NCBI GenBank assembly: GCA_947625555.1
Contig: CANQOT010000012.1
Coordinates: 1-48,316, forward strand
Reading direction: 5' to 3'
Source: an uncultured Clostridia bacterium
Lineage (GTDB): Bacteria; Bacillota; Clostridia; Christensenellales; Borkfalkiaceae
Length of the DNA: 48,316 bases
Positions 1 to 48,316 of the stretch are shown here, piece after piece. The notes below the pieces were generated by a model. That model ran no database searches, was not told the DNA's origin, and was given only the letters and a program-made list of their open reading frames with translations. The stretch's first letter is position 1. The number at the start of each line of letters is the position of its first letter. A program made the position numbers and the translations under genes.

Positions 1-2
1 CG

Positions 3-1592
3 CTTTTCAAGAACTGTTCTGCACTTACAACCGTTATTTATGGAGAGAATGTTCAGACAATTCCCAATTATGTGTTTTATGGTTGCAGTTCGCTTGAAAG
101 CGTAACGTTTGAAGGGGACAGCCAACTGACCTCGATTGGGGATTATGCGTTCTATGGTTGCAGTTCGCTTGAAATCGTAACGTTTGAAGGGGACAGCCAA
201 CTGACCTCGATTGGGGATTATGCGTTCTATGGTTGCAGTTCGCTTGAAAGCGTGACGTTTGAAGGGGACAGCCAACTGATCTCGATCGGGGATTATGCGT
301 TCTCGGGTTGCCGTTCGCTTACAAGCATTACAATCCCCGAGAGCGTGACCGAGATAGGAGATTGGGCATTCGGAAATTGTTATAAACTTGTGGAGGTGTG
401 GAATTATTCTAATTTACCGATTGAAAAAGGCGAGAGAAGCTATGGCTATGTAGCGTATTACGCGAAGCAAGTCTACACGACCGATGTAAAGAGCAAGCAG
501 ACGGTGACCGATGATGGCTACATCTTCCATGAGGATGGCGAAGAGATTTATTTGCTCGGCATTAAAGGAAATAAAACGTCTCTCACACTTCCTACAACAA
601 GCCCAAGCGGAAAAGGCTATGCGATCTATCAATACGCGTTCTATAATTTTAGTTCGCTTACGAGCATTATGATTCCCGAAAACGTGACCTCGATTGGGGA
701 TTATGCGTTCTATGGTTGCATTTCGCTTACAAGTATTGCGATTCCCGAGAGCGTGACCTCGATTGGGGATTATGCGTTCACTAACAGTGGGCTTTTAAGC
801 ATAACGTTTGAAGGGAACAGCAAATTGGCCTCTATTGGACAGGATGCGTTCAGAAATGGTGTGCGGTATGTGCTGAATGCGGTTTATATCACCAATCTTG
901 CGGCATGGTGTGGAATTGATTTCGATGGTTATTATGCCAATCCTCTTTCTATTGCGCATCATCTCTATTTAGACGGGCAGGAAGTGACTGAGCTGAATAT
1001 CCCCGATGGCGTGACCTCGATCGGAAATTATGCGTTCTATGATTGCAGTTCGCTTATAAGCATTACGATCCCCAAAAGCGTGACCTCAATTGGGAGTTCT
1101 GCGTTCCTCGGTTGCACTTCGCTTGAAAGTGTAACATTTGAAAAGAATAGCCAACTAACCGCGATTGGGGGTTCTGCGTTCAGGGGTTGCAGTTCGCTTA
1201 CAAGCATTCTGATCCCCAAAAGCGTGACCTCGATCGAAGGTTCTGCGTTCGAGGGTTGCGATTTGCTGGAAAGAGTGATGTTTGAAAGGAACAGCCAACT
1301 GACCTCGATCGGAGGTTCTGCGTTCTATGGTTGCAGTTCGCTTACAAGCATAGTGATCCCCGAGGGCGTGATGGAAATCAGAGAGTATGCGTTCAAGGGT
1401 TGCAGTTCGCTAAAAAAGGTCTACTACGGCGGGCGCTCCTCGGATTGGGGAAAAATTATAATCCGCATCGATAATTCTCCTCTTACCGGTGCGACGAGGT
1501 ATTACTATTCTGAGACGGTGCCCGCAGATGGCGGAAATTGGTGGCACTTCGACGGCGTGACGGGCGAAGTGGTAGAATGGAATAAGACGTAA
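3..1592 (+). CDS. BspA-type leucine-rich repeat (LRR_5) surface protein, 5' end outside window
   Basis: The frame is open from the left edge (position 3), so the N-terminus and any signal peptide are missing; the first possible start inside the window, GTG at 72, lies within a repeat. The visible part is made of LRR_5 units of two alternating kinds, 25 residues (core FEGDSQLTSIGDYAFYGCSS) and 23 residues (core IPESVTSIGDYAF). Two non-repeat insertions occur around nt 380-610 and 850-1000. The last ~35 residues leave the repeat and end in a Trp/Gly-rich tail (GGNWWHFDG) common in such proteins. BspA-like proteins are secreted or cell-surface adhesins; the role here is inferred from the family. 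A 60-base sample (661-720) is 47% GC, lower than the housekeeping genes that follow, which fits accessory status. No anchor motif (LPxTG) is seen at the C-terminus. Confidence 0.85.
   Translation, partial: LFKNCSALTTVIYGENVQTIPNYVFYGCSSLESVTFEGDSQLTSIGDYAFYGCSSLEIVTFEGDSQLTSIGDYAFYGCSSLESVTFEGDSQLISIGDYAFSGCRSLTSITIPESVTEIGDWAFGNCYKLVEVWNYSNLPIEKGERSYGYVAYYAKQVYTTDVKSKQTVTDDGYIFHEDGEEIYLLGIKGNKTSLTLPTTSPSGKGYAIYQYAFYNFSSLTSIMIPENVTSIGDYAFYGCISLTSIAIPESVTSIGDYAFTNSGLLSITFEGNSKLASIGQDAFRNGVRYVLNAVYITNLAAWCGIDFDGYYANPLSIAHHLYLDGQEVTELNIPDGVTSIGNYAFYDCSSLISITIPKSVTSIGSSAFLGCTSLESVTFEKNSQLTAIGGSAFRGCSSLTSILIPKSVTSIEGSAFEGCDLLERVMFERNSQLTSIGGSAFYGCSSLTSIVIPEGVMEIREYAFKGCSSLKKVYYGGRSSDWGKIIIRIDNSPLTGATRYYYSETVPADGGNWWHFDGVTGEVVEWNKT
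81..310 (+). repeat. 75-bp near-identical tandem repeat inside the LRR gene
   Basis: The segment starting GGTTGCAGTTCGCTTGAAA begins at 81, 156 and 231, and a diverged copy (GGTTGCCGTTCGCTT) begins at 306, an exact 75-base period equal to one 25-residue LRR unit. The first three copies differ at only a few positions, which points to recent duplication and possible slippage or recombination. Confidence 0.9.
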
Positions 1593-1600
1593 ACAGTTGT

Positions 1601-1696
1601 CCGCCCCCTCCCGAGGAGGGGAGTAGGGGGTACGAATTCAGAATACGCCCCATCTCCGTTACGCTCACGCGTGACAGCTCCTCCCACGGAGGCGCT
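1601..1696. repeat. Hairpin-rich intergenic element, possible REP-like dispersed repeat
   Basis: Just after the LRR gene stop there are three hairpins in about 96 bases: CCCCTCC/GGAGGGG (1605-1621, loop CGA), GTTACGC/GCGTGAC (1658-1675, loop TCAC) and AGC-CCTCC/GGAGG-GCT (1676-1696, loop CAC). No reading frame explains them. The layout resembles short non-coding palindromic elements scattered through Clostridia genomes; that resemblance is from memory, and copy number cannot be judged from this window. Confidence 0.45.
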
Positions 1697-1716
1697 ATAA
1701 AATGTGTCATTTGTAA

Positions 1717-1757
1717 CAATCAAACTCCCCTGCGTAAAACGCAGGGGAGTTTGATTG
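1717..1757. terminator. Perfect 18-bp hairpin between convergent LRR gene and degV
   Basis: The arms 1717-1734 and 1740-1757 are exact reverse complements over 18 bases (CAATCAAACTCCCCTGCG) around a 5-base loop TAAAA. It lies between two convergent genes and is symmetric, so it can work as a bidirectional terminator. No long T-tract follows. Confidence 0.65.
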
Positions 1758-1768
1758 AACAATACATG

Positions 1769-1786
1769 AAAAGCCGAGAGGCTTTT
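1769..1786 (-). terminator. Short hairpin downstream of degV
   Basis: AAAAGCC (1769-1775) and GGCTTTT (1780-1786) pair around GAGA. On the minus strand this reads as a small stem ending in TTTT about 14 bases after the degV stop, so it is a plausible intrinsic terminator, backed up by the larger hairpin at 1717-1757. Confidence 0.5.
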
Positions 1787-1799
1787 ACTGTGAAAAATT

Positions 1800-2669
1800 T
1801 TACTTGACCACTCTTGCGCATGCGATGGCGAGCGCACCCGGGCCGATGTGGCAGGAGACGGAAAGGGAAAGGGGATCGACGAACACGACGGGAACGTCGG
1901 GGAAAACGGCCTCTATTTCCTGTTTGAAGATCTGCGCCTCCGCGTCGTTATCGGTATGAGCAATGTGAAGGGACATTTCGCCCGCCTCCACGAGATCCTT
2001 GAAACGGGTCGCGAAATCGTTCTTCATCGCCTCGATCATCGCATTTTTCGCCTGACGGAGGGTCTGTACCTTCTTGAAGGCGTCGAGCTTCTCGCCTTGG
2101 ATCTGCAAGACGGGCTTGATTTTGAGGATGGTCCCGATGAGGGCCGCGGCGGGGGTAAGACGGCCGCCTTTTTTCAAATATTTCAACGTCGCAAGCGAGA
2201 TGTAGATGCTCGAATCGAACTTGGTCTTTAAGAGATATTCCTTGATCTCCTTCGCGCTCTTTCCGCGCCGTGCAAGCTCGATGGCGTCGTACACGCTCTG
2301 CCGCTGGGTCACCGAAATGCGCTGGTTATCGACGACCTGCACCCTTCCGCCGTAGTCGGCGGCAAGCCGCTCTGCGGTGTGGTAGGATTCCGAGAGCCCG
2401 CTCGACATGGGAATGTGCACGATCTCGCTGCCGTCTTCGAGGAGCTTTTCCCAAAGCTCGGTCACGCTTCCGATGGCGGGCTGCGAGGTGGAGACCTGCG
2501 CATCCGTTTTGAGGAGCTCGTAGAACTCCGCTTGGCTCAAAGTGATGTCCTCGAAGTATTCCTTCCCGCCGATCAGAAAGGGCATGGGGATGACGTAGAT
2601 CCCGAGCTCCTTCGCCTCGGCCTGCGTGATCCCGCTGTTTGAATCTGTGACGATCTTCACATTTGCCAT
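1800..2669 (-). CDS. degV: DegV family fatty-acid-binding protein (289 aa)
   Basis: DegV/FakB-type proteins bind a single fatty acid and present it to the fatty acid kinase FakA for phospholipid synthesis; they are cytoplasmic. The 289-residue length is normal. Family motifs are visible: VTDSNSGI near the N-terminus (residues 7-14), STSQP at 60-64 and MSSGLSESY at 88-96 (lipid carboxylate-binding loop), and CHIGPGALAI near the C-terminus. The start is supported by AGGAG ten bases upstream. It has its own consensus promoter and is divergent from nfnA. No fakA is seen in the window, so the ligand and partner are inferred. Confidence 0.93.
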   Translation of the reverse strand: MANVKIVTDSNSGITQAEAKELGIYVIPMPFLIGGKEYFEDITLSQAEFYELLKTDAQVSTSQPAIGSVTELWEKLLEDGSEIVHIPMSSGLSESYHTAERLAADYGGRVQVVDNQRISVTQRQSVYDAIELARRGKSAKEIKEYLLKTKFDSSIYISLATLKYLKKGGRLTPAAALIGTILKIKPVLQIQGEKLDAFKKVQTLRQAKNAMIEAMKNDFATRFKDLVEAGEMSLHIAHTDNDAEAQIFKQEIEAVFPDVPVVFVDPLSLSVSCHIGPGALAIACARVVK

Positions 2670-2719
2670 TTGTATTCTCTCCTAAAAATTTCCGATGATT
2701 TGCCGCAAAACGGTAATTC

Positions 2720-2735
2720 ATTTTGTCAACAAAAT
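2720..2735. promoter_or_regulatory. Inverted repeat over the degV start of transcription, possible operator
   Basis: ATTTTGT (2720-2726) and ACAAAAT (2729-2735) are a 7-bp inverted repeat with a 2-base spacer. It begins three bases past the degV -10 box (2738-2743), so it covers the expected +1 region. A repressor site is possible; no regulator gene is adjacent. Confidence 0.35.
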
Positions 2736-2737
2736 AT

Positions 2738-2766
2738 ATTATACGCTAATTTCGGGGGGATGTCAA
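2738..2766 (-). promoter_or_regulatory. SigmaA-type promoter of degV
   Basis: On the minus strand TTGACA (2766-2761) and TATAAT (2743-2738) are both perfect consensus and are separated by 17 bases. Confidence 0.85.
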
Positions 2767-2810
2767 TGAAATAAAACAAATTTCCGATAAAAAATCGAAG
2801 AGTCCCGCCG

Positions 2811-2839
2811 TTGACAAGATACCCCATGTATAGTATAAT
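2811..2839 (+). promoter_or_regulatory. SigmaA-type promoter of nfnAB
   Basis: TTGACA (2811-2816) and TATAAT (2834-2839), both perfect, are separated by 17 bases. Transcription should start near 2846, 23 bases before the nfnA ATG. Confidence 0.87.
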
Positions 2840-2868
2840 ATTTTCAAAAGAAAACGCGAAGTGACAAC

Positions 2869-3711
2869 ATGTATCGCATCTTGAAGAGGGAACAACTGAA
2901 CGAGACCGTCGTACGCATGGAGCTGGAAGCGCCGCTCGTTGCGAGAAAGGCGCTTGCGGGGCAATTCGTCATCCTCCGCGCCGATGCACGCGGCGAACGC
3001 ATTCCGCTCACCATTGCGCAAACCGATGCGAAGAGGGGAACGGTCGCCGTCATCTTTCAGGTCGTCGGCGCGGCGACGATGGCGCTTGGTGCAAAGAGGG
3101 AGGGGGAAGCAATCGCAGACCTCGTGGGGCCGCTCGGCAATCCGACGGAGGTCGAAGGGCTCAAAAAGGTCGCCGTCATCGGCGGGGGCGTGGGGTGCGC
3201 CATTGCGCTCCCCGTTGCGAAGCGGCTCTTCGAGCTCGGCGCCGACGTCACCTCCATCGTCGGGTTCCGCACGGCGGAGCTTGTCATTCTGGAAAGGGAA
3301 TTTCGGGCGGTCAGCCGCCGCATGATTTTGACGACAGACGACGGGACCTGCGGCGAGAAGGGCAACGTCTGCGCTCCCTTGGGCCGCCTCCTCAAAGAGG
3401 GGGAACGGTTCGACGCGGTGTTTGCGGTGGGCCCCCTCGTCATGATGAAATATGTCGCCGAGACGACGAGGCCCTATCAAATCAAGACGGTCGCGAGCAT
3501 GAACCCCATTATGATCGACGGGACGGGCATGTGCGGTTGCTGCCGGATCACGGTGGGCGGCGAGATGAAATTTGCCTGTGTGGACGGCCCCGATTTCGAT
3601 GCGCACCTCGTCGACTTCGACGAAGCGATGGGGCGTCTGCGCACCTATACGGCGTTCGAGGCGCAGGCGCGCGAGAGGAATTGCAACCTCTTCCGCAAGG
3701 AGGTGAAATGA
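2869..3711 (+). CDS. nfnA: NfnA: ferredoxin-NADP+ reductase-like subunit of NADH-dependent ferredoxin:NADP+ oxidoreductase (280 aa)
   Basis: This is the small subunit of the electron-bifurcating NfnAB transhydrogenase, which couples NADH, ferredoxin and NADPH in anaerobes. The N-terminal FAD-binding barrel has RIPLTIA at 44-50, the nucleotide-binding part has VIGGGVGCA at 103-111, and the C-terminal [2Fe-2S] ligands are C222, C224, C225 and C237. The same fold is annotated as sulfide dehydrogenase or dihydroorotate dehydrogenase electron-transfer subunit, but the gltD-like gene one base downstream makes Nfn the better call. The ribosome site (GAAGTGA) is weak; the promoter at 2811-2839 is perfect consensus. 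Confidence 0.9.
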   Translation: MYRILKREQLNETVVRMELEAPLVARKALAGQFVILRADARGERIPLTIAQTDAKRGTVAVIFQVVGAATMALGAKREGEAIADLVGPLGNPTEVEGLKKVAVIGGGVGCAIALPVAKRLFELGADVTSIVGFRTAELVILEREFRAVSRRMILTTDDGTCGEKGNVCAPLGRLLKEGERFDAVFAVGPLVMMKYVAETTRPYQIKTVASMNPIMIDGTGMCGCCRITVGGEMKFACVDGPDFDAHLVDFDEAMGRLRTYTAFEAQARERNCNLFRKEVK

Positions 3712-3712
3712 C

Positions 3713-5107
3713 ATGCCAAATTTCAACATGACGGAAAAGAGGCATACCATGTCCGTACAGGACCCCTCCGAAAGGCGTTCTAACTTTCGCGAAGTCGTCC
3801 TCGGCTACGACGACGAGGCGGCGATCTCGGAGGCAAAGCGGTGCATCCAATGCAAGACGCGTTCCTGCACGCGCGGCTGTCCCGTCGGCGTCAAGATCCC
3901 CGAATTTTTATCCCTTGTCGCAGAGGGGAAATTCGAGGAAGCATATAAGGTCATCGAGCAGGACAGCGCCCTTCCCGCTGTCTGCGGCAGGGTATGCCCG
4001 CAGGAGACGCAGTGCGAGGGCAAGTGCACGCGCGGCATCAAGGGGGAACCCGTCGGCATCGGCTATCTCGAAAGGTTTGTCGCCGACCGCCATATGGCAA
4101 GCGGGCGCGCGGAGGAAAGGCCGCGGTCCAACGGACACAAGGTCGCCGTCGTCGGTTCTGGCCCCGCGGGGCTCTCCTGTGCGGGAGACCTCGCCAAACG
4201 GGGCTATGAGGTGACGATCTTCGAGGCGTTACACCTCGCCGGGGGCGTGCTCGTGTACGGGATCCCCGAATTTCGTCTGCCGAAGGCCATCGTCCGCCGT
4301 GAAGTGGAGGCGCTTGCGGATCTCGGCGTCCGTATCGTGACGAATGCCGTTGTCGGCAAATCGCTCACCGTCGGGGAACTTTTGGGCGAATACGGCTTCG
4401 AAGCGGTATTCCTCGGCACGGGCGCGGGGCTTCCGCGGTTCATGAATATCCCGGGCGAGAACGCAAAGGGCGTCTTTTCGGCGAACGAATATCTGACGCG
4501 CATCAACCTCATGAAGGCATACGAGGAGGATGCGGCCACGCCCATATTCCCCGCCCGCCGCGCCGTCGTCGTCGGGGGCGGCAACGTCGCGATGGACGCC
4601 GCGCGCTGTGCGAGGCGCATGGGTGCGGAAGTCACCGTCGTCTACCGCCGCTCGGAAGCCGAACTTCCCGCCCGCCGCGAGGAAGTCGTGCATGCGCGGG
4701 AGGAGGGCATCATTTTCCGCTTTCTCGCCAATCCCACAGAGATCCTGACGGACGGCGAGGGGAACGTTACGGGCGTCAAATGCGTGGAGATGGAGCTCGG
4801 CGAACCCGACGCGAGCGGAAGGCGCCGCCCCGTTCCGAAGGCGGGGAGCGCATTCGAATTGGAGGCGGATTGCGTCATCATGGCGCTCGGGACTTCCCCC
4901 AATCCCCTCATCGGGCGTTCGACGGCGGGGCTTACCGTAAAGCCGCACGGCGAGATCTTTGCGGACGAAGGGGGGCAAACCTCCCTTGAAGGCGTCTTTG
5001 CGGGGGGCGACGCCGTGACGGGTTCGGCCACCGTCATTCTCGCAATGGGTGCGGGAAAGCGGGCGGCAGAGGCCATCGACGCCTACATTTCCTCCCGTCG
5101 CTCTTAA
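3713..5107 (+). CDS. nfnB: NfnB / glutamate synthase small-subunit-like flavoprotein (464 aa)
   Basis: Large subunit of NfnAB, homologous to the small subunit of NADPH-glutamate synthase. The N-terminal iron-sulfur domain has two four-cysteine sets, C44/C47/C52/C56 and C91/C95/C101/C105. The first FAD-binding motif is GSGPAG at 148-153, a second dinucleotide motif (VVVGGGNVAMDAAR) lies near residue 285, and the C-terminal FAD motif GGDAVTGSATVI sits near 435. It starts one base after nfnA with AAGGAGGTG upstream, so the two are co-translated. No gltB-type large subunit is adjacent, which supports Nfn over glutamate synthase. A weak GC hairpin follows the stop. Confidence 0.92.
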   Translation: MPNFNMTEKRHTMSVQDPSERRSNFREVVLGYDDEAAISEAKRCIQCKTRSCTRGCPVGVKIPEFLSLVAEGKFEEAYKVIEQDSALPAVCGRVCPQETQCEGKCTRGIKGEPVGIGYLERFVADRHMASGRAEERPRSNGHKVAVVGSGPAGLSCAGDLAKRGYEVTIFEALHLAGGVLVYGIPEFRLPKAIVRREVEALADLGVRIVTNAVVGKSLTVGELLGEYGFEAVFLGTGAGLPRFMNIPGENAKGVFSANEYLTRINLMKAYEEDAATPIFPARRAVVVGGGNVAMDAARCARRMGAEVTVVYRRSEAELPARREEVVHAREEGIIFRFLANPTEILTDGEGNVTGVKCVEMELGEPDASGRRRPVPKAGSAFELEADCVIMALGTSPNPLIGRSTAGLTVKPHGEIFADEGGQTSLEGVFAGGDAVTGSATVILAMGAGKRAAEAIDAYISSRRS

Positions 5108-5114
5108 AAAAGAG

Positions 5115-5139
5115 CGCCCGCGGAGGCCTGCTTCGGGCG
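5115..5139 (+). terminator. Possible weak terminator after nfnB
   Basis: CGCCCG (5115-5120) can pair with CGGGCG (5134-5139), followed by only TTT. The loop is 13 bases, so the call is weak. Confidence 0.3.
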
Positions 5140-5182
5140 TTTAGACCGCATAAGCGGATAGGACGATCTCATACGATATTGT

Positions 5183-5890
5183 ATGGGATTTTTCTATAAA
5201 CACCGTATTCTTTTGGGATTTTCCGGCCTCGTGCTCGCGGTCGCTGTGACCTTTGCCTTCTGTTTTTTTGCGCTCTCGCGCGCGACGGCGCAGTCGCTTC
5301 GGCTCACCGTCGTCATCGATGCAGGCCACGGCGGGGTGGACGGCGGCGTCGTGGGAACGGTGTCGGGCACGAAGGAGAGCGATATCAATCTCTCCGTCTC
5401 CCGCCTCTTGCAGCGCGAGTTCGAAGAGGCGGGCTTTCTCGTAGTACAGACGCGTCCCACCGAGGCTGGCCTCTACGACGCGGCGACGGCGGGGTACAAG
5501 CGGCGGGATATGGAAAAGCGCGCCGAGATCATCCAAAAAAATTCGCCCGCCATCATGGTGTCCGTCCACCAGAATTTTTTCTCGCAGACTTCGAGGAGGG
5601 GCGCGCAGGTATTCTACCGCGAAGATTCGGAGGCTTCGAAAACGCTCGCCTGCCTCGTGCAGACCTCGCTGAATTCCATGCCCGAATGCGTGAAGAAAAC
5701 CTCCGCCCTCGCAGGGGATTACTTCGTTCTGAACTGTTCGGATACGCCCTCCATCATCGTGGAATGCGGATTTTTATCCAACCCGCAGGACGAGGCGCTC
5801 CTCATCAGCAAGGCTTATCAGGAGAAGATCGCTGCCGCCATCGCGGCCGGGGCGCTCTCCTTCCTCTCGTCGGGGGCGAATGTCGTGTAA
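5183..5890 (+). CDS. cwlD: N-acetylmuramoyl-L-alanine amidase, CwlD-like, membrane-anchored (235 aa)
   Basis: Amidase_3 family zinc enzyme that cuts the lactyl-amide bond between MurNAc and the stem peptide. Residues 10-32 form one hydrophobic segment (signal anchor), so the catalytic domain is outside the membrane. Zinc ligands H49 (in DAGHGG), E65 and H129 (in VSVHQN) and the catalytic glutamate E194 (in VECGF) are present. The length and anchor match CwlD, which in spore formers makes muramic delta-lactam; no spore gene is seen here, so a vegetative role is equally possible. No clear ribosome site precedes the ATG; the start codon lies in a small inverted repeat (CATAC at 5170, GTATG at 5181). 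Confidence 0.88.
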   Translation: MGFFYKHRILLGFSGLVLAVAVTFAFCFFALSRATAQSLRLTVVIDAGHGGVDGGVVGTVSGTKESDINLSVSRLLQREFEEAGFLVVQTRPTEAGLYDAATAGYKRRDMEKRAEIIQKNSPAIMVSVHQNFFSQTSRRGAQVFYREDSEASKTLACLVQTSLNSMPECVKKTSALAGDYFVLNCSDTPSIIVECGFLSNPQDEALLISKAYQEKIAAAIAAGALSFLSSGANVV

Positions 5891-5894
5891 GCGG

Positions 5895-5923
5895 TTGACA
5901 AATCCGCCCCGTTTTGCTATACT
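5895..5923 (+). promoter_or_regulatory. SigmaA-type promoter of the acyl-ACP thioesterase gene, near-leaderless
   Basis: TTGACA (5895-5900), 17-base spacer, TATACT (5918-5923). The expected start of transcription (about 5929-5931) falls only two to four bases before the ATG at 5933, leaving no room for a ribosome binding site. Confidence 0.85.
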
Positions 5924-5932
5924 CATTCAAGT

Positions 5933-6664
5933 ATGAGTATCTATGCAAACGTCAAGAATTACGAGCTCCGCTACTCCGATTTCGACTTCAAGGACGAGCT
6001 CAAACTTTCCGCCCTGCTCGCTCTCACGCAGGAATCGGCGGGCGCGAGCGCGGATGAGCTGGGCTTTGGGTACGACGATCTCAAACCGAAGGGCTTGGGC
6101 TTTATCGTCGTACATACCTATTGCGAATTTCGCCGTCCCATCGCGCTCGGGGACAAGCTCACCGTGGAGACTTGGCCGCTCCCGCCCCGCCACGTCATTT
6201 TCGAGAGGGATTATCGCGTGCGCGACGCGAAGGGGGAGGAGGTCGCCGCGCTCGCATCGCGTTGGTGCCTCGTCGACCTTGAAAACTTTTCCCTCCTTAT
6301 GCCCGAAAAACTGGGCGAAGCGCATCAGAAGTGCCCTTACCGTGCCGAAAAGTCCGTCGAGGTCCCCGTCTGGAAGATCCCAAAGACGGATGGGGAGGAA
6401 GTGCGCCGCTATGTTGCCGTCGCGAGCGACTGCGACCACTATCTCCATGTGAACAACGCCCGCTACGCCGATCTCTTCCTCGATTGCTTCACCATGGAGG
6501 AATTGCGCTCGCGCAAGATCGGAGCCTTTCAGATCGCCTATGTCAAGCAAGTCAAGGAGGGCGCCTCGCTCGTTTTTACACGCAAGGACGAGGAGGGGAG
6601 TTCCACCTTGGAGGCGTATGCGGACGGGGAACTCTGCTCGCAGTTCAAGGTATTCTACGTATAG
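5933..6664 (+). CDS. Acyl-ACP thioesterase, double hotdog fold (243 aa)
   Basis: Releases fatty acids from acyl carrier protein in the cytoplasm. Two tandem hotdog domains are visible: the first contains RYSDFDF (14-20) and the lipid-tunnel helix (LSALLALTQESAG), the second repeats the pattern with SDCDHYLHVNNARYADL near 165. Length is typical for bacterial FatA/FatB-like enzymes. The ATG at 5933 gives the family N-terminus, so the lack of a Shine-Dalgarno sequence is real rather than a wrong start. A NifS-type gene begins four bases after its stop. Chain-length specificity cannot be read from the sequence. Confidence 0.9.
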   Translation: MSIYANVKNYELRYSDFDFKDELKLSALLALTQESAGASADELGFGYDDLKPKGLGFIVVHTYCEFRRPIALGDKLTVETWPLPPRHVIFERDYRVRDAKGEEVAALASRWCLVDLENFSLLMPEKLGEAHQKCPYRAEKSVEVPVWKIPKTDGEEVRRYVAVASDCDHYLHVNNARYADLFLDCFTMEELRSRKIGAFQIAYVKQVKEGASLVFTRKDEEGSSTLEAYADGELCSQFKVFYV

Positions 6665-6668
6665 CGAT

Positions 6669-7787
6669 ATGATCTATCTCGATAATGCCGCGACTACGCG
6701 GCCCGATCCGGCGGCCCTTGGGCGCGCTCAACGCTTTGCCACCGAAAATTTCTTCAACCCCTCCGCAAGTTACGGCGGAGGTTTTGCCGTTTCGTCCGAG
6801 ATCGCCGCGGCGCGGGAGAGCCTTCTGAAATCTATCGCCGACCCCGCGAGGTTCGAACTGATCTTTACCTCGGGCGGGACGGAAGCCGATAACCAAGCGA
6901 TCTTTTCTGCCGCGAAACGCGGAAACGCGGTGACGACGGCGGGCGAGCACGCGGCCGTGGAACGCGCCTTCAACGAGCTGAAAAACCGCGGGGTAGAGCC
7001 ACGCTTTGCGCCCGTCGACCGCTACGGCGCCGTCGATGGCGACGCCCTTTTCGATCTGATCGACGAAAAGACGACACTCGTCTCCGTCATCCATGTGAAC
7101 AACGAGACGGGGGCCGTCAACGACATCGCCACCCTCGCCAAACGCGTGAAGCAAAAATATCCCCGCTGCCTCTTCATGAGCGACGGCGTACAGGCCTACG
7201 GGAAGATCCCCGTCCGCCTCACGCAGGACATCGACCTGTATTCTTTCAGCGCCCACAAGATCGGCGCCTTGAAGGGAACGGGCGCCCTCGTCAAACGCAA
7301 GGACCTCGCCCTCTCGCCCCTCATCCACGGGGGCGGACAGGAAGGAACTTTGCGGAGCGGGACGGAGAACGTCTTGGGCATCCTCGATTTCGCCTATGCC
7401 GCAGAGAAGAAATTTTCCGCGCTTGCGGCGGATGCAAAGCGCCTTGCGGGATACCGCGAGATGCTTTGGGGCCTGCTCGACCATGCGCTTTTGACCCGTC
7501 TGTCGCCCGAAAACAGTTCGCCGTATATCCTCACGGTGAGCGCCGAGGGCATGCGCGGCGAGGTGCTTTCGCGCATGCTTTGGGAAAAGGGCGTCGTCGT
7601 CGGAACGGGCAGCGCATGCTCTTCCAAACACCGTTTCAGCCGCGTCTTGCAGGCCTGCGGGCTCAAAGAGAGCGTTTTGGACGGGGTGCTGCGCATCAGC
7701 TTTTCTCCCGAGACGACGGAAGAAGAAATACAGCTTGCCGCAAAGGCGATCAATGCGGCGGTAAAAGAATTTAAGGAAAAACTGTAA
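6669..7787 (+). CDS. Cysteine desulfurase, NifS/IscS type (372 aa)
   Basis: PLP enzyme that takes sulfur from cysteine as a protein persulfide. The N-terminus MIYLDNAATT is the family signature and fixes the ATG at 6669. Visible residues: H94, PLP lysine K197 in FSAHK, and the sulfur-accepting C317 in GSACSSK. The frame is open for 43 codons upstream, but that stretch is thioesterase sequence in another frame. Its stop overlaps the thiI start by one base (TAATG). In Bacillus a dedicated NifS-like enzyme (NifZ) next to thiI feeds sulfur to 4-thiouridine in tRNA; the same job is inferred here, though iron-sulfur supply is not excluded. Confidence 0.93.
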   Translation: MIYLDNAATTRPDPAALGRAQRFATENFFNPSASYGGGFAVSSEIAAARESLLKSIADPARFELIFTSGGTEADNQAIFSAAKRGNAVTTAGEHAAVERAFNELKNRGVEPRFAPVDRYGAVDGDALFDLIDEKTTLVSVIHVNNETGAVNDIATLAKRVKQKYPRCLFMSDGVQAYGKIPVRLTQDIDLYSFSAHKIGALKGTGALVKRKDLALSPLIHGGGQEGTLRSGTENVLGILDFAYAAEKKFSALAADAKRLAGYREMLWGLLDHALLTRLSPENSSPYILTVSAEGMRGEVLSRMLWEKGVVVGTGSACSSKHRFSRVLQACGLKESVLDGVLRISFSPETTEEEIQLAAKAINAAVKEFKEKL

Positions 7788-8938
7788 TGGAAAAGGTCGT
7801 CATCATCCGCTATGCGGAGATCCACTTAAAGGGCAAAAACAGGGGCTTTTTCGAGCATGTCTTTGCCATGAATCTCGAAAGGAGCTTGAAGGGCCTCCGC
7901 CACGAACTGCACCGCACGAGCGGCAGATGGCTCGTGGAGAAGTTCGACGAGGACCGCGCCGAGGAGATCGCAGAGCGCGTTTCCTCCGTTTTCGGCGTGC
8001 ATTCCTATTCCGTCGGATATCTTATCGGAAGTTCGATGGACGAGATCTTTTCAGCGGCGAAGCTCGTCGCGCCCCACGAAGGGACGTTCAAGGTCGAGAC
8101 GCACCGCGCCTATAAAAAATATCCGCTGACCTCGATGGAGATCAGCGCGGAGATCGGCGGGCGGCTCCTCGAAACGTTCCCCGCATTGCAGGTGGACGTC
8201 CACGCGCCGCGCAGCGCCGTCTATATCGACGTGCGTGAAAACAGCACGGCGCTCGTGTTCGGAAGTTTCGAAGAGGGCGCCGGCGGCATGCCCGTCGGCA
8301 CGTCGGGGAAGGGGCTCCTCATGATCTCGGGCGGGATCGATTCGCCCGTCGCGGGCTATATGATGGCCAAGCGCGGCATGACGGTGGAACTTCTGCACTT
8401 TCACAGCTATCCCTACACCAACGAAGGCGCCAAGGAGAAGGTCGTCAGCCTTGCGAAGATCCTCTCCAAATACACCCTTGTCGGCAAACTTACGACGGTG
8501 AAGGTGACGAAGATCCAAGAGGAGATCCACGCAAAGTGCGCGGCCGAGCTCAACGTTACCCTTCTTCGCAGGTTCATGTTCCGCATCGCGGAGCGGTATG
8601 CGCGGCAATGCGGCGCGCAGTGCCTCATCACGGGGGAGAGCCTCGGGCAGGTCGCGAGCCAGACGATCGAGGGGATGACCTCGTCGAACGCCGTCGTCAC
8701 CCTTCCCGTTCTCCGTCCGCTCGTCGGCTTCGACAAGGACGAGATCATTCTGCGTTCGCGCAAGATCGGCGCATACGAGACTTCCATTTTGCCCTTTGAG
8801 GACTGCTGTACCGTGTTCCTGCCCGAACACCCCGCGATCCGCCCCAAGCTCTCCTTTATCGAAGAGGAGGAAGCAAAGCTCGATGTCGCCGCGCTCGTGG
8901 AAGAGGCGCTTGCGACGGCGGAGGTCATCACGTTCTAA
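7787..8938 (+). CDS. thiI: tRNA 4-thiouridine synthase ThiI without rhodanese domain (383 aa)
   Basis: Adenylates U8 of tRNA and replaces oxygen by sulfur. The order is N-terminal ferredoxin-like domain, THUMP domain (about 55-165), then PP-loop ATPase with SGGIDS at 181-186. The pair C340-C341 in FEDCC corresponds to the conserved cysteine of the PP-loop domain. The protein ends soon after it, so the C-terminal rhodanese domain of the E. coli enzyme is absent, as in other Bacillota, where the neighbouring NifS-type protein delivers sulfur directly. The start overlaps the desulfurase stop. The 3' end overlaps by 3-4 bases the convergent PBP gene. Confidence 0.95.
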   Translation: MEKVVIIRYAEIHLKGKNRGFFEHVFAMNLERSLKGLRHELHRTSGRWLVEKFDEDRAEEIAERVSSVFGVHSYSVGYLIGSSMDEIFSAAKLVAPHEGTFKVETHRAYKKYPLTSMEISAEIGGRLLETFPALQVDVHAPRSAVYIDVRENSTALVFGSFEEGAGGMPVGTSGKGLLMISGGIDSPVAGYMMAKRGMTVELLHFHSYPYTNEGAKEKVVSLAKILSKYTLVGKLTTVKVTKIQEEIHAKCAAELNVTLLRRFMFRIAERYARQCGAQCLITGESLGQVASQTIEGMTSSNAVVTLPVLRPLVGFDKDEIILRSRKIGAYETSILPFEDCCTVFLPEHPAIRPKLSFIEEEEAKLDVAALVEEALATAEVITF

Positions 8939-11118
8939 TCTGTCCACCATTCGTCGGGGAGGGAGGGACGCTCCTCGATCCTCACGCTCGGCAGCTCCAC
9001 GGGCGTGCCCGCATGCCCCTGGTAGAGGGGAACGACGGTATAGCGGTAGCTCTCGCCCGCCCGCACCGAATTATCGCAGATATCGCGGCAATATGCCCCG
9101 TTGTAAATCGTGACGGTCTCGCCGCGATTTTCTCTTTTAACGAGATATGAATAGTACTCTCCCTGACATAGTACTATGGTTACACAGCCATTTTTGACGG
9201 ATATTGTGGGGGTTTGGATCGTCGGAAGGGAATATTTGGTGCTCTGCTCCTTCGGGAGGGCGCTCTGCTTGAAGTATTCCGCAAAGCCTTCGAGCGGGGG
9301 CGCGAGGGGGTCCAACCGCACAAGTTTATGATCTGTCCGATAGGTCTCGCGGTCACACAAAACTTTTTCGATGCCCTGCGGCGTAGTCGGCGCCGCGGGT
9401 TTTTTCTTTTCGTAGAGCGCTTCGAGCGCCTCTTTTGCAAGGTTGGCGGGTATCCCTCCGCCCGTCGCGTTCACGGGGGAGTTGTCGCGGTTGCCCGCCC
9501 ATACGGCGACCACGTCCTCCGCGGTAAAGGCGATGGTATAGGCGTCGAGATTGCCCGTCTTTCCCTCGGCGGTGCCCGTCTTGGCGGCGACGAAATAGGG
9601 GAGGGAGCCGAGCCGTTTTGCCGTGCCTTCCTTTGCCGCCGTAGCAAGCATATCGCGGATGAGAAAGCTCGTTTCCTCCGAAAAGACCTTCTTGTCCCGC
9701 GCCCTCCTTTCGTAGACCGTGCGGCCGCGTTCGTCCTCCACCTTCAAAATTGCGCCCGAAGGCGCGAAGCGACCGTCTTTTGCAAAGGTCGCATAGCCGT
9801 CCGCAAGTTCTTTGAGGGTGAACCCTTCGCGCATGCCGCCGAGGGCGAGGGCGAGCGTTCTGTCCTCCTTCGCAACGTGCATGTCCATTTTTTCGAGATA
9901 ATCCGCGCCGCGGTCCACGCCTATGGAATTTAAGATCTTGACGGCGGGAATGTTGACGCTGTGCGCGAGGGCGTGTCGGACGCTCATATATTCTCCCGAT
10001 GCCCCACCCGCATCGTCGGGGGAATAGCCCGAAAAGTCCGTGCGCGCATCCAGAACGGGGGTCGCGGGGGAGACAAAGTTCTCTTCGACGGCGGGCCCAT
10101 AGACGAGGAGGGGCTTGATCGTGGAGGCGGGGAGCCTCTTCACGAGGCCGACCGTCGTATGGAATGCCTTGATGGCGTTGTTTTGCGTCCCGCGCACGAA
10201 GAGGGAGACGTCGCTCTCTGTGCTTGCGCTTTCGAGCACGGCTTGCAGGTCTCTATCGTACGCCGTATAGACGCGGAGGGAGGCGAGGCGGGCCGTGCTC
10301 ACATCGGGGAAGAGGTCGGCGAGCTCGTCGTAGACGAGGGAGAGATAGGCGTTCTTCCGCTTTTTTTCGGAAGGGGCAGCGGGGAGCGGTTCGGCGAGGG
10401 CGGCGCGGTATTCCGCTTCGCCGAGATAGCCCTGTTCGTGCATGAGGGAGAGCACTAAATTGCGCCTTGAAAGGCACTTTTCCGCATTTTTGAAGGGGGA
10501 ATAGCGGTTGGGGGATTTTACGAGGGCGGCGAGCATGGCGCTCTCGGCGGGGGTGAGCTCTTCGGGCGTCTTGCCGAAGTAGAAGCTCGCGGCGTTTCCG
10601 ATGCCGAATGCGCTGTGCCCGAAGTAGATGGAGTTCAGGTAGAGTTCCATGATCTCGTTCTTTGTGTACTTCTTTTCGAGCATGCGGGTAAGTTTATATT
10701 CTTTGAGCTTACGGGAGAGCGTCTTTTCGCCCGATAGGTGGGTATTTTTGATGAGCTGTTGCGAGATGGTGGAAGCTCCCTCGCGGAAGGAAAAACTTTT
10801 GAGATTTTTCGCGATCGCGCGGGCGATGCCGCGGTAGTCGAAGCCGTGATGGGCATAAAAACGCTTATCTTCCACGGCGACGAACGCCTGCGGGAGGTAC
10901 TTCGGGAACTCCGCATAGGGGATATCTTTCGCGAGAGAATCGGCCTCGACGGTTTGGCCGTCCCCGTCGTAGATCGTGATATGTTCGGTTTCGAGGGCGA
11001 GTTTTTTCGCATCCAGCTCGATGCCCCGCGTCACGCCGAGATAGTAAAAAAGGGCGGCGAGAAAGAGCGTTATAAGCGTCCCGGAGAGGATCCCCAAGAC
11101 GGCAAGAGTACGTTTCAT
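8935..11118 (-). CDS. Class A penicillin-binding protein, bifunctional GT51 glycosyltransferase/transpeptidase (727 aa)
   Basis: Polymerises lipid II and cross-links peptidoglycan outside the membrane. One membrane anchor (residues 5-29) is followed by the GT51 domain with catalytic E83 in EDKRFY and the GASTISQQ motif at 114-121. The transpeptidase has S332-T-I-K335, S387-V-N389 and K513-T-G515. About 150 residues follow, including a Cys-containing beta-rich segment (GYCRDIC-like region near 685) resembling a fibronectin type III fold. No Shine-Dalgarno sequence is seen; a -10-like TACTAT (minus strand, 11129-11124) ends five bases before the ATG, so the mRNA may be leaderless. It is alone on its strand, tail-to-tail with thiI. 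Confidence 0.93.
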   Translation of the reverse strand: MKRTLAVLGILSGTLITLFLAALFYYLGVTRGIELDAKKLALETEHITIYDGDGQTVEADSLAKDIPYAEFPKYLPQAFVAVEDKRFYAHHGFDYRGIARAIAKNLKSFSFREGASTISQQLIKNTHLSGEKTLSRKLKEYKLTRMLEKKYTKNEIMELYLNSIYFGHSAFGIGNAASFYFGKTPEELTPAESAMLAALVKSPNRYSPFKNAEKCLSRRNLVLSLMHEQGYLGEAEYRAALAEPLPAAPSEKKRKNAYLSLVYDELADLFPDVSTARLASLRVYTAYDRDLQAVLESASTESDVSLFVRGTQNNAIKAFHTTVGLVKRLPASTIKPLLVYGPAVEENFVSPATPVLDARTDFSGYSPDDAGGASGEYMSVRHALAHSVNIPAVKILNSIGVDRGADYLEKMDMHVAKEDRTLALALGGMREGFTLKELADGYATFAKDGRFAPSGAILKVEDERGRTVYERRARDKKVFSEETSFLIRDMLATAAKEGTAKRLGSLPYFVAAKTGTAEGKTGNLDAYTIAFTAEDVVAVWAGNRDNSPVNATGGGIPANLAKEALEALYEKKKPAAPTTPQGIEKVLCDRETYRTDHKLVRLDPLAPPLEGFAEYFKQSALPKEQSTKYSLPTIQTPTISVKNGCVTIVLCQGEYYSYLVKRENRGETVTIYNGAYCRDICDNSVRAGESYRYTVVPLYQGHAGTPVELPSVRIEERPSLPDEWWTD
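9151..9178 (-). repeat. AGTACTAT repeats, first locus of a recurring motif
   Basis: On the minus strand the octamer AGTACTAT occurs twice 17 bases apart (9175-9168 and 9158-9151) inside the 3' part of the PBP gene. The first lies in the 16-mer CATAGTACTATGTCAG (9178-9163), identical to a segment in miaA (18434-18449) and sharing 13 bases with the purB start (46687-46699). Confidence 0.75.
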
Positions 11119-11173
11119 CGGTTATAGTATTCGTTTTTTCAAAAAAAATTTTCATGAAGCGCGCCCGCTTTTC

Positions 11174-11202
11174 TTGAAAAAACAAATAAGGTATGTTATA
11201 AT
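11174..11202 (+). promoter_or_regulatory. SigmaA-type promoter of the sirtuin-miaB-mutSL operon
   Basis: TTGAAA (11174-11179), 17-base spacer, TATAAT (11197-11202). The start of transcription is expected near 11209, giving an mRNA leader of only about 12 bases before the ATG at 11221. Confidence 0.8.
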
Positions 11203-11220
11203 AGATAATCGGTGGAAATC

Positions 11221-11928
11221 ATGACTCTGCAAGAATTGATCGAAAAGTCAAACAGCATCGTTTTCTTCGGGGGCGCGGGGGTCTCGACGGAGAGCGGCAT
11301 CCCCGATTTCCGTTCGGAGGACGGTCTCTACCGCACCAAGTACAGCGTTCCGCCCGAAACCATTTTGAGTTCGGGCTATTTCTATTGCCACACCGAAGAA
11401 TTCTATAAATTCTATCGCGATAAGATGTTGCCCCTTACCGCAAAGCCCAACGCGGCGCACCGCAAACTTGCCGAATTGGAGGAAAAGGGGAAGCTCCTCG
11501 CCGTCGTCACACAGAATATCGACGGGCTCCATCAGGCAGCGGGCAGCAAAAAGGTCTATGAGCTCCACGGGAGCATCCACAGGAACTATTGCCTCCGTTG
11601 CGGCAAATTCTTTCCTGCACGCTATATTGCGGAGGGCAGCGGCGTCCCGCACTGCGATTGCGGTGGGCTCATAAAGCCCGACGTCGTCCTGTACGGGGAA
11701 CAACTCGACGGCGGGACGATCGAGGGAGCTTTAAGGGCCATCGAAGGGGCGGATCTCCTCATCGTGGCAGGGACTTCGCTCACCGTCTATCCCGCGGCGG
11801 GGTTCGTCGATTGCTTCCGCGGGCAGCACCTTGTCCTCATCAACCGCAGTGCGACGCCCCTCGACGAAAAGTGCGAGCTCGTCATCCGCGAAAATATCGG
11901 GGAGGTCTTTTCCAAACTCAACGTATGA
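11221..11928 (+). CDS. NAD-dependent protein deacylase, sirtuin (235 aa)
   Basis: Removes acyl groups from lysine using NAD+. Visible: GAGVSTESGIPDFR (18-31) for NAD binding, QNIDGLH (98-104), catalytic H116 in ELHGS, and a zinc site C124, C127, C145, C147. A GTG at 11212 in frame is possible, but the ATG at 11221 fits the family N-terminus and has GGTGG five bases upstream. It is the first gene of a long operon with miaB (4-base ATGA overlap), mutS, mutL and miaA. Substrates cannot be inferred. Confidence 0.92.
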   Translation: MTLQELIEKSNSIVFFGGAGVSTESGIPDFRSEDGLYRTKYSVPPETILSSGYFYCHTEEFYKFYRDKMLPLTAKPNAAHRKLAELEEKGKLLAVVTQNIDGLHQAAGSKKVYELHGSIHRNYCLRCGKFFPARYIAEGSGVPHCDCGGLIKPDVVLYGEQLDGGTIEGALRAIEGADLLIVAGTSLTVYPAAGFVDCFRGQHLVLINRSATPLDEKCELVIRENIGEVFSKLNV

Positions 11929-13229
11929 AATACCATATCGTCACCTACGGCTGTCAGATGAATCTGCACGAGTCGGAGAAGATCGCAGGCATTCTCAAAG
12001 AGACGGGTTACTTGGAGAGCGCTCCCATGGAGGAGGCGGATATCATCGTCTTTAACACCTGCTGTATCCGCGAAAACGCCGAAAATCACGCCTTTGGCAA
12101 CATCGGCGCGCTCAAAAAGCTCAAAAGAGAAAAGAAAAACCTCCTCATCGCCGTCGGCGGGTGTATGGTGCAGGAGGAGGGCAAGGCCAAACTTCTCAAA
12201 GAGAAGTTTCCCTTCATCGATATCCTCTTCGGCACGCACAATCTTTTCGAATTGAAGGCCCTCATCGAGAGGAAGCGGATGCAGAAAAAGGCGGTCGTCT
12301 CCCTTCTCGAAGAGCGGGGAGAGACGGAGGACGGCATCACCCCCGTCCGCACGAGCTACCCCAACGCGTGGGTGAATATCACCTACGGTTGCAACAATTT
12401 CTGCTCCTATTGCATCGTGCCCTATGTGCGCGGGCGGGAGCGTTCGCGGCGGGCGGAAGATATTTTGCGCGAAGTGCAGGCCCTCGTCGAAGCGGGCTAT
12501 AAGGAGATCACCCTCCTCGGGCAGAACGTCGATTCCTACCGCGGGGAGGACGGGACGACCTTTCCCGAACTTTTGGACAGGGTCGCCTCTGTCGAGGGGA
12601 AATTCCGCGTGCGCTTCATGACGTCGCACCCCAAGGATTTTACCGAAGAGCTCGTCGCCGTCATGAAGAAGCACGAGAAGATCTGTAAGCACCTGCATCT
12701 GCCCGTACAGGCGGGCAACAACCGCATTTTGAGCCTCATGAACCGCCGTTACACGCGGGAAAAATATCTCGAAGATCTCGCGATCTTGCGGCGGGAGATC
12801 CCCGATTGCGAGGTCACGACCGACCTCATCGTCGCCTTCCCCACGGAGACGGAGGAGGAATTTGCGGATACGCTCTCCCTCGTCGAAGAGGCCGATTTTT
12901 CCTCGGCGTTCACCTTCATCTATTCCCCGCGCACGGGGACGAAGGCCGCCCGAATGGAGGGGAGGATCCCCGAGGACGTCGCCAAGGACCGCATCGGGAG
13001 GCTCATCGCGCTCGTCAATTCCAAGACGCGCGAAAAGAGCGCGCGTTATGTGGGCAAGACGGTGGAGATCCTCTGCGAGGATTTCGACGAAAAGAAGGGG
13101 ATGTACCTCGGCCGCGACGAGTACGGCAGGATGGGGTACTTTTGCTCGGACAGGGACCGCATCGGCGAGTTTGTCGATTTGAAGATCACCGAAGCAAACG
13201 GCATTTCTCTCTACGGAGAGGAAGCATAA
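11925..13229 (+). CDS. miaB: tRNA-2-methylthio-N6-dimethylallyladenosine synthase MiaB (434 aa)
   Basis: Radical SAM methylthiotransferase acting at A37 of tRNAs after MiaA. The N-terminal UPF0004 domain holds the auxiliary [4Fe-4S] ligands C10, C46 and C80; the radical SAM motif is C156-x3-C160-x2-C163 (CNNFCSYC); a TRAM domain ends the protein. ATG at 11925 overlaps the sirtuin stop (ATGA). miaA, which makes its substrate, lies in the same operon after mutS and mutL. Confidence 0.96.
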   Translation: MKYHIVTYGCQMNLHESEKIAGILKETGYLESAPMEEADIIVFNTCCIRENAENHAFGNIGALKKLKREKKNLLIAVGGCMVQEEGKAKLLKEKFPFIDILFGTHNLFELKALIERKRMQKKAVVSLLEERGETEDGITPVRTSYPNAWVNITYGCNNFCSYCIVPYVRGRERSRRAEDILREVQALVEAGYKEITLLGQNVDSYRGEDGTTFPELLDRVASVEGKFRVRFMTSHPKDFTEELVAVMKKHEKICKHLHLPVQAGNNRILSLMNRRYTREKYLEDLAILRREIPDCEVTTDLIVAFPTETEEEFADTLSLVEEADFSSAFTFIYSPRTGTKAARMEGRIPEDVAKDRIGRLIALVNSKTREKSARYVGKTVEILCEDFDEKKGMYLGRDEYGRMGYFCSDRDRIGEFVDLKITEANGISLYGEEA

Positions 13230-13260
13230 CGATCGCATTTTACGAAGGAAGGGTACGAAA

Positions 13261-15813
13261 ATGGCATTATCTCCCATGATGGTGCATTGGCAAAAGGTCA
13301 AGGAAGCATATCCCGACTGCATCGTCTTTTATCGTCTCGGGGATTTCTACGAGATGTTTTTCGAGGACGCCGAGAAGGCGAGCAAGATCCTCGATCTCAC
13401 GCTCACGGGCAGGGATTGCGGTCTCGAAGAACGCGCGCCCATGTGCGGCGTTCCCTATCATGCCGCCGACGCCTATATCCAGAAGCTCGTGGAAAACGGA
13501 CAGCGCGTCGCCATCTGCGAACAGCTCTCCGACCCCAAGCTGAGTAAAGGCATGGTGGACAGGGACGTCATACGCGTCGTCTCGGCCGGGACGGTCATCG
13601 AGGGGGCGCTCCTCGAAGAGAAGAAGAGCAACTACATCGCCTGCGCCGTAAAGCAAGGGGGGAAGATCGCCCTCGCCTGGGCGGATATCACGACGGGGGA
13701 ATTTTCCGCGCGCGAGGAAGAGAGTGCGGCAAAGCTCGCCTCCGACCTTGTCAACCTCTCCGTTGTCGAGATCATCTGTAACGACGAAGCGCTGTTCCTT
13801 CTCAAAGACCGCGAGACGGAGCGTCTGCTCCCGCCGCCCTCGTGCTATCTTCCGTGGGTGTTCGTGCGGGAGAATGCGGAGAAGGTCTTAAAAGACCAGC
13901 TCTCCGTCGCCTCCATCGAAGCCCTCGGATTGCCCGCAGGTTCCACGGCGGTAGTCGCGGCGGGCGCCCTTCTCCAATATCTGCGCGACACGCAAAAACG
14001 CACCCTCAAAAATATCAACGCCCTGAAATATTCGGACGGCTGTAACGCGATGAAACTCGATCCCACCGCCGTCCGCAACCTCGAGATCCTCAAAAACAAC
14101 GCCGAGGGGAAGAAGTACGGTTCCCTTCTCTGGCTCCTCGACAGGACCCGTACCGCCATGGGCGGAAGGAGGCTTTCGGGGCTGCTTACGAGCCCGCTCG
14201 CAGACAGGGCGGCGATCGAAGAACGTCTGAATGCCGTGGACGAGCTCTACAATGCGACCGTCGTCCGCATGGGCATCTACGATATGCTCTCGGGCGTCCG
14301 CGATATCGAGCGGCTCACGGGCCGTATCTCCAACGGGAACTTGCAACCCAACGATTGCCTTGCGCTCTCGGCCTCCCTCGCCGTCGTTCCCAATCTCAAA
14401 TTCAGGCTCGCGGGTTTTACGTCCAATCTCCTCTGCGGCATTGCGGCCGATCTCGTGGATACCAAAAAGATCTGCGCCCTTCTCGATAGCGCCATTGACC
14501 CCAATGCCACGACTTTGAAGGAAGGGGAATACATCAAGGCGGGTTATAACGAAAGGTTGGACGAGCTGCGCGAGGTCAAGGCGCACAGTCAGACCCTCCT
14601 CGCCCGTCTCGAAGCGCGGGAGAGGGAGGCGACGGGCATCCGCACCCTCAAAGTGGGGTATAACCGCGTATTCGGCTACTATATCGAAGTCAGCAATTCC
14701 TTCAAGGACCGCGTTCCCTACACCTACACGCGCAAGCAGACGCTCGCGGGGGGCGAACGCTACATCAACGAGGAGTTGAAGGCCCTCGAAAATAAAATTT
14801 TGGGCGGCGAAGAGGAGGCCCAGCGCTTGCAAGAGCAGCTCTATACCGAGCTTCTCGGGATCCTCGAAAAGAATATCCCCGTCTTACAGCAGATCGCTTC
14901 CGCGATCGCGATGCTCGATTGCGTCACCTCGCTCGCCGTCGTCGCAAAGGAGAACAAGTTCGTCCGCCCCGCCATAAAGGAAGAGGGCGCGCTCGTCATC
15001 GAAGAGGGGCGGCACCCCGTCGTCGAGAGGATCTCGAAGGAACGCTTCGTGCCCAACGATTGCCTTCTCGATGGCGACGAGAACCGCACGATGATCATAA
15101 CGGGCCCCAATATGGCGGGGAAGTCCACCTATTTGCGGCAGGTGGCGCTCATCGTCTTTATGGCGCACATAGGCTCCTTCGTGCCCGCCAAGCGCGCGGA
15201 GATCCCGCTCACCGACCGCATCTTTACCCGCATCGGCGCGAGCGACAACCTGATCTTGGACCGTTCCACCTTCATGGTGGAGATGACGGAAGTCGCCGAG
15301 ATCTTGCGCAACGCGACGAACCGCAGTCTCCTCATCCTCGACGAGGTGGGCCGCGGCACGAGCACCTACGACGGGCTCTCCATCGCGTGGGCCGTCATCG
15401 AATATCTCAACGAGAAGGTGCGCGCCAAGACGCTGTTCGCAACGCACTATCACGAGCTCACCGAGCTCGAAGGCAAGCTCGCAGGCGTCAAAAATTATAA
15501 GATCAGCGTGCGCGAGATCGGCGGCTCCATCGTATTTCTCCGCAAGATCATGCGGGGAGGCGCGTCGCGCAGCTTCGGGGTGGAGGTCGCCTCCCTTGCG
15601 GGCGTTCCCCGCGATGTCACCGACCGCGCCAAGTCCATTTTGAAGACGCTGGAAAAGACGGAGATCCGCCGCAGCGCCATGGTGGAAAATACGGAGGAGC
15701 CCGCAGAGGAGCAGGTCGACTTGCGGTCGGAGCTCGAAAATCTCGACGTCAACGTGCTCACGCCCTTGCAGGCGCTGGCCATTCTCTCGGAATGGAAGGA
15801 GAAAGTCAAATGA
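13261..15813 (+). CDS. mutS: DNA mismatch repair protein MutS (850 aa)
   Basis: Mismatch sensor and ATPase. The N-terminal mismatch-binding motif FYEMF is near residue 29-33 (RLGDFYEMFFEDA), and the Walker A loop GPNMAGKST lies at 615-623, followed by the DEVGRGTSTYDG Walker B/signature region. A GC-rich family-length protein with normal C-terminal dimer region. A GAAGGAAGGG site precedes the ATG. mutL follows with a 4-base overlap. Confidence 0.97.
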   Translation: MALSPMMVHWQKVKEAYPDCIVFYRLGDFYEMFFEDAEKASKILDLTLTGRDCGLEERAPMCGVPYHAADAYIQKLVENGQRVAICEQLSDPKLSKGMVDRDVIRVVSAGTVIEGALLEEKKSNYIACAVKQGGKIALAWADITTGEFSAREEESAAKLASDLVNLSVVEIICNDEALFLLKDRETERLLPPPSCYLPWVFVRENAEKVLKDQLSVASIEALGLPAGSTAVVAAGALLQYLRDTQKRTLKNINALKYSDGCNAMKLDPTAVRNLEILKNNAEGKKYGSLLWLLDRTRTAMGGRRLSGLLTSPLADRAAIEERLNAVDELYNATVVRMGIYDMLSGVRDIERLTGRISNGNLQPNDCLALSASLAVVPNLKFRLAGFTSNLLCGIAADLVDTKKICALLDSAIDPNATTLKEGEYIKAGYNERLDELREVKAHSQTLLARLEAREREATGIRTLKVGYNRVFGYYIEVSNSFKDRVPYTYTRKQTLAGGERYINEELKALENKILGGEEEAQRLQEQLYTELLGILEKNIPVLQQIASAIAMLDCVTSLAVVAKENKFVRPAIKEEGALVIEEGRHPVVERISKERFVPNDCLLDGDENRTMIITGPNMAGKSTYLRQVALIVFMAHIGSFVPAKRAEIPLTDRIFTRIGASDNLILDRSTFMVEMTEVAEILRNATNRSLLILDEVGRGTSTYDGLSIAWAVIEYLNEKVRAKTLFATHYHELTELEGKLAGVKNYKISVREIGGSIVFLRKIMRGGASRSFGVEVASLAGVPRDVTDRAKSILKTLEKTEIRRSAMVENTEEPAEEQVDLRSELENLDVNVLTPLQALAILSEWKEKVK

Positions 15814-17681
15814 AGATCCATGTGCTTCCGCAGGAAGTTTTCAATAAGATCGCGGCGGGGGAGGTCGTCGACCGCCCGTACTCCGTCGTCAAGGAACTCG
15901 TCGAAAACGCCATCGACGCGGGCGCGACTGCGGTCTCCGTCGAGACGGAAGGCGGCGGAAAGACGCTCATCCGCGTGACCGACAACGGCGGGGGGATCGG
16001 AAAGGACGACCTCGTTTCCGCCTACCTTCCGCATGCCACGAGCAAACTGCAAAGTGCGGAAGATCTCTTCGGCGTGACGACGCTCGGCTTCCGCGGCGAG
16101 GCGATCGCCTCCATTGCCTCCGTCTCCAAGATGAAGATCGTCTCGCGGACGGAGGGGGGCGATGCCTTTTCGCTCTCCTGTTTGGGCGGGAAGATCGGCG
16201 AGATCGTTCCCGCGGCGGGGGCGCAGGGCACCGAAGTGACGGTGGAAGAACTCTTCTTCAATACGCCAGCCCGCCTCAAATTCTTAAAATCGGACGCACA
16301 GGAAGAGGGGGACGTCGCAAATATGATGGCGCGCTTTATCCTCTCGCGCCCCGAAATTTCCTTTACTTACACGGCGAACGGGAAGATCAAGTACCGCTCC
16401 TACGGCGACGGGCTCTCTTCGGCGATCGCGAACGTCTATGGCGCGGATATCCTGGATCAACTCTTCGAGATCGATGCGGATAAACACGGCATCAAGGTCC
16501 ACGGATTTATCGGGAACCAAAACTTTTCCAAGCCCAACCGCACCTATCAGAGCCTCTTCGTCAACGGCCGCTATGTCGTCAACCAAACGGTTTCCGCCGC
16601 GCTCACCAACGCCTATGCGAGCTACCTCATGAAGCGGCAATACCCCTTCTATGTGCTCTTTTTGGACGTTCCGCCCGAGATCGTGGACGTGAACGTCACC
16701 CCCAACAAATCCGACGTCCGTTTTGCGGATAACCAGATCATCTACGGGAGCGTGTATTCCGTCGTCTCGGCCGTCCTCGACGGCAACTCCCGCGCCCTCG
16801 AATATTTGGCGGGGAGCGCTCCCGCACCCGCATCAAAGCCCGTGCAAGAGGCGATCGTGTTCGAAAAGTCCTCCGAACCGCCCAAGGTCCTGCCTTCCAT
16901 GACATATGAAGAGGCGAAGAAGGAGCTCGAATTTGATGTCCCGCCCATTGCGGGAAAGGTCAACCTTCCCCGCCGCACGTTGGACCTCACGGCGGCCCTC
17001 GAAGTCCATGCGCCCACCGCCGGCGAGGAGAAGCACGAGGACGCCTTCGAGGAGAACAAGAAACTGCTCCTCGAACAGGAAAAAGCGAAACAGCAGCGCG
17101 TGGACGTGCGGTCGCTCCGCTTCAAGGGAGAACTTTTCCGCACCTATCTCTTCTATGAGAGCGGCGACGACGCCTATATCGTCGACCAGCATGCGGCGCA
17201 CGAGCGGCTCATCTACGATAAGTTGCGCGCAAAGCTCGAAAGCCGCGCGATCGTATCCCAGCCCATGCTCGTGCCCTTCGTCCTTACGCTCAACGGGCCC
17301 GAGTTTGCCTTCATCTGCAAACAGTTCCCCCTTTTAGAGGAGATCGGCTTCGAAGTGGGCGAGTTCGGCGGCAATTCCATCAAGGTCTCCGCCGTCCCTT
17401 CCGATCTCATGAACATCGATCTTACCGCCTTTTTCGGGGAGATCGTCGCCACGATGGAGTCGCTTCGCGCCATCAAACTTGCCGACCTTCTCAAAGATAA
17501 GCTCGCCTCGGCGGCCTGTAAGGCCGCTGTGAAGGGCGGGGAATTCCTCACCGAAGAGGAGGCCGCGGCGCTCCTCGAACGCATGGACGGCGATATGGGC
17601 CTCAAATGCCCGCACGGCCGCCCCGTCGCCGTACATATCAAAAAGAGCGAGATGGAAAAGCTCTTCAAGCGTATCGTATGA
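15810..17681 (+). CDS. mutL: DNA mismatch repair protein MutL, endonuclease type (623 aa)
   Basis: GHKL ATPase with catalytic E32 in ELVENAIDAGA and the DNGGGI motif. The C-terminal domain carries DQHAAHER starting at D459 and CPHGRP near the end, the metal-binding motifs of MutL proteins that nick DNA themselves, expected in bacteria without MutH. The ATG at 15810 overlaps the mutS stop and has GGAAGGAGA upstream; an earlier in-frame ATG at 15792 lies inside mutS and is less likely. A 100-residue low-complexity linker (about 330-430) separates the two domains. The stop overlaps miaA by four bases. Confidence 0.96.
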   Translation: MKIHVLPQEVFNKIAAGEVVDRPYSVVKELVENAIDAGATAVSVETEGGGKTLIRVTDNGGGIGKDDLVSAYLPHATSKLQSAEDLFGVTTLGFRGEAIASIASVSKMKIVSRTEGGDAFSLSCLGGKIGEIVPAAGAQGTEVTVEELFFNTPARLKFLKSDAQEEGDVANMMARFILSRPEISFTYTANGKIKYRSYGDGLSSAIANVYGADILDQLFEIDADKHGIKVHGFIGNQNFSKPNRTYQSLFVNGRYVVNQTVSAALTNAYASYLMKRQYPFYVLFLDVPPEIVDVNVTPNKSDVRFADNQIIYGSVYSVVSAVLDGNSRALEYLAGSAPAPASKPVQEAIVFEKSSEPPKVLPSMTYEEAKKELEFDVPPIAGKVNLPRRTLDLTAALEVHAPTAGEEKHEDAFEENKKLLLEQEKAKQQRVDVRSLRFKGELFRTYLFYESGDDAYIVDQHAAHERLIYDKLRAKLESRAIVSQPMLVPFVLTLNGPEFAFICKQFPLLEEIGFEVGEFGGNSIKVSAVPSDLMNIDLTAFFGEIVATMESLRAIKLADLLKDKLASAACKAAVKGGEFLTEEEAAALLERMDGDMGLKCPHGRPVAVHIKKSEMEKLFKRIV

Positions 17682-18586
17682 AAAAGCTCCTCGTCATCTG
17701 CGGCCCCACGGCCTCGGGTAAGAGCGCGCTCGCCGTCGAATGTGCGAGGCGCATTCAAGGGGAGGTGGTCTCCTGCGACGCCTTTCTCATCTACCGCGGC
17801 CTCGATATCGGCACGGCAAAGCCGACGATGGAGGAGCGACAGGGCGTTCCGCACCACATGATCGACGTCGCGGAGGCAGGGGAGAATTTCTCCGTGAGCG
17901 ATTTCGAAAGGCTGGCACTCCCGATCGTCGAGGATATCCTCGCACGGGGAAAGACGCCCGTCCTTTGCGGCGGAACGGGATTCTATCTCAACGCGCTCCT
18001 CTTTCGGCATTCCTTTGGGAATGCGCCCGCATCGGAGCAGATCAGGCAAAAGTACGAGAGGATCGAGCGCGAGGAGGGGAGGGAAGCCCTTCACAGAAGA
18101 TTGGAAGAAGTGGACCCCGAGAGTGCCGCCCTTTTGCATGTGAACGACGTGAAAAGGGTGGTGCGCGCCCTCGAGATCTACGAACTGACGGGCAGCAAAA
18201 AATCGGCACAAAAAGACGATACGATGCCGCGCTATCCCTACGAAGCGTTCGCCTTGAACTTCCCGCGCGACATGCTCTATGCCCGCATCGCGGCGCGCAC
18301 GAAGCAGATGCTAAGGAGCGGCCTCGTGGAGGAAGTGGAAGAGCTCCTCCAAAGGGGAGTGCCCGAATGTGCGCAGTGCATGCAGGGAATTGGCTATAAA
18401 GAAGTGGTCGAAGGCTTGAAAAACGGCGATAATCATAGTACTATGTCAGACATAATAGAGAAGAATACACGCAATTATGCTAAGCGACAGGTGACTTTTT
18501 TTAAGAAATTGCCCGGTCTGCATTGGATCGCCCCCGCAAAGACGGAGGCATGCGTCGAGGAGGTCTTACGCATCTATGGAAATTGA
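17678..18586 (+). CDS. miaA: tRNA dimethylallyltransferase MiaA (302 aa)
   Basis: Adds dimethylallyl to A37 of tRNAs reading UNN codons, the step before MiaB. The P-loop GPTASGKS is at 9-16, and the DIGTAKPT and GGTGFYL motifs follow. Conserved GIGYKE and KRQ elements occur near the C-terminus. ATGA overlap with mutL. Between the last two is a short, AT-rich stretch (18431-18465) that carries the recurring AGTACTATGTCAGACA motif and encodes HSTMSD, unusual in a GC-rich gene. The gene downstream starts 11 bases before this stop. Confidence 0.95.
   Translation: MKKLLVICGPTASGKSALAVECARRIQGEVVSCDAFLIYRGLDIGTAKPTMEERQGVPHHMIDVAEAGENFSVSDFERLALPIVEDILARGKTPVLCGGTGFYLNALLFRHSFGNAPASEQIRQKYERIEREEGREALHRRLEEVDPESAALLHVNDVKRVVRALEIYELTGSKKSAQKDDTMPRYPYEAFALNFPRDMLYARIAARTKQMLRSGLVEEVEELLQRGVPECAQCMQGIGYKEVVEGLKNGDNHSTMSDIIEKNTRNYAKRQVTFFKKLPGLHWIAPAKTEACVEEVLRIYGN
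18434..18452 (+). repeat. Recurring motif, second locus (in miaA)
   Basis: CATAGTACTATGTCAGACA. Bases 18434-18449 equal the PBP-gene copy (minus strand, 9178-9163), and 18437-18452 equal the purB-start copy (46687-46702). It contains the palindrome ATAGTACTAT. Confidence 0.75.
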
Positions 18587-19796
18587 AGAGAGGATCGCGC
18601 GGGCGGAGGAGAGCCTGAAAGCGCAGTTTTCATCCATCGATAAAATTGCGCTCTATAATACGGAGAAGGTCCTTTCCGCCTTCCGCGAAGAGGAGATCGC
18701 TCTCCGCCACTTCTTCCCTTCCACGGGCTACGGCTACGGCGACGAGGGACGGGAGAAGCTCGGAAAAGTTTATGCGCGCGCATTCGGCGCGGAGGAGGCC
18801 ATCGTCTCGCCCGCCCTTCTTTCGGGCACGCATGCGCTCACCGTCGCACTCTTCGGCGTCTTGCGCCCGCGCGACAATATTTTATTTATTTCGGGCAATC
18901 CCTACGATACCATCCAAGGCGTCATTTGGGGGGAGGGGAACGGCTCGCTCAAAGATTTCGGCGTCGGCTATGAAATCATTCCCCTCGACGATAGGGGCAA
19001 GGTGGACTTCCCCGCCGTAAAAAGTGCCCTTTGTGAAGGGAAATTCCGCATGGTCTACATCCAGCGGTCGCGCGGCTACGAGCTTCGCGACGCCTTTTCC
19101 GTCGAGGAGATCGGTAAAATGTGTGCATTTGTGCGCACATGCGGATTCGAGGGGTGCATCTTCGTCGATAATTGCTACGGCGAGTTTGTCGAAACGCGGG
19201 AACCTTCGGAAGTTGGCGCCGACCTCATCGTCGGGAGTCTCATCAAAAATCCCGGTGGCGGGCTTGCCCCGACGGGCGGCTATATCGCGGGCAAGACGTG
19301 TTATGTCGCGCAGTGCGCGAATCGCCTCACCGCACCCTCGGTGGGCGGGGAGATCGGCTCCTATGCCTATGGATATCAGCAATTCTTCCAAGGGTTCTTC
19401 CTCGCGCCGCACGTCGTCGCACAGGCCTTGAAGGGGGGGCTTCTCATCGGGAAGTGTATGGAAGATTTGGGCTTCGAGAACTTCCCGAAGCTCGAAAAGC
19501 CGCTCGCGGATATCACCCGCGCCATCCGCTTCAACACCGAAAGGGAGCTCACGGATTTCATTCAATCCGTACAGGAGGTCTCTCCCGTCGATAGTTTTGT
19601 AAAACTCGAAGCGTGGGATATGCCCGGCTACGACGATAAGGTCATCATGGCGGCCGGCACCTTCGTGGCGGGGTCGAGCATCGAACTCTCCGCCGACGCG
19701 CCCATCCGAAAGCCCTACACGGCCTATTTTCAAGGCGGGCTCACCTACGAGCACTGCACCCTCGCCTGTAAGGCGATCTTAAAGAAACTATTGTAA
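18576..19796 (+). CDS. Methionine gamma-lyase-like PLP protein, 'aluminium resistance' family (YnbB-like, 406 aa)
   Basis: Fold-type I PLP enzyme of the Cys/Met metabolism group. SGTHALTVALFG near residue 82-93 fits the phosphate-binding segment, and K224 in GSLIKNPGGG is the likely PLP lysine. The family is often labelled aluminium resistance protein after one early report; the true reaction is unknown, and C-S lyase activity is inferred. GAGGAGG lies 12 bases upstream. It overlaps miaA by 11 bases and is the last gene of the operon; a hairpin terminator follows at 19821. Confidence 0.87.
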   Translation: MEIEERIARAEESLKAQFSSIDKIALYNTEKVLSAFREEEIALRHFFPSTGYGYGDEGREKLGKVYARAFGAEEAIVSPALLSGTHALTVALFGVLRPRDNILFISGNPYDTIQGVIWGEGNGSLKDFGVGYEIIPLDDRGKVDFPAVKSALCEGKFRMVYIQRSRGYELRDAFSVEEIGKMCAFVRTCGFEGCIFVDNCYGEFVETREPSEVGADLIVGSLIKNPGGGLAPTGGYIAGKTCYVAQCANRLTAPSVGGEIGSYAYGYQQFFQGFFLAPHVVAQALKGGLLIGKCMEDLGFENFPKLEKPLADITRAIRFNTERELTDFIQSVQEVSPVDSFVKLEAWDMPGYDDKVIMAAGTFVAGSSIELSADAPIRKPYTAYFQGGLTYEHCTLACKAILKKLL

Positions 19797-19820
19797 GTGC
19801 ACAAGACTTCTCACTTTGTT

Positions 19821-19846
19821 AGGGGCGAACAGAATGTTCAGCCCCT
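19821..19846 (+). terminator. Terminator of the sirtuin-to-lyase operon
   Basis: AGGGGC-GAACA (19821-19831), loop GAA, TGTTC-(A)-GCCCCT (19835-19846). The 11-bp stem with one bulge is followed by an AT-rich tail (GTATTTTATATTT). Confidence 0.75.
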
Positions 19847-19929
19847 GTATTTTATATTTAGGACGTATTTCATAAGAAAAATAGGTTGACCGTAACGAGA
19901 AAAATATTTTTATATTGGTGATTAAAAAT

Positions 19930-20368
19930 CATTGACTTTCATTCAATGTTTCGTGAAATCTACGAGGAAGCCCAACGGTACGACGGACCCTTTATGGATC
20001 GGCTGACATTTTACATGGTCACTTTTTCGGGACATATCGAAAGGGACGGACTTAAACTCTGCCAAGAATGGGTGCGCAATACCGTAGACCCCGATCTCGT
20101 GGAGAACCCCTACGACAAGGAAAAACTCCATATGGACAACGATTCCATGAAAGGAATGATACAAAAGGGCGTTGAACGGGGCGAACTCAAAGAAGATACG
20201 CCCGTAGACGCGCTCGCCGACGCCTTGACGGACGTCATTTACGGCGAAATGCTATGCTGGGATATGGCGGGCGGAGCGTACAGTTATGAGGAGCGAACCA
20301 AAAAGTTTTGCTCGATGTTTTTGCCCGCAATGATGAGACCATACTTAAACGGCAATGCCGAACAATAA
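19930..20368 (+). pseudogene. Remnant of a TetR-family repressor lacking its DNA-binding domain
   Basis: An ORF from ATG 19946 to 20368 (140 codons) corresponds only to the C-terminal ligand-binding/dimer part of a TetR regulator (MFREIYEEAQRYDGP, later GVERGELKEDTP and a C-terminal FLPAMMRPYL). No helix-turn-helix is encoded and no ribosome site precedes it. The first ATG is part of the inverted repeat CATTGA-7-TCAATG (19930-19948), which contains TGACTTTCATTCA, a TetR-operator-like sequence. A deletion seems to have joined the promoter/operator directly to the middle of the gene. An old promoter may survive (TTGACC at 19886, TATATT at 19911). An alternative is a stand-alone dimerisation protein, which I consider less likely. 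Confidence 0.7.
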
Positions 20369-20385
20369 AATAGGAGAAAACGAAG

Positions 20386-20540
20386 ATGAGTGAAATCAAA
20401 AAATTGGGATTCGGACTCATGCGACTGCCGCAAAAATCTGCTGCACAACCTCAACCGCTATCTCTACGACGCGGAAGTGAAAGCCTGTCATCTGTTCGAT
20501 TACATGAAGAAGTGGAAGCAGCAGGGAAAAATACGCCACG
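20386..20540 (+). pseudogene. Doubly deleted aldo/keto reductase remnant
   Basis: After a good ribosome site (AGGAG) and ATG at 20386 the sequence encodes MSEIKKLGFGLMRLPQK, the N-terminus of an aldo/keto reductase. At about 20437 it jumps, one frame over, to LLHNLNRYLYDAEVKACHLF and then KKWKQQGKIRH, an internal piece of the same family normally about 80-100 residues further on. The rest is missing and a terminator follows. In frame with the ATG only 54 codons remain (stop at 20550). A tetR followed by an aldo/keto reductase is a common operon, so both remnants probably decayed together. Confidence 0.72.
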
Positions 20541-20551
20541 CACATCCTAAT

Positions 20552-20577
20552 CCTTCCCCCAAAGGGAAGGTTTTTTT
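20552..20577 (+). terminator. Intrinsic terminator after the aldo/keto reductase remnant
   Basis: CCTTCCC (20552-20558), loop CCAAA, GGGAAGG (20564-20570), then seven T. It may be the original operon terminator or part of a dispersed element. Confidence 0.75.
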
Positions 20578-20600
20578 CATCCAAAATTTGCCAAAAACGC

Positions 20601-20629
20601 TTGACGCCGTCTCCCGTTTGTGATAGTAT
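20601..20629 (+). promoter_or_regulatory. Promoter of the SPFH operon
   Basis: TTGACG (20601-20606), 17-base spacer, TAGTAT (20624-20629). The expected start of transcription (about 20636) lies inside the paired operator. Confidence 0.75.
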
Positions 20630-20631
20630 TA

Positions 20632-20650
20632 TGATATCAAAATGATATCA
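20632..20650. promoter_or_regulatory. Paired TGATATCA operator at the SPFH operon start
   Basis: The 8-base palindrome TGATATCA occurs at 20632-20639 and 20643-20650, separated by AAA, so the centres are 11 bases (one helical turn) apart. It covers the expected +1. Tandem short palindromes one turn apart are typical of ribbon-helix-helix repressors, and the third-to-last partner in this operon is such a protein (21672-21851); autoregulation is inferred. Confidence 0.6.
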
Positions 20651-20666
20651 CCAAAGGAGGCATATC

Positions 20667-21602
20667 ATGGAAGTCAAGGATTTCGATAAAATTACCGAAA
20701 GACCCGCGAAGGAAAAGAGCGGTTGGGCGATGCTTGCCGTTACGATCGCGGTCATTTTGTGCGGGATCGGGCTGTTCGCGGCGGGCGCGGTGTTCCTCGA
20801 TGCAAGCGCAGCATTCGTTGCGCTCATGGTGCTGGGCGTGCTTGTCATTCTCTCGGGCCTCTTCCTTACCAGCGGCTTTAAGCTCTTGCAGCCCAACGAG
20901 GCCTATGTCCTCACGCTCTTCGGCAAGTACCATGGCACCATCAAGCGCGACGGATTTTATTGGGTGAACCCGTTCTGCGCGGCGGTCAATCCCGCCCGCC
21001 TCACGATGGGAGGGAAGAAGCTCTCCTTAAAGGCGATGACGCTCAACAACGACAAGCAGAAGGTCAACGACGAAGAGGGGAACCCCATCGAGATCTCCGT
21101 CGTCGTCATTTGGCGCATCACCAACACGGCGAAGGCTGTTTTCAACGTGGAAAATTATATGGCTTACCTTTCGACGCAGTGCGACGCGGCCATTCGACAG
21201 GTCGCGCGGCAGTACCCTTACGACGTTTCCTCCAACGGCGACGAGACGTCACTCCGCGGCAGTGCGCAGGAGATTGCCGAGGTCTTGCGTGTGGAACTAC
21301 AACAGCGCACCGAAATGGCGGGCATCGAGATTTTGGAAGCCCGTATCTCCCACCTCGCCTACGCGCCCGAGATCGCGGCGGCCATGTTGCAACGCCAGCA
21401 GGCCTCGGCCATCATCGCGGCAAGGCAGAAGATCGTGGAAGGAGCCGTCTCCATGGTGGAGATGGCGCTCAACAAGCTCTCGGAGGAGAACGTCGTCGAG
21501 CTCGACGACGAACGCAAGGCGCAGATGGTGAGCAATCTCCTCGTCGTCCTCTGCGGCAACCGCGACGCCCAGCCTGTCGTCGGCACAGGGTCGATCTACT
21601 AA
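20667..21602 (+). CDS. SPFH/Band 7 (stomatin-prohibitin-flotillin) membrane protein (311 aa)
   Basis: Two hydrophobic segments (about 20-42 and 47-69) precede an SPFH domain (about 70-280) with [19 protein letters not shown], the usual domain entry. The C-terminal helix-rich part includes the [18 protein letters not shown] segment typical of the family. SPFH proteins form membrane-associated rings and scaffolds; the bacterial role is poorly defined. A strong ribosome site (AAAGGAGG) precedes the ATG. Two small membrane proteins and an RHH protein follow, apparently as one operon up to the terminator at 22554. No protease (NfeD type) is adjacent, unlike many slipin operons. Confidence 0.9.
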
Positions 21603-21671
21603 ACGGACCCGCGCAAAAAATCAAATTGAGCGTCTCTTTTGGAAGGGGCAGAAATGGAATAAGGTGAGGGA

Positions 21672-21851
21672 ATGGACGACGAAAAAAGTACGGAAAAAAC
21701 AAAAAAGCAGGTGCCGCTCAGGCTTTCGCCATCGCTCTATGCCGAGCTCATGCGCTGGGCAGACGAGGAGTTCCGCTCTCTGAACGGGCAGATCGAGTAT
21801 CTGCTCACGGTGTGCGTCAGGAAGAGAAGGGGGGACGAAAAGCATGGATGA
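21672..21851 (+). CDS. Arc-like ribbon-helix-helix DNA-binding protein (59 aa)
   Basis: A short gene with AAGGTGAGG just before the ATG. After a charged N-terminus ([12 protein letters not shown]) comes [20 protein letters not shown], matching the Arc/CopG pattern: a beta strand (VPLRL) that contacts DNA as a dimer, then two helices with the turn at [12 protein letters not shown]. Such dimers bind operators made of short tandem sites. The stop overlaps the next ATG by eight bases, so the gene is translated with the small membrane proteins. Its likely target is the paired TGATATCA upstream of the SPFH gene (inference). It could also be a structural partner rather than a regulator. Confidence 0.8.
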
Positions 21852-22191
21852 AGCGCTCATCGTCGGCATCGTGCTGATCTCGATCTTCATCGTTGCCATG
21901 GTGTACATCTTTGCGAAGATCATCGGGTTCCAAAAGATGGTCGGGACGTACTTCTATCACTATGGGCCCCATAAGATCGCCGTCGGCGTCACCGCGAAGA
22001 GCCTTTCGCTCTACATAGACGGGGATCTCGTCGACGAACGCAAGGCGCTCAACGTCTATGTCTGCACGCTCTGTTCCGAACTCGGCGACGTCAGGATCCG
22101 CGCCCGCGTGGACGGGAGGTTGGGGCGCATGCGCGTCGGCGTGACGGCGGACGACGTTTCGCTGCCCTTCGACAGGAAAGAAGAGCGTTGA
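21844..22191 (+). CDS. Small membrane protein of unknown family, first paralogue (115 aa)
   Basis: Not recognised. One N-terminal transmembrane segment (about 5-27) is followed by an ~85-residue domain rich in predicted beta strands. It shares with the next gene the pattern Y-x-Y/H, then S/V-x-LY-I/V-DG-x-L-x-DE, a VC near the middle, I/V-K/R-AR and V/I-GV/L at the end, so the two are tandem paralogues of similar length. It starts inside the RHH gene (8-base overlap) and ends 10 bases before the second paralogue. By position it probably works with the SPFH protein at the membrane. Confidence 0.78.
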
Positions 22192-22201
22192 GGAGGGAAA
22201 T

Positions 22202-22543
22202 ATGCCCGAGGATACTTTGATCGCGTTGATTTTAACGATCGTTCTTACAGTGGCCGTGGTGGCGATCATCATTGCCGAGGTCGTCTGGATCACGAAAACG
22301 CATAAAAAATATTTATACAGCTTCCGTTCGCACGAGATCGTCTTTCGGGTCGCGCGGAATCGCGTGCAACTCTATGTCGACGGCGTTTTGGAGGATGAAC
22401 TCGGCGGTCTACGCGTCTGCATGTTGCATGCCACCGTGGAGGGCGTCGAGATCAAGGCGCGCTACGAGCTGCGTGGCTTCAAGGTGCAGATCGGCCTCTC
22501 GGCGGGCGGCACGCCCCTGCAACTCATGGGGATGGGAAAATAG
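22202..22543 (+). CDS. Small membrane protein of unknown family, second paralogue (113 aa)
   Basis: Not recognised; paralogue of the preceding gene with the same layout: N-terminal transmembrane segment (about 6-28), a basic stretch (KTHKK), then a soluble domain containing LYVDGVLEDE and VEIKARYELRG. GGAGGG precedes the ATG. It closes the operon, and a 14-bp terminator follows ten bases after the stop. Two related but different subunits suggest a hetero-oligomer (inference). Confidence 0.78.
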   Translation: MPEDTLIALILTIVLTVAVVAIIIAEVVWITKTHKKYLYSFRSHEIVFRVARNRVQLYVDGVLEDELGGLRVCMLHATVEGVEIKARYELRGFKVQIGLSAGGTPLQLMGMGK

Positions 22544-22553
22544 GGTTTGACGT

Positions 22554-22586
22554 AAAAGGGCGCTCCCTTGTCGGGAGCGCCCTTTT
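22554..22586 (+). terminator. Terminator of the SPFH operon
   Basis: AAAAGGGCGCTCCC (22554-22567) pairs perfectly with GGGAGCGCCCTTTT (22573-22586) around TTGTC: a 14-bp stem ending in TTTT. Confidence 0.9.
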
Positions 22587-22663
22587 GGATGAAAATTTTA
22601 GCCGAATGCGCCCATCGCGCCTCCTCTTGAATAAGATGAAGAAGGGGAGAGGACACAAAGAAT

Positions 22664-22696
22664 TAGAAAGAGACGCCCCCGTCATAAGGGGACGCC
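22664..22696 (-). terminator. Terminator of rpsT
   Basis: On the minus strand GGCGTCCCC (22696-22688) pairs with GGGGGCGTC (22680-22672), two G-T pairs included, around a 7-base loop, and is followed by TCTTTCT. It starts about 20 bases after the rpsT stop. Nothing else is recognised between it and the SPFH terminator. Confidence 0.65.
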
Positions 22697-22717
22697 TTCC
22701 AAGCGATCGGTCTTACG

Positions 22718-22984
22718 TTATGCGGCAAGCGAGGCGAGCTTCTTTGCGAGCTTTGCCTTCTTGTTCGCGGCGTTGTTCTTGTGCAGAATGCCCTTGGAAA
22801 CGGCGGAATCGATGGCCGAGACCGTCTCGGGAAGCAGTTTTTCGGCAAGTTCTTTATCGCCTGCGTTGACGGCGGCGAGGAACTTCTTGATCTGCGTTTT
22901 GAGAGCGGACTTGATGGCCTTGTTCTCCAACGTTTTCTTTTCGGTGACGAGAACGCGCTTTTTCGCGGATTTGATGTTGGGCAC
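22718..22984 (-). CDS. rpsT: 30S ribosomal protein S20 (88 aa, GTG start)
   Basis: Primary 16S-rRNA-binding protein of the 30S subunit. The start is the GTG at 22984-22982, giving the family N-terminus (M)[16 protein letters not shown] lies nine bases upstream. A longer frame begins 14 codons earlier but its extra residues do not fit S20. The C-terminus is the usual Lys/Ala-rich helix ([15 protein letters not shown]). Single-gene unit with promoter at 23027-23055. Confidence 0.95.
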
Positions 22985-23026
22985 GGTTTTTACTCCTTTG
23001 ATGACCTTTCTTGAATAACATTGCAC

Positions 23027-23055
23027 ATTTTAGCATAAAATCCGTGCTTTGTAAA
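23027..23055 (-). promoter_or_regulatory. Promoter of rpsT
   Basis: On the minus strand TTTACA (23055-23050), 17-base spacer, TAAAAT (23032-23027) with an upstream TG (extended -10). Confidence 0.75.
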
Positions 23056-23111
23056 CTGTTTTTCATCGAAAGCGGCAAAAAAATTCATAAAAATTGCAAA
23101 GAGGTGAGAAG

Positions 23112-23900
23112 ATGAGGGGAAAAAGCGGCCCGCGGGTGGGCGTGTTCGACAGCGGGATCGGCGGGCTCACGGTGCTCAAAGACTGTTATAAGAGGGCTTC
23201 GGGGGTTACATTTTTTTATTTTGGAGATAATTGCAACGCACCCTACGGGAGCAAGGAAAGGGGGGAGATCGAAGCGCTCGTCGAAAGGGGGCTCAAAACG
23301 CTCGCGCGGCACAAGATCGATATCGCCGTTCTCGCCTGCAACACGGCGAGCGCTGTCTGCCTCGAAGAGATGCGCAAAAAATTTCCCTTCCCCATCGTGG
23401 GGATGGAGCCCGCTGTCTCTCCCGCAGCGCGCAACTTCCGCCGCATCCTCGTCCTCTGCACGCCGCGCACGGCGGAGAGCGAGCGGCTCAAAAGGCTCAT
23501 CGCCCGCCATCCCTCGTGCGAGATCACCGTGTTTGCCGCAAAGGACCTCGCGGGCGCCATCGAGGACAAACTTCTCAAAAAGCGGCCGCTCGATCTTGCG
23601 CAGCATCTCCCTTCGGGAGCATGGGATGCCGTCGTTCTGGGCTGTACGCACTACGCCTTCCTGCGCGACGAAATTGCCGCATTTTACGGCGCAAAGGTGT
23701 TCGATGGGGGAGAAGGGACGGCTCTGCACCTCTGTGACATGATAAATTTAGGGACAAACGACCACTTGAAACCACTTTTAACAAATTCCGTACATACGTT
23801 TGAAAAATGTAAAAAACAAACAAAAAACAGGGTCATTTTTGTCGGTCCGTGCAAGAAAGTGAACAAAGCTATCTTTTTATCGAACATTTGTTCCAAATAA
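23112..23900 (+). CDS. murI: Glutamate racemase MurI (262 aa)
   Basis: Supplies D-glutamate for the peptidoglycan stem. Catalytic features: D13-S14 in VFDSGIGG, C76 in ACNTAS and C178-T-H180 in GCTHY. GAGGTGAG precedes the ATG at 23112; a TTG at 23094 in frame is less likely. The last ~30 residues (from nt 23805) are Lys/Asn-rich and AT-rich compared with the rest. Divergent from rpsT; no clear terminator before the mraZ promoter, only AT-rich sequence. Confidence 0.95.
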   Translation: MRGKSGPRVGVFDSGIGGLTVLKDCYKRASGVTFFYFGDNCNAPYGSKERGEIEALVERGLKTLARHKIDIAVLACNTASAVCLEEMRKKFPFPIVGMEPAVSPAARNFRRILVLCTPRTAESERLKRLIARHPSCEITVFAAKDLAGAIEDKLLKKRPLDLAQHLPSGAWDAVVLGCTHYAFLRDEIAAFYGAKVFDGGEGTALHLCDMINLGTNDHLKPLLTNSVHTFEKCKKQTKNRVIFVGPCKKVNKAIFLSNICSK

Positions 23901-23942
23901 GCAAAAAAATTTTTTACATTTTTATCAATTTTTTTCCTTCTG

Positions 23943-23962
23943 GTGGTTGACAGTGGTCAACT
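23943..23962 (+). promoter_or_regulatory. 10-bp direct repeat over the mraZ -35 box, candidate MraZ site
   Basis: GTGGTTGACA (23943-23952) and GTGGTCAACT (23953-23962) are tandem 10-base repeats that include the -35 TTGACA. The same bases form an inverted repeat GTTGAC-4-GTCAAC (23946-23961). MraZ represses its own cluster by binding closely spaced direct repeats near its promoter, so this is a natural candidate; binding is inferred. Confidence 0.5.
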
Positions 23963-23975
23963 TTTATGTTATACT
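23947..23975 (+). promoter_or_regulatory. SigmaA-type promoter of the dcw cluster
   Basis: TTGACA (23947-23952), 17-base spacer, TATACT (23970-23975), about 40 bases before the mraZ ATG. Confidence 0.87.
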
Positions 23976-24014
23976 CATGTCATCAAGGGAAACGAACACG
24001 AAGGTGGACGGAAA

Positions 24015-24440
24015 ATGAAGCTTTTGAGCGGACAAGTCAGCCACACGCTCGACGCAAAAAACAGGATCCGCATTCCGGCGAAATACAAGAACGCATTCGA
24101 AGGGGAAGCGCTCTTCTTCGTGTCGTATGCCGATAAGTGCATTTTCGTCCTCCCCGAGTCCGCGCTCCAAGCAAGGCTCGAACGTTTCTCCTCGATCACG
24201 ACTTCCGAGCCCGAAAAGCTCGCTGCAAAGCGCAGGATCCTGAGTCAGATCGAAGAGGTCGAAGAGGACTCGCAGGGCAGGACGGTCCTTTCGCAGACGC
24301 TCCGCACGAGAGCGGGCATCACGAAGGACGTCGTCACCGTCGGTATGGGAGATTTCATCGAGATCTGGGCGAAAGAGAAGTTCCTCGCCGACGAAGAAGA
24401 GATGCCCATCGCCGAGGCCTACGAGATCCTCGGGTTCTAA
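24015..24440 (+). CDS. mraZ: Transcriptional regulator MraZ (141 aa)
   Basis: First gene of the dcw cluster; a DNA-binding ring protein that represses the cluster. Two SpoVT/AbrB-like halves are visible, each with the DxKGR-type core: DAKNRIRIPAKY (about 13-24) and DSQGRTVLSQTLR (about 83-95). Length is standard. AAGGTGG precedes the ATG at 24015. rsmH begins two bases after the stop, the normal pairing. Confidence 0.95.
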   Translation: MKLLSGQVSHTLDAKNRIRIPAKYKNAFEGEALFFVSYADKCIFVLPESALQARLERFSSITTSEPEKLAAKRRILSQIEEVEEDSQGRTVLSQTLRTRAGITKDVVTVGMGDFIEIWAKEKFLADEEEMPIAEAYEILGF

Positions 24441-24442
24441 TT

Positions 24443-25369
24443 ATGGCCTATCATCTTCCCGTCCTTCTTTCCGAAGTCCTCGAAGGACTCGCGGTCAAAG
24501 AAAACGGCGTCTATTTCGACGGAACGGTAGGCGGTGCGGGGCACTCCGAGGCCATCCTTCAAAAGGATCCGACGGTGCGCCTCATCGGAACGGATAAGGA
24601 CGGCGACGCGATCGCCGAAGCAACGAGAAGGCTCGCACCCTTTGAGGGGAGATTTTCTCTCCACAGAACAGATTACAAGAACTTTGCCGAAGTCCTCGAA
24701 GAAGAGGGGATCGAGGCGCTCGACGGATTTTTGCTCGATTTCGGCGTATCGTCCCATCAGATCGATGACGAAAACAGGGGCTTTGCCTACCGCAAGAAGG
24801 ATGCGCCCCTCGATATGCGGATGGACCAAAGAAACGCCCTCACCGCAGAAACCATCGTAAACACCTACTCCGAAGAAGGGTTGCGCCGCATCTTCCGCGA
24901 GTATGGGGAAGAGGCGTTTTCCTCCTCGATCGCACGGGGCATCGTGCGGGCGAGGGAACATGAAAAGATCACAACGACGGGGCAGCTCGAAGCCCTCGTC
25001 GAAGAGGGGATCCCCCCGAAGTTCCGCTCGGCGGCATGCGCAAGGAAGGTATTCCAAGCCATCCGCATCGAAGTGAACGGCGAACTCGAAGGTCTCAAAG
25101 AGTGCGTCGTCGGCCTCATCAGAAGGCTCAAAAAGGGCGGAAGAGCATGTATCCTCACCTTCCATTCGTTGGAAGACAGGATCGTCAAACAGGCAATGCG
25201 CGATCTTTCGACGGCGTGCACTTGCCCCAAGAGCTTCCCCGTCTGCGTATGCGGGAAGAGAGAGGAAATCAAGCTCCTCACCAAAAAGCCGCTCACGGCC
25301 ACGGAAGAGGAGATATCCCAAAATCCGCGCAGCAAGAGCGCGAAACTTCGGATCGCCGAGAGACTTTGA
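24443..25369 (+). CDS. rsmH: 16S rRNA (cytosine-1402-N4)-methyltransferase RsmH (308 aa)
   Basis: SAM-dependent methylation of C1402 in the decoding centre. The N-terminus MAYHLPVLLSEVLEGL is the family signature and fixes the start; the SAM motif DGTVGGAGHS is at 26-35. CTCPKSFPVCVCG near residue 255-270 and the C-terminal NPRSKSAKLRIAE are also typical. Translation is probably coupled to mraZ. Confidence 0.97.
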   Translation: MAYHLPVLLSEVLEGLAVKENGVYFDGTVGGAGHSEAILQKDPTVRLIGTDKDGDAIAEATRRLAPFEGRFSLHRTDYKNFAEVLEEEGIEALDGFLLDFGVSSHQIDDENRGFAYRKKDAPLDMRMDQRNALTAETIVNTYSEEGLRRIFREYGEEAFSSSIARGIVRAREHEKITTTGQLEALVEEGIPPKFRSAACARKVFQAIRIEVNGELEGLKECVVGLIRRLKKGGRACILTFHSLEDRIVKQAMRDLSTACTCPKSFPVCVCGKREEIKLLTKKPLTATEEEISQNPRSKSAKLRIAERL

Positions 25370-25416
25370 AGCATGAAGGGGCGATGCCGCGAATACGATA
25401 ATAAGGAGAAACTGTC

Positions 25417-26118
25417 ATGGCGGACGCTATCATAGAGAAACAGGCCGAATACGTTGCCGAACAAGAAGAGCACCAGAAACGCATTGCCGAGAACTACCAA
25501 AGACTGCTTGACGGCGCATCTCCTACCCGGGAGGAGCGCGTAGAAGAGCGCCCCGCTCCCGTATCCCCCGTCATCGGGCCCGCCAAGGCCGAGGCGCCCG
25601 CGCCTGCCTATGCGCCCATGGCAGACAATGCCGCGCGCATCCGCGACTATAACGCATACCGCGTTCCCGCAGGCCGCCGCACGCTGTTCGACGATGTCCC
25701 CGCGACTTCGGAGGAACTCGTGATGAGCGTTCCCGCCGCCGCTGCCGCACCCGCCGCAACGGCTGTTGCGGAGGAGTCCGAGGACGCCCTTCCCACCCCC
25801 ACGACGATGGCGATGCTCAACCGCGTCGAAGAGGCGGAGGAAAGGGACGAGATCCCCACGGTCGGGTTCTTCGCCGCACTGTCGACGAAGCTCAAAGTGG
25901 CGCTTACCGTCGTCGCCGCGGCCATCCTTGTAGCGGTCGCGATCATCTTCATCAATACGAGCGTGCTCAACTCGATGGATGTCCGCATCAGCCGGGAGCG
26001 CACGTCTCTCCAACAGCTGCAAGAGGAGTACCGCGAAGTCCAACAGCGCATCGAGGATGCGACGGACCCCGAAAACATCGCCCAATGGGCAGAGCAGAAC
26101 GGAATGGTCAAAGACTGA
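25417..26118 (+). CDS. FtsL-like cell division protein with a long cytoplasmic arm (233 aa)
   Basis: By position (between rsmH and the FtsI-type PBP) and topology this is the FtsL equivalent: one transmembrane segment (about 159-179) followed by a short coiled coil (about 186-216) and an external C-terminus (IAQWAEQNGMV). The unusual part is the ~158-residue N-terminal region, acidic at both ends and rich in Ala/Pro in the middle, where ordinary FtsL has a few dozen residues. AAGGAG precedes the ATG at 25417. Sequence similarity to FtsL is too low to be a proof; the call rests on synteny and layout. Confidence 0.7.
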   Translation: MADAIIEKQAEYVAEQEEHQKRIAENYQRLLDGASPTREERVEERPAPVSPVIGPAKAEAPAPAYAPMADNAARIRDYNAYRVPAGRRTLFDDVPATSEELVMSVPAAAAAPAATAVAEESEDALPTPTTMAMLNRVEEAEERDEIPTVGFFAALSTKLKVALTVVAAAILVAVAIIFINTSVLNSMDVRISRERTSLQQLQEEYREVQQRIEDATDPENIAQWAEQNGMVKD

Positions 26119-26136
26119 CGTTCGGAGGTCAACTTC

Positions 26137-27885
26137 ATAAAAAAGAAAGATTTTTCGCTTTCTGTCTTACAAAAGAGGTTATTTGCCGTGATTGCGGCGA
26201 TAGCCTTTCTTTTTTGTATTTTTCTCGGCAGATTCTTCTATATTCAGGTGATCTGGGAGGACGAACTACACTACCTTGCCCTCGATCAGTGGACGCGCGA
26301 GATCCCCGTCAACGCGGGGAGAGGGCAGATCGTGGACAGGAACGGGGAACTCCTTGCGGGGAACCGCCCGCAGTTCAGCGTTTACGCGCGCGCAAGCGCC
26401 GTAGATGACGCCGAGGGGAGCGCCCACGCGCTCGCCGACGCCCTACATAGCTCGTACGAGGAAATCTACCGAAAACTGACGGACAAGTCGAAGTCGGAGA
26501 TCGTCATCGTGCGCAGGGCGGAAAAGGAGCTCGTCGAGACCATCGAAAAGACGGAGATGAAGGGGGTCTATTATGCCCGCAACGATGCACGCGTCTATCC
26601 GCACGGTGCGCTCGCCTCGCAGGTCATCGGATTCACTGCATACGACCGCTCGGGGACGACGGGCATCGAGGGATATTATAACGCCTATCTCGCGGGGGAA
26701 AACGGGGAGATCTTGTATGATACCGATCTCGTCGGGGTGGACCTCAAAGGCGCGACGGCGGCCTATCTTCCCGCCACGGACGGGCTCAACGTGAAGCTCA
26801 CCCTCGACTATCGCATCCAGACCGTTGCGGAGGAGGTGATGGGGCGGGCGCTCGAAGAGCACGACGCGCTTGCGGCGCGCGCCGTCGTCCTCGATCCGAA
26901 CGATTTCTCCGTGCTCGCCATGGTGAATCTCCCTTCCTACGATCTGAACGAGATCCCCCGCGACGACATGGACGCCCTCAACGCGCTCTCGCGCAACTGC
27001 CTCGTCTCCGATGTGTACGAGCCCGGTTCCACCTTTAAGATCGTGACAGCGGCGGCCGATATCGAGGAATATCTGCGCGGAAATGCAAAGGCGTTTTCGC
27101 CGCAGCACATCTTTTCGAGCGCGCGCACCCGCACGGTGGACGGCACGACCATCCGCTGTTGGAGCGACCATAAGAACGGAAAACATTCCAACGAGACGCT
27201 CGCCGAGGCCCTCAATAACAGTTGCAACCCCTGTTTTGTGGACATTGCGCTCTCCCTCGGCAAGGAGACCTTCTACGACTACCTCGCCGCCTTCCGCTTC
27301 GGTCGGGCGACGGGCGTGGACTTTTCGGGCGAGTCTATCGGCATGCTCCTTCCCGAGAGCACCCTGCGCGATTGCGACTTCGCCCGCATCGGCTTCGGGC
27401 AGTCCATCGCCGTGACCCCGCTCCAACTCGCCTGCGCGGCGGCCTCCGCCGTCAACGGCGGCTATTACTATACGCCCCGTCTCGTCTCCGAACTCTATTC
27501 GGACGACGGCTCGGTGCGGGAGAAGGTGCGCTCTTCCCTCGTGGGGAGGACGGTGAGCGAGAAGGCCTCCGCTATGCTCTCGGAAATGCTCGAAGGGGTG
27601 GTGCGAGACGGCAGCGGCAAACACGCATACATAGAGGGATACCGCGTTGCGGGAAAGACGGGCACCGCGCAAAAGTACGAAAACGGCGTCATCGCGCAGG
27701 GGAAGTACGTCTCCTCGTTCGTGGGATATTTCCCCGCGAATGCGCCGCGCTATTTAGCGCTCGTCATCGTGGACGAACCGCAGGGGACATACTACGGTTC
27801 CACGGTCGCGGCGCCCTGTGCAAAAGAGATCTTCGAAGGGATCATCGACGTTATGAACATTCCGCCTGTGGAGGGTAGCGTATGA
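26137..27885 (+). CDS. ftsI: Class B penicillin-binding protein FtsI/PBP2-like, apparent AUA start (582 aa)
   Basis: Septal transpeptidase partnered by FtsW. The transpeptidase triad is S298-T-F-K301, S362-C-N364 and K507-T-G509; an N-terminal anchor covers about residues 19-38. The only canonical start in frame (GTG, 26188) lies inside the anchor and has no ribosome site. Seventeen codons further up, an ATA at 26137 sits eight bases after GGAGG (26124-26128), and the extra residues (KKKDFSLSVLQKRLF) are what a cytoplasmic lead-in should look like. I therefore place the start at ATA. A sequencing error (ATG read as ATA) is the main alternative. No PASTA domain, so not SpoVD/PBP2x type with PASTA. 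It overlaps murE by four bases. Confidence 0.85.
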   Translation: MKKKDFSLSVLQKRLFAVIAAIAFLFCIFLGRFFYIQVIWEDELHYLALDQWTREIPVNAGRGQIVDRNGELLAGNRPQFSVYARASAVDDAEGSAHALADALHSSYEEIYRKLTDKSKSEIVIVRRAEKELVETIEKTEMKGVYYARNDARVYPHGALASQVIGFTAYDRSGTTGIEGYYNAYLAGENGEILYDTDLVGVDLKGATAAYLPATDGLNVKLTLDYRIQTVAEEVMGRALEEHDALAARAVVLDPNDFSVLAMVNLPSYDLNEIPRDDMDALNALSRNCLVSDVYEPGSTFKIVTAAADIEEYLRGNAKAFSPQHIFSSARTRTVDGTTIRCWSDHKNGKHSNETLAEALNNSCNPCFVDIALSLGKETFYDYLAAFRFGRATGVDFSGESIGMLLPESTLRDCDFARIGFGQSIAVTPLQLACAAASAVNGGYYYTPRLVSELYSDDGSVREKVRSSLVGRTVSEKASAMLSEMLEGVVRDGSGKHAYIEGYRVAGKTGTAQKYENGVIAQGKYVSSFVGYFPANAPRYLALVIVDEPQGTYYGSTVAAPCAKEIFEGIIDVMNIPPVEGSV

Positions 27886-29312
27886 AGCTTTCCGATCTCG
27901 CAAAAGAAGTCAACGGCGTCCTCGTCGGAGGGGATGCCGAGATCAAATCGCTGTGTATCGACAGCCGCGTGGCGGGGGAAGGGGATCTCTTCTTCTGCTA
28001 CCGTGGTACATCTTCCGATTCCCATGCCTTTGCGGCCGAGGCGGAAGCGCGGGGGGCAGCAGCCGCCGTCTGCGAACGGAAGCTCGGGCTCACCATCCCG
28101 CAGATCGTCGTGGGGGACGGAAGGGAGGCGATGGCGCGCCTCTCCGCCGCCTTCTACGGCCATCCCGAAAGGAAGCTCAAAGTCGTGGGCATCACGGGCA
28201 CCAACGGCAAGACGACGACGGCGAATATGCTCTACCGCATCCTGCTCGCCGCGGGGAGAAGGGCGGGCCTCATCGGTACGCTGGGCGCGCGCTATGGCGC
28301 GACCGTCGTCCCGCCTGCCCTCACGACGCCCGACCCCGTCGCCCTCTTTTCTCTCCTCGCGGATATGGCGAAGGCCGGAACGGAGATCGTCGTCATGGAG
28401 GTCTCCGCCCATGCGCTCGCGCTCAAAAAGACGGAGCCCATCGTGTTCGAGCTTGCCATCTTCACCAACTTCACGCAGGACCACCTCGATTTCTTCGGGG
28501 ATATGGAGCGCTACGGCGCGGCAAAAAAGCGTCTCTTCATGCCCGAACGGTGCAGGCAGGCCGTTCTCAACAGCGACGACGCCTTCTCCCGCGGGCTCGA
28601 AGGACCGGTCGCGGCGACGACGTACGGCTTGGAGACCCCCGCCGACTGCTTTGCCCTCGTCGAGAGCGAGACCATCCGCGGTTTCCGCCTCCTGCTCAAT
28701 TTGGAGGACGAGCTCGTGGAGGCCGAACTGCCCATGGCGGGCAGACACAATGTGTACAACGCGCTCGCTGCGGCCACGGCCGCGCGGCTGCTCGGCGCTT
28801 CCCCCGAACAGATCGCGAGCGGACTTTCGCGGACGGCGGTGGAGGGGAGGCTGGAACGGGTGGGGAGCCATTCGGGCGGGGAGATCTTCGTCGATTTTGC
28901 CCATACGCCCGACGGTCTCGAAAAGTCGCTTGCGGCCCTCAGGCCGCATTGCGGGAACCGCCTCATCCTGCTCTTCGGGTGCGGCGGCAACCGCGACAGG
29001 GGCAAGCGCCCCAAGATGGGGAAGATCGCGGCGGAGCTGGCCGATTTTTCCGTCATCACCTCGGATAATCCCCGCTACGAGGATCCGGCCGCGATCATGG
29101 CGGAGATCGCCGTGGGCTTCGACGGCGTTTCGGACGACTATGTGGAGATCGAGGAGCGGGAGGAGGCGACGAAGTATGCGATCTCCATGCTGCAAAAGGG
29201 GGACGTTTTGCTCATCGCAGGCAAGGGCGGCGAACATGAACAGGAGATCATGGGCGTCAAATACTCCTATAACGATAAAGACGTTGTAAGATCGGTCTTG
29301 GAGAAGCTCTGA
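27882..29312 (+). CDS. murE: UDP-MurNAc-tripeptide synthetase MurE, meso-DAP type (476 aa)
   Basis: Cytoplasmic ATP-dependent ligase adding the third amino acid to UDP-MurNAc-L-Ala-D-Glu. The P-loop GTNGKTTT is at 106-113. DNPR at 395-398 followed by YEDP is the signature of enzymes that add meso-diaminopimelate rather than lysine. ATG overlaps the PBP stop. The stop shares one base with the mraY start, so there is no room for murF, which normally follows. Confidence 0.96.
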   Translation: MKLSDLAKEVNGVLVGGDAEIKSLCIDSRVAGEGDLFFCYRGTSSDSHAFAAEAEARGAAAAVCERKLGLTIPQIVVGDGREAMARLSAAFYGHPERKLKVVGITGTNGKTTTANMLYRILLAAGRRAGLIGTLGARYGATVVPPALTTPDPVALFSLLADMAKAGTEIVVMEVSAHALALKKTEPIVFELAIFTNFTQDHLDFFGDMERYGAAKKRLFMPERCRQAVLNSDDAFSRGLEGPVAATTYGLETPADCFALVESETIRGFRLLLNLEDELVEAELPMAGRHNVYNALAAATAARLLGASPEQIASGLSRTAVEGRLERVGSHSGGEIFVDFAHTPDGLEKSLAALRPHCGNRLILLFGCGGNRDRGKRPKMGKIAAELADFSVITSDNPRYEDPAAIMAEIAVGFDGVSDDYVEIEEREEATKYAISMLQKGDVLLIAGKGGEHEQEIMGVKYSYNDKDVVRSVLEKL

Positions 29313-30259
29313 TGCGCGGCCCTCTCATATGTCTGTTGCTCTCGTTTACGCTCTCCGCCGCGCTGTGCGCGGCGGCGATCCCGCTTTTGAGGAAGCTCCG
29401 CGCCGGGCAGAACATCCTCTCCTATGTGAAGGAACACAGGGATAAAGGGGGAACGCCCACGATGGGCGGGCTCGCCTTTATCCTCGCCGCCGTCCTCGCC
29501 GCCCTCCTTTTGTGCGGCTTTGGGGACAAGCCCTTCCGCGTCGCCCTCGCCGTGGGGCTCGGCTACCTTCTCGTCGGCTTTCTCGACGACATGCTCAAAA
29601 TGCGCAGGCACGACAATTTGGGCCTGCGGCCCTATCAAAAGACGCTCTTCCAACTCGCGGTGGCGATCATCGCGAGCATCTATTGCTGTCTCGAAGGGCT
29701 CACCGTCCTCACCCTTCCCTATACGAAGATCTCCTTCGATATCGGCTGGGGGATGCTCCCGCTCGGCGTGTTCGTATTTGTCGCGACCGTCAATTCCGTC
29801 AATCTCACCGACGGCCTCGACGGGCTCGCGGGGTCGGTCTGCGCCTTCTTCTTTCTGACGCTGGGCATTCTCATCCTCCTGCAAGGCGGAACGGCCTCGT
29901 CGTCCCTTTGTTTTTGCCTCGTCGGCGCGCTCGCGGGATATCTCATCTTCAACACTTCGCGCGCAAGCGTCTTTATGGGGGATACGGGTTCGCTCTCCCT
30001 CGGCGGCTTCGCGGCGAGCATCGCGCTCTTTTCGGGCAACGCGCTCATCATTCCCATTGCGGGAGCGGCTTTCGTACTTTCAAGCATAACTGTCATTCTT
30101 CAAGTAATATATTATAAAAAAACGGGCAAACGGATCTTCCGCATGGCGCCGATCCATCACCACTTTCAACAGAAGGGGTATTCGGAGGCGAAGATCACCT
30201 ACACCTACGCCATCCTTACGGCCGTGCTCGGCGCGACGCTGCTACTTCCGTTTGCCTGA
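29312..30259 (+). CDS. mraY: Phospho-MurNAc-pentapeptide transferase MraY (315 aa)
   Basis: Integral membrane enzyme making lipid I. About ten hydrophobic segments; catalytic elements are FLDDMLK near residue 90, NLTDGLDGLAG near 165, MGDTGSL near 222 and HHHFQ near 286. It overlaps murE by one base. A small hairpin (CCCGC/GCGGG, 30263-30279) lies between its stop and the murD ribosome site. Confidence 0.96.
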   Translation: MRGPLICLLLSFTLSAALCAAAIPLLRKLRAGQNILSYVKEHRDKGGTPTMGGLAFILAAVLAALLLCGFGDKPFRVALAVGLGYLLVGFLDDMLKMRRHDNLGLRPYQKTLFQLAVAIIASIYCCLEGLTVLTLPYTKISFDIGWGMLPLGVFVFVATVNSVNLTDGLDGLAGSVCAFFFLTLGILILLQGGTASSSLCFCLVGALAGYLIFNTSRASVFMGDTGSLSLGGFAASIALFSGNALIIPIAGAAFVLSSITVILQVIYYKKTGKRIFRMAPIHHHFQQKGYSEAKITYTYAILTAVLGATLLLPFA

Positions 30260-30294
30260 TTTCCCGCCAAAAGAGCGGGAGAAGGAGTTGAAGA

Positions 30295-31710
30295 ATGTTA
30301 TTTGAACGGCAGATCTTTCTTGTTGCGGGGCTCTCCCGCTCGGGCGTCGCGGCAGCGGAATATCTCGTGTCCAAGGGGGCACAGGTCTATCTCTACGACG
30401 ATGTGGACGACGAAAACGTCCGCGCGGCCGAGACCAAACTTTCCGAACTCGGCTGTATCGCCGTCCCCAAGAGCGATCTCGAGGAAAAGAGCGAGCGGTG
30501 CGACGTGCTCGTTTTGAGCCCCGGGATCCCCGTGGACCACCCGCTTCCCGTCTCCTTCCGCCGTGCGGGGAAGCGCATCATCGGCGAGGCGGAGTTGGGC
30601 GCGCTCGCCCTCGCCTGTCCGTGCATCGCGGTGACGGGGACCAACGGCAAGACGACGACGGTCACCATGCTCGAAGGCATCTTCAAGGCCGCGGGCAAAA
30701 ATGCGCTCGCCTGCGGGAATGTCGGGCGGCCGCTCACGGCTTGCCTTTCCGAACTCGGCGCCGACGGCGTCGCCATCGCGGAGATCTCCTCTTTCCAGCT
30801 CGAAACGCTCTATTCTCTCCGGCCGCACGTCGCCGTCGTCCTCAACATCACCGAGGACCATCTCAACCGCCATTATACGCTCGAAAACTACATCTATCTC
30901 AAATCCCGCATTCTCAAAAACAGCGCCGAGAGCGAATATGCCGTTCTCAATTACGACGATCCGACCGTCCGCGGCTTTGCCGAAAAGACCAAGGCAAAGG
31001 TCATCTGGTTCTCCCTGAAAGAGCGCGTTGCGGGGGGATATATCGCCGACGGCTCCTTCTGCTATCAGGGGGAGCGGGTGTGTTCGGAGGACGATCTCGC
31101 CGTAGACGGCAACCATAACCGCATGAACGCGCTCGCCGCCGTCTGCGCAGCCAAACTCTTCGGGATCCCCAACGGAGCGATCGCGGCGGGGCTGAAAAAC
31201 TTCCGCGGCGTCCGCCACCGTTTGCAGAACGTGGGGGAATTGGGCGGCGTGACCTTCATCGACGATTCCAAGGCGACCAACGTCGATTCCGCCGTACAGG
31301 CGATTTCCAGCGTGAAGGGGGAGAGCGTCATCCTTCTCGGCGGCAAGGATAAGGGCTATTCCTATGAACCGCTCTTCGATGCCATCAAGAGCTCGGGCGT
31401 CGTGCATGCCGTCATCTATGGCGAGAATGCCTTCCGCATTCTGAACGCCGCCTTGAAGAGGGGCTTTACCGCCGTCACCCTCTGCCGCCCCTTCGATATG
31501 GCGGTGCGCGTCGCCTATCTTACGGCAAGACGCGGGCAGAACGTCCTTTTGTCTCCCGCCTCGGCGAGCTTCGATGCCTTCAAGAGCTACGAAGAGCGCG
31601 GGGAGCGGTTCGTCGAAATGCTCGAACTTTTGCGCCGCGAGAGCTTGGGGCCCGTAAGGGAAGAGCCCGAAAAGATAGAGGGCGGAGATGAGGCGGAAGA
31701 GCTCGAATAG
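30295..31710 (+). CDS. murD: UDP-MurNAc-L-alanine:D-glutamate ligase MurD (471 aa)
   Basis: Mur ligase adding D-glutamate; the D-glutamate source murI is about 6 kb upstream. N-terminal VAGLSRSGVAAAEYL is the uridine-binding Rossmann part, the P-loop GTNGKTTT starts at 115, and FIDDSKATN near residue 320 is the conserved C-terminal element. GAAGGAG precedes the ATG. The last 23 bases overlap ftsW; the C-terminal ~15 residues (EEPEKIEGGDEAEELE) extend past the usual end. Confidence 0.95.
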   Translation: MLFERQIFLVAGLSRSGVAAAEYLVSKGAQVYLYDDVDDENVRAAETKLSELGCIAVPKSDLEEKSERCDVLVLSPGIPVDHPLPVSFRRAGKRIIGEAELGALALACPCIAVTGTNGKTTTVTMLEGIFKAAGKNALACGNVGRPLTACLSELGADGVAIAEISSFQLETLYSLRPHVAVVLNITEDHLNRHYTLENYIYLKSRILKNSAESEYAVLNYDDPTVRGFAEKTKAKVIWFSLKERVAGGYIADGSFCYQGERVCSEDDLAVDGNHNRMNALAAVCAAKLFGIPNGAIAAGLKNFRGVRHRLQNVGELGGVTFIDDSKATNVDSAVQAISSVKGESVILLGGKDKGYSYEPLFDAIKSSGVVHAVIYGENAFRILNAALKRGFTAVTLCRPFDMAVRVAYLTARRGQNVLLSPASASFDAFKSYEERGERFVEMLELLRRESLGPVREEPEKIEGGDEAEELE

Positions 31711-32890
31711 CGGGGCGGAGGCCGCCGCGACGGGCATTTGGCCGCCGGCGGCAAAGCCCGCAGAGCGTTTCCGGGAAGGCGGAAAGGGGGATCTTCTCTT
31801 TCTCGGCGCCGTCGTGCTCCTCGCGGCCTTCGGCCTCGTCGCGGTGTATTCCGCGAGCAGTTATAATGCCGAAGTACAGTACGGCGACGCCATGTTCTTC
31901 TTCAAAAAACAGCTCGTCGGCTTCGTGCTCGGCCTTGCCGCCATGGCCGCGATCGCCTTCTTCGATTACAGGAAACTGCAAAAGTTCGGCCTGCCCGCCC
32001 TCATCCTCTCCCTCGTGCTTCTCGCTCTCGTCTTTGTGCCGGGCGTGGGGAAGTCCAACTACGGCGCGACGCGGTGGATCGGCTTCGGGAGTTTCACCAT
32101 CCAGCCGTCGGAGATCGCCAAATACGGCTTTATCCTGTTTACGGCGGGATATTTCGCCAAGGACCCCGCGCGGCTGCGCACCTTCAAGGGCATTTTGCCC
32201 GTGCTCGGGGCGGGGCTCTCCATCTGCGTCCTCATCATGCTCGAACCCAACATGTCGGTCACGATGTGCGTGGGAGCCATCATGGTGGGCATGCTCTTTC
32301 TCGGCGGCATCACGAAGAAAACGCTCGCCTTCCTCTGCATTCCCGTCATATTTTTGGTGCCCGCGCTCATCATCGCCGAGCCTTACAGGCTCAAACGGCT
32401 CTCGGCGTTCATGGATCCGTGGGCGTCGCCGCAGGAGGAGGGGTATCAACTCATCCAATCGCTCTATGCCCTCGGCAACGGGAACTTCTTCGGGACGGGG
32501 CTCTTCCGTTCCCGCCAGAAGTACCGCTTTTTGCCCTTTTCGGAGAGCGACTTCATTCTCTCCGTCATCGCGGAGGAGACGGGCTTTATCGGGGTCCTCG
32601 CGCTCTTTTTCGTCATCGGGTTCATCGTGTACAGGGGCATGAAGATCGCCAACGCCTGCGAGAATTTCTACGGCTATATGCTCGCCGCGGGCATCACGCT
32701 CGCCTTCGCCGTGCAGTCCTGCCTCAACGCCCTCGTCGTGAGCGGTTGTATCCCGCCGACGGGATTGCCGCTCCCGCTCATCTCGGCGGGGAATACTTCC
32801 CTCGTCGTGACGATGGCGGGGATGGGGCTCGTCTATGCCGTTTCGAGACACAACGGCAAGAGAAAATTCATAGGATATACTACGAAATAA
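31688..32890 (+). CDS. ftsW: Peptidoglycan glycosyltransferase FtsW (400 aa)
   Basis: SEDS-family lipid II polymerase of the septum. After a ~35-residue cytoplasmic N-terminus come about ten transmembrane segments. Family motifs: ARRWIGFG-like GATRWIGFGSFTIQPSE (about 125-142), the catalytic-loop aspartate region after MDPWASPQEEGYQLIQS, SESDFI and PLPLISAGNTS near the end. The ATG lies inside murD with GAGGGCGGAG upstream. Its pairing with the PBP at 26137 is expected. No murG follows. Confidence 0.95.
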   Translation: MRRKSSNSGAEAAATGIWPPAAKPAERFREGGKGDLLFLGAVVLLAAFGLVAVYSASSYNAEVQYGDAMFFFKKQLVGFVLGLAAMAAIAFFDYRKLQKFGLPALILSLVLLALVFVPGVGKSNYGATRWIGFGSFTIQPSEIAKYGFILFTAGYFAKDPARLRTFKGILPVLGAGLSICVLIMLEPNMSVTMCVGAIMVGMLFLGGITKKTLAFLCIPVIFLVPALIIAEPYRLKRLSAFMDPWASPQEEGYQLIQSLYALGNGNFFGTGLFRSRQKYRFLPFSESDFILSVIAEETGFIGVLALFFVIGFIVYRGMKIANACENFYGYMLAAGITLAFAVQSCLNALVVSGCIPPTGLPLPLISAGNTSLVVTMAGMGLVYAVSRHNGKRKFIGYTTK

Positions 32891-32896
32891 AAGAAT

Positions 32897-32926
32897 ACGG
32901 AAGCCCGCCTTCTCGGGTTTTTCCGT
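32897..32926 (+). terminator. Terminator-like hairpin between ftsW and murA
   Basis: ACGGAA...TTCCGT (outer stem) encloses CCCG/CGGG with a T-run (32918-32922) inside the 3' arm. Readthrough or attenuation into murA is possible; no promoter is obvious before murA. Confidence 0.5.
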
Positions 32927-32953
32927 GTTTTCCGAAACACACGAGGAGAGACT

Positions 32954-34210
32954 ATGGATAAGTTTGTGATAGACGGTGGGAGGAGACTCTGCGGGACCCT
33001 TCGCGCACAATCCGCGAAGAATGCCGTGTTGCCCCTTCTCGCCGCTTCTATTTTGACGGAACAGCGGGTGACGATCGACGAGGTGCCCATGATCGCCGAC
33101 GTCACCTGTATGGCGCAGATCTTGCGCGAACTCGGCGCGGAGGTCACGTTTTCGGAGGGAAACGCGACGATCGACAGCGCCAATGCGACGGAGCACCGCA
33201 TTTCCTCCGCCCTGACGAAGGAGCTCCGTTCCTCCGTCTTTATGCTCGGCTCACTGCTCTCCCGCTTCCGCCGCGCCGCCTGCGCTTACCCCGGGGGATG
33301 CGATATCGGGCTCAGGCCTATCGACTTGCACCTCAACGCCTTGAAGCGCATGGGCGTGGAGATCGAGGAGCGGGAGGGGTACATTCTATGCGCCTGCGAC
33401 CGTCTGAAAGGGGCGGATATCGTGCTCGATTTCCCCAGCGTCGGCGCCACGGAGAACATCTTGCTCGCCGCCGTCAAGGCGGAGGGGAGAACGACGATCG
33501 CGGGCGCGGCAAAGGAACCCGAGATCGTCGATCTTCAAAATTTCCTGAACGCCATGGGGGCGAAGATCGCGGGCGCGGGGACGGATACCGTCGAGATCGA
33601 GGGAGTGGATAGGCTCTTCGGCATCGAATACCGCCCCATAAAGGACCGCATCGAGGCGGGAACGTACCTGCTCGCCTGCGCCGCTTGCGGCGGGGAGGTG
33701 GAGATCGAGGGCGTGCATGGGGAATGCCTCGGATTACTTTTACATAAATTACGCGAAAACGGTTGCAAAATCCATACAAAAAATGATAAAATAAGAATCG
33801 CAAGTTACGGCCGTCTCAAATGCAACAGAAGGATCGAGACGATGCCCTTCCCGGGCTTTCCCACCGACCTGCAAGCGCAGGCTACGGCGGTCAACGCCGC
33901 CGCGGAGGGGTGCGCGCTCATCGTGGAAAACCTCTTCGAGACACGCTATAAATATGTGCCCGAACTCAAAAAGATGGGCGCGGATATCGAAGTCAACGGG
34001 AGGAATGCCTTCGTGCGCGGGGTAGCCCGCCTGCACGGGGCGACGGTGAGCTGCGGGGATCTCCGCGGCGGCGCGGCCCTCGTCATCGCGGCGCTCGGCG
34101 CCGAGGGGGTGAGCGAAGTGCTCGACCTTTCCCATCTCGACAGGGGCTACTTCGATTTGAGCGGCAATCTGAAAAAACTCGGTGCGGAGATCAAGCGCGT
34201 GCGCGTTTGA
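32954..34210 (+). CDS. murA: UDP-N-acetylglucosamine 1-carboxyvinyltransferase MurA (418 aa)
   Basis: First committed step of peptidoglycan synthesis. The catalytic cysteine C116 is present in PGGCDIGLRPIDLH, the form that reacts with fosfomycin. SAKNAVLP at 20-27 binds UDP-GlcNAc, and FPTDLQAQ is conserved in the C-terminal half. GAGGAGAG precedes the ATG at 32954. An AT-rich patch occurs at 33720-33800 within an otherwise GC-rich gene. Confidence 0.96.
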   Translation: MDKFVIDGGRRLCGTLRAQSAKNAVLPLLAASILTEQRVTIDEVPMIADVTCMAQILRELGAEVTFSEGNATIDSANATEHRISSALTKELRSSVFMLGSLLSRFRRAACAYPGGCDIGLRPIDLHLNALKRMGVEIEEREGYILCACDRLKGADIVLDFPSVGATENILLAAVKAEGRTTIAGAAKEPEIVDLQNFLNAMGAKIAGAGTDTVEIEGVDRLFGIEYRPIKDRIEAGTYLLACAACGGEVEIEGVHGECLGLLLHKLRENGCKIHTKNDKIRIASYGRLKCNRRIETMPFPGFPTDLQAQATAVNAAAEGCALIVENLFETRYKYVPELKKMGADIEVNGRNAFVRGVARLHGATVSCGDLRGGAALVIAALGAEGVSEVLDLSHLDRGYFDLSGNLKKLGAEIKRVRV

Positions 34211-34229
34211 TCTTTGGGAGGAATTACTT

Positions 34230-35024
34230 ATGAAGACAAAGGCGAGGGTGATCGTATCGACGCTTATTGCGCTCTTGTTGCTCGCGGCGGCGATCGCGGC
34301 GGGGCTCAACGCCGTTTTCACGGTGACCTACGTCCGCGCGGAGTTTTCCACCTTCTCCGCCGAGGGCAACCGCGATGCGGCCGAACTCAAAGAGAAGCTG
34401 GATAAATTCGTCGGCGAGAGCACGACCTTCCTCGATCTCGACGATGTGGAAGAGGTCGTCAAGGAATATCCGCATTTCACGATAGATTCTCTCGGCAAGA
34501 AGTTTCCCGCGACGGTGGAAGTCTCCGTCTCCGAACGGCGGGAGGTGTACGCCTTCTGCGGCGAGGGGGATACCTTCGTCTTTCTCGACGACGAGGGGAA
34601 GTTTTTGACGGACGGCAACAGGGATATCTCGAACCGCGCCGGCGGGCAAAATATCCTTCTCGAAAATTTCGCGCTCACCGTCTCGGAAACGGGCGAGGTG
34701 CGCGGCGAGTATCTTGCGGAGCTCCTGACCGCCATGAATACCTTCAAACAGGTCTTGAAGGAGATCCGCGCCAACGTCGTCTCGGTCACCCTCGATCTGG
34801 GCACGACCGACCGCAAGAACGTCACCTTCCGCGTGCAGATGACGGAGGGCGTCACCATTGCGCTCGAAAGTCCGTCCCGCCTCATCGGGGAGAAGGCGGC
34901 GCTCGCCGTCACCCGTTACAGCGCCCTCGCCGACGAGGAGAGACTGTACGGCCTCCTCACCGTCTACGAGGCGGAGCAGGGCGAGGTCCGCGCCTCCTAT
35001 GTCCAGCGCGATCCCTTCGCATAA
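34230..35024 (+). CDS. ftsQ: FtsQ/DivIB-like cell division protein (264 aa)
   Basis: One transmembrane segment (about 7-31) and an external part starting with a POTRA-like domain: VRAEFSTFSAEGNRDA...FLDLDDVEEVVKEYPHF then a strand pair ending in VSERREVYAF. Length and layout fit FtsQ/DivIB, which bridges FtsL-FtsB and FtsI-FtsW. GGGAGG precedes the ATG at 34230; the frame is open further upstream into murA but lacks a ribosome site. The gene ends the first half of the cluster; a strong terminator follows. Confidence 0.82.
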   Translation: MKTKARVIVSTLIALLLLAAAIAAGLNAVFTVTYVRAEFSTFSAEGNRDAAELKEKLDKFVGESTTFLDLDDVEEVVKEYPHFTIDSLGKKFPATVEVSVSERREVYAFCGEGDTFVFLDDEGKFLTDGNRDISNRAGGQNILLENFALTVSETGEVRGEYLAELLTAMNTFKQVLKEIRANVVSVTLDLGTTDRKNVTFRVQMTEGVTIALESPSRLIGEKAALAVTRYSALADEERLYGLLTVYEAEQGEVRASYVQRDPFA

Positions 35025-35076
35025 AAATTTCAAAGAAAACGCCCTTGCAGACTTGCCTGCGGGGGCGCGATCCTAC

Positions 35077-35103
35077 AACACCCGACATGGTCGGGTGTTT
35101 TTT
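35077..35103 (+). terminator. Strong terminator splitting the dcw cluster
   Basis: AACACCCGAC (35077-35086) pairs perfectly with GTCGGGTGTT (35090-35099) around ATG and is followed by a run of T up to 35103. Confidence 0.9.
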
Positions 35104-35134
35104 CGTGCCATGATGAAATAATTCATGGAAGTTC

Positions 35135-35163
35135 TTGACATGGTGCGTCGCGTTTGTTATAAT
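35135..35163 (+). promoter_or_regulatory. Consensus promoter of ftsA-ftsZ
   Basis: Perfect TTGACA (35135-35140), 17-base spacer, perfect TATAAT (35158-35163). The leader contains a GC hairpin (CGCGC/GCGCG plus wobble pairs, about 35172-35191) near the 5' end of the mRNA, which may stabilise it. Confidence 0.9.
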
Positions 35164-35206
35164 AGTATAAACGTGCGCGCGCATAGCGCGTGTAAGAGGA
35201 AACGAA

Positions 35207-36358
35207 ATGAGCCGCAAAAGCGTAGCGGTGTTGGACATCCGTTCCTCCGAGGTCACCGTTGTCGTCGGGGAAAGGGGGGTCAACAACACCTTTGTATTCA
35301 AAGGAAGCAAAACCGAGCCATACGACGGCTACGAGGGCGGAGCCTTTTACGATGTTCCCAAGCTGAAAGATGCGATTTTCCGCGCCCTGAATGCCGTCGA
35401 AAAGGCGACGAGCGAACATATCCGCACCCTCTATATCGGCGTTCCGGGCGAATTTTCCACCGTTCTCCCGCGCGAAGTTGAGACGGGTTTTCCCAAAAAG
35501 CGCAAGATCGGCGAGCGCGAAGTGGGCGAAGTGTTCGAAAAGGGGAAGTCGGAGCTCGAGGGCTTCCGCTTCATCCGCGCGACGAGCATGATCTTTGTCA
35601 CGGCGGATAACCGCCGCGTCGTCGATCCCGTCGGGCTCCCTTCGACCTCGCTCGACGGCGTCCTCTCCTACTTCTACTGCACCGACTATTTTGCAGAGAC
35701 GATGGAGAAGATCTTCGCGAATATGCGCATCGCGCTCAAATTCCTTCCCACGTCCTTTGCGATGGCGTCCTATCTCATCCCCAGCGAGACGCGGGACGAG
35801 TATGCGATCTTCCTCGATGCGGGCTTCCTCTCCTCGACGATCTCGGTGATCCTCGGCGGGGGCGTGCTCGCCCAGCGCACCTTCTGGGTGGGGAAGGCGC
35901 AGATCGCCGTTCTCCTCATGGAGGAGTTCGATCTTCCCTACGATGCCGCTTGCGCCCTGCTTTCCAAGGCCAATCTCTATGCGAAGGGCGGGGAGAGCAA
36001 GATGGAATTTTCCTTCCGCGGCTACACGTACGAGATCGATGTGCAGAGGCTCATCGCTACGGTGAAGGAGGGGCTCGACAAGATCTGCGAAGCGGTCGGG
36101 GGCTTCCTCGACGACTGCTCGGGCAGAGAGCTCGATTATAAACCGCTCTACATCTCGGGAGAGGGGATCTACGAGATCCGCGGCGCGCTCGAACACATTG
36201 CGGGCCGCATCGAACGGGTGACGGAGATGCTTTCGCCCGATCTTCCCTACTACAACAGACCTACGATGAGTTCGCGCATCGCGCTCATCGACATGGCATA
36301 CGAGGACAACCGCAAGGGCGGCATGTTCTCCCGCTTATTCAATGGATTCGGAGGTTAA
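35207..36358 (+). CDS. ftsA: Divergent FtsA-like actin-fold division protein (383 aa)
   Basis: Actin-fold features: VAVLDIRSSEVTVVV at the N-terminus (phosphate 1 loop, D10), FLDAGFLSSTISVILGGGVL near residue 205 (phosphate 2) and YISGEGIYEIRGALEHI near 310 (adenosine loop). It ends in GGMFSRLFNGFGG, a short amphipathic helix like the FtsA membrane-targeting sequence. Position directly before ftsZ supports FtsA, the tether of FtsZ to the membrane. Overall similarity is low and the normal FtsA phosphate loops are altered, so ATPase activity is uncertain. The stop precedes the ftsZ start by seven bases. Confidence 0.78.
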   Translation: MSRKSVAVLDIRSSEVTVVVGERGVNNTFVFKGSKTEPYDGYEGGAFYDVPKLKDAIFRALNAVEKATSEHIRTLYIGVPGEFSTVLPREVETGFPKKRKIGEREVGEVFEKGKSELEGFRFIRATSMIFVTADNRRVVDPVGLPSTSLDGVLSYFYCTDYFAETMEKIFANMRIALKFLPTSFAMASYLIPSETRDEYAIFLDAGFLSSTISVILGGGVLAQRTFWVGKAQIAVLLMEEFDLPYDAACALLSKANLYAKGGESKMEFSFRGYTYEIDVQRLIATVKEGLDKICEAVGGFLDDCSGRELDYKPLYISGEGIYEIRGALEHIAGRIERVTEMLSPDLPYYNRPTMSSRIALIDMAYEDNRKGGMFSRLFNGFGG

Positions 36359-36365
36359 AATTTTT

Positions 36366-37796
36366 ATGTACAACGAGAATATTCCCTTCCTCGGCGACGA
36401 GGGCATGACCCGCCGCGAAGAGTATGAGAAACAGCAAAATTATCAGGAGATCGTTTCGAACGGTATCCCCAAGATTAAAGTGATCGGCGTGGGCGGCGCG
36501 GGAAATAACGCCGTCAACCGCATGATCGAGGCGGGCATCAAGAGCGCGGAGTATATTGCCGTCAATACCGACGCGCAGATCTTACTCTGCAACAAGGCGC
36601 CCGTCAAGCTCCAGATCGGCGCCAAACGCACCAAGGGCCTCGGCGCGGGCGCCGAACCCGAAGTGGGCCGCGAGGCGGCAGAGGAGAGCAAGGAGCTCTT
36701 GGCGCGCGCCATCGACGGGACCGATCTCCTCTTCATCACCGCGGGCATGGGGGGCGGCACGGGCACGGGCGCCGCGCCCGTCATCGCCAAGATCGCGCGG
36801 GACAAGCAGATCCTCACCGTCGCCGTCGTCACCGAACCCTTCAACTTCGAGGGGAGACGCAAGATGGACAACGCCATGAAGGGCATCGCCAACCTTAAAA
36901 AATACGTCGATACCCTCGTCATCATTCCCAACGAAAAGATCCGCACCGTCGTCGATAAGAGTGCGACGGTCAACGAGGCATTCGCTGTCGCCGACGACGT
37001 GCTCCGCCAAGGGATCCGCGGCATCGCCGACCTCATCGTGACGCCCGGCCTCATCAACTGCGACTTCGCAGATGTGCGCACCATTTTGAAGGACCGCGGT
37101 CTCGCGCACATGGGGGTGGGCGTGGCAAAGGGGGAGAACCGCATCACCGAGGCGGTCAAACTCGCCGTCAACAGCCCTCTCCTCGAAACGACCATCGAGG
37201 GCGCGACGGGCATCATCATCAACGTTGTGGGCGGCAAGGATCTCACCCTTGAAGAAGTGACGAAGGCCATGGAACTCATCCACGGCGTCGTCGACTACAA
37301 CGCCATGATCATTCCGGGCGCGTGCATCGATCCCGCCATTCAGGACGAGGTCGAGGTCACCGTCATTGCGACGGGCTTCCCTTCCGCGGAGGAGGGGAAC
37401 ACGCAGGAGGCGGTGCGTGCGGAAGCGCAGACGTCGGCCTTCAACCCCAACTACCCCAAGCCGCAGCAGCCCAGACCTTACGCACAGGCTCCTTCGGCCA
37501 ATCCGTATGCCCAACAGCCCGCCAATCCCTATGCGCAGGCTCCTTCGGCCAATCCGTACACCCAACAGCCCGCCAATCCCTACGCACAGGCTTCTTCGGC
37601 CAATCCTTATGCCCAGCAGCCCGCCAATCCCTATGCGCAGGCTCCTTCGGCCAACCCGTATGCGCAGCAACCCGCCAATCCTTCTGCGGAACGCGAGGCG
37701 CCTCTGCCCGACGACGATATCGAGGACGATGCGTCCGATGCGCAGGATAGCAAACTTCCGCCCTTTGTGCGCCGCTTGCTGGGCAAGAAAAAATGA
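36366..37796 (+). CDS. ftsZ: Cell division GTPase FtsZ with repeat-rich linker (476 aa)
   Basis: Tubulin-like GTPase forming the Z ring. GVGGAGNNAVNRM near the N-terminus and the tubulin signature GGGTGTGAAP near residue 135 are intact, and the core ends about residue 345. A Pro/Ala/Gln linker with a 17-residue repeat follows (about 372-440), then an acidic stretch and the C-terminal peptide LPPFVRRLLGKKK that should bind FtsA. The start is placed at ATG 36366, 11 bases after GGAGG; an ATG at 36342 lies inside ftsA. Transcribed from the promoter at 35135. Confidence 0.96.
   Translation: MYNENIPFLGDEGMTRREEYEKQQNYQEIVSNGIPKIKVIGVGGAGNNAVNRMIEAGIKSAEYIAVNTDAQILLCNKAPVKLQIGAKRTKGLGAGAEPEVGREAAEESKELLARAIDGTDLLFITAGMGGGTGTGAAPVIAKIARDKQILTVAVVTEPFNFEGRRKMDNAMKGIANLKKYVDTLVIIPNEKIRTVVDKSATVNEAFAVADDVLRQGIRGIADLIVTPGLINCDFADVRTILKDRGLAHMGVGVAKGENRITEAVKLAVNSPLLETTIEGATGIIINVVGGKDLTLEEVTKAMELIHGVVDYNAMIIPGACIDPAIQDEVEVTVIATGFPSAEEGNTQEAVRAEAQTSAFNPNYPKPQQPRPYAQAPSANPYAQQPANPYAQAPSANPYTQQPANPYAQASSANPYAQQPANPYAQAPSANPYAQQPANPSAEREAPLPDDDIEDDASDAQDSKLPPFVRRLLGKKK
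37480..37683 (+). repeat. 51-bp tandem repeats in the ftsZ linker
   Basis: Four copies of a 51-base unit encode NPYAQAPSANPYAQQPA with few changes (one T for A, one S for P). The phase is exact (for example GCT CCT TCG at 37488 and 37539). The core and the C-terminal peptide are unaffected. Confidence 0.9.
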
Positions 37797-37811
37797 TCTT
37801 TGATGAAATTT

Positions 37812-37851
37812 GCGGGAGCGGCGCGGGCAGTCGCGCCGTCTCTGCTTTTTT
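37812..37851 (+). terminator. Terminator of ftsAZ
   Basis: CGGCGCG (37819-37825) pairs with CGCGCCG (37832-37838) around a 6-base loop; the stem extends downward with G-T pairs to 37812 and 37845 and is followed by six T. Confidence 0.8.
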
Positions 37852-37878
37852 CTCAAACGGGATCGAAGGAGAGAACGT

Positions 37879-38724
37879 ATGAAAAGAGAGAAGCCGAAAT
37901 ATTTCACGATCGACGAGATCCATTCCGCATTGCTCGGGATCTTGACGGAGTTCGACCGCGTGTGCAGGGAGAACGATCTCCGCTATTCTCTCTCGCACGG
38001 GACACTGCTCGGTGCCGTGCGTCACCATGGGTTTATTCCGTGGGACGACGATATGGACGTCGTGATGCCCCGCCCCGATTACGAGAAATTCTATGAGCTC
38101 GTGCATGCAGGTAAGATCAAGCTCGGCGAGCACTTCTCTCTCACCGACGATCGCGGGAAGAAGGCGCTCTATCCCTTCTACAAGTTGATGGACGACCGCT
38201 ATGCCATCAAACCTTGGTCGCATAAAGAGGTCCCGTATCTCTACCTCGACGTCTTCCCGATCGACGGCGCGCCCGAGGGGGAAAAGGCGATCGAAAAAGC
38301 CTTCAAACGCCGCTTGAAATACAGCGGTATCTGCGCGCTCGCCCGTTGGGCTGTGCCCGAAAAGAAGTGGATGCTCATCCTGCGCGGACTGCTCTTTCCG
38401 TTCTATCTCGGCTGTGCGATCTACGGCGCGCCCCGCGCTTCGCGGAAGGCAAACCGCTATGCGACGGCAAATGCTTTCGAGACTTCAAAATATTGCGGAA
38501 CTTTTAACTTCGGCACGACGAAATGGGTGATGGAAACGGAAAAATTCACCCGCTTTATCGAACTTCCCTTTGAGGGGAAGAGCTTTTTTGTGCTCAAGGA
38601 CTACGATGCGTGGCTTAAACTTCTCTATGGCGACTATATGCAACTTCCGCCTGAAAATAAGCGTATCACGCACGGTTTGAAAGTTTGGAAAAGGGGACAG
38701 ACAAATGAAGATTATAACACATAA
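37879..38724 (+). CDS. LicD-family phosphotransferase (281 aa)
   Basis: LicD proteins transfer a phospho-amino-alcohol (phosphocholine in pneumococcus) from a CDP/CMP carrier to a surface glycan. The nucleotidyltransferase-fold motif SHGTLLGAVRHHGFIPWDDDMDV lies at 39-61, with metal aspartates D56-D58 and D60. GAAGGAGAG precedes the ATG at 37879. It leads a six-gene set that makes and activates 2-aminoethylphosphonate, so the transferred group is probably 2-aminoethylphosphonate from a CMP ester (inference). One hydrophobic stretch (about 169-186) may hold it at the membrane. The next gene overlaps by 20 bases. Confidence 0.9.
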   Translation: MKREKPKYFTIDEIHSALLGILTEFDRVCRENDLRYSLSHGTLLGAVRHHGFIPWDDDMDVVMPRPDYEKFYELVHAGKIKLGEHFSLTDDRGKKALYPFYKLMDDRYAIKPWSHKEVPYLYLDVFPIDGAPEGEKAIEKAFKRRLKYSGICALARWAVPEKKWMLILRGLLFPFYLGCAIYGAPRASRKANRYATANAFETSKYCGTFNFGTTKWVMETEKFTRFIELPFEGKSFFVLKDYDAWLKLLYGDYMQLPPENKRITHGLKVWKRGQTNEDYNT

Positions 38725-39655
38725 GCGGATAACCGATCTGAAGATCCCGCCTGCCGAGTGCTATACTTGGGTATCGGAGATGATCGCAAACAAAAAAAAT
38801 GCGTTGCTTCCGCCCAAGATCAGCATGAAGCCGACAGACGGAGTATTTTGCAATGTCATGCCCTGCATCATAAATTATGCAGACGGCGGAAGGTTCGGCG
38901 GCGTAAAAGTTGTTACGCGCTATCCGCAACGGGTTCCCACGCTTGATTCCAAATTGATTTTACAAGATTCTCTGACGGGAGAATTTCTTGCTCTTATGGA
39001 CGCAAATTGGATAACCTCCATGCGGACGGGAGCAGTCGCCGCACACTCTGTTTTGCAGTTTGCAAAGAAAAATTTCAAAACAGTCGGGCTAATTGGATTG
39101 GGAAACACCGTCATTGCAACTCTGCTCGTTTTGCTTTCGGTGCGCCCCGAGCTTTGCCTCAATGTTAAGTTATTGCGTTATAAAGGACAGGAAAAAGCCT
39201 TTGAAGAGCGGTTTTCCGCATACGACGGACTGCATTTTACGGAATGCGATACTGCGGAAGAGCTCGTTCGAGGTTCTGATGTCGTAATTTCAGGCGCAAC
39301 GTATCTTCCCAACGATCTGTGCGGCGATGAATGTTTCGACGAAGGCGTTCTCGTTGTTCCCATCCACACTTTGGGTTTTACCAACTGCGACCTGTTTTTC
39401 GATAAAGTTTTTGCCGATGACTACGGTCATGTCTGCCATTTCAAAAATTTTGAAAAATTCCGCAGTTTTGCGGAGGTCTCGGACGTTGTCAACGGTGTTG
39501 TTGCGGGTAGAACGAGCGATAGAGAGCGAATTCTCGTCTACAATATCGGCGTCTCCATGCACGATATCAATTTTGCCGCACATATCTATCCGCTCGCAGA
39601 AGAGGGCGCACCCGAAATAGATTTCGAAGAGCCACAGGAAAAAACGTATATCTGA
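38705..39655 (+). CDS. Ornithine cyclodeaminase/mu-crystallin family protein (316 aa)
   Basis: NAD-dependent family that includes ornithine cyclodeaminase, alanine dehydrogenase and ketimine reductases. ALMDANWITSMRTGAVAAHSV (about 97-117) is the family core, and GLIGLGNTVIATLL (about 128-141) is the dinucleotide-binding loop. The substrate cannot be told. It overlaps licD by 20 bases and precedes aepY by 39, so it belongs to the phosphonate operon by position. Two 60-base samples (38821-38880, 39061-39120) are 40-45% GC, clearly lower than the surrounding genes, which suggests separate acquisition. Confidence 0.85.
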   Translation: MKIITHKRITDLKIPPAECYTWVSEMIANKKNALLPPKISMKPTDGVFCNVMPCIINYADGGRFGGVKVVTRYPQRVPTLDSKLILQDSLTGEFLALMDANWITSMRTGAVAAHSVLQFAKKNFKTVGLIGLGNTVIATLLVLLSVRPELCLNVKLLRYKGQEKAFEERFSAYDGLHFTECDTAEELVRGSDVVISGATYLPNDLCGDECFDEGVLVVPIHTLGFTNCDLFFDKVFADDYGHVCHFKNFEKFRSFAEVSDVVNGVVAGRTSDRERILVYNIGVSMHDINFAAHIYPLAEEGAPEIDFEEPQEKTYI

Positions 39656-39694
39656 CGCATCTTATAGCGGGAAAAACACAATAAAGAGTACAAT

Positions 39695-40831
39695 ATGAAT
39701 ATCCGTGACTTTATCAAGGAACTTGCATCGCTCACAGACGGAGAGCCCTTTTTTACGGGGGTCCCCGATTCCCTATTGAAGCCGCTCTGCGACTATCTCT
39801 ATTCAAAATACGGCGTGGAGGGGAACCATATCGTCGCTGCAAACGAGGGCAACGCCGCCGCGATCGCCGCGGGCTATCACCTCGCAACGGGCAGGGTGCC
39901 CGTCGTCTATATGCAGAACAGCGGGGAGGGGAACATCGTCAATCCCGCCGCATCCCTTCTCAACGAGAGGGTGTATGCCATCCCCGTGCTCTTCATCGTC
40001 GGCTGGCGGGGAGAGCCCGGCGTGCACGACGAACCGCAGCACATCTATCAAGGCATGATCACCTTAAAACTTCTCGAAGACCTTGAGATCGAGCCTTTCG
40101 TTCTCACAAAGGAGACTTCGGAGGAAGAGCTCGCCGCCTTTTTGGAGAAAGCGAAAACGCGCGCCAAGGAGGGGAGAAGCTCGGCGATCGTCGTCAAAAA
40201 GGGAGCTTTGCAGAACGAAGAGAGCGCTCGTTATGGGAACGGCTGCTCTCTTTTGCGCGAGGAGATCGTCTGCCGTATCGCCGCCGTAGCGGGGGAAGAC
40301 CCCGTCGTCTCGACGACGGGCAAGGCTTCGCGCGAGCTCTTCGAGATCCGAGAGCACGCGGGCGAGGGGCACGGCAAGGATTTTCTCACCGTGGGCTCGA
40401 TGGGGCACAGTTCCTCGATCGCCCTCGGCATAGCCCTGCAAAAGCCCGCCACCAAGATCTGGTGTATCGACGGAGACGGTGCAGCCGTCATGCACATGGG
40501 CGCCATGGCAGTTATCGGGGCGAGAGACCCGCAGAACCTCGTGCACATCGTTATCAACAACGGCGCGCATGAGACGGTGGGCGGAATGCCGACCGCCGCG
40601 GGCAAGATCGACCTTTGCAAAATAGCCGAGGGATGCGGATACCGTCTCGTCATGCGGGCTGAAAGCTACGAGGAACTGGACGAAAAGCTCCTTGCCGCGA
40701 AGGAAAGCGAGGTTTTGACCTTCCTCGAAGTGCGCTGCGGTCTCGGCGCACGCGCCGATTTGGGACGTCCTACGACGACTGCCCGGCAAAATAAAGAAGA
40801 TTTTGTTGCCTTCCTCGGGCAAAAAGGATAA
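39695..40831 (+). CDS. aepY: Phosphonopyruvate decarboxylase (378 aa)
   Basis: Thiamine diphosphate enzyme turning phosphonopyruvate into phosphonoacetaldehyde, the irreversible step that pulls the unfavourable PEP mutase reaction. N-terminal half: FTGVPDSLLKPL and the ANEGNAAAIAAGYHLATG segment with the likely cofactor glutamate. C-terminal half: TPP/metal motif GDGAAVMHMGAMAVIG ending in NN (about 264-289). Ribosome site weak (AAAGAG). The aminotransferase follows three bases after the stop. Confidence 0.93.
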   Translation: MNIRDFIKELASLTDGEPFFTGVPDSLLKPLCDYLYSKYGVEGNHIVAANEGNAAAIAAGYHLATGRVPVVYMQNSGEGNIVNPAASLLNERVYAIPVLFIVGWRGEPGVHDEPQHIYQGMITLKLLEDLEIEPFVLTKETSEEELAAFLEKAKTRAKEGRSSAIVVKKGALQNEESARYGNGCSLLREEIVCRIAAVAGEDPVVSTTGKASRELFEIREHAGEGHGKDFLTVGSMGHSSSIALGIALQKPATKIWCIDGDGAAVMHMGAMAVIGARDPQNLVHIVINNGAHETVGGMPTAAGKIDLCKIAEGCGYRLVMRAESYEELDEKLLAAKESEVLTFLEVRCGLGARADLGRPTTTARQNKEDFVAFLGQKG

Positions 40832-40834
40832 AAA

Positions 40835-41965
40835 ATGGAAATCAAACGCAACATTCTGCTCAATCCCGGTCCCTCTACGACGACGGACACGGTAAAAATG
40901 GCACAGCTTGTGCCCGATATCTGCCCGCGCGAGAGAGAATTTGCCTCCAAGATGAAAGGGCTTCGCGCCGATCTTTTGCGGATCGTCCACGCTGATCCCG
41001 CAGAATATACCTCCGTGCTCTTCTGCGGATCGGGTACGATCAACCTCGATGTCTGTCTCAACTCGCTTCTTCCCGCGGGAAAGAAGGCGCTCATTGTCAA
41101 CAACGGCGCATATTCCACGCGTGCGGCGGATATCTGCCGCTATTATGGGCTTCCTTATATCGATATGAAGTTTCCCATCGACCGTTTGCCCGACCTTGCA
41201 GCCGTGGAAAAGGCATTGAAGGATGATCCCGATATCTACATCGTCTACACGACGCACAACGAGACGGGAACGGGACTTCTCAATCCCATAAGGGAGCTTG
41301 GCGAGATCGCACATCGTTATGGGGCGATCTTCATTACGGATACGACCTCATCGCTTGCAATGCGTCCCATCGACGTGCAAAAAGACAACATTGATTTCTG
41401 TATGGCCTCCGCCCAGAAAGGGATCATGGCAATGACAGGACTATCTTTTATTATCGGAAAGAAGACAGAGATCGAAAAATCCGCAGAATATCCCAAACGT
41501 TCTTATTACTGCAATCTCTTCCGCCAGTATGATTATTTCGAGAAAACGGGGGAAATGCACTTTACACCCCCCGTTCAGACGGTCTATGCCGCCATACAGG
41601 GACTCAAAGAGTACTTTGAAGAGGGCGAAGAGGCGAAGTGGGCGCGGCATACGCGTGTCATGAACGCTATCCGCGAGGGAGTAGATGAGCTCGGATTCCG
41701 CGAGTTTCTCCCCCGCGAGATCCAGTCGGGGCTCGTTTCCGCCGTACTCTATCCCGACGATCTGAATTGGGATTTTGGAAAGGTACACGACTATTGCTAT
41801 GAACGCGGCTACACCATCTACCCCGGCAAGGTCGCGGGTAGCGGCATGTTCCGCCTATGCGCGCTCGGCGCGATCGATGAAGAAGATATTCACGCATTCT
41901 TTAGGGTGTTCCGCGCCGCTCTCGTAAACTGCGGTGTGCAAATTCCCGTCATCTATAACAAATGA
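40835..41965 (+). CDS. phnW: 2-aminoethylphosphonate aminotransferase (376 aa)
   Basis: Class V PLP aminotransferase interconverting phosphonoacetaldehyde and 2-aminoethylphosphonate; with the decarboxylase next to it, the biosynthetic direction is expected. LLNPGPSTTT at 8-17 is the family start, D169 and the PLP lysine K195 in ASAQKG are present. Similar proteins are also called alanine-glyoxylate or serine-pyruvate transaminases, but the context settles the role. Confidence 0.9.
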   Translation: MEIKRNILLNPGPSTTTDTVKMAQLVPDICPREREFASKMKGLRADLLRIVHADPAEYTSVLFCGSGTINLDVCLNSLLPAGKKALIVNNGAYSTRAADICRYYGLPYIDMKFPIDRLPDLAAVEKALKDDPDIYIVYTTHNETGTGLLNPIRELGEIAHRYGAIFITDTTSSLAMRPIDVQKDNIDFCMASAQKGIMAMTGLSFIIGKKTEIEKSAEYPKRSYYCNLFRQYDYFEKTGEMHFTPPVQTVYAAIQGLKEYFEEGEEAKWARHTRVMNAIREGVDELGFREFLPREIQSGLVSAVLYPDDLNWDFGKVHDYCYERGYTIYPGKVAGSGMFRLCALGAIDEEDIHAFFRVFRAALVNCGVQIPVIYNK

Positions 41966-41973
41966 GGTAAAAC

Positions 41974-43269
41974 ATGAAGACAGTCTATACTTGCTTTTGT
42001 ACAAGCGTGATCCATGAGGGACATCTCAACATCATCCGCGAGGCAAGAAAGTACGGCGAAGTGATTGTCGGGGTTTTGAGCGACGAGGCGATGGTTCGTT
42101 TCAACCGCTTCCCGACTGTGGAGATGGAAGAACGCGTCCGCATGGTGGAAAGGATCGAAGGCGTGAGCAAGGTCATCATCCAGAAAGAAGTCATGTATGA
42201 CGAGGTGATAAAAACCTATCATCCCGATTATGTCGTCCATGGCGACAACTGGAAGAAGCCGCCGCTCAATGCCATCCGCGACAATGTTGAAAAATTGCTT
42301 TCCGCATACGGCGGCAAGATTATCGACGTTCCCTACACGTATAATGAGAACGTGCGGCGCATCGATCTGCGCAACAAGGAGAGGCTCGCCATGCCCGAGC
42401 TTCGCCGCCGTAGGCTCAAAAAACTTTTGAAGCTGCGCAACATTGTCAAGACGCTCGAAGTCCACAGCGGGCTTACGGGGCTGATCGCCGAAAAGACGGT
42501 GGTGGAGCATGAAGGGGAATACGACCAGTTCGACGCAATGTGGGTGAGCTCGCTCTGCGATTCTACCGCAAAGGGCAAGCCGGATATTGAACTCGTTGAT
42601 ATGACCTCCCGCTTCCGTACCATCGACGATATCATGGAAGTTACGACAAAACCCATCATCTTTGACGGAGATACGGGCGGGCTCACCGAACACTTTGTAT
42701 ATACCGTTCGGTCTTTGGAGCGCATGGGCGTCTCCGCCGTCATCATCGAGGACAAGGTGGGGCTCAAAAAGAATTCTCTCTTCGGCACAGAGGTGGAGCA
42801 GAAACAGGATAGCATCGAACATTTCTGCGAGAAGATCGCGGCGGGAAAACGCATTCAGCTCACCGACGATTTCATGATCATCGCCCGCATCGAGAGCCTC
42901 ATTCTTGAACAGGGCATGGAAGATGCGCTTGCGCGCGCCGCGGCCTATGTGAAAGCGGGGGCAGACGGCATCATGATCCACAGCCGCAAAAAGGAACCCG
43001 ACGAGATTCTCGCCTTCTGCGATGCGTTCAGAAAGACGGATAAAAATACGCCCATTGTCGTCGTGCCGACCTCTTTCAATTCCGTCACCGAGGCCGAGCT
43101 TGCGGCACACGGCGTCAACATCGTCATCTATGCCAATCAGCTCACGCGCAGTGCCTTCCCCGCCATGGAACAGACGGCGAAAGATATCTTGCGCTACCAC
43201 CGCGCCAAAGAGGTGGATGCCCGCCTCATGCCCATCAAGGATATCATTAGCCTCATCGAGGAACTTTGA
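41974..43269 (+). CDS. aepX: Phosphoenolpyruvate mutase fused to an N-terminal nucleotidyltransferase domain (431 aa)
   Basis: The C-terminal part (about 150-431) is PEP mutase, which makes the C-P bond: D231-G-D233-T-G-G and the diagnostic EDKVGLKKNS at 259-268 are intact. The first ~130 residues resemble a cytidylyltransferase of the glycerol-3-phosphate type, with H14-E-G-H17 and VHGDNW at 88-93; the second ISTT-type motif is not recognisable, so its activity is uncertain. Fused PEP mutases of this kind are known from surface phosphonate loci. GAGGT precedes the ATG. The stop overlaps the next ATG (TGATG). Confidence 0.93.
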   Translation: MKTVYTCFCTSVIHEGHLNIIREARKYGEVIVGVLSDEAMVRFNRFPTVEMEERVRMVERIEGVSKVIIQKEVMYDEVIKTYHPDYVVHGDNWKKPPLNAIRDNVEKLLSAYGGKIIDVPYTYNENVRRIDLRNKERLAMPELRRRRLKKLLKLRNIVKTLEVHSGLTGLIAEKTVVEHEGEYDQFDAMWVSSLCDSTAKGKPDIELVDMTSRFRTIDDIMEVTTKPIIFDGDTGGLTEHFVYTVRSLERMGVSAVIIEDKVGLKKNSLFGTEVEQKQDSIEHFCEKIAAGKRIQLTDDFMIIARIESLILEQGMEDALARAAAYVKAGADGIMIHSRKKEPDEILAFCDAFRKTDKNTPIVVVPTSFNSVTEAELAAHGVNIVIYANQLTRSAFPAMEQTAKDILRYHRAKEVDARLMPIKDIISLIEEL

Positions 43270-43973
43270 TGGAACGTGCAATTCTGATGGCGTCGGGCAT
43301 GGGCACCCGCATGCGCCCGCTCACCGAGAAAATGCCCAAGCCACTTATTCCCGTCTGCGGGAAGCCGATGATCGAGACGGTGATCGAAGGACTTCTCTCG
43401 CGCGGCGTAGGCGAGATCTACGTCGTCGTCGGCTATTTGAAAGAGAGCTTTTCCGCGATCGCAGAAAAATATCCTGCTGTGAAGCTCATCGAAAACCCGT
43501 ATTTTGAGAAAATCAACAACATCTCCTCCATCTTTGTTGCACGCGACATTCTCCGCATGGGCGATTGCTTTGTGTGTGAAGCTGACCTCTTTGTGCGCGA
43601 TGCGTCCATCTTTTCGGCGGAGCTCGATAAGTCCTGTTATTTCGGAAAATTTGTCGCGGGACGCTCAGAGGATTGGGTTTTCGATACCGATGAGGAAGGC
43701 ATTATCACGCGGGTCGGAAAGGGGGGAGTGGACCGTTTCAATATGGTTGGCATCTCCTTTTTGAAGGCGCGCGAAGCAAAGCTGATCGCAGACGCCGTCG
43801 AAAAACGCTTTGGGACGGCGGGCTTTGAACAGCTTTTTTGGGATGACGTCGTCGATGAACATATAAAAGAGCTTTGCCTCACCGTTCATCCCGTCCTCGA
43901 GGGGCAGATGGCAGAGATCGACACGCCCGAAGAGCTCCTCGCCGTCGAACGACGCCTTCGCGGCGAGCGTTAA
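43269..43973 (+). CDS. Sugar-nucleotidyltransferase-like protein, probable CTP:2-aminoethylphosphonate cytidylyltransferase (234 aa)
   Basis: Single NTP-transferase domain with GMGTRMRPLTEKMPKPL at 10-26 (nucleotide loop) and a metal aspartate in CEADLFVRD near 105. Size and motif match LicC/PntC-type cytidylyltransferases that make CDP-choline or CMP-2-aminoethylphosphonate. In this operon it should activate 2-aminoethylphosphonate for the LicD protein (inference). ATG at 43269 overlaps the PEP mutase stop. Confidence 0.85.
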   Translation: MERAILMASGMGTRMRPLTEKMPKPLIPVCGKPMIETVIEGLLSRGVGEIYVVVGYLKESFSAIAEKYPAVKLIENPYFEKINNISSIFVARDILRMGDCFVCEADLFVRDASIFSAELDKSCYFGKFVAGRSEDWVFDTDEEGIITRVGKGGVDRFNMVGISFLKAREAKLIADAVEKRFGTAGFEQLFWDDVVDEHIKELCLTVHPVLEGQMAEIDTPEELLAVERRLRGER

Positions 43974-44012
43974 CTCCGGCGATAATGCTTTGAGATGTTG
44001 ATACCTAACCCC

Positions 44013-44091
44013 TCGCAAATTTCTTTGCCCGCAATTTCAGAAAACAGCGCCCTTGAAAGGGCGCTGTTCGTTCTATGAAAGAAATTTGCGA
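44013..44091. terminator. Nested inverted repeats between phosphonate operon and groEL
   Basis: An outer 14-bp inverted repeat (TCGCAAATTTCTTT at 44013-44026, complement at 44078-44091) encloses a 12-bp hairpin AACAGCGCCCTT/AAGGGCGCTGTT (44043-44054, 44057-44068). It lies between convergent genes and can terminate in both directions; the inner stem alone would do, and the outer arms are unexplained. Confidence 0.7.
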
Positions 44092-44096
44092 AATTT

Positions 44097-45743
<1,647 letters not shown>

Positions 45744-46028
45744 TTACTCAACGATAGCTAAAATATCCGATTGCTTGATGATGGTGAATTCCTTCCCGTC
45801 GACCTTGAAGTCGGTGCCGCTGTACTTCGCGCAGAGGACCTTATCGCCGGGCTTCACCGTCATCTTGACTTCCTTCCCGTCGACCATGCCGCCGGGGCCG
45901 ACCGCAACGACGGTGCACGTCTGCGGTTTTTCCTGTGCCGAGGAGGGGAGATAAAATCCGCTCTTCGTCTTTTCTTCCACGGTGACCGCTTCGACGACCA
46001 CCTTATCGAACAAGGGTTTGATGTTCAT
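45744..46028 (-). CDS. groS: Co-chaperonin GroES (94 aa)
   Basis: Heptameric lid of GroEL. MNIKPLFDKVVVEAV at the start, the mobile loop around EKTKSGFYLPSSAQEKP, and VLCAKYSGTDFKVDGKEF near the end. TTGGAGG precedes the ATG. First gene of groES-groEL. The leader has no CIRCE element. Confidence 0.97.
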   Translation of the reverse strand: MNIKPLFDKVVVEAVTVEEKTKSGFYLPSSAQEKPQTCTVVAVGPGGMVDGKEVKMTVKPGDKVLCAKYSGTDFKVDGKEFTIIKQSDILAIVE

Positions 46029-46057
46029 GCAAAAACCTCCAATTTGAATTCCTTTAT

Positions 46058-46085
46058 ATTATAAACGCGTTGCATGCTCCGTCAA
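46058..46085 (-). promoter_or_regulatory. Promoter of groES-groEL
   Basis: On the minus strand TTGACG (46085-46080), 16-base spacer, TATAAT (46063-46058). No TTAGCACTC-N9-GAGTGCTAA repeat is present between promoter and start. Confidence 0.75.
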
Positions 46086-46137
46086 ACAAAAAAATGGAAT
46101 AATTTTCCCGATGTTTGCGCTTTTATTTTTTGCATGA

Positions 46138-46167
46138 TTGACAGGACCGCATTTTGCATGATATAAT
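46138..46167 (+). promoter_or_regulatory. Promoter of the dCMP deaminase gene
   Basis: TTGACA (46138-46143), 18-base spacer, TATAAT (46162-46167). The region 46029-46185 therefore carries two back-to-back promoters. Confidence 0.8.
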
Positions 46168-46185
46168 GAAAAAAGAGGTAAACAT

Positions 46186-46629
46186 ATGGATAAGTGGGAT
46201 ATTCGTTTCATGCAACTTACAGAGGATGTGGCCTCGTGGTCGAGCTGCCTTCGCCGCAAGGTGGGGGCGATCATCGTGCGCGAAAAACGCGTGATGGCGA
46301 CGGGGTACAACGGCGCGCCCGCGGGGATCGAATCGTGCACGGAGCGCGGCGGCTGTATGCGCGAGACGCTCGGTATCGAGAGCGGAACGCGGCAGGAGAT
46401 GTGCTATGCCGCGCACGCCGAACAGAACACGCTCATTCAAGCCGCGAAGTACGGCGTCAAGATCGACGGCGGAACGCTCTATTGCACGCATCAGCCCTGT
46501 GCGATCTGCGCAAAGCTCATCATCAATGCGGGTATCAAGCGCGTCGTCTATAAAGAGGGCTATCCCGACGCATTCTCGATGGAACTCTTCACCGAGGCGG
46601 GTACGGCCGTCGAAAAGTTTGAACTGTAA
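46186..46629 (+). CDS. comEB: dCMP deaminase / ComEB-like (147 aa)
   Basis: Zinc enzyme deaminating dCMP to dUMP for thymidylate synthesis. Zinc ligands and catalytic residues: H77-A-E79, C105 and C108 (PCAIC). The insertion with CTERGGCMRE (about 51-60) is typical of this family. AAAGAGG precedes the ATG at 46186. The comEB name is positional in Bacillus; no competence gene is adjacent here. Followed by two small hairpins before purB. Confidence 0.93.
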   Translation: MDKWDIRFMQLTEDVASWSSCLRRKVGAIIVREKRVMATGYNGAPAGIESCTERGGCMRETLGIESGTRQEMCYAAHAEQNTLIQAAKYGVKIDGGTLYCTHQPCAICAKLIINAGIKRVVYKEGYPDAFSMELFTEAGTAVEKFEL

Positions 46630-46635
46630 TTTGGG

Positions 46636-46667
46636 CTGCCGAGGGCAGTTTTCGCCCGAAATCGGGC
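46636..46667 (+). terminator. Two small hairpins between dCMP deaminase and purB
   Basis: CTGCC/GGCAG (46636-46648, loop GAG) is followed by TTTT; then GCCCGA/TCGGGC (46654-46667, loop AA). The first looks like a terminator; together they could attenuate purB. Confidence 0.45.
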
Positions 46668-46686
46668 ACTAAACGAGGTTTTGCAA

Positions 46687-46702
46687 AGTACTATGTCAGA
46701 CA
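46687..46702 (+). repeat. Recurring motif, third locus (over the purB start codon)
   Basis: AGTACTATGTCAGACA, identical over 16 bases to 18437-18452 in miaA. The ATG inside it (46693) is the purB start. Confidence 0.75.
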
Positions 46703-48129
46703 AAGCAATTTACGAAAACCCCTTGATTTCGCGCTATGCGAGCCGAGAAATGCAGGAAAATTTCGGGGAAGAGAAAAAGATCCGCCTTTGGCGCAGACTT
46801 TGGGTCGCCCTCGCCGAGAGCGAGATGGAGCTCGGCCTTCCTATCACCGCGGAGCAGGTCGCGGAGCTTAAAAGCCACGTCGACGATATCGATTTCGAGA
46901 AGGCGGAAATGCTCGAAAAGAGCACGCGGCACGACGTGATGGCGCACATCAAGGCGTTCGGCCTCGCCGCTCCCAACGCGGCGGGCATCATCCATTTGGG
47001 CGCGACGAGCTGTTTTGTCGATTGCAACGCCGATCTTCTTATCATGAAGGACGGGCTCGGGATCGTCTTGAAGAAACTCGTGAATGTGATGGACAAACTC
47101 AAAAAGTTTGCCCTTCGCTATAAAGATGTTCCGACGCTCGGCTTCACCCATCTGCAACCCGCCCAGCTCACGACGGTGGGCAAGCGTGCGACCCTTTGGC
47201 TTCAAGACCTCATGCTCGACTACGAGAGCCTTAAAAACTTGCTCGTCAGGTTCCGCATGCGCGGCGTAAAGGGGACGACGGGCACGCAGGCGAGCTTTTT
47301 GGAGCTCTTCGACGGCGACGGCGAAAAGGTGAAGGAGCTTGAACGCCACGTAATGCAAAAGCTTGGCTGTCGCAATGTCTATGGCGTTACGGGGCAGACC
47401 TATCCCCGCAAATTCGATTATGCGGTCTTGAACGTACTCTCGGGTATTGCGCAGTCCGCCTATAAATTCTCGAATGATATCCGCCTTTTGCAGAGCATGA
47501 AGGAGGTGGAAGAACCCTTCGAGCAGACGCAGATCGGCTCTTCCGCCATGGCCTATAAGCGCAACCCGATGCGCTGTGAGCGCATGGGAAGCCTTGCCCG
47601 CTATTTGATCTCTCTCCCCGTGAACGCCGCCATGACCGCGGGGACGCAGTGGTTTGAACGCACGCTCGACGATTCCGCCAACCGCCGCATTGTCCTCGCG
47701 CAGGCCTTTTTGACGGCGGACGCCGTTTTGGAGCTCTATCTGAACGTTGCGGACGGCCTCGTCGTCTATGAAAAGACGATCGCAAAGCACGTCGCGGCCG
47801 AGCTTCCCTTCATGGCGACGGAGAACATCTTGATGGAATGCGTGAAGGCTGGGGGCGACCGCCAAGAACTGCACGAGCGCATCCGCGTTCTCTCCATGGA
47901 GGCGGCAAAAATTGTTAAAGAGGAGGGCGGCGAAAACGACCTTCTCACGCGGATAGAAAGGGACCCCATGTTCCAAGCGGTGCACGGAAAGTTGGGGGAC
48001 ATCGTCGATGCGAAGAAATTCATCGGCAGGGCGCCCGCCCAAACGGAGGAGTTCATTTCTTCCGAGATCGAACCCATTCTCGTGTTGAACCGCCGTTTCC
48101 TCGGCGCCACGGGCGAGGTGAGAGTGTAA
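46693..48129 (+). CDS. purB: Adenylosuccinate lyase PurB (478 aa)
   Basis: Splits SAICAR and adenylosuccinate in purine synthesis. The flexible catalytic loop GSSAMAYKRNPM starts at G282, with Ala where Pro is usual; S283/S284 are present. TSxFVxxN-type signature (TSCFVDCNAD) lies near residue 100, and the THLQPAQ histidine motif near 150. The family N-terminus (MSDKAIYENPLISRYAS) favours ATG 46693; the nearest GAGG is 15 bases away, so initiation may be weak. A TTG at 46681 is the alternative. A terminator follows at 48158. No other pur gene is adjacent. Confidence 0.95.
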   Translation: MSDKAIYENPLISRYASREMQENFGEEKKIRLWRRLWVALAESEMELGLPITAEQVAELKSHVDDIDFEKAEMLEKSTRHDVMAHIKAFGLAAPNAAGIIHLGATSCFVDCNADLLIMKDGLGIVLKKLVNVMDKLKKFALRYKDVPTLGFTHLQPAQLTTVGKRATLWLQDLMLDYESLKNLLVRFRMRGVKGTTGTQASFLELFDGDGEKVKELERHVMQKLGCRNVYGVTGQTYPRKFDYAVLNVLSGIAQSAYKFSNDIRLLQSMKEVEEPFEQTQIGSSAMAYKRNPMRCERMGSLARYLISLPVNAAMTAGTQWFERTLDDSANRRIVLAQAFLTADAVLELYLNVADGLVVYEKTIAKHVAAELPFMATENILMECVKAGGDRQELHERIRVLSMEAAKIVKEEGGENDLLTRIERDPMFQAVHGKLGDIVDAKKFIGRAPAQTEEFISSEIEPILVLNRRFLGATGEVRV

Positions 48130-48157
48130 ACTGTACATGTAGTAAAAGAAGTTAAAT

Positions 48158-48186
48158 GCCGCCGAAGGGATTAGCCCCTCGGCGGC
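48158..48186 (+). terminator. Terminator of purB
   Basis: GCCGCCG-(A)-AGGG (48158-48169) pairs with CCCT-CGGCGGC (48176-48186). T-rich sequence (TTGTAATTT) follows. It also separates purB from the convergent partial gene. Confidence 0.75.
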
Positions 48187-48207
48187 TTGTAATTTATGAA
48201 AAGTAGT

Positions 48208-48315
48208 TTAATTTTTGTTCAGCCCGAACTTTCTCGTCTGCAATACTTCTTTCCAATAATTTTCTCGCGTGATAATGTAATCGTTGCCGAGGTTCATATT
48301 GCATACTTCGAGAAT
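48208..48315 (-). CDS. 3' end of an unidentified gene, partial at the right edge
   Basis: On the minus strand the frame is open from the window edge to a TAA at 48210-48208, giving 35 residues that read like real protein: CNMNLGNDYIITRENYWKEV, then a basic end (FGLNKN). The family is not certain; the ENYWKE...FG pattern recalls the C-terminus of some GIY-YIG nuclease-like proteins, a weak impression only. It converges on purB. Confidence 0.45.
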   Translation of the reverse strand: MLEVCNMNLGNDYIITRENYWKEVLQTRKFGLNKN

Positions 48316-48316
48316 A

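Follow-up and report, generated by a model that had tools for sequence, protein, structure and literature searches.

The SPFH proteins of bacteria have been divided into 12 subfamilies, and the excerpted text of that survey names, paired SPFH genes apart, no conserved partners outside the NfeD-linked subfamilies (Hinderhofer et al. 2009, PMC2636767). The other subgroups lack an adjacent NfeD gene, and the genes that accompany them are described in the same excerpts as unlike those of other SPFH operons (PMC2636767). In B. subtilis, the band 7 protein YdjI of the PspA-YdjGHI system is an adapter to PspA (excerpt of PMC9239133). A 2026 survey of Pseudomonas SPFH proteins describes no ribbon-helix-helix (RHH) type partner in its excerpted text (PMC13086221), and a Flavobacterium transcriptome study assigns a different type of promoter to two Band 7 genes (excerpt of PMC9723704). 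Among the matches listed in our literature search, no paper described an SPFH protein with an RHH partner; PMC8656257 was the only one of them to contain both "SPFH" and "ribbon-helix-helix", the latter, in the excerpt, within the title of a reference. The function and the stimuli of bacterial SPFH proteins thus far are largely open.

Here we analyse a stretch of 48,316 nucleotides from an uncultured Clostridia bacterium (hereafter, the window) that carries an SPFH gene followed by an RHH gene and by two genes for small membrane proteins. Judged by sequence comparison, the conserved unit is SPFH, RHH and their predicted operator, and is smaller than the four-gene set.

Layout of the operon and its proteins

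The initial annotation had proposed that SPFH, RHH and two homologous proteins with one transmembrane segment (115 and 113 aa) form a unit between two terminators. This was confirmed, with four same-strand ORFs at the positions that it gave:

20552..20570, + strand: intrinsic terminator 5' of the unit (7-bp stem, T run; -11.3 kcal/mol, z -2.6)
20601..20629, + strand: predicted sigma-70 type promoter TTGACG-17-TAGTAT (motif scan; TTGACA-like element in relatives)
20632..20639, + strand: putative operator box 1, TGATATCA, overlapping the predicted transcription start
20643..20650, + strand: putative operator box 2, TGATATCA, at an 11-bp pitch from box 1
20653..20660, + strand: ribosome-binding site AAAGGAGG of SPFH (read in the sequence)
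20667..21602, + strand: SPFH/Band_7 protein, 311 aa (PF01145; subfamily alignment A1; hydropathy)
21588..21599, + strand: SPFH C-terminal tail GSIY, residues 308-311 (motif accompanying RHH presence)
21672..21851, + strand: Arc-type RHH protein, 59 aa, predicted repressor (profile matches; linkage to SPFH)
21844..22191, + strand: paralogue 1, 115 aa, one hydrophobic segment (start overlaps the RHH stop)
22202..22543, + strand: paralogue 2, 113 aa, one hydrophobic segment
22553..22587, + strand: intrinsic terminator 3' of the unit (15-bp stem, 5-nt loop; -31.9 kcal/mol, z -6.2)

The 3' terminator was identified from folding energy and is absent from the list of the initial terminator scan. Taken alone, the promoter motif is close to random expectation, the region containing 3 matches of this kind where 1.9 are expected. 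The ORF at 19946-20550 has TetR C-terminal matches below cut-off, and is followed by what we take, by eye, to be two joined aldo/keto reductase remnants.

The 311-aa protein carries the SPFH/Band 7 domain (PF01145 2e-28, 100 bits vs a cut-off of 23.6) and, by hydropathy, two N-terminal hydrophobic segments. It scores 22-29 bits against the SPFH3 (HflK/HflC) equivalogs, whose cut-offs are 134-660. No match to NfeD, by which SPFH1, SPFH2 and SPFH5 would be recognised, was found among the four proteins of the operon or in the ORF upstream.

According to the initial annotation, none of the small genes belonged to a nameable family. The paralogues have no Pfam or NCBIfam match above cut-off. The Pfam matches of the RHH protein (RHH_5) are below cut-off and its matches to ParD_like and HicB are weak; the profile of its family (A2), searched against solved structures, matches pArc (7.8e-8) and Arc repressor chains (7e-4 to 0.02), which places the protein among the Arc-type RHH proteins. 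It has 2721 relatives at E <= 1e-3, and nearly all of the best 120 of these 2721 are unnamed. Among 96 representatives, residues outside the DNA-reading strand are well kept: a Trp in 95%, a Phe in 91% and a Gln-Ile-Glu stretch in 97-98%. Such conservation would be expected of a second interface, but some of these residues may instead build the dimer core. RHH proteins without the first Gln of the recognition strand tend toward more deviant operators; this trend was left unused because the rows are few and related.

A predicted paired operator at the promoter

The paired TGATATCA sites that the initial annotation had seen over the predicted transcription start are present as TGATATCA-N3-TGATATCA at 20632-20650. 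The window holds these two copies of the box and no other (0.30 expected; two were reached in 3/100 shuffles). Genome-wide, the paired motif is found at the SPFH promoter and at one further place, where the gap is 4 bp, and a reversed-pattern control gives 0. This further pair (G000:C10; L001:1501-1520; L114) lies, by eye, before a minus-strand HicA-like/HicB-RHH-like operon, which suggests a similar RHH operator there. The literature matches listed for TGATATCA were unrelated by title.

In 200 genomes of the order, the exact TGATATCA-N3-TGATATCA pattern has 16 sites, one per genome (reversed control 0), and 15 of them are 17-132 bp 5' of an SPFH match (hand count). The sixteenth (L113:2015-2033) is about 22 bp before a gene for a 266-aa lipoprotein-like protein, in a genome (G091) in which no SPFH or RHH matches were found. 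With one mismatch allowed, 299 genomes of the phylum contain 51 sites (reversed control 12). Thirty-five of the 51, in 32 genomes, are within 350 bp 5' of SPFH, and one more (G409) falls slightly past this cut because the SPFH N-terminus is unmatched. The remaining 15 are close to the number of the reversed control: eight are in clear ORFs, two in small doubtful ORFs and five are intergenic. Chance occurrence of the operator is ruled out by the shuffle and reversed-pattern controls.

The five intergenic sites are diverse, two of them (L169, L181) preceding nothing evident. At L163:3129-3314 (minus strand), a lone RHH gene of the same kind, without SPFH, is preceded at about 22 bp by an operator with one mismatch and is followed by a gene for 157 aa. 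At L175:1736-2353, an operator-like pair directly precedes what by eye is a Phd/ParE-like toxin-antitoxin pair. At L176:1642-1660, in a genome (G488) that carries an SPFH-RHH module as well, a further operator with one mismatch precedes, by about 24 bp, a minus-strand gene for a 442-aa lipoprotein-like protein, which is a possible second target.

From 161 loci, with L131 dropped, 127 SPFH representatives (<90% identical, >=150 bp upstream) were drawn. The fetched DNA includes RHH for 100 of them, and in 94 of these 100 an operator with <=3 mismatches lies 5' of SPFH. Their best sites have 0 mismatches in 45 cases, 1 in 34, 2 in 11, 3 in 4, 4 in 2, 6 in 3 and 7 in 1, the shuffle mean being 6.5; in the 7-mismatch case (L154), the start is mis-set and a one-mismatch site falls in the "inside gene" control. 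Sixteen further representatives have a perfect operator with RHH absent from the fetched DNA, and 28 whole genomes were therefore searched. RHH was present in 21 of the 22 whole genomes of perfect-operator loci without RHH in the fetched flank, in some of them on a different contig from SPFH; the exception is the genome of L040, whose contig ends early. In the six others (L015, L016, L018, L080, L142, L150), whose SPFH genes lack an operator (best 6-7 mismatches), no RHH was found. Overall, a recognisable operator is missing in 9/10 SPFH genes without RHH, the tenth (L130) reaching the 4-mismatch limit, and in 3/115 with RHH (L014, L017, L128).

Across 112 aligned operators, from loci chosen for <=4 mismatches, the information content is 1.3-2.0 bits at each position of the boxes (1.35-2.0 in box 1). 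In these 112 loci there are 63 hits to a TTGACA-like element (<=1 mismatch) at a distance of 31 or 34 bp upstream of box 1, and the box starts within about 5 bp after the -10 element; this spacing indicates that the boxes cover the transcription start. For the RHH fold, two boxes at an 11-bp pitch suit two dimers on one face of the DNA. The RHH protein is thus predicted to bind paired sub-sites at its own promoter and, because of the position of the boxes, we infer with high confidence that it represses its own operon through them.

Linkage of SPFH and RHH across genomes

In the phylum sample, the SPFH subfamily is found in 68/299 genomes (E <= 1e-15) and the RHH profile A2 in 73/299 (E <= 1e-6). 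In 66 of the 68 SPFH genomes, RHH lies 9-261 nt 3' of the SPFH match, on the same contig and strand. SPFH is without RHH in G211 and G267. Seven RHH genomes have no SPFH hit, one of which (G382, L165) has an SPFH remnant (1e-10). The association has a Fisher p of 2e-55, for genomes that are not independent. In the order sample, hand counts give the subfamily in 33/200 genomes (E below 1e-70; 56 with remote SPFHs) and RHH (E below 1e-18) in 30 of these 33, split over two contigs in G093; those without RHH are G128, G154 and G178, and G103 has RHH with only a remote SPFH. Where other genes intervene, RHH is up to about 4 kb from SPFH.

The same arrangement extends beyond the phylum. Searches of plasmid records with tblastn detected SPFH, RHH and operator in Deinococcota, Actinomycetota, Alphaproteobacteria and Bacteroidota (Deinococcus QL22 and NW-56, Nonomuraea, Qipengyuania, Phocaeicola, Prevotella, Parabacteroides), with operators that vary between a perfect box joined to a worn one and T[GA]ATAT[CT]A pairs. 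In Bosea and Rhizobium, RHH is more divergent and the operator poor (4 and 6 mismatches). SPFH was found without RHH within about 2.5 kb in two Deinococcus plasmids (L132, L183) and in Enterococcus, Listeria, Teredinibacter and Vibrio records, and the best operators of these records have 5-9 mismatches. Two SPFH genes (L129, L130) are on short wastewater "phage" records that give the impression of Enterococcus/Listeria-type host DNA rather than phage genes. In a Pseudomonas plasmid record (L131, NZ_CP151545.1), SPFH is broken up over several frames, and it was excluded from the counts.

The two paralogues are, as initially annotated, in tandem and have one hydrophobic segment each; they are 30% identical to each other (E 1e-13). 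Their profile matches nothing credible among solved structures (best E 0.28). A word-based search of 5.8 billion proteins returned seven family members at E <= 1e-3, the two of the window included, and in the order sample the family is in 4/200 genomes, all of the genus of the window (4 of 7 sampled), with one weak hit besides (3e-5). In the fetched loci searched, 17 copies occur in 16 loci, the window counted as one, and in 14 of these 16 a paralogue starts within 282 nt of the start of the RHH domain. The two small membrane proteins therefore look like a local, lineage-specific addition. The idea of the four genes as one conserved unit is ruled out, the paralogues being confined, bar the weak hit, to the genus of the window. 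The co-occurrence expected in the initial annotation thus fails for the four-gene set outside close relatives, and passes for the core of SPFH, RHH and operator.

Other loci carry other neighbors. In L054, genes for an ABC transporter ATPase (2e-25), an ABC-2 permease (2.5e-20) and a 411-aa protein stand between SPFH and RHH. The 411-aa protein and a 292-aa protein at the same place in L060 have no match above cut-off, and the window has none of these four genes. Many sister loci (L037-L044, L046, L049, L060 and others) contain ORFs that are alike in size. After RHH, L081, L088, L104 and L047 encode proteins of 204-237 aa with hydrophobic segments and no Pfam match.

The C-terminal tail of SPFH follows RHH

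In 110 SPFH proteins with RHH, 89 columns are kept at >=93%. Six of them are kept in at most half of the 10 proteins without RHH, among which L116 was counted in this comparison. The least kept is the last residue, Tyr311 (1/10), followed by F97 (3/10, otherwise Tyr or Leu) and by D280, S289, C296 and V305 (5/10 each). After the remaining loci of the phylum sample had been added and near-duplicates removed, a tail G-x-[LIVM]-Y, with up to two extra residues, was found in 112/122 SPFHs with RHH vs 0/10 without, six of these ten resting on about 2.5 kb downstream in plasmid or phage-labelled records. L116, a second-copy case, keeps the tail and was left unclassified in this count. The 10 exceptions with RHH comprise two Phe ends, two with Ser for Gly before the Tyr, one deviant (L220) and five His/Asn tails, the latter from three Bacteroidota, a phage-labelled faecal contig and Bosea.

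The codons of the tail Tyr are TAT (63) and TAC (45). Conservation of the tail through translational coupling to the RHH start is ruled out, since 18/19 loci in which RHH is more than 300 nt away keep it.

A quick tree of 126 SPFHs was built without the tail, excluding L219-L224, L116 and the rows whose core was too short. In this set, with the Phe and Ser forms counted as tail, 111/116 proteins with RHH have it and 0/10 without. RHH changes seven times on the tree. Among six independent pairs, a difference in RHH is matched by one in the tail in 5.3 on average (median p 0.06) and by one in the operator in 4.2 (median p 0.125), with no pair opposed in either case; given the small number of RHH changes, these sign tests are weak. 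Taken together, the comparisons show a near-obligate linkage of RHH to SPFH, and show that RHH, predicted operator and tail occur, or are lacking, as a set. We infer, with moderate confidence, that the tail makes SPFH the protein partner of RHH.

Proposed mechanism and alternatives

We interpret the locus, with a probability of about 0.7, as an autoregulated membrane-scaffold module in which RHH would repress the operon and the SPFH tail would probably contact RHH. Two Arc-type RHH dimers would sit side by side on two TGATATCA palindromes, one helical turn apart, and from their place over the transcription start would repress the operon's only promoter. The circuit would serve SPFH, presumably a ring facing the cytoplasm, whose tail (...QPVVNxG[ST][LI]Y) probably provides the contact. 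Assembly, or the state of the membrane, would alter the amount of free repressor, and the scaffold would thereby tune its own expression, either by freeing or by strengthening the repressor. Additional genes would be lineage-specific cargo, such as the two one-TM paralogues in the window and, in one or more sister genomes, an ABC-2 exporter. A bolder form of the model, for which we see somewhat less than an even chance, is a membrane-to-gene switch that five or more phyla share: an SPFH cage would bind the 60-residue RHH repressor by its C-terminal tyrosine tails, microdomain assembly would directly de-repress (or co-repress) the operon, and the cargo, e.g. ABC exporters, would be interchangeable.

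That RHH controls the operon, as initially proposed, is strongly supported by the comparison, RHH and operator co-occurring and being missing together. Autoregulation alone accounts for this pattern. We regard plain negative feedback, in which RHH would limit operon dosage without any action of SPFH and the tail would serve something else that chanced to change along with it, as less likely than not. The 59-aa RHH is too short for a sensor domain, and SPFH positions besides the tail also differ in proteins without RHH, both of which fit such feedback. On the other hand, the last Tyr is, of the 89 conserved columns, the one most often lost without RHH, it holds where RHH is distant, and the Trp, Phe and Gln-Ile-Glu of RHH are kept at 91-98% outside the DNA-reading strand, even if some may only build the dimer core. 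A tether, by which RHH would link an SPFH patch to its own gene and keep the locus at the membrane, would also explain why tail and RHH go together and why 16 genomes have a single exact operator each, at the SPFH gene in 15; we consider it very improbable, as boxes on the promoter are a better fit to repression.

In the initial annotation, the two paralogues were to assemble with the SPFH ring in a regulated membrane complex. Gene order, with paralogue 1 overlapping the RHH stop, and the closeness of paralogue and RHH in 14/16 loci speak for this proposal, but the family is nearly confined to one genus, with very few members among billions of proteins, and the SPFH-RHH pair recurs with its operator in many genomes without paralogues. 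We found no support for such assembly and regard it as unlikely. A toxin-antitoxin module, with RHH as an antitoxin of the ParD/HicB type, would agree with the annotation of some RHH proteins as HicB or Arc, with the weak ParD_like/HicB matches and with the other paired site of the genome, before the HicA/HicB-like operon. However, no toxin family was recognised among the neighbors in the operon of the window and PADLOC gave no match there, the partner that recurs is an SPFH protein of 311 aa, and the best solved-structure matches are Arc repressors; we give this explanation very little weight.

That SPFH, RHH and operator nearly always go together, also across phyla, points to a self-regulated membrane module that had gone unnoticed. 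With a dedicated repressor, one operator at the promoter of the operon and a contact point that can be predicted, this SPFH subfamily would be testable: the operator could serve as reporter for the signal, and the tail offers a single-residue mutant. Small RHH proteins, a large family, and neighbors labelled HicB or Arc would also gain a function under the model.

Comparison with known systems

The closest regulators are the Arc repressor of phage P22 and other RHH autoregulators, to which the RHH protein is related by its profile match to Arc chains. The Arc operator consists of two adjacent sub-sites at the promoter of the regulator itself, and the window module is predicted to have the same layout. 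It differs from Arc in its operator, a TGATATCA pair, in having a constant SPFH partner and in being chromosomal. Type II systems such as RelBE and ParDE are alike in that a small RHH protein represses its own operon with the partner as possible co-repressor (RelE; excerpt of PMC2812701), and differ in that the partner in the window is a membrane scaffold, with no toxin recognised. In PspA-YdjGHI, too, a Band 7 protein is encoded together with membrane partners in a membrane-stress operon, whereas the excerpted text on that system does not contain the words RHH or ribbon-helix (PMC9239133). Finally, the SPFH-NfeD operons (QmcA/YbbK-YbbJ, YuaG-YuaF), as far as the excerpts describe them, share with the window module the N-terminal membrane segments, the SPFH domain and a partner gene in the same operon. 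The partner is NfeD there, and a DNA-binding protein here.
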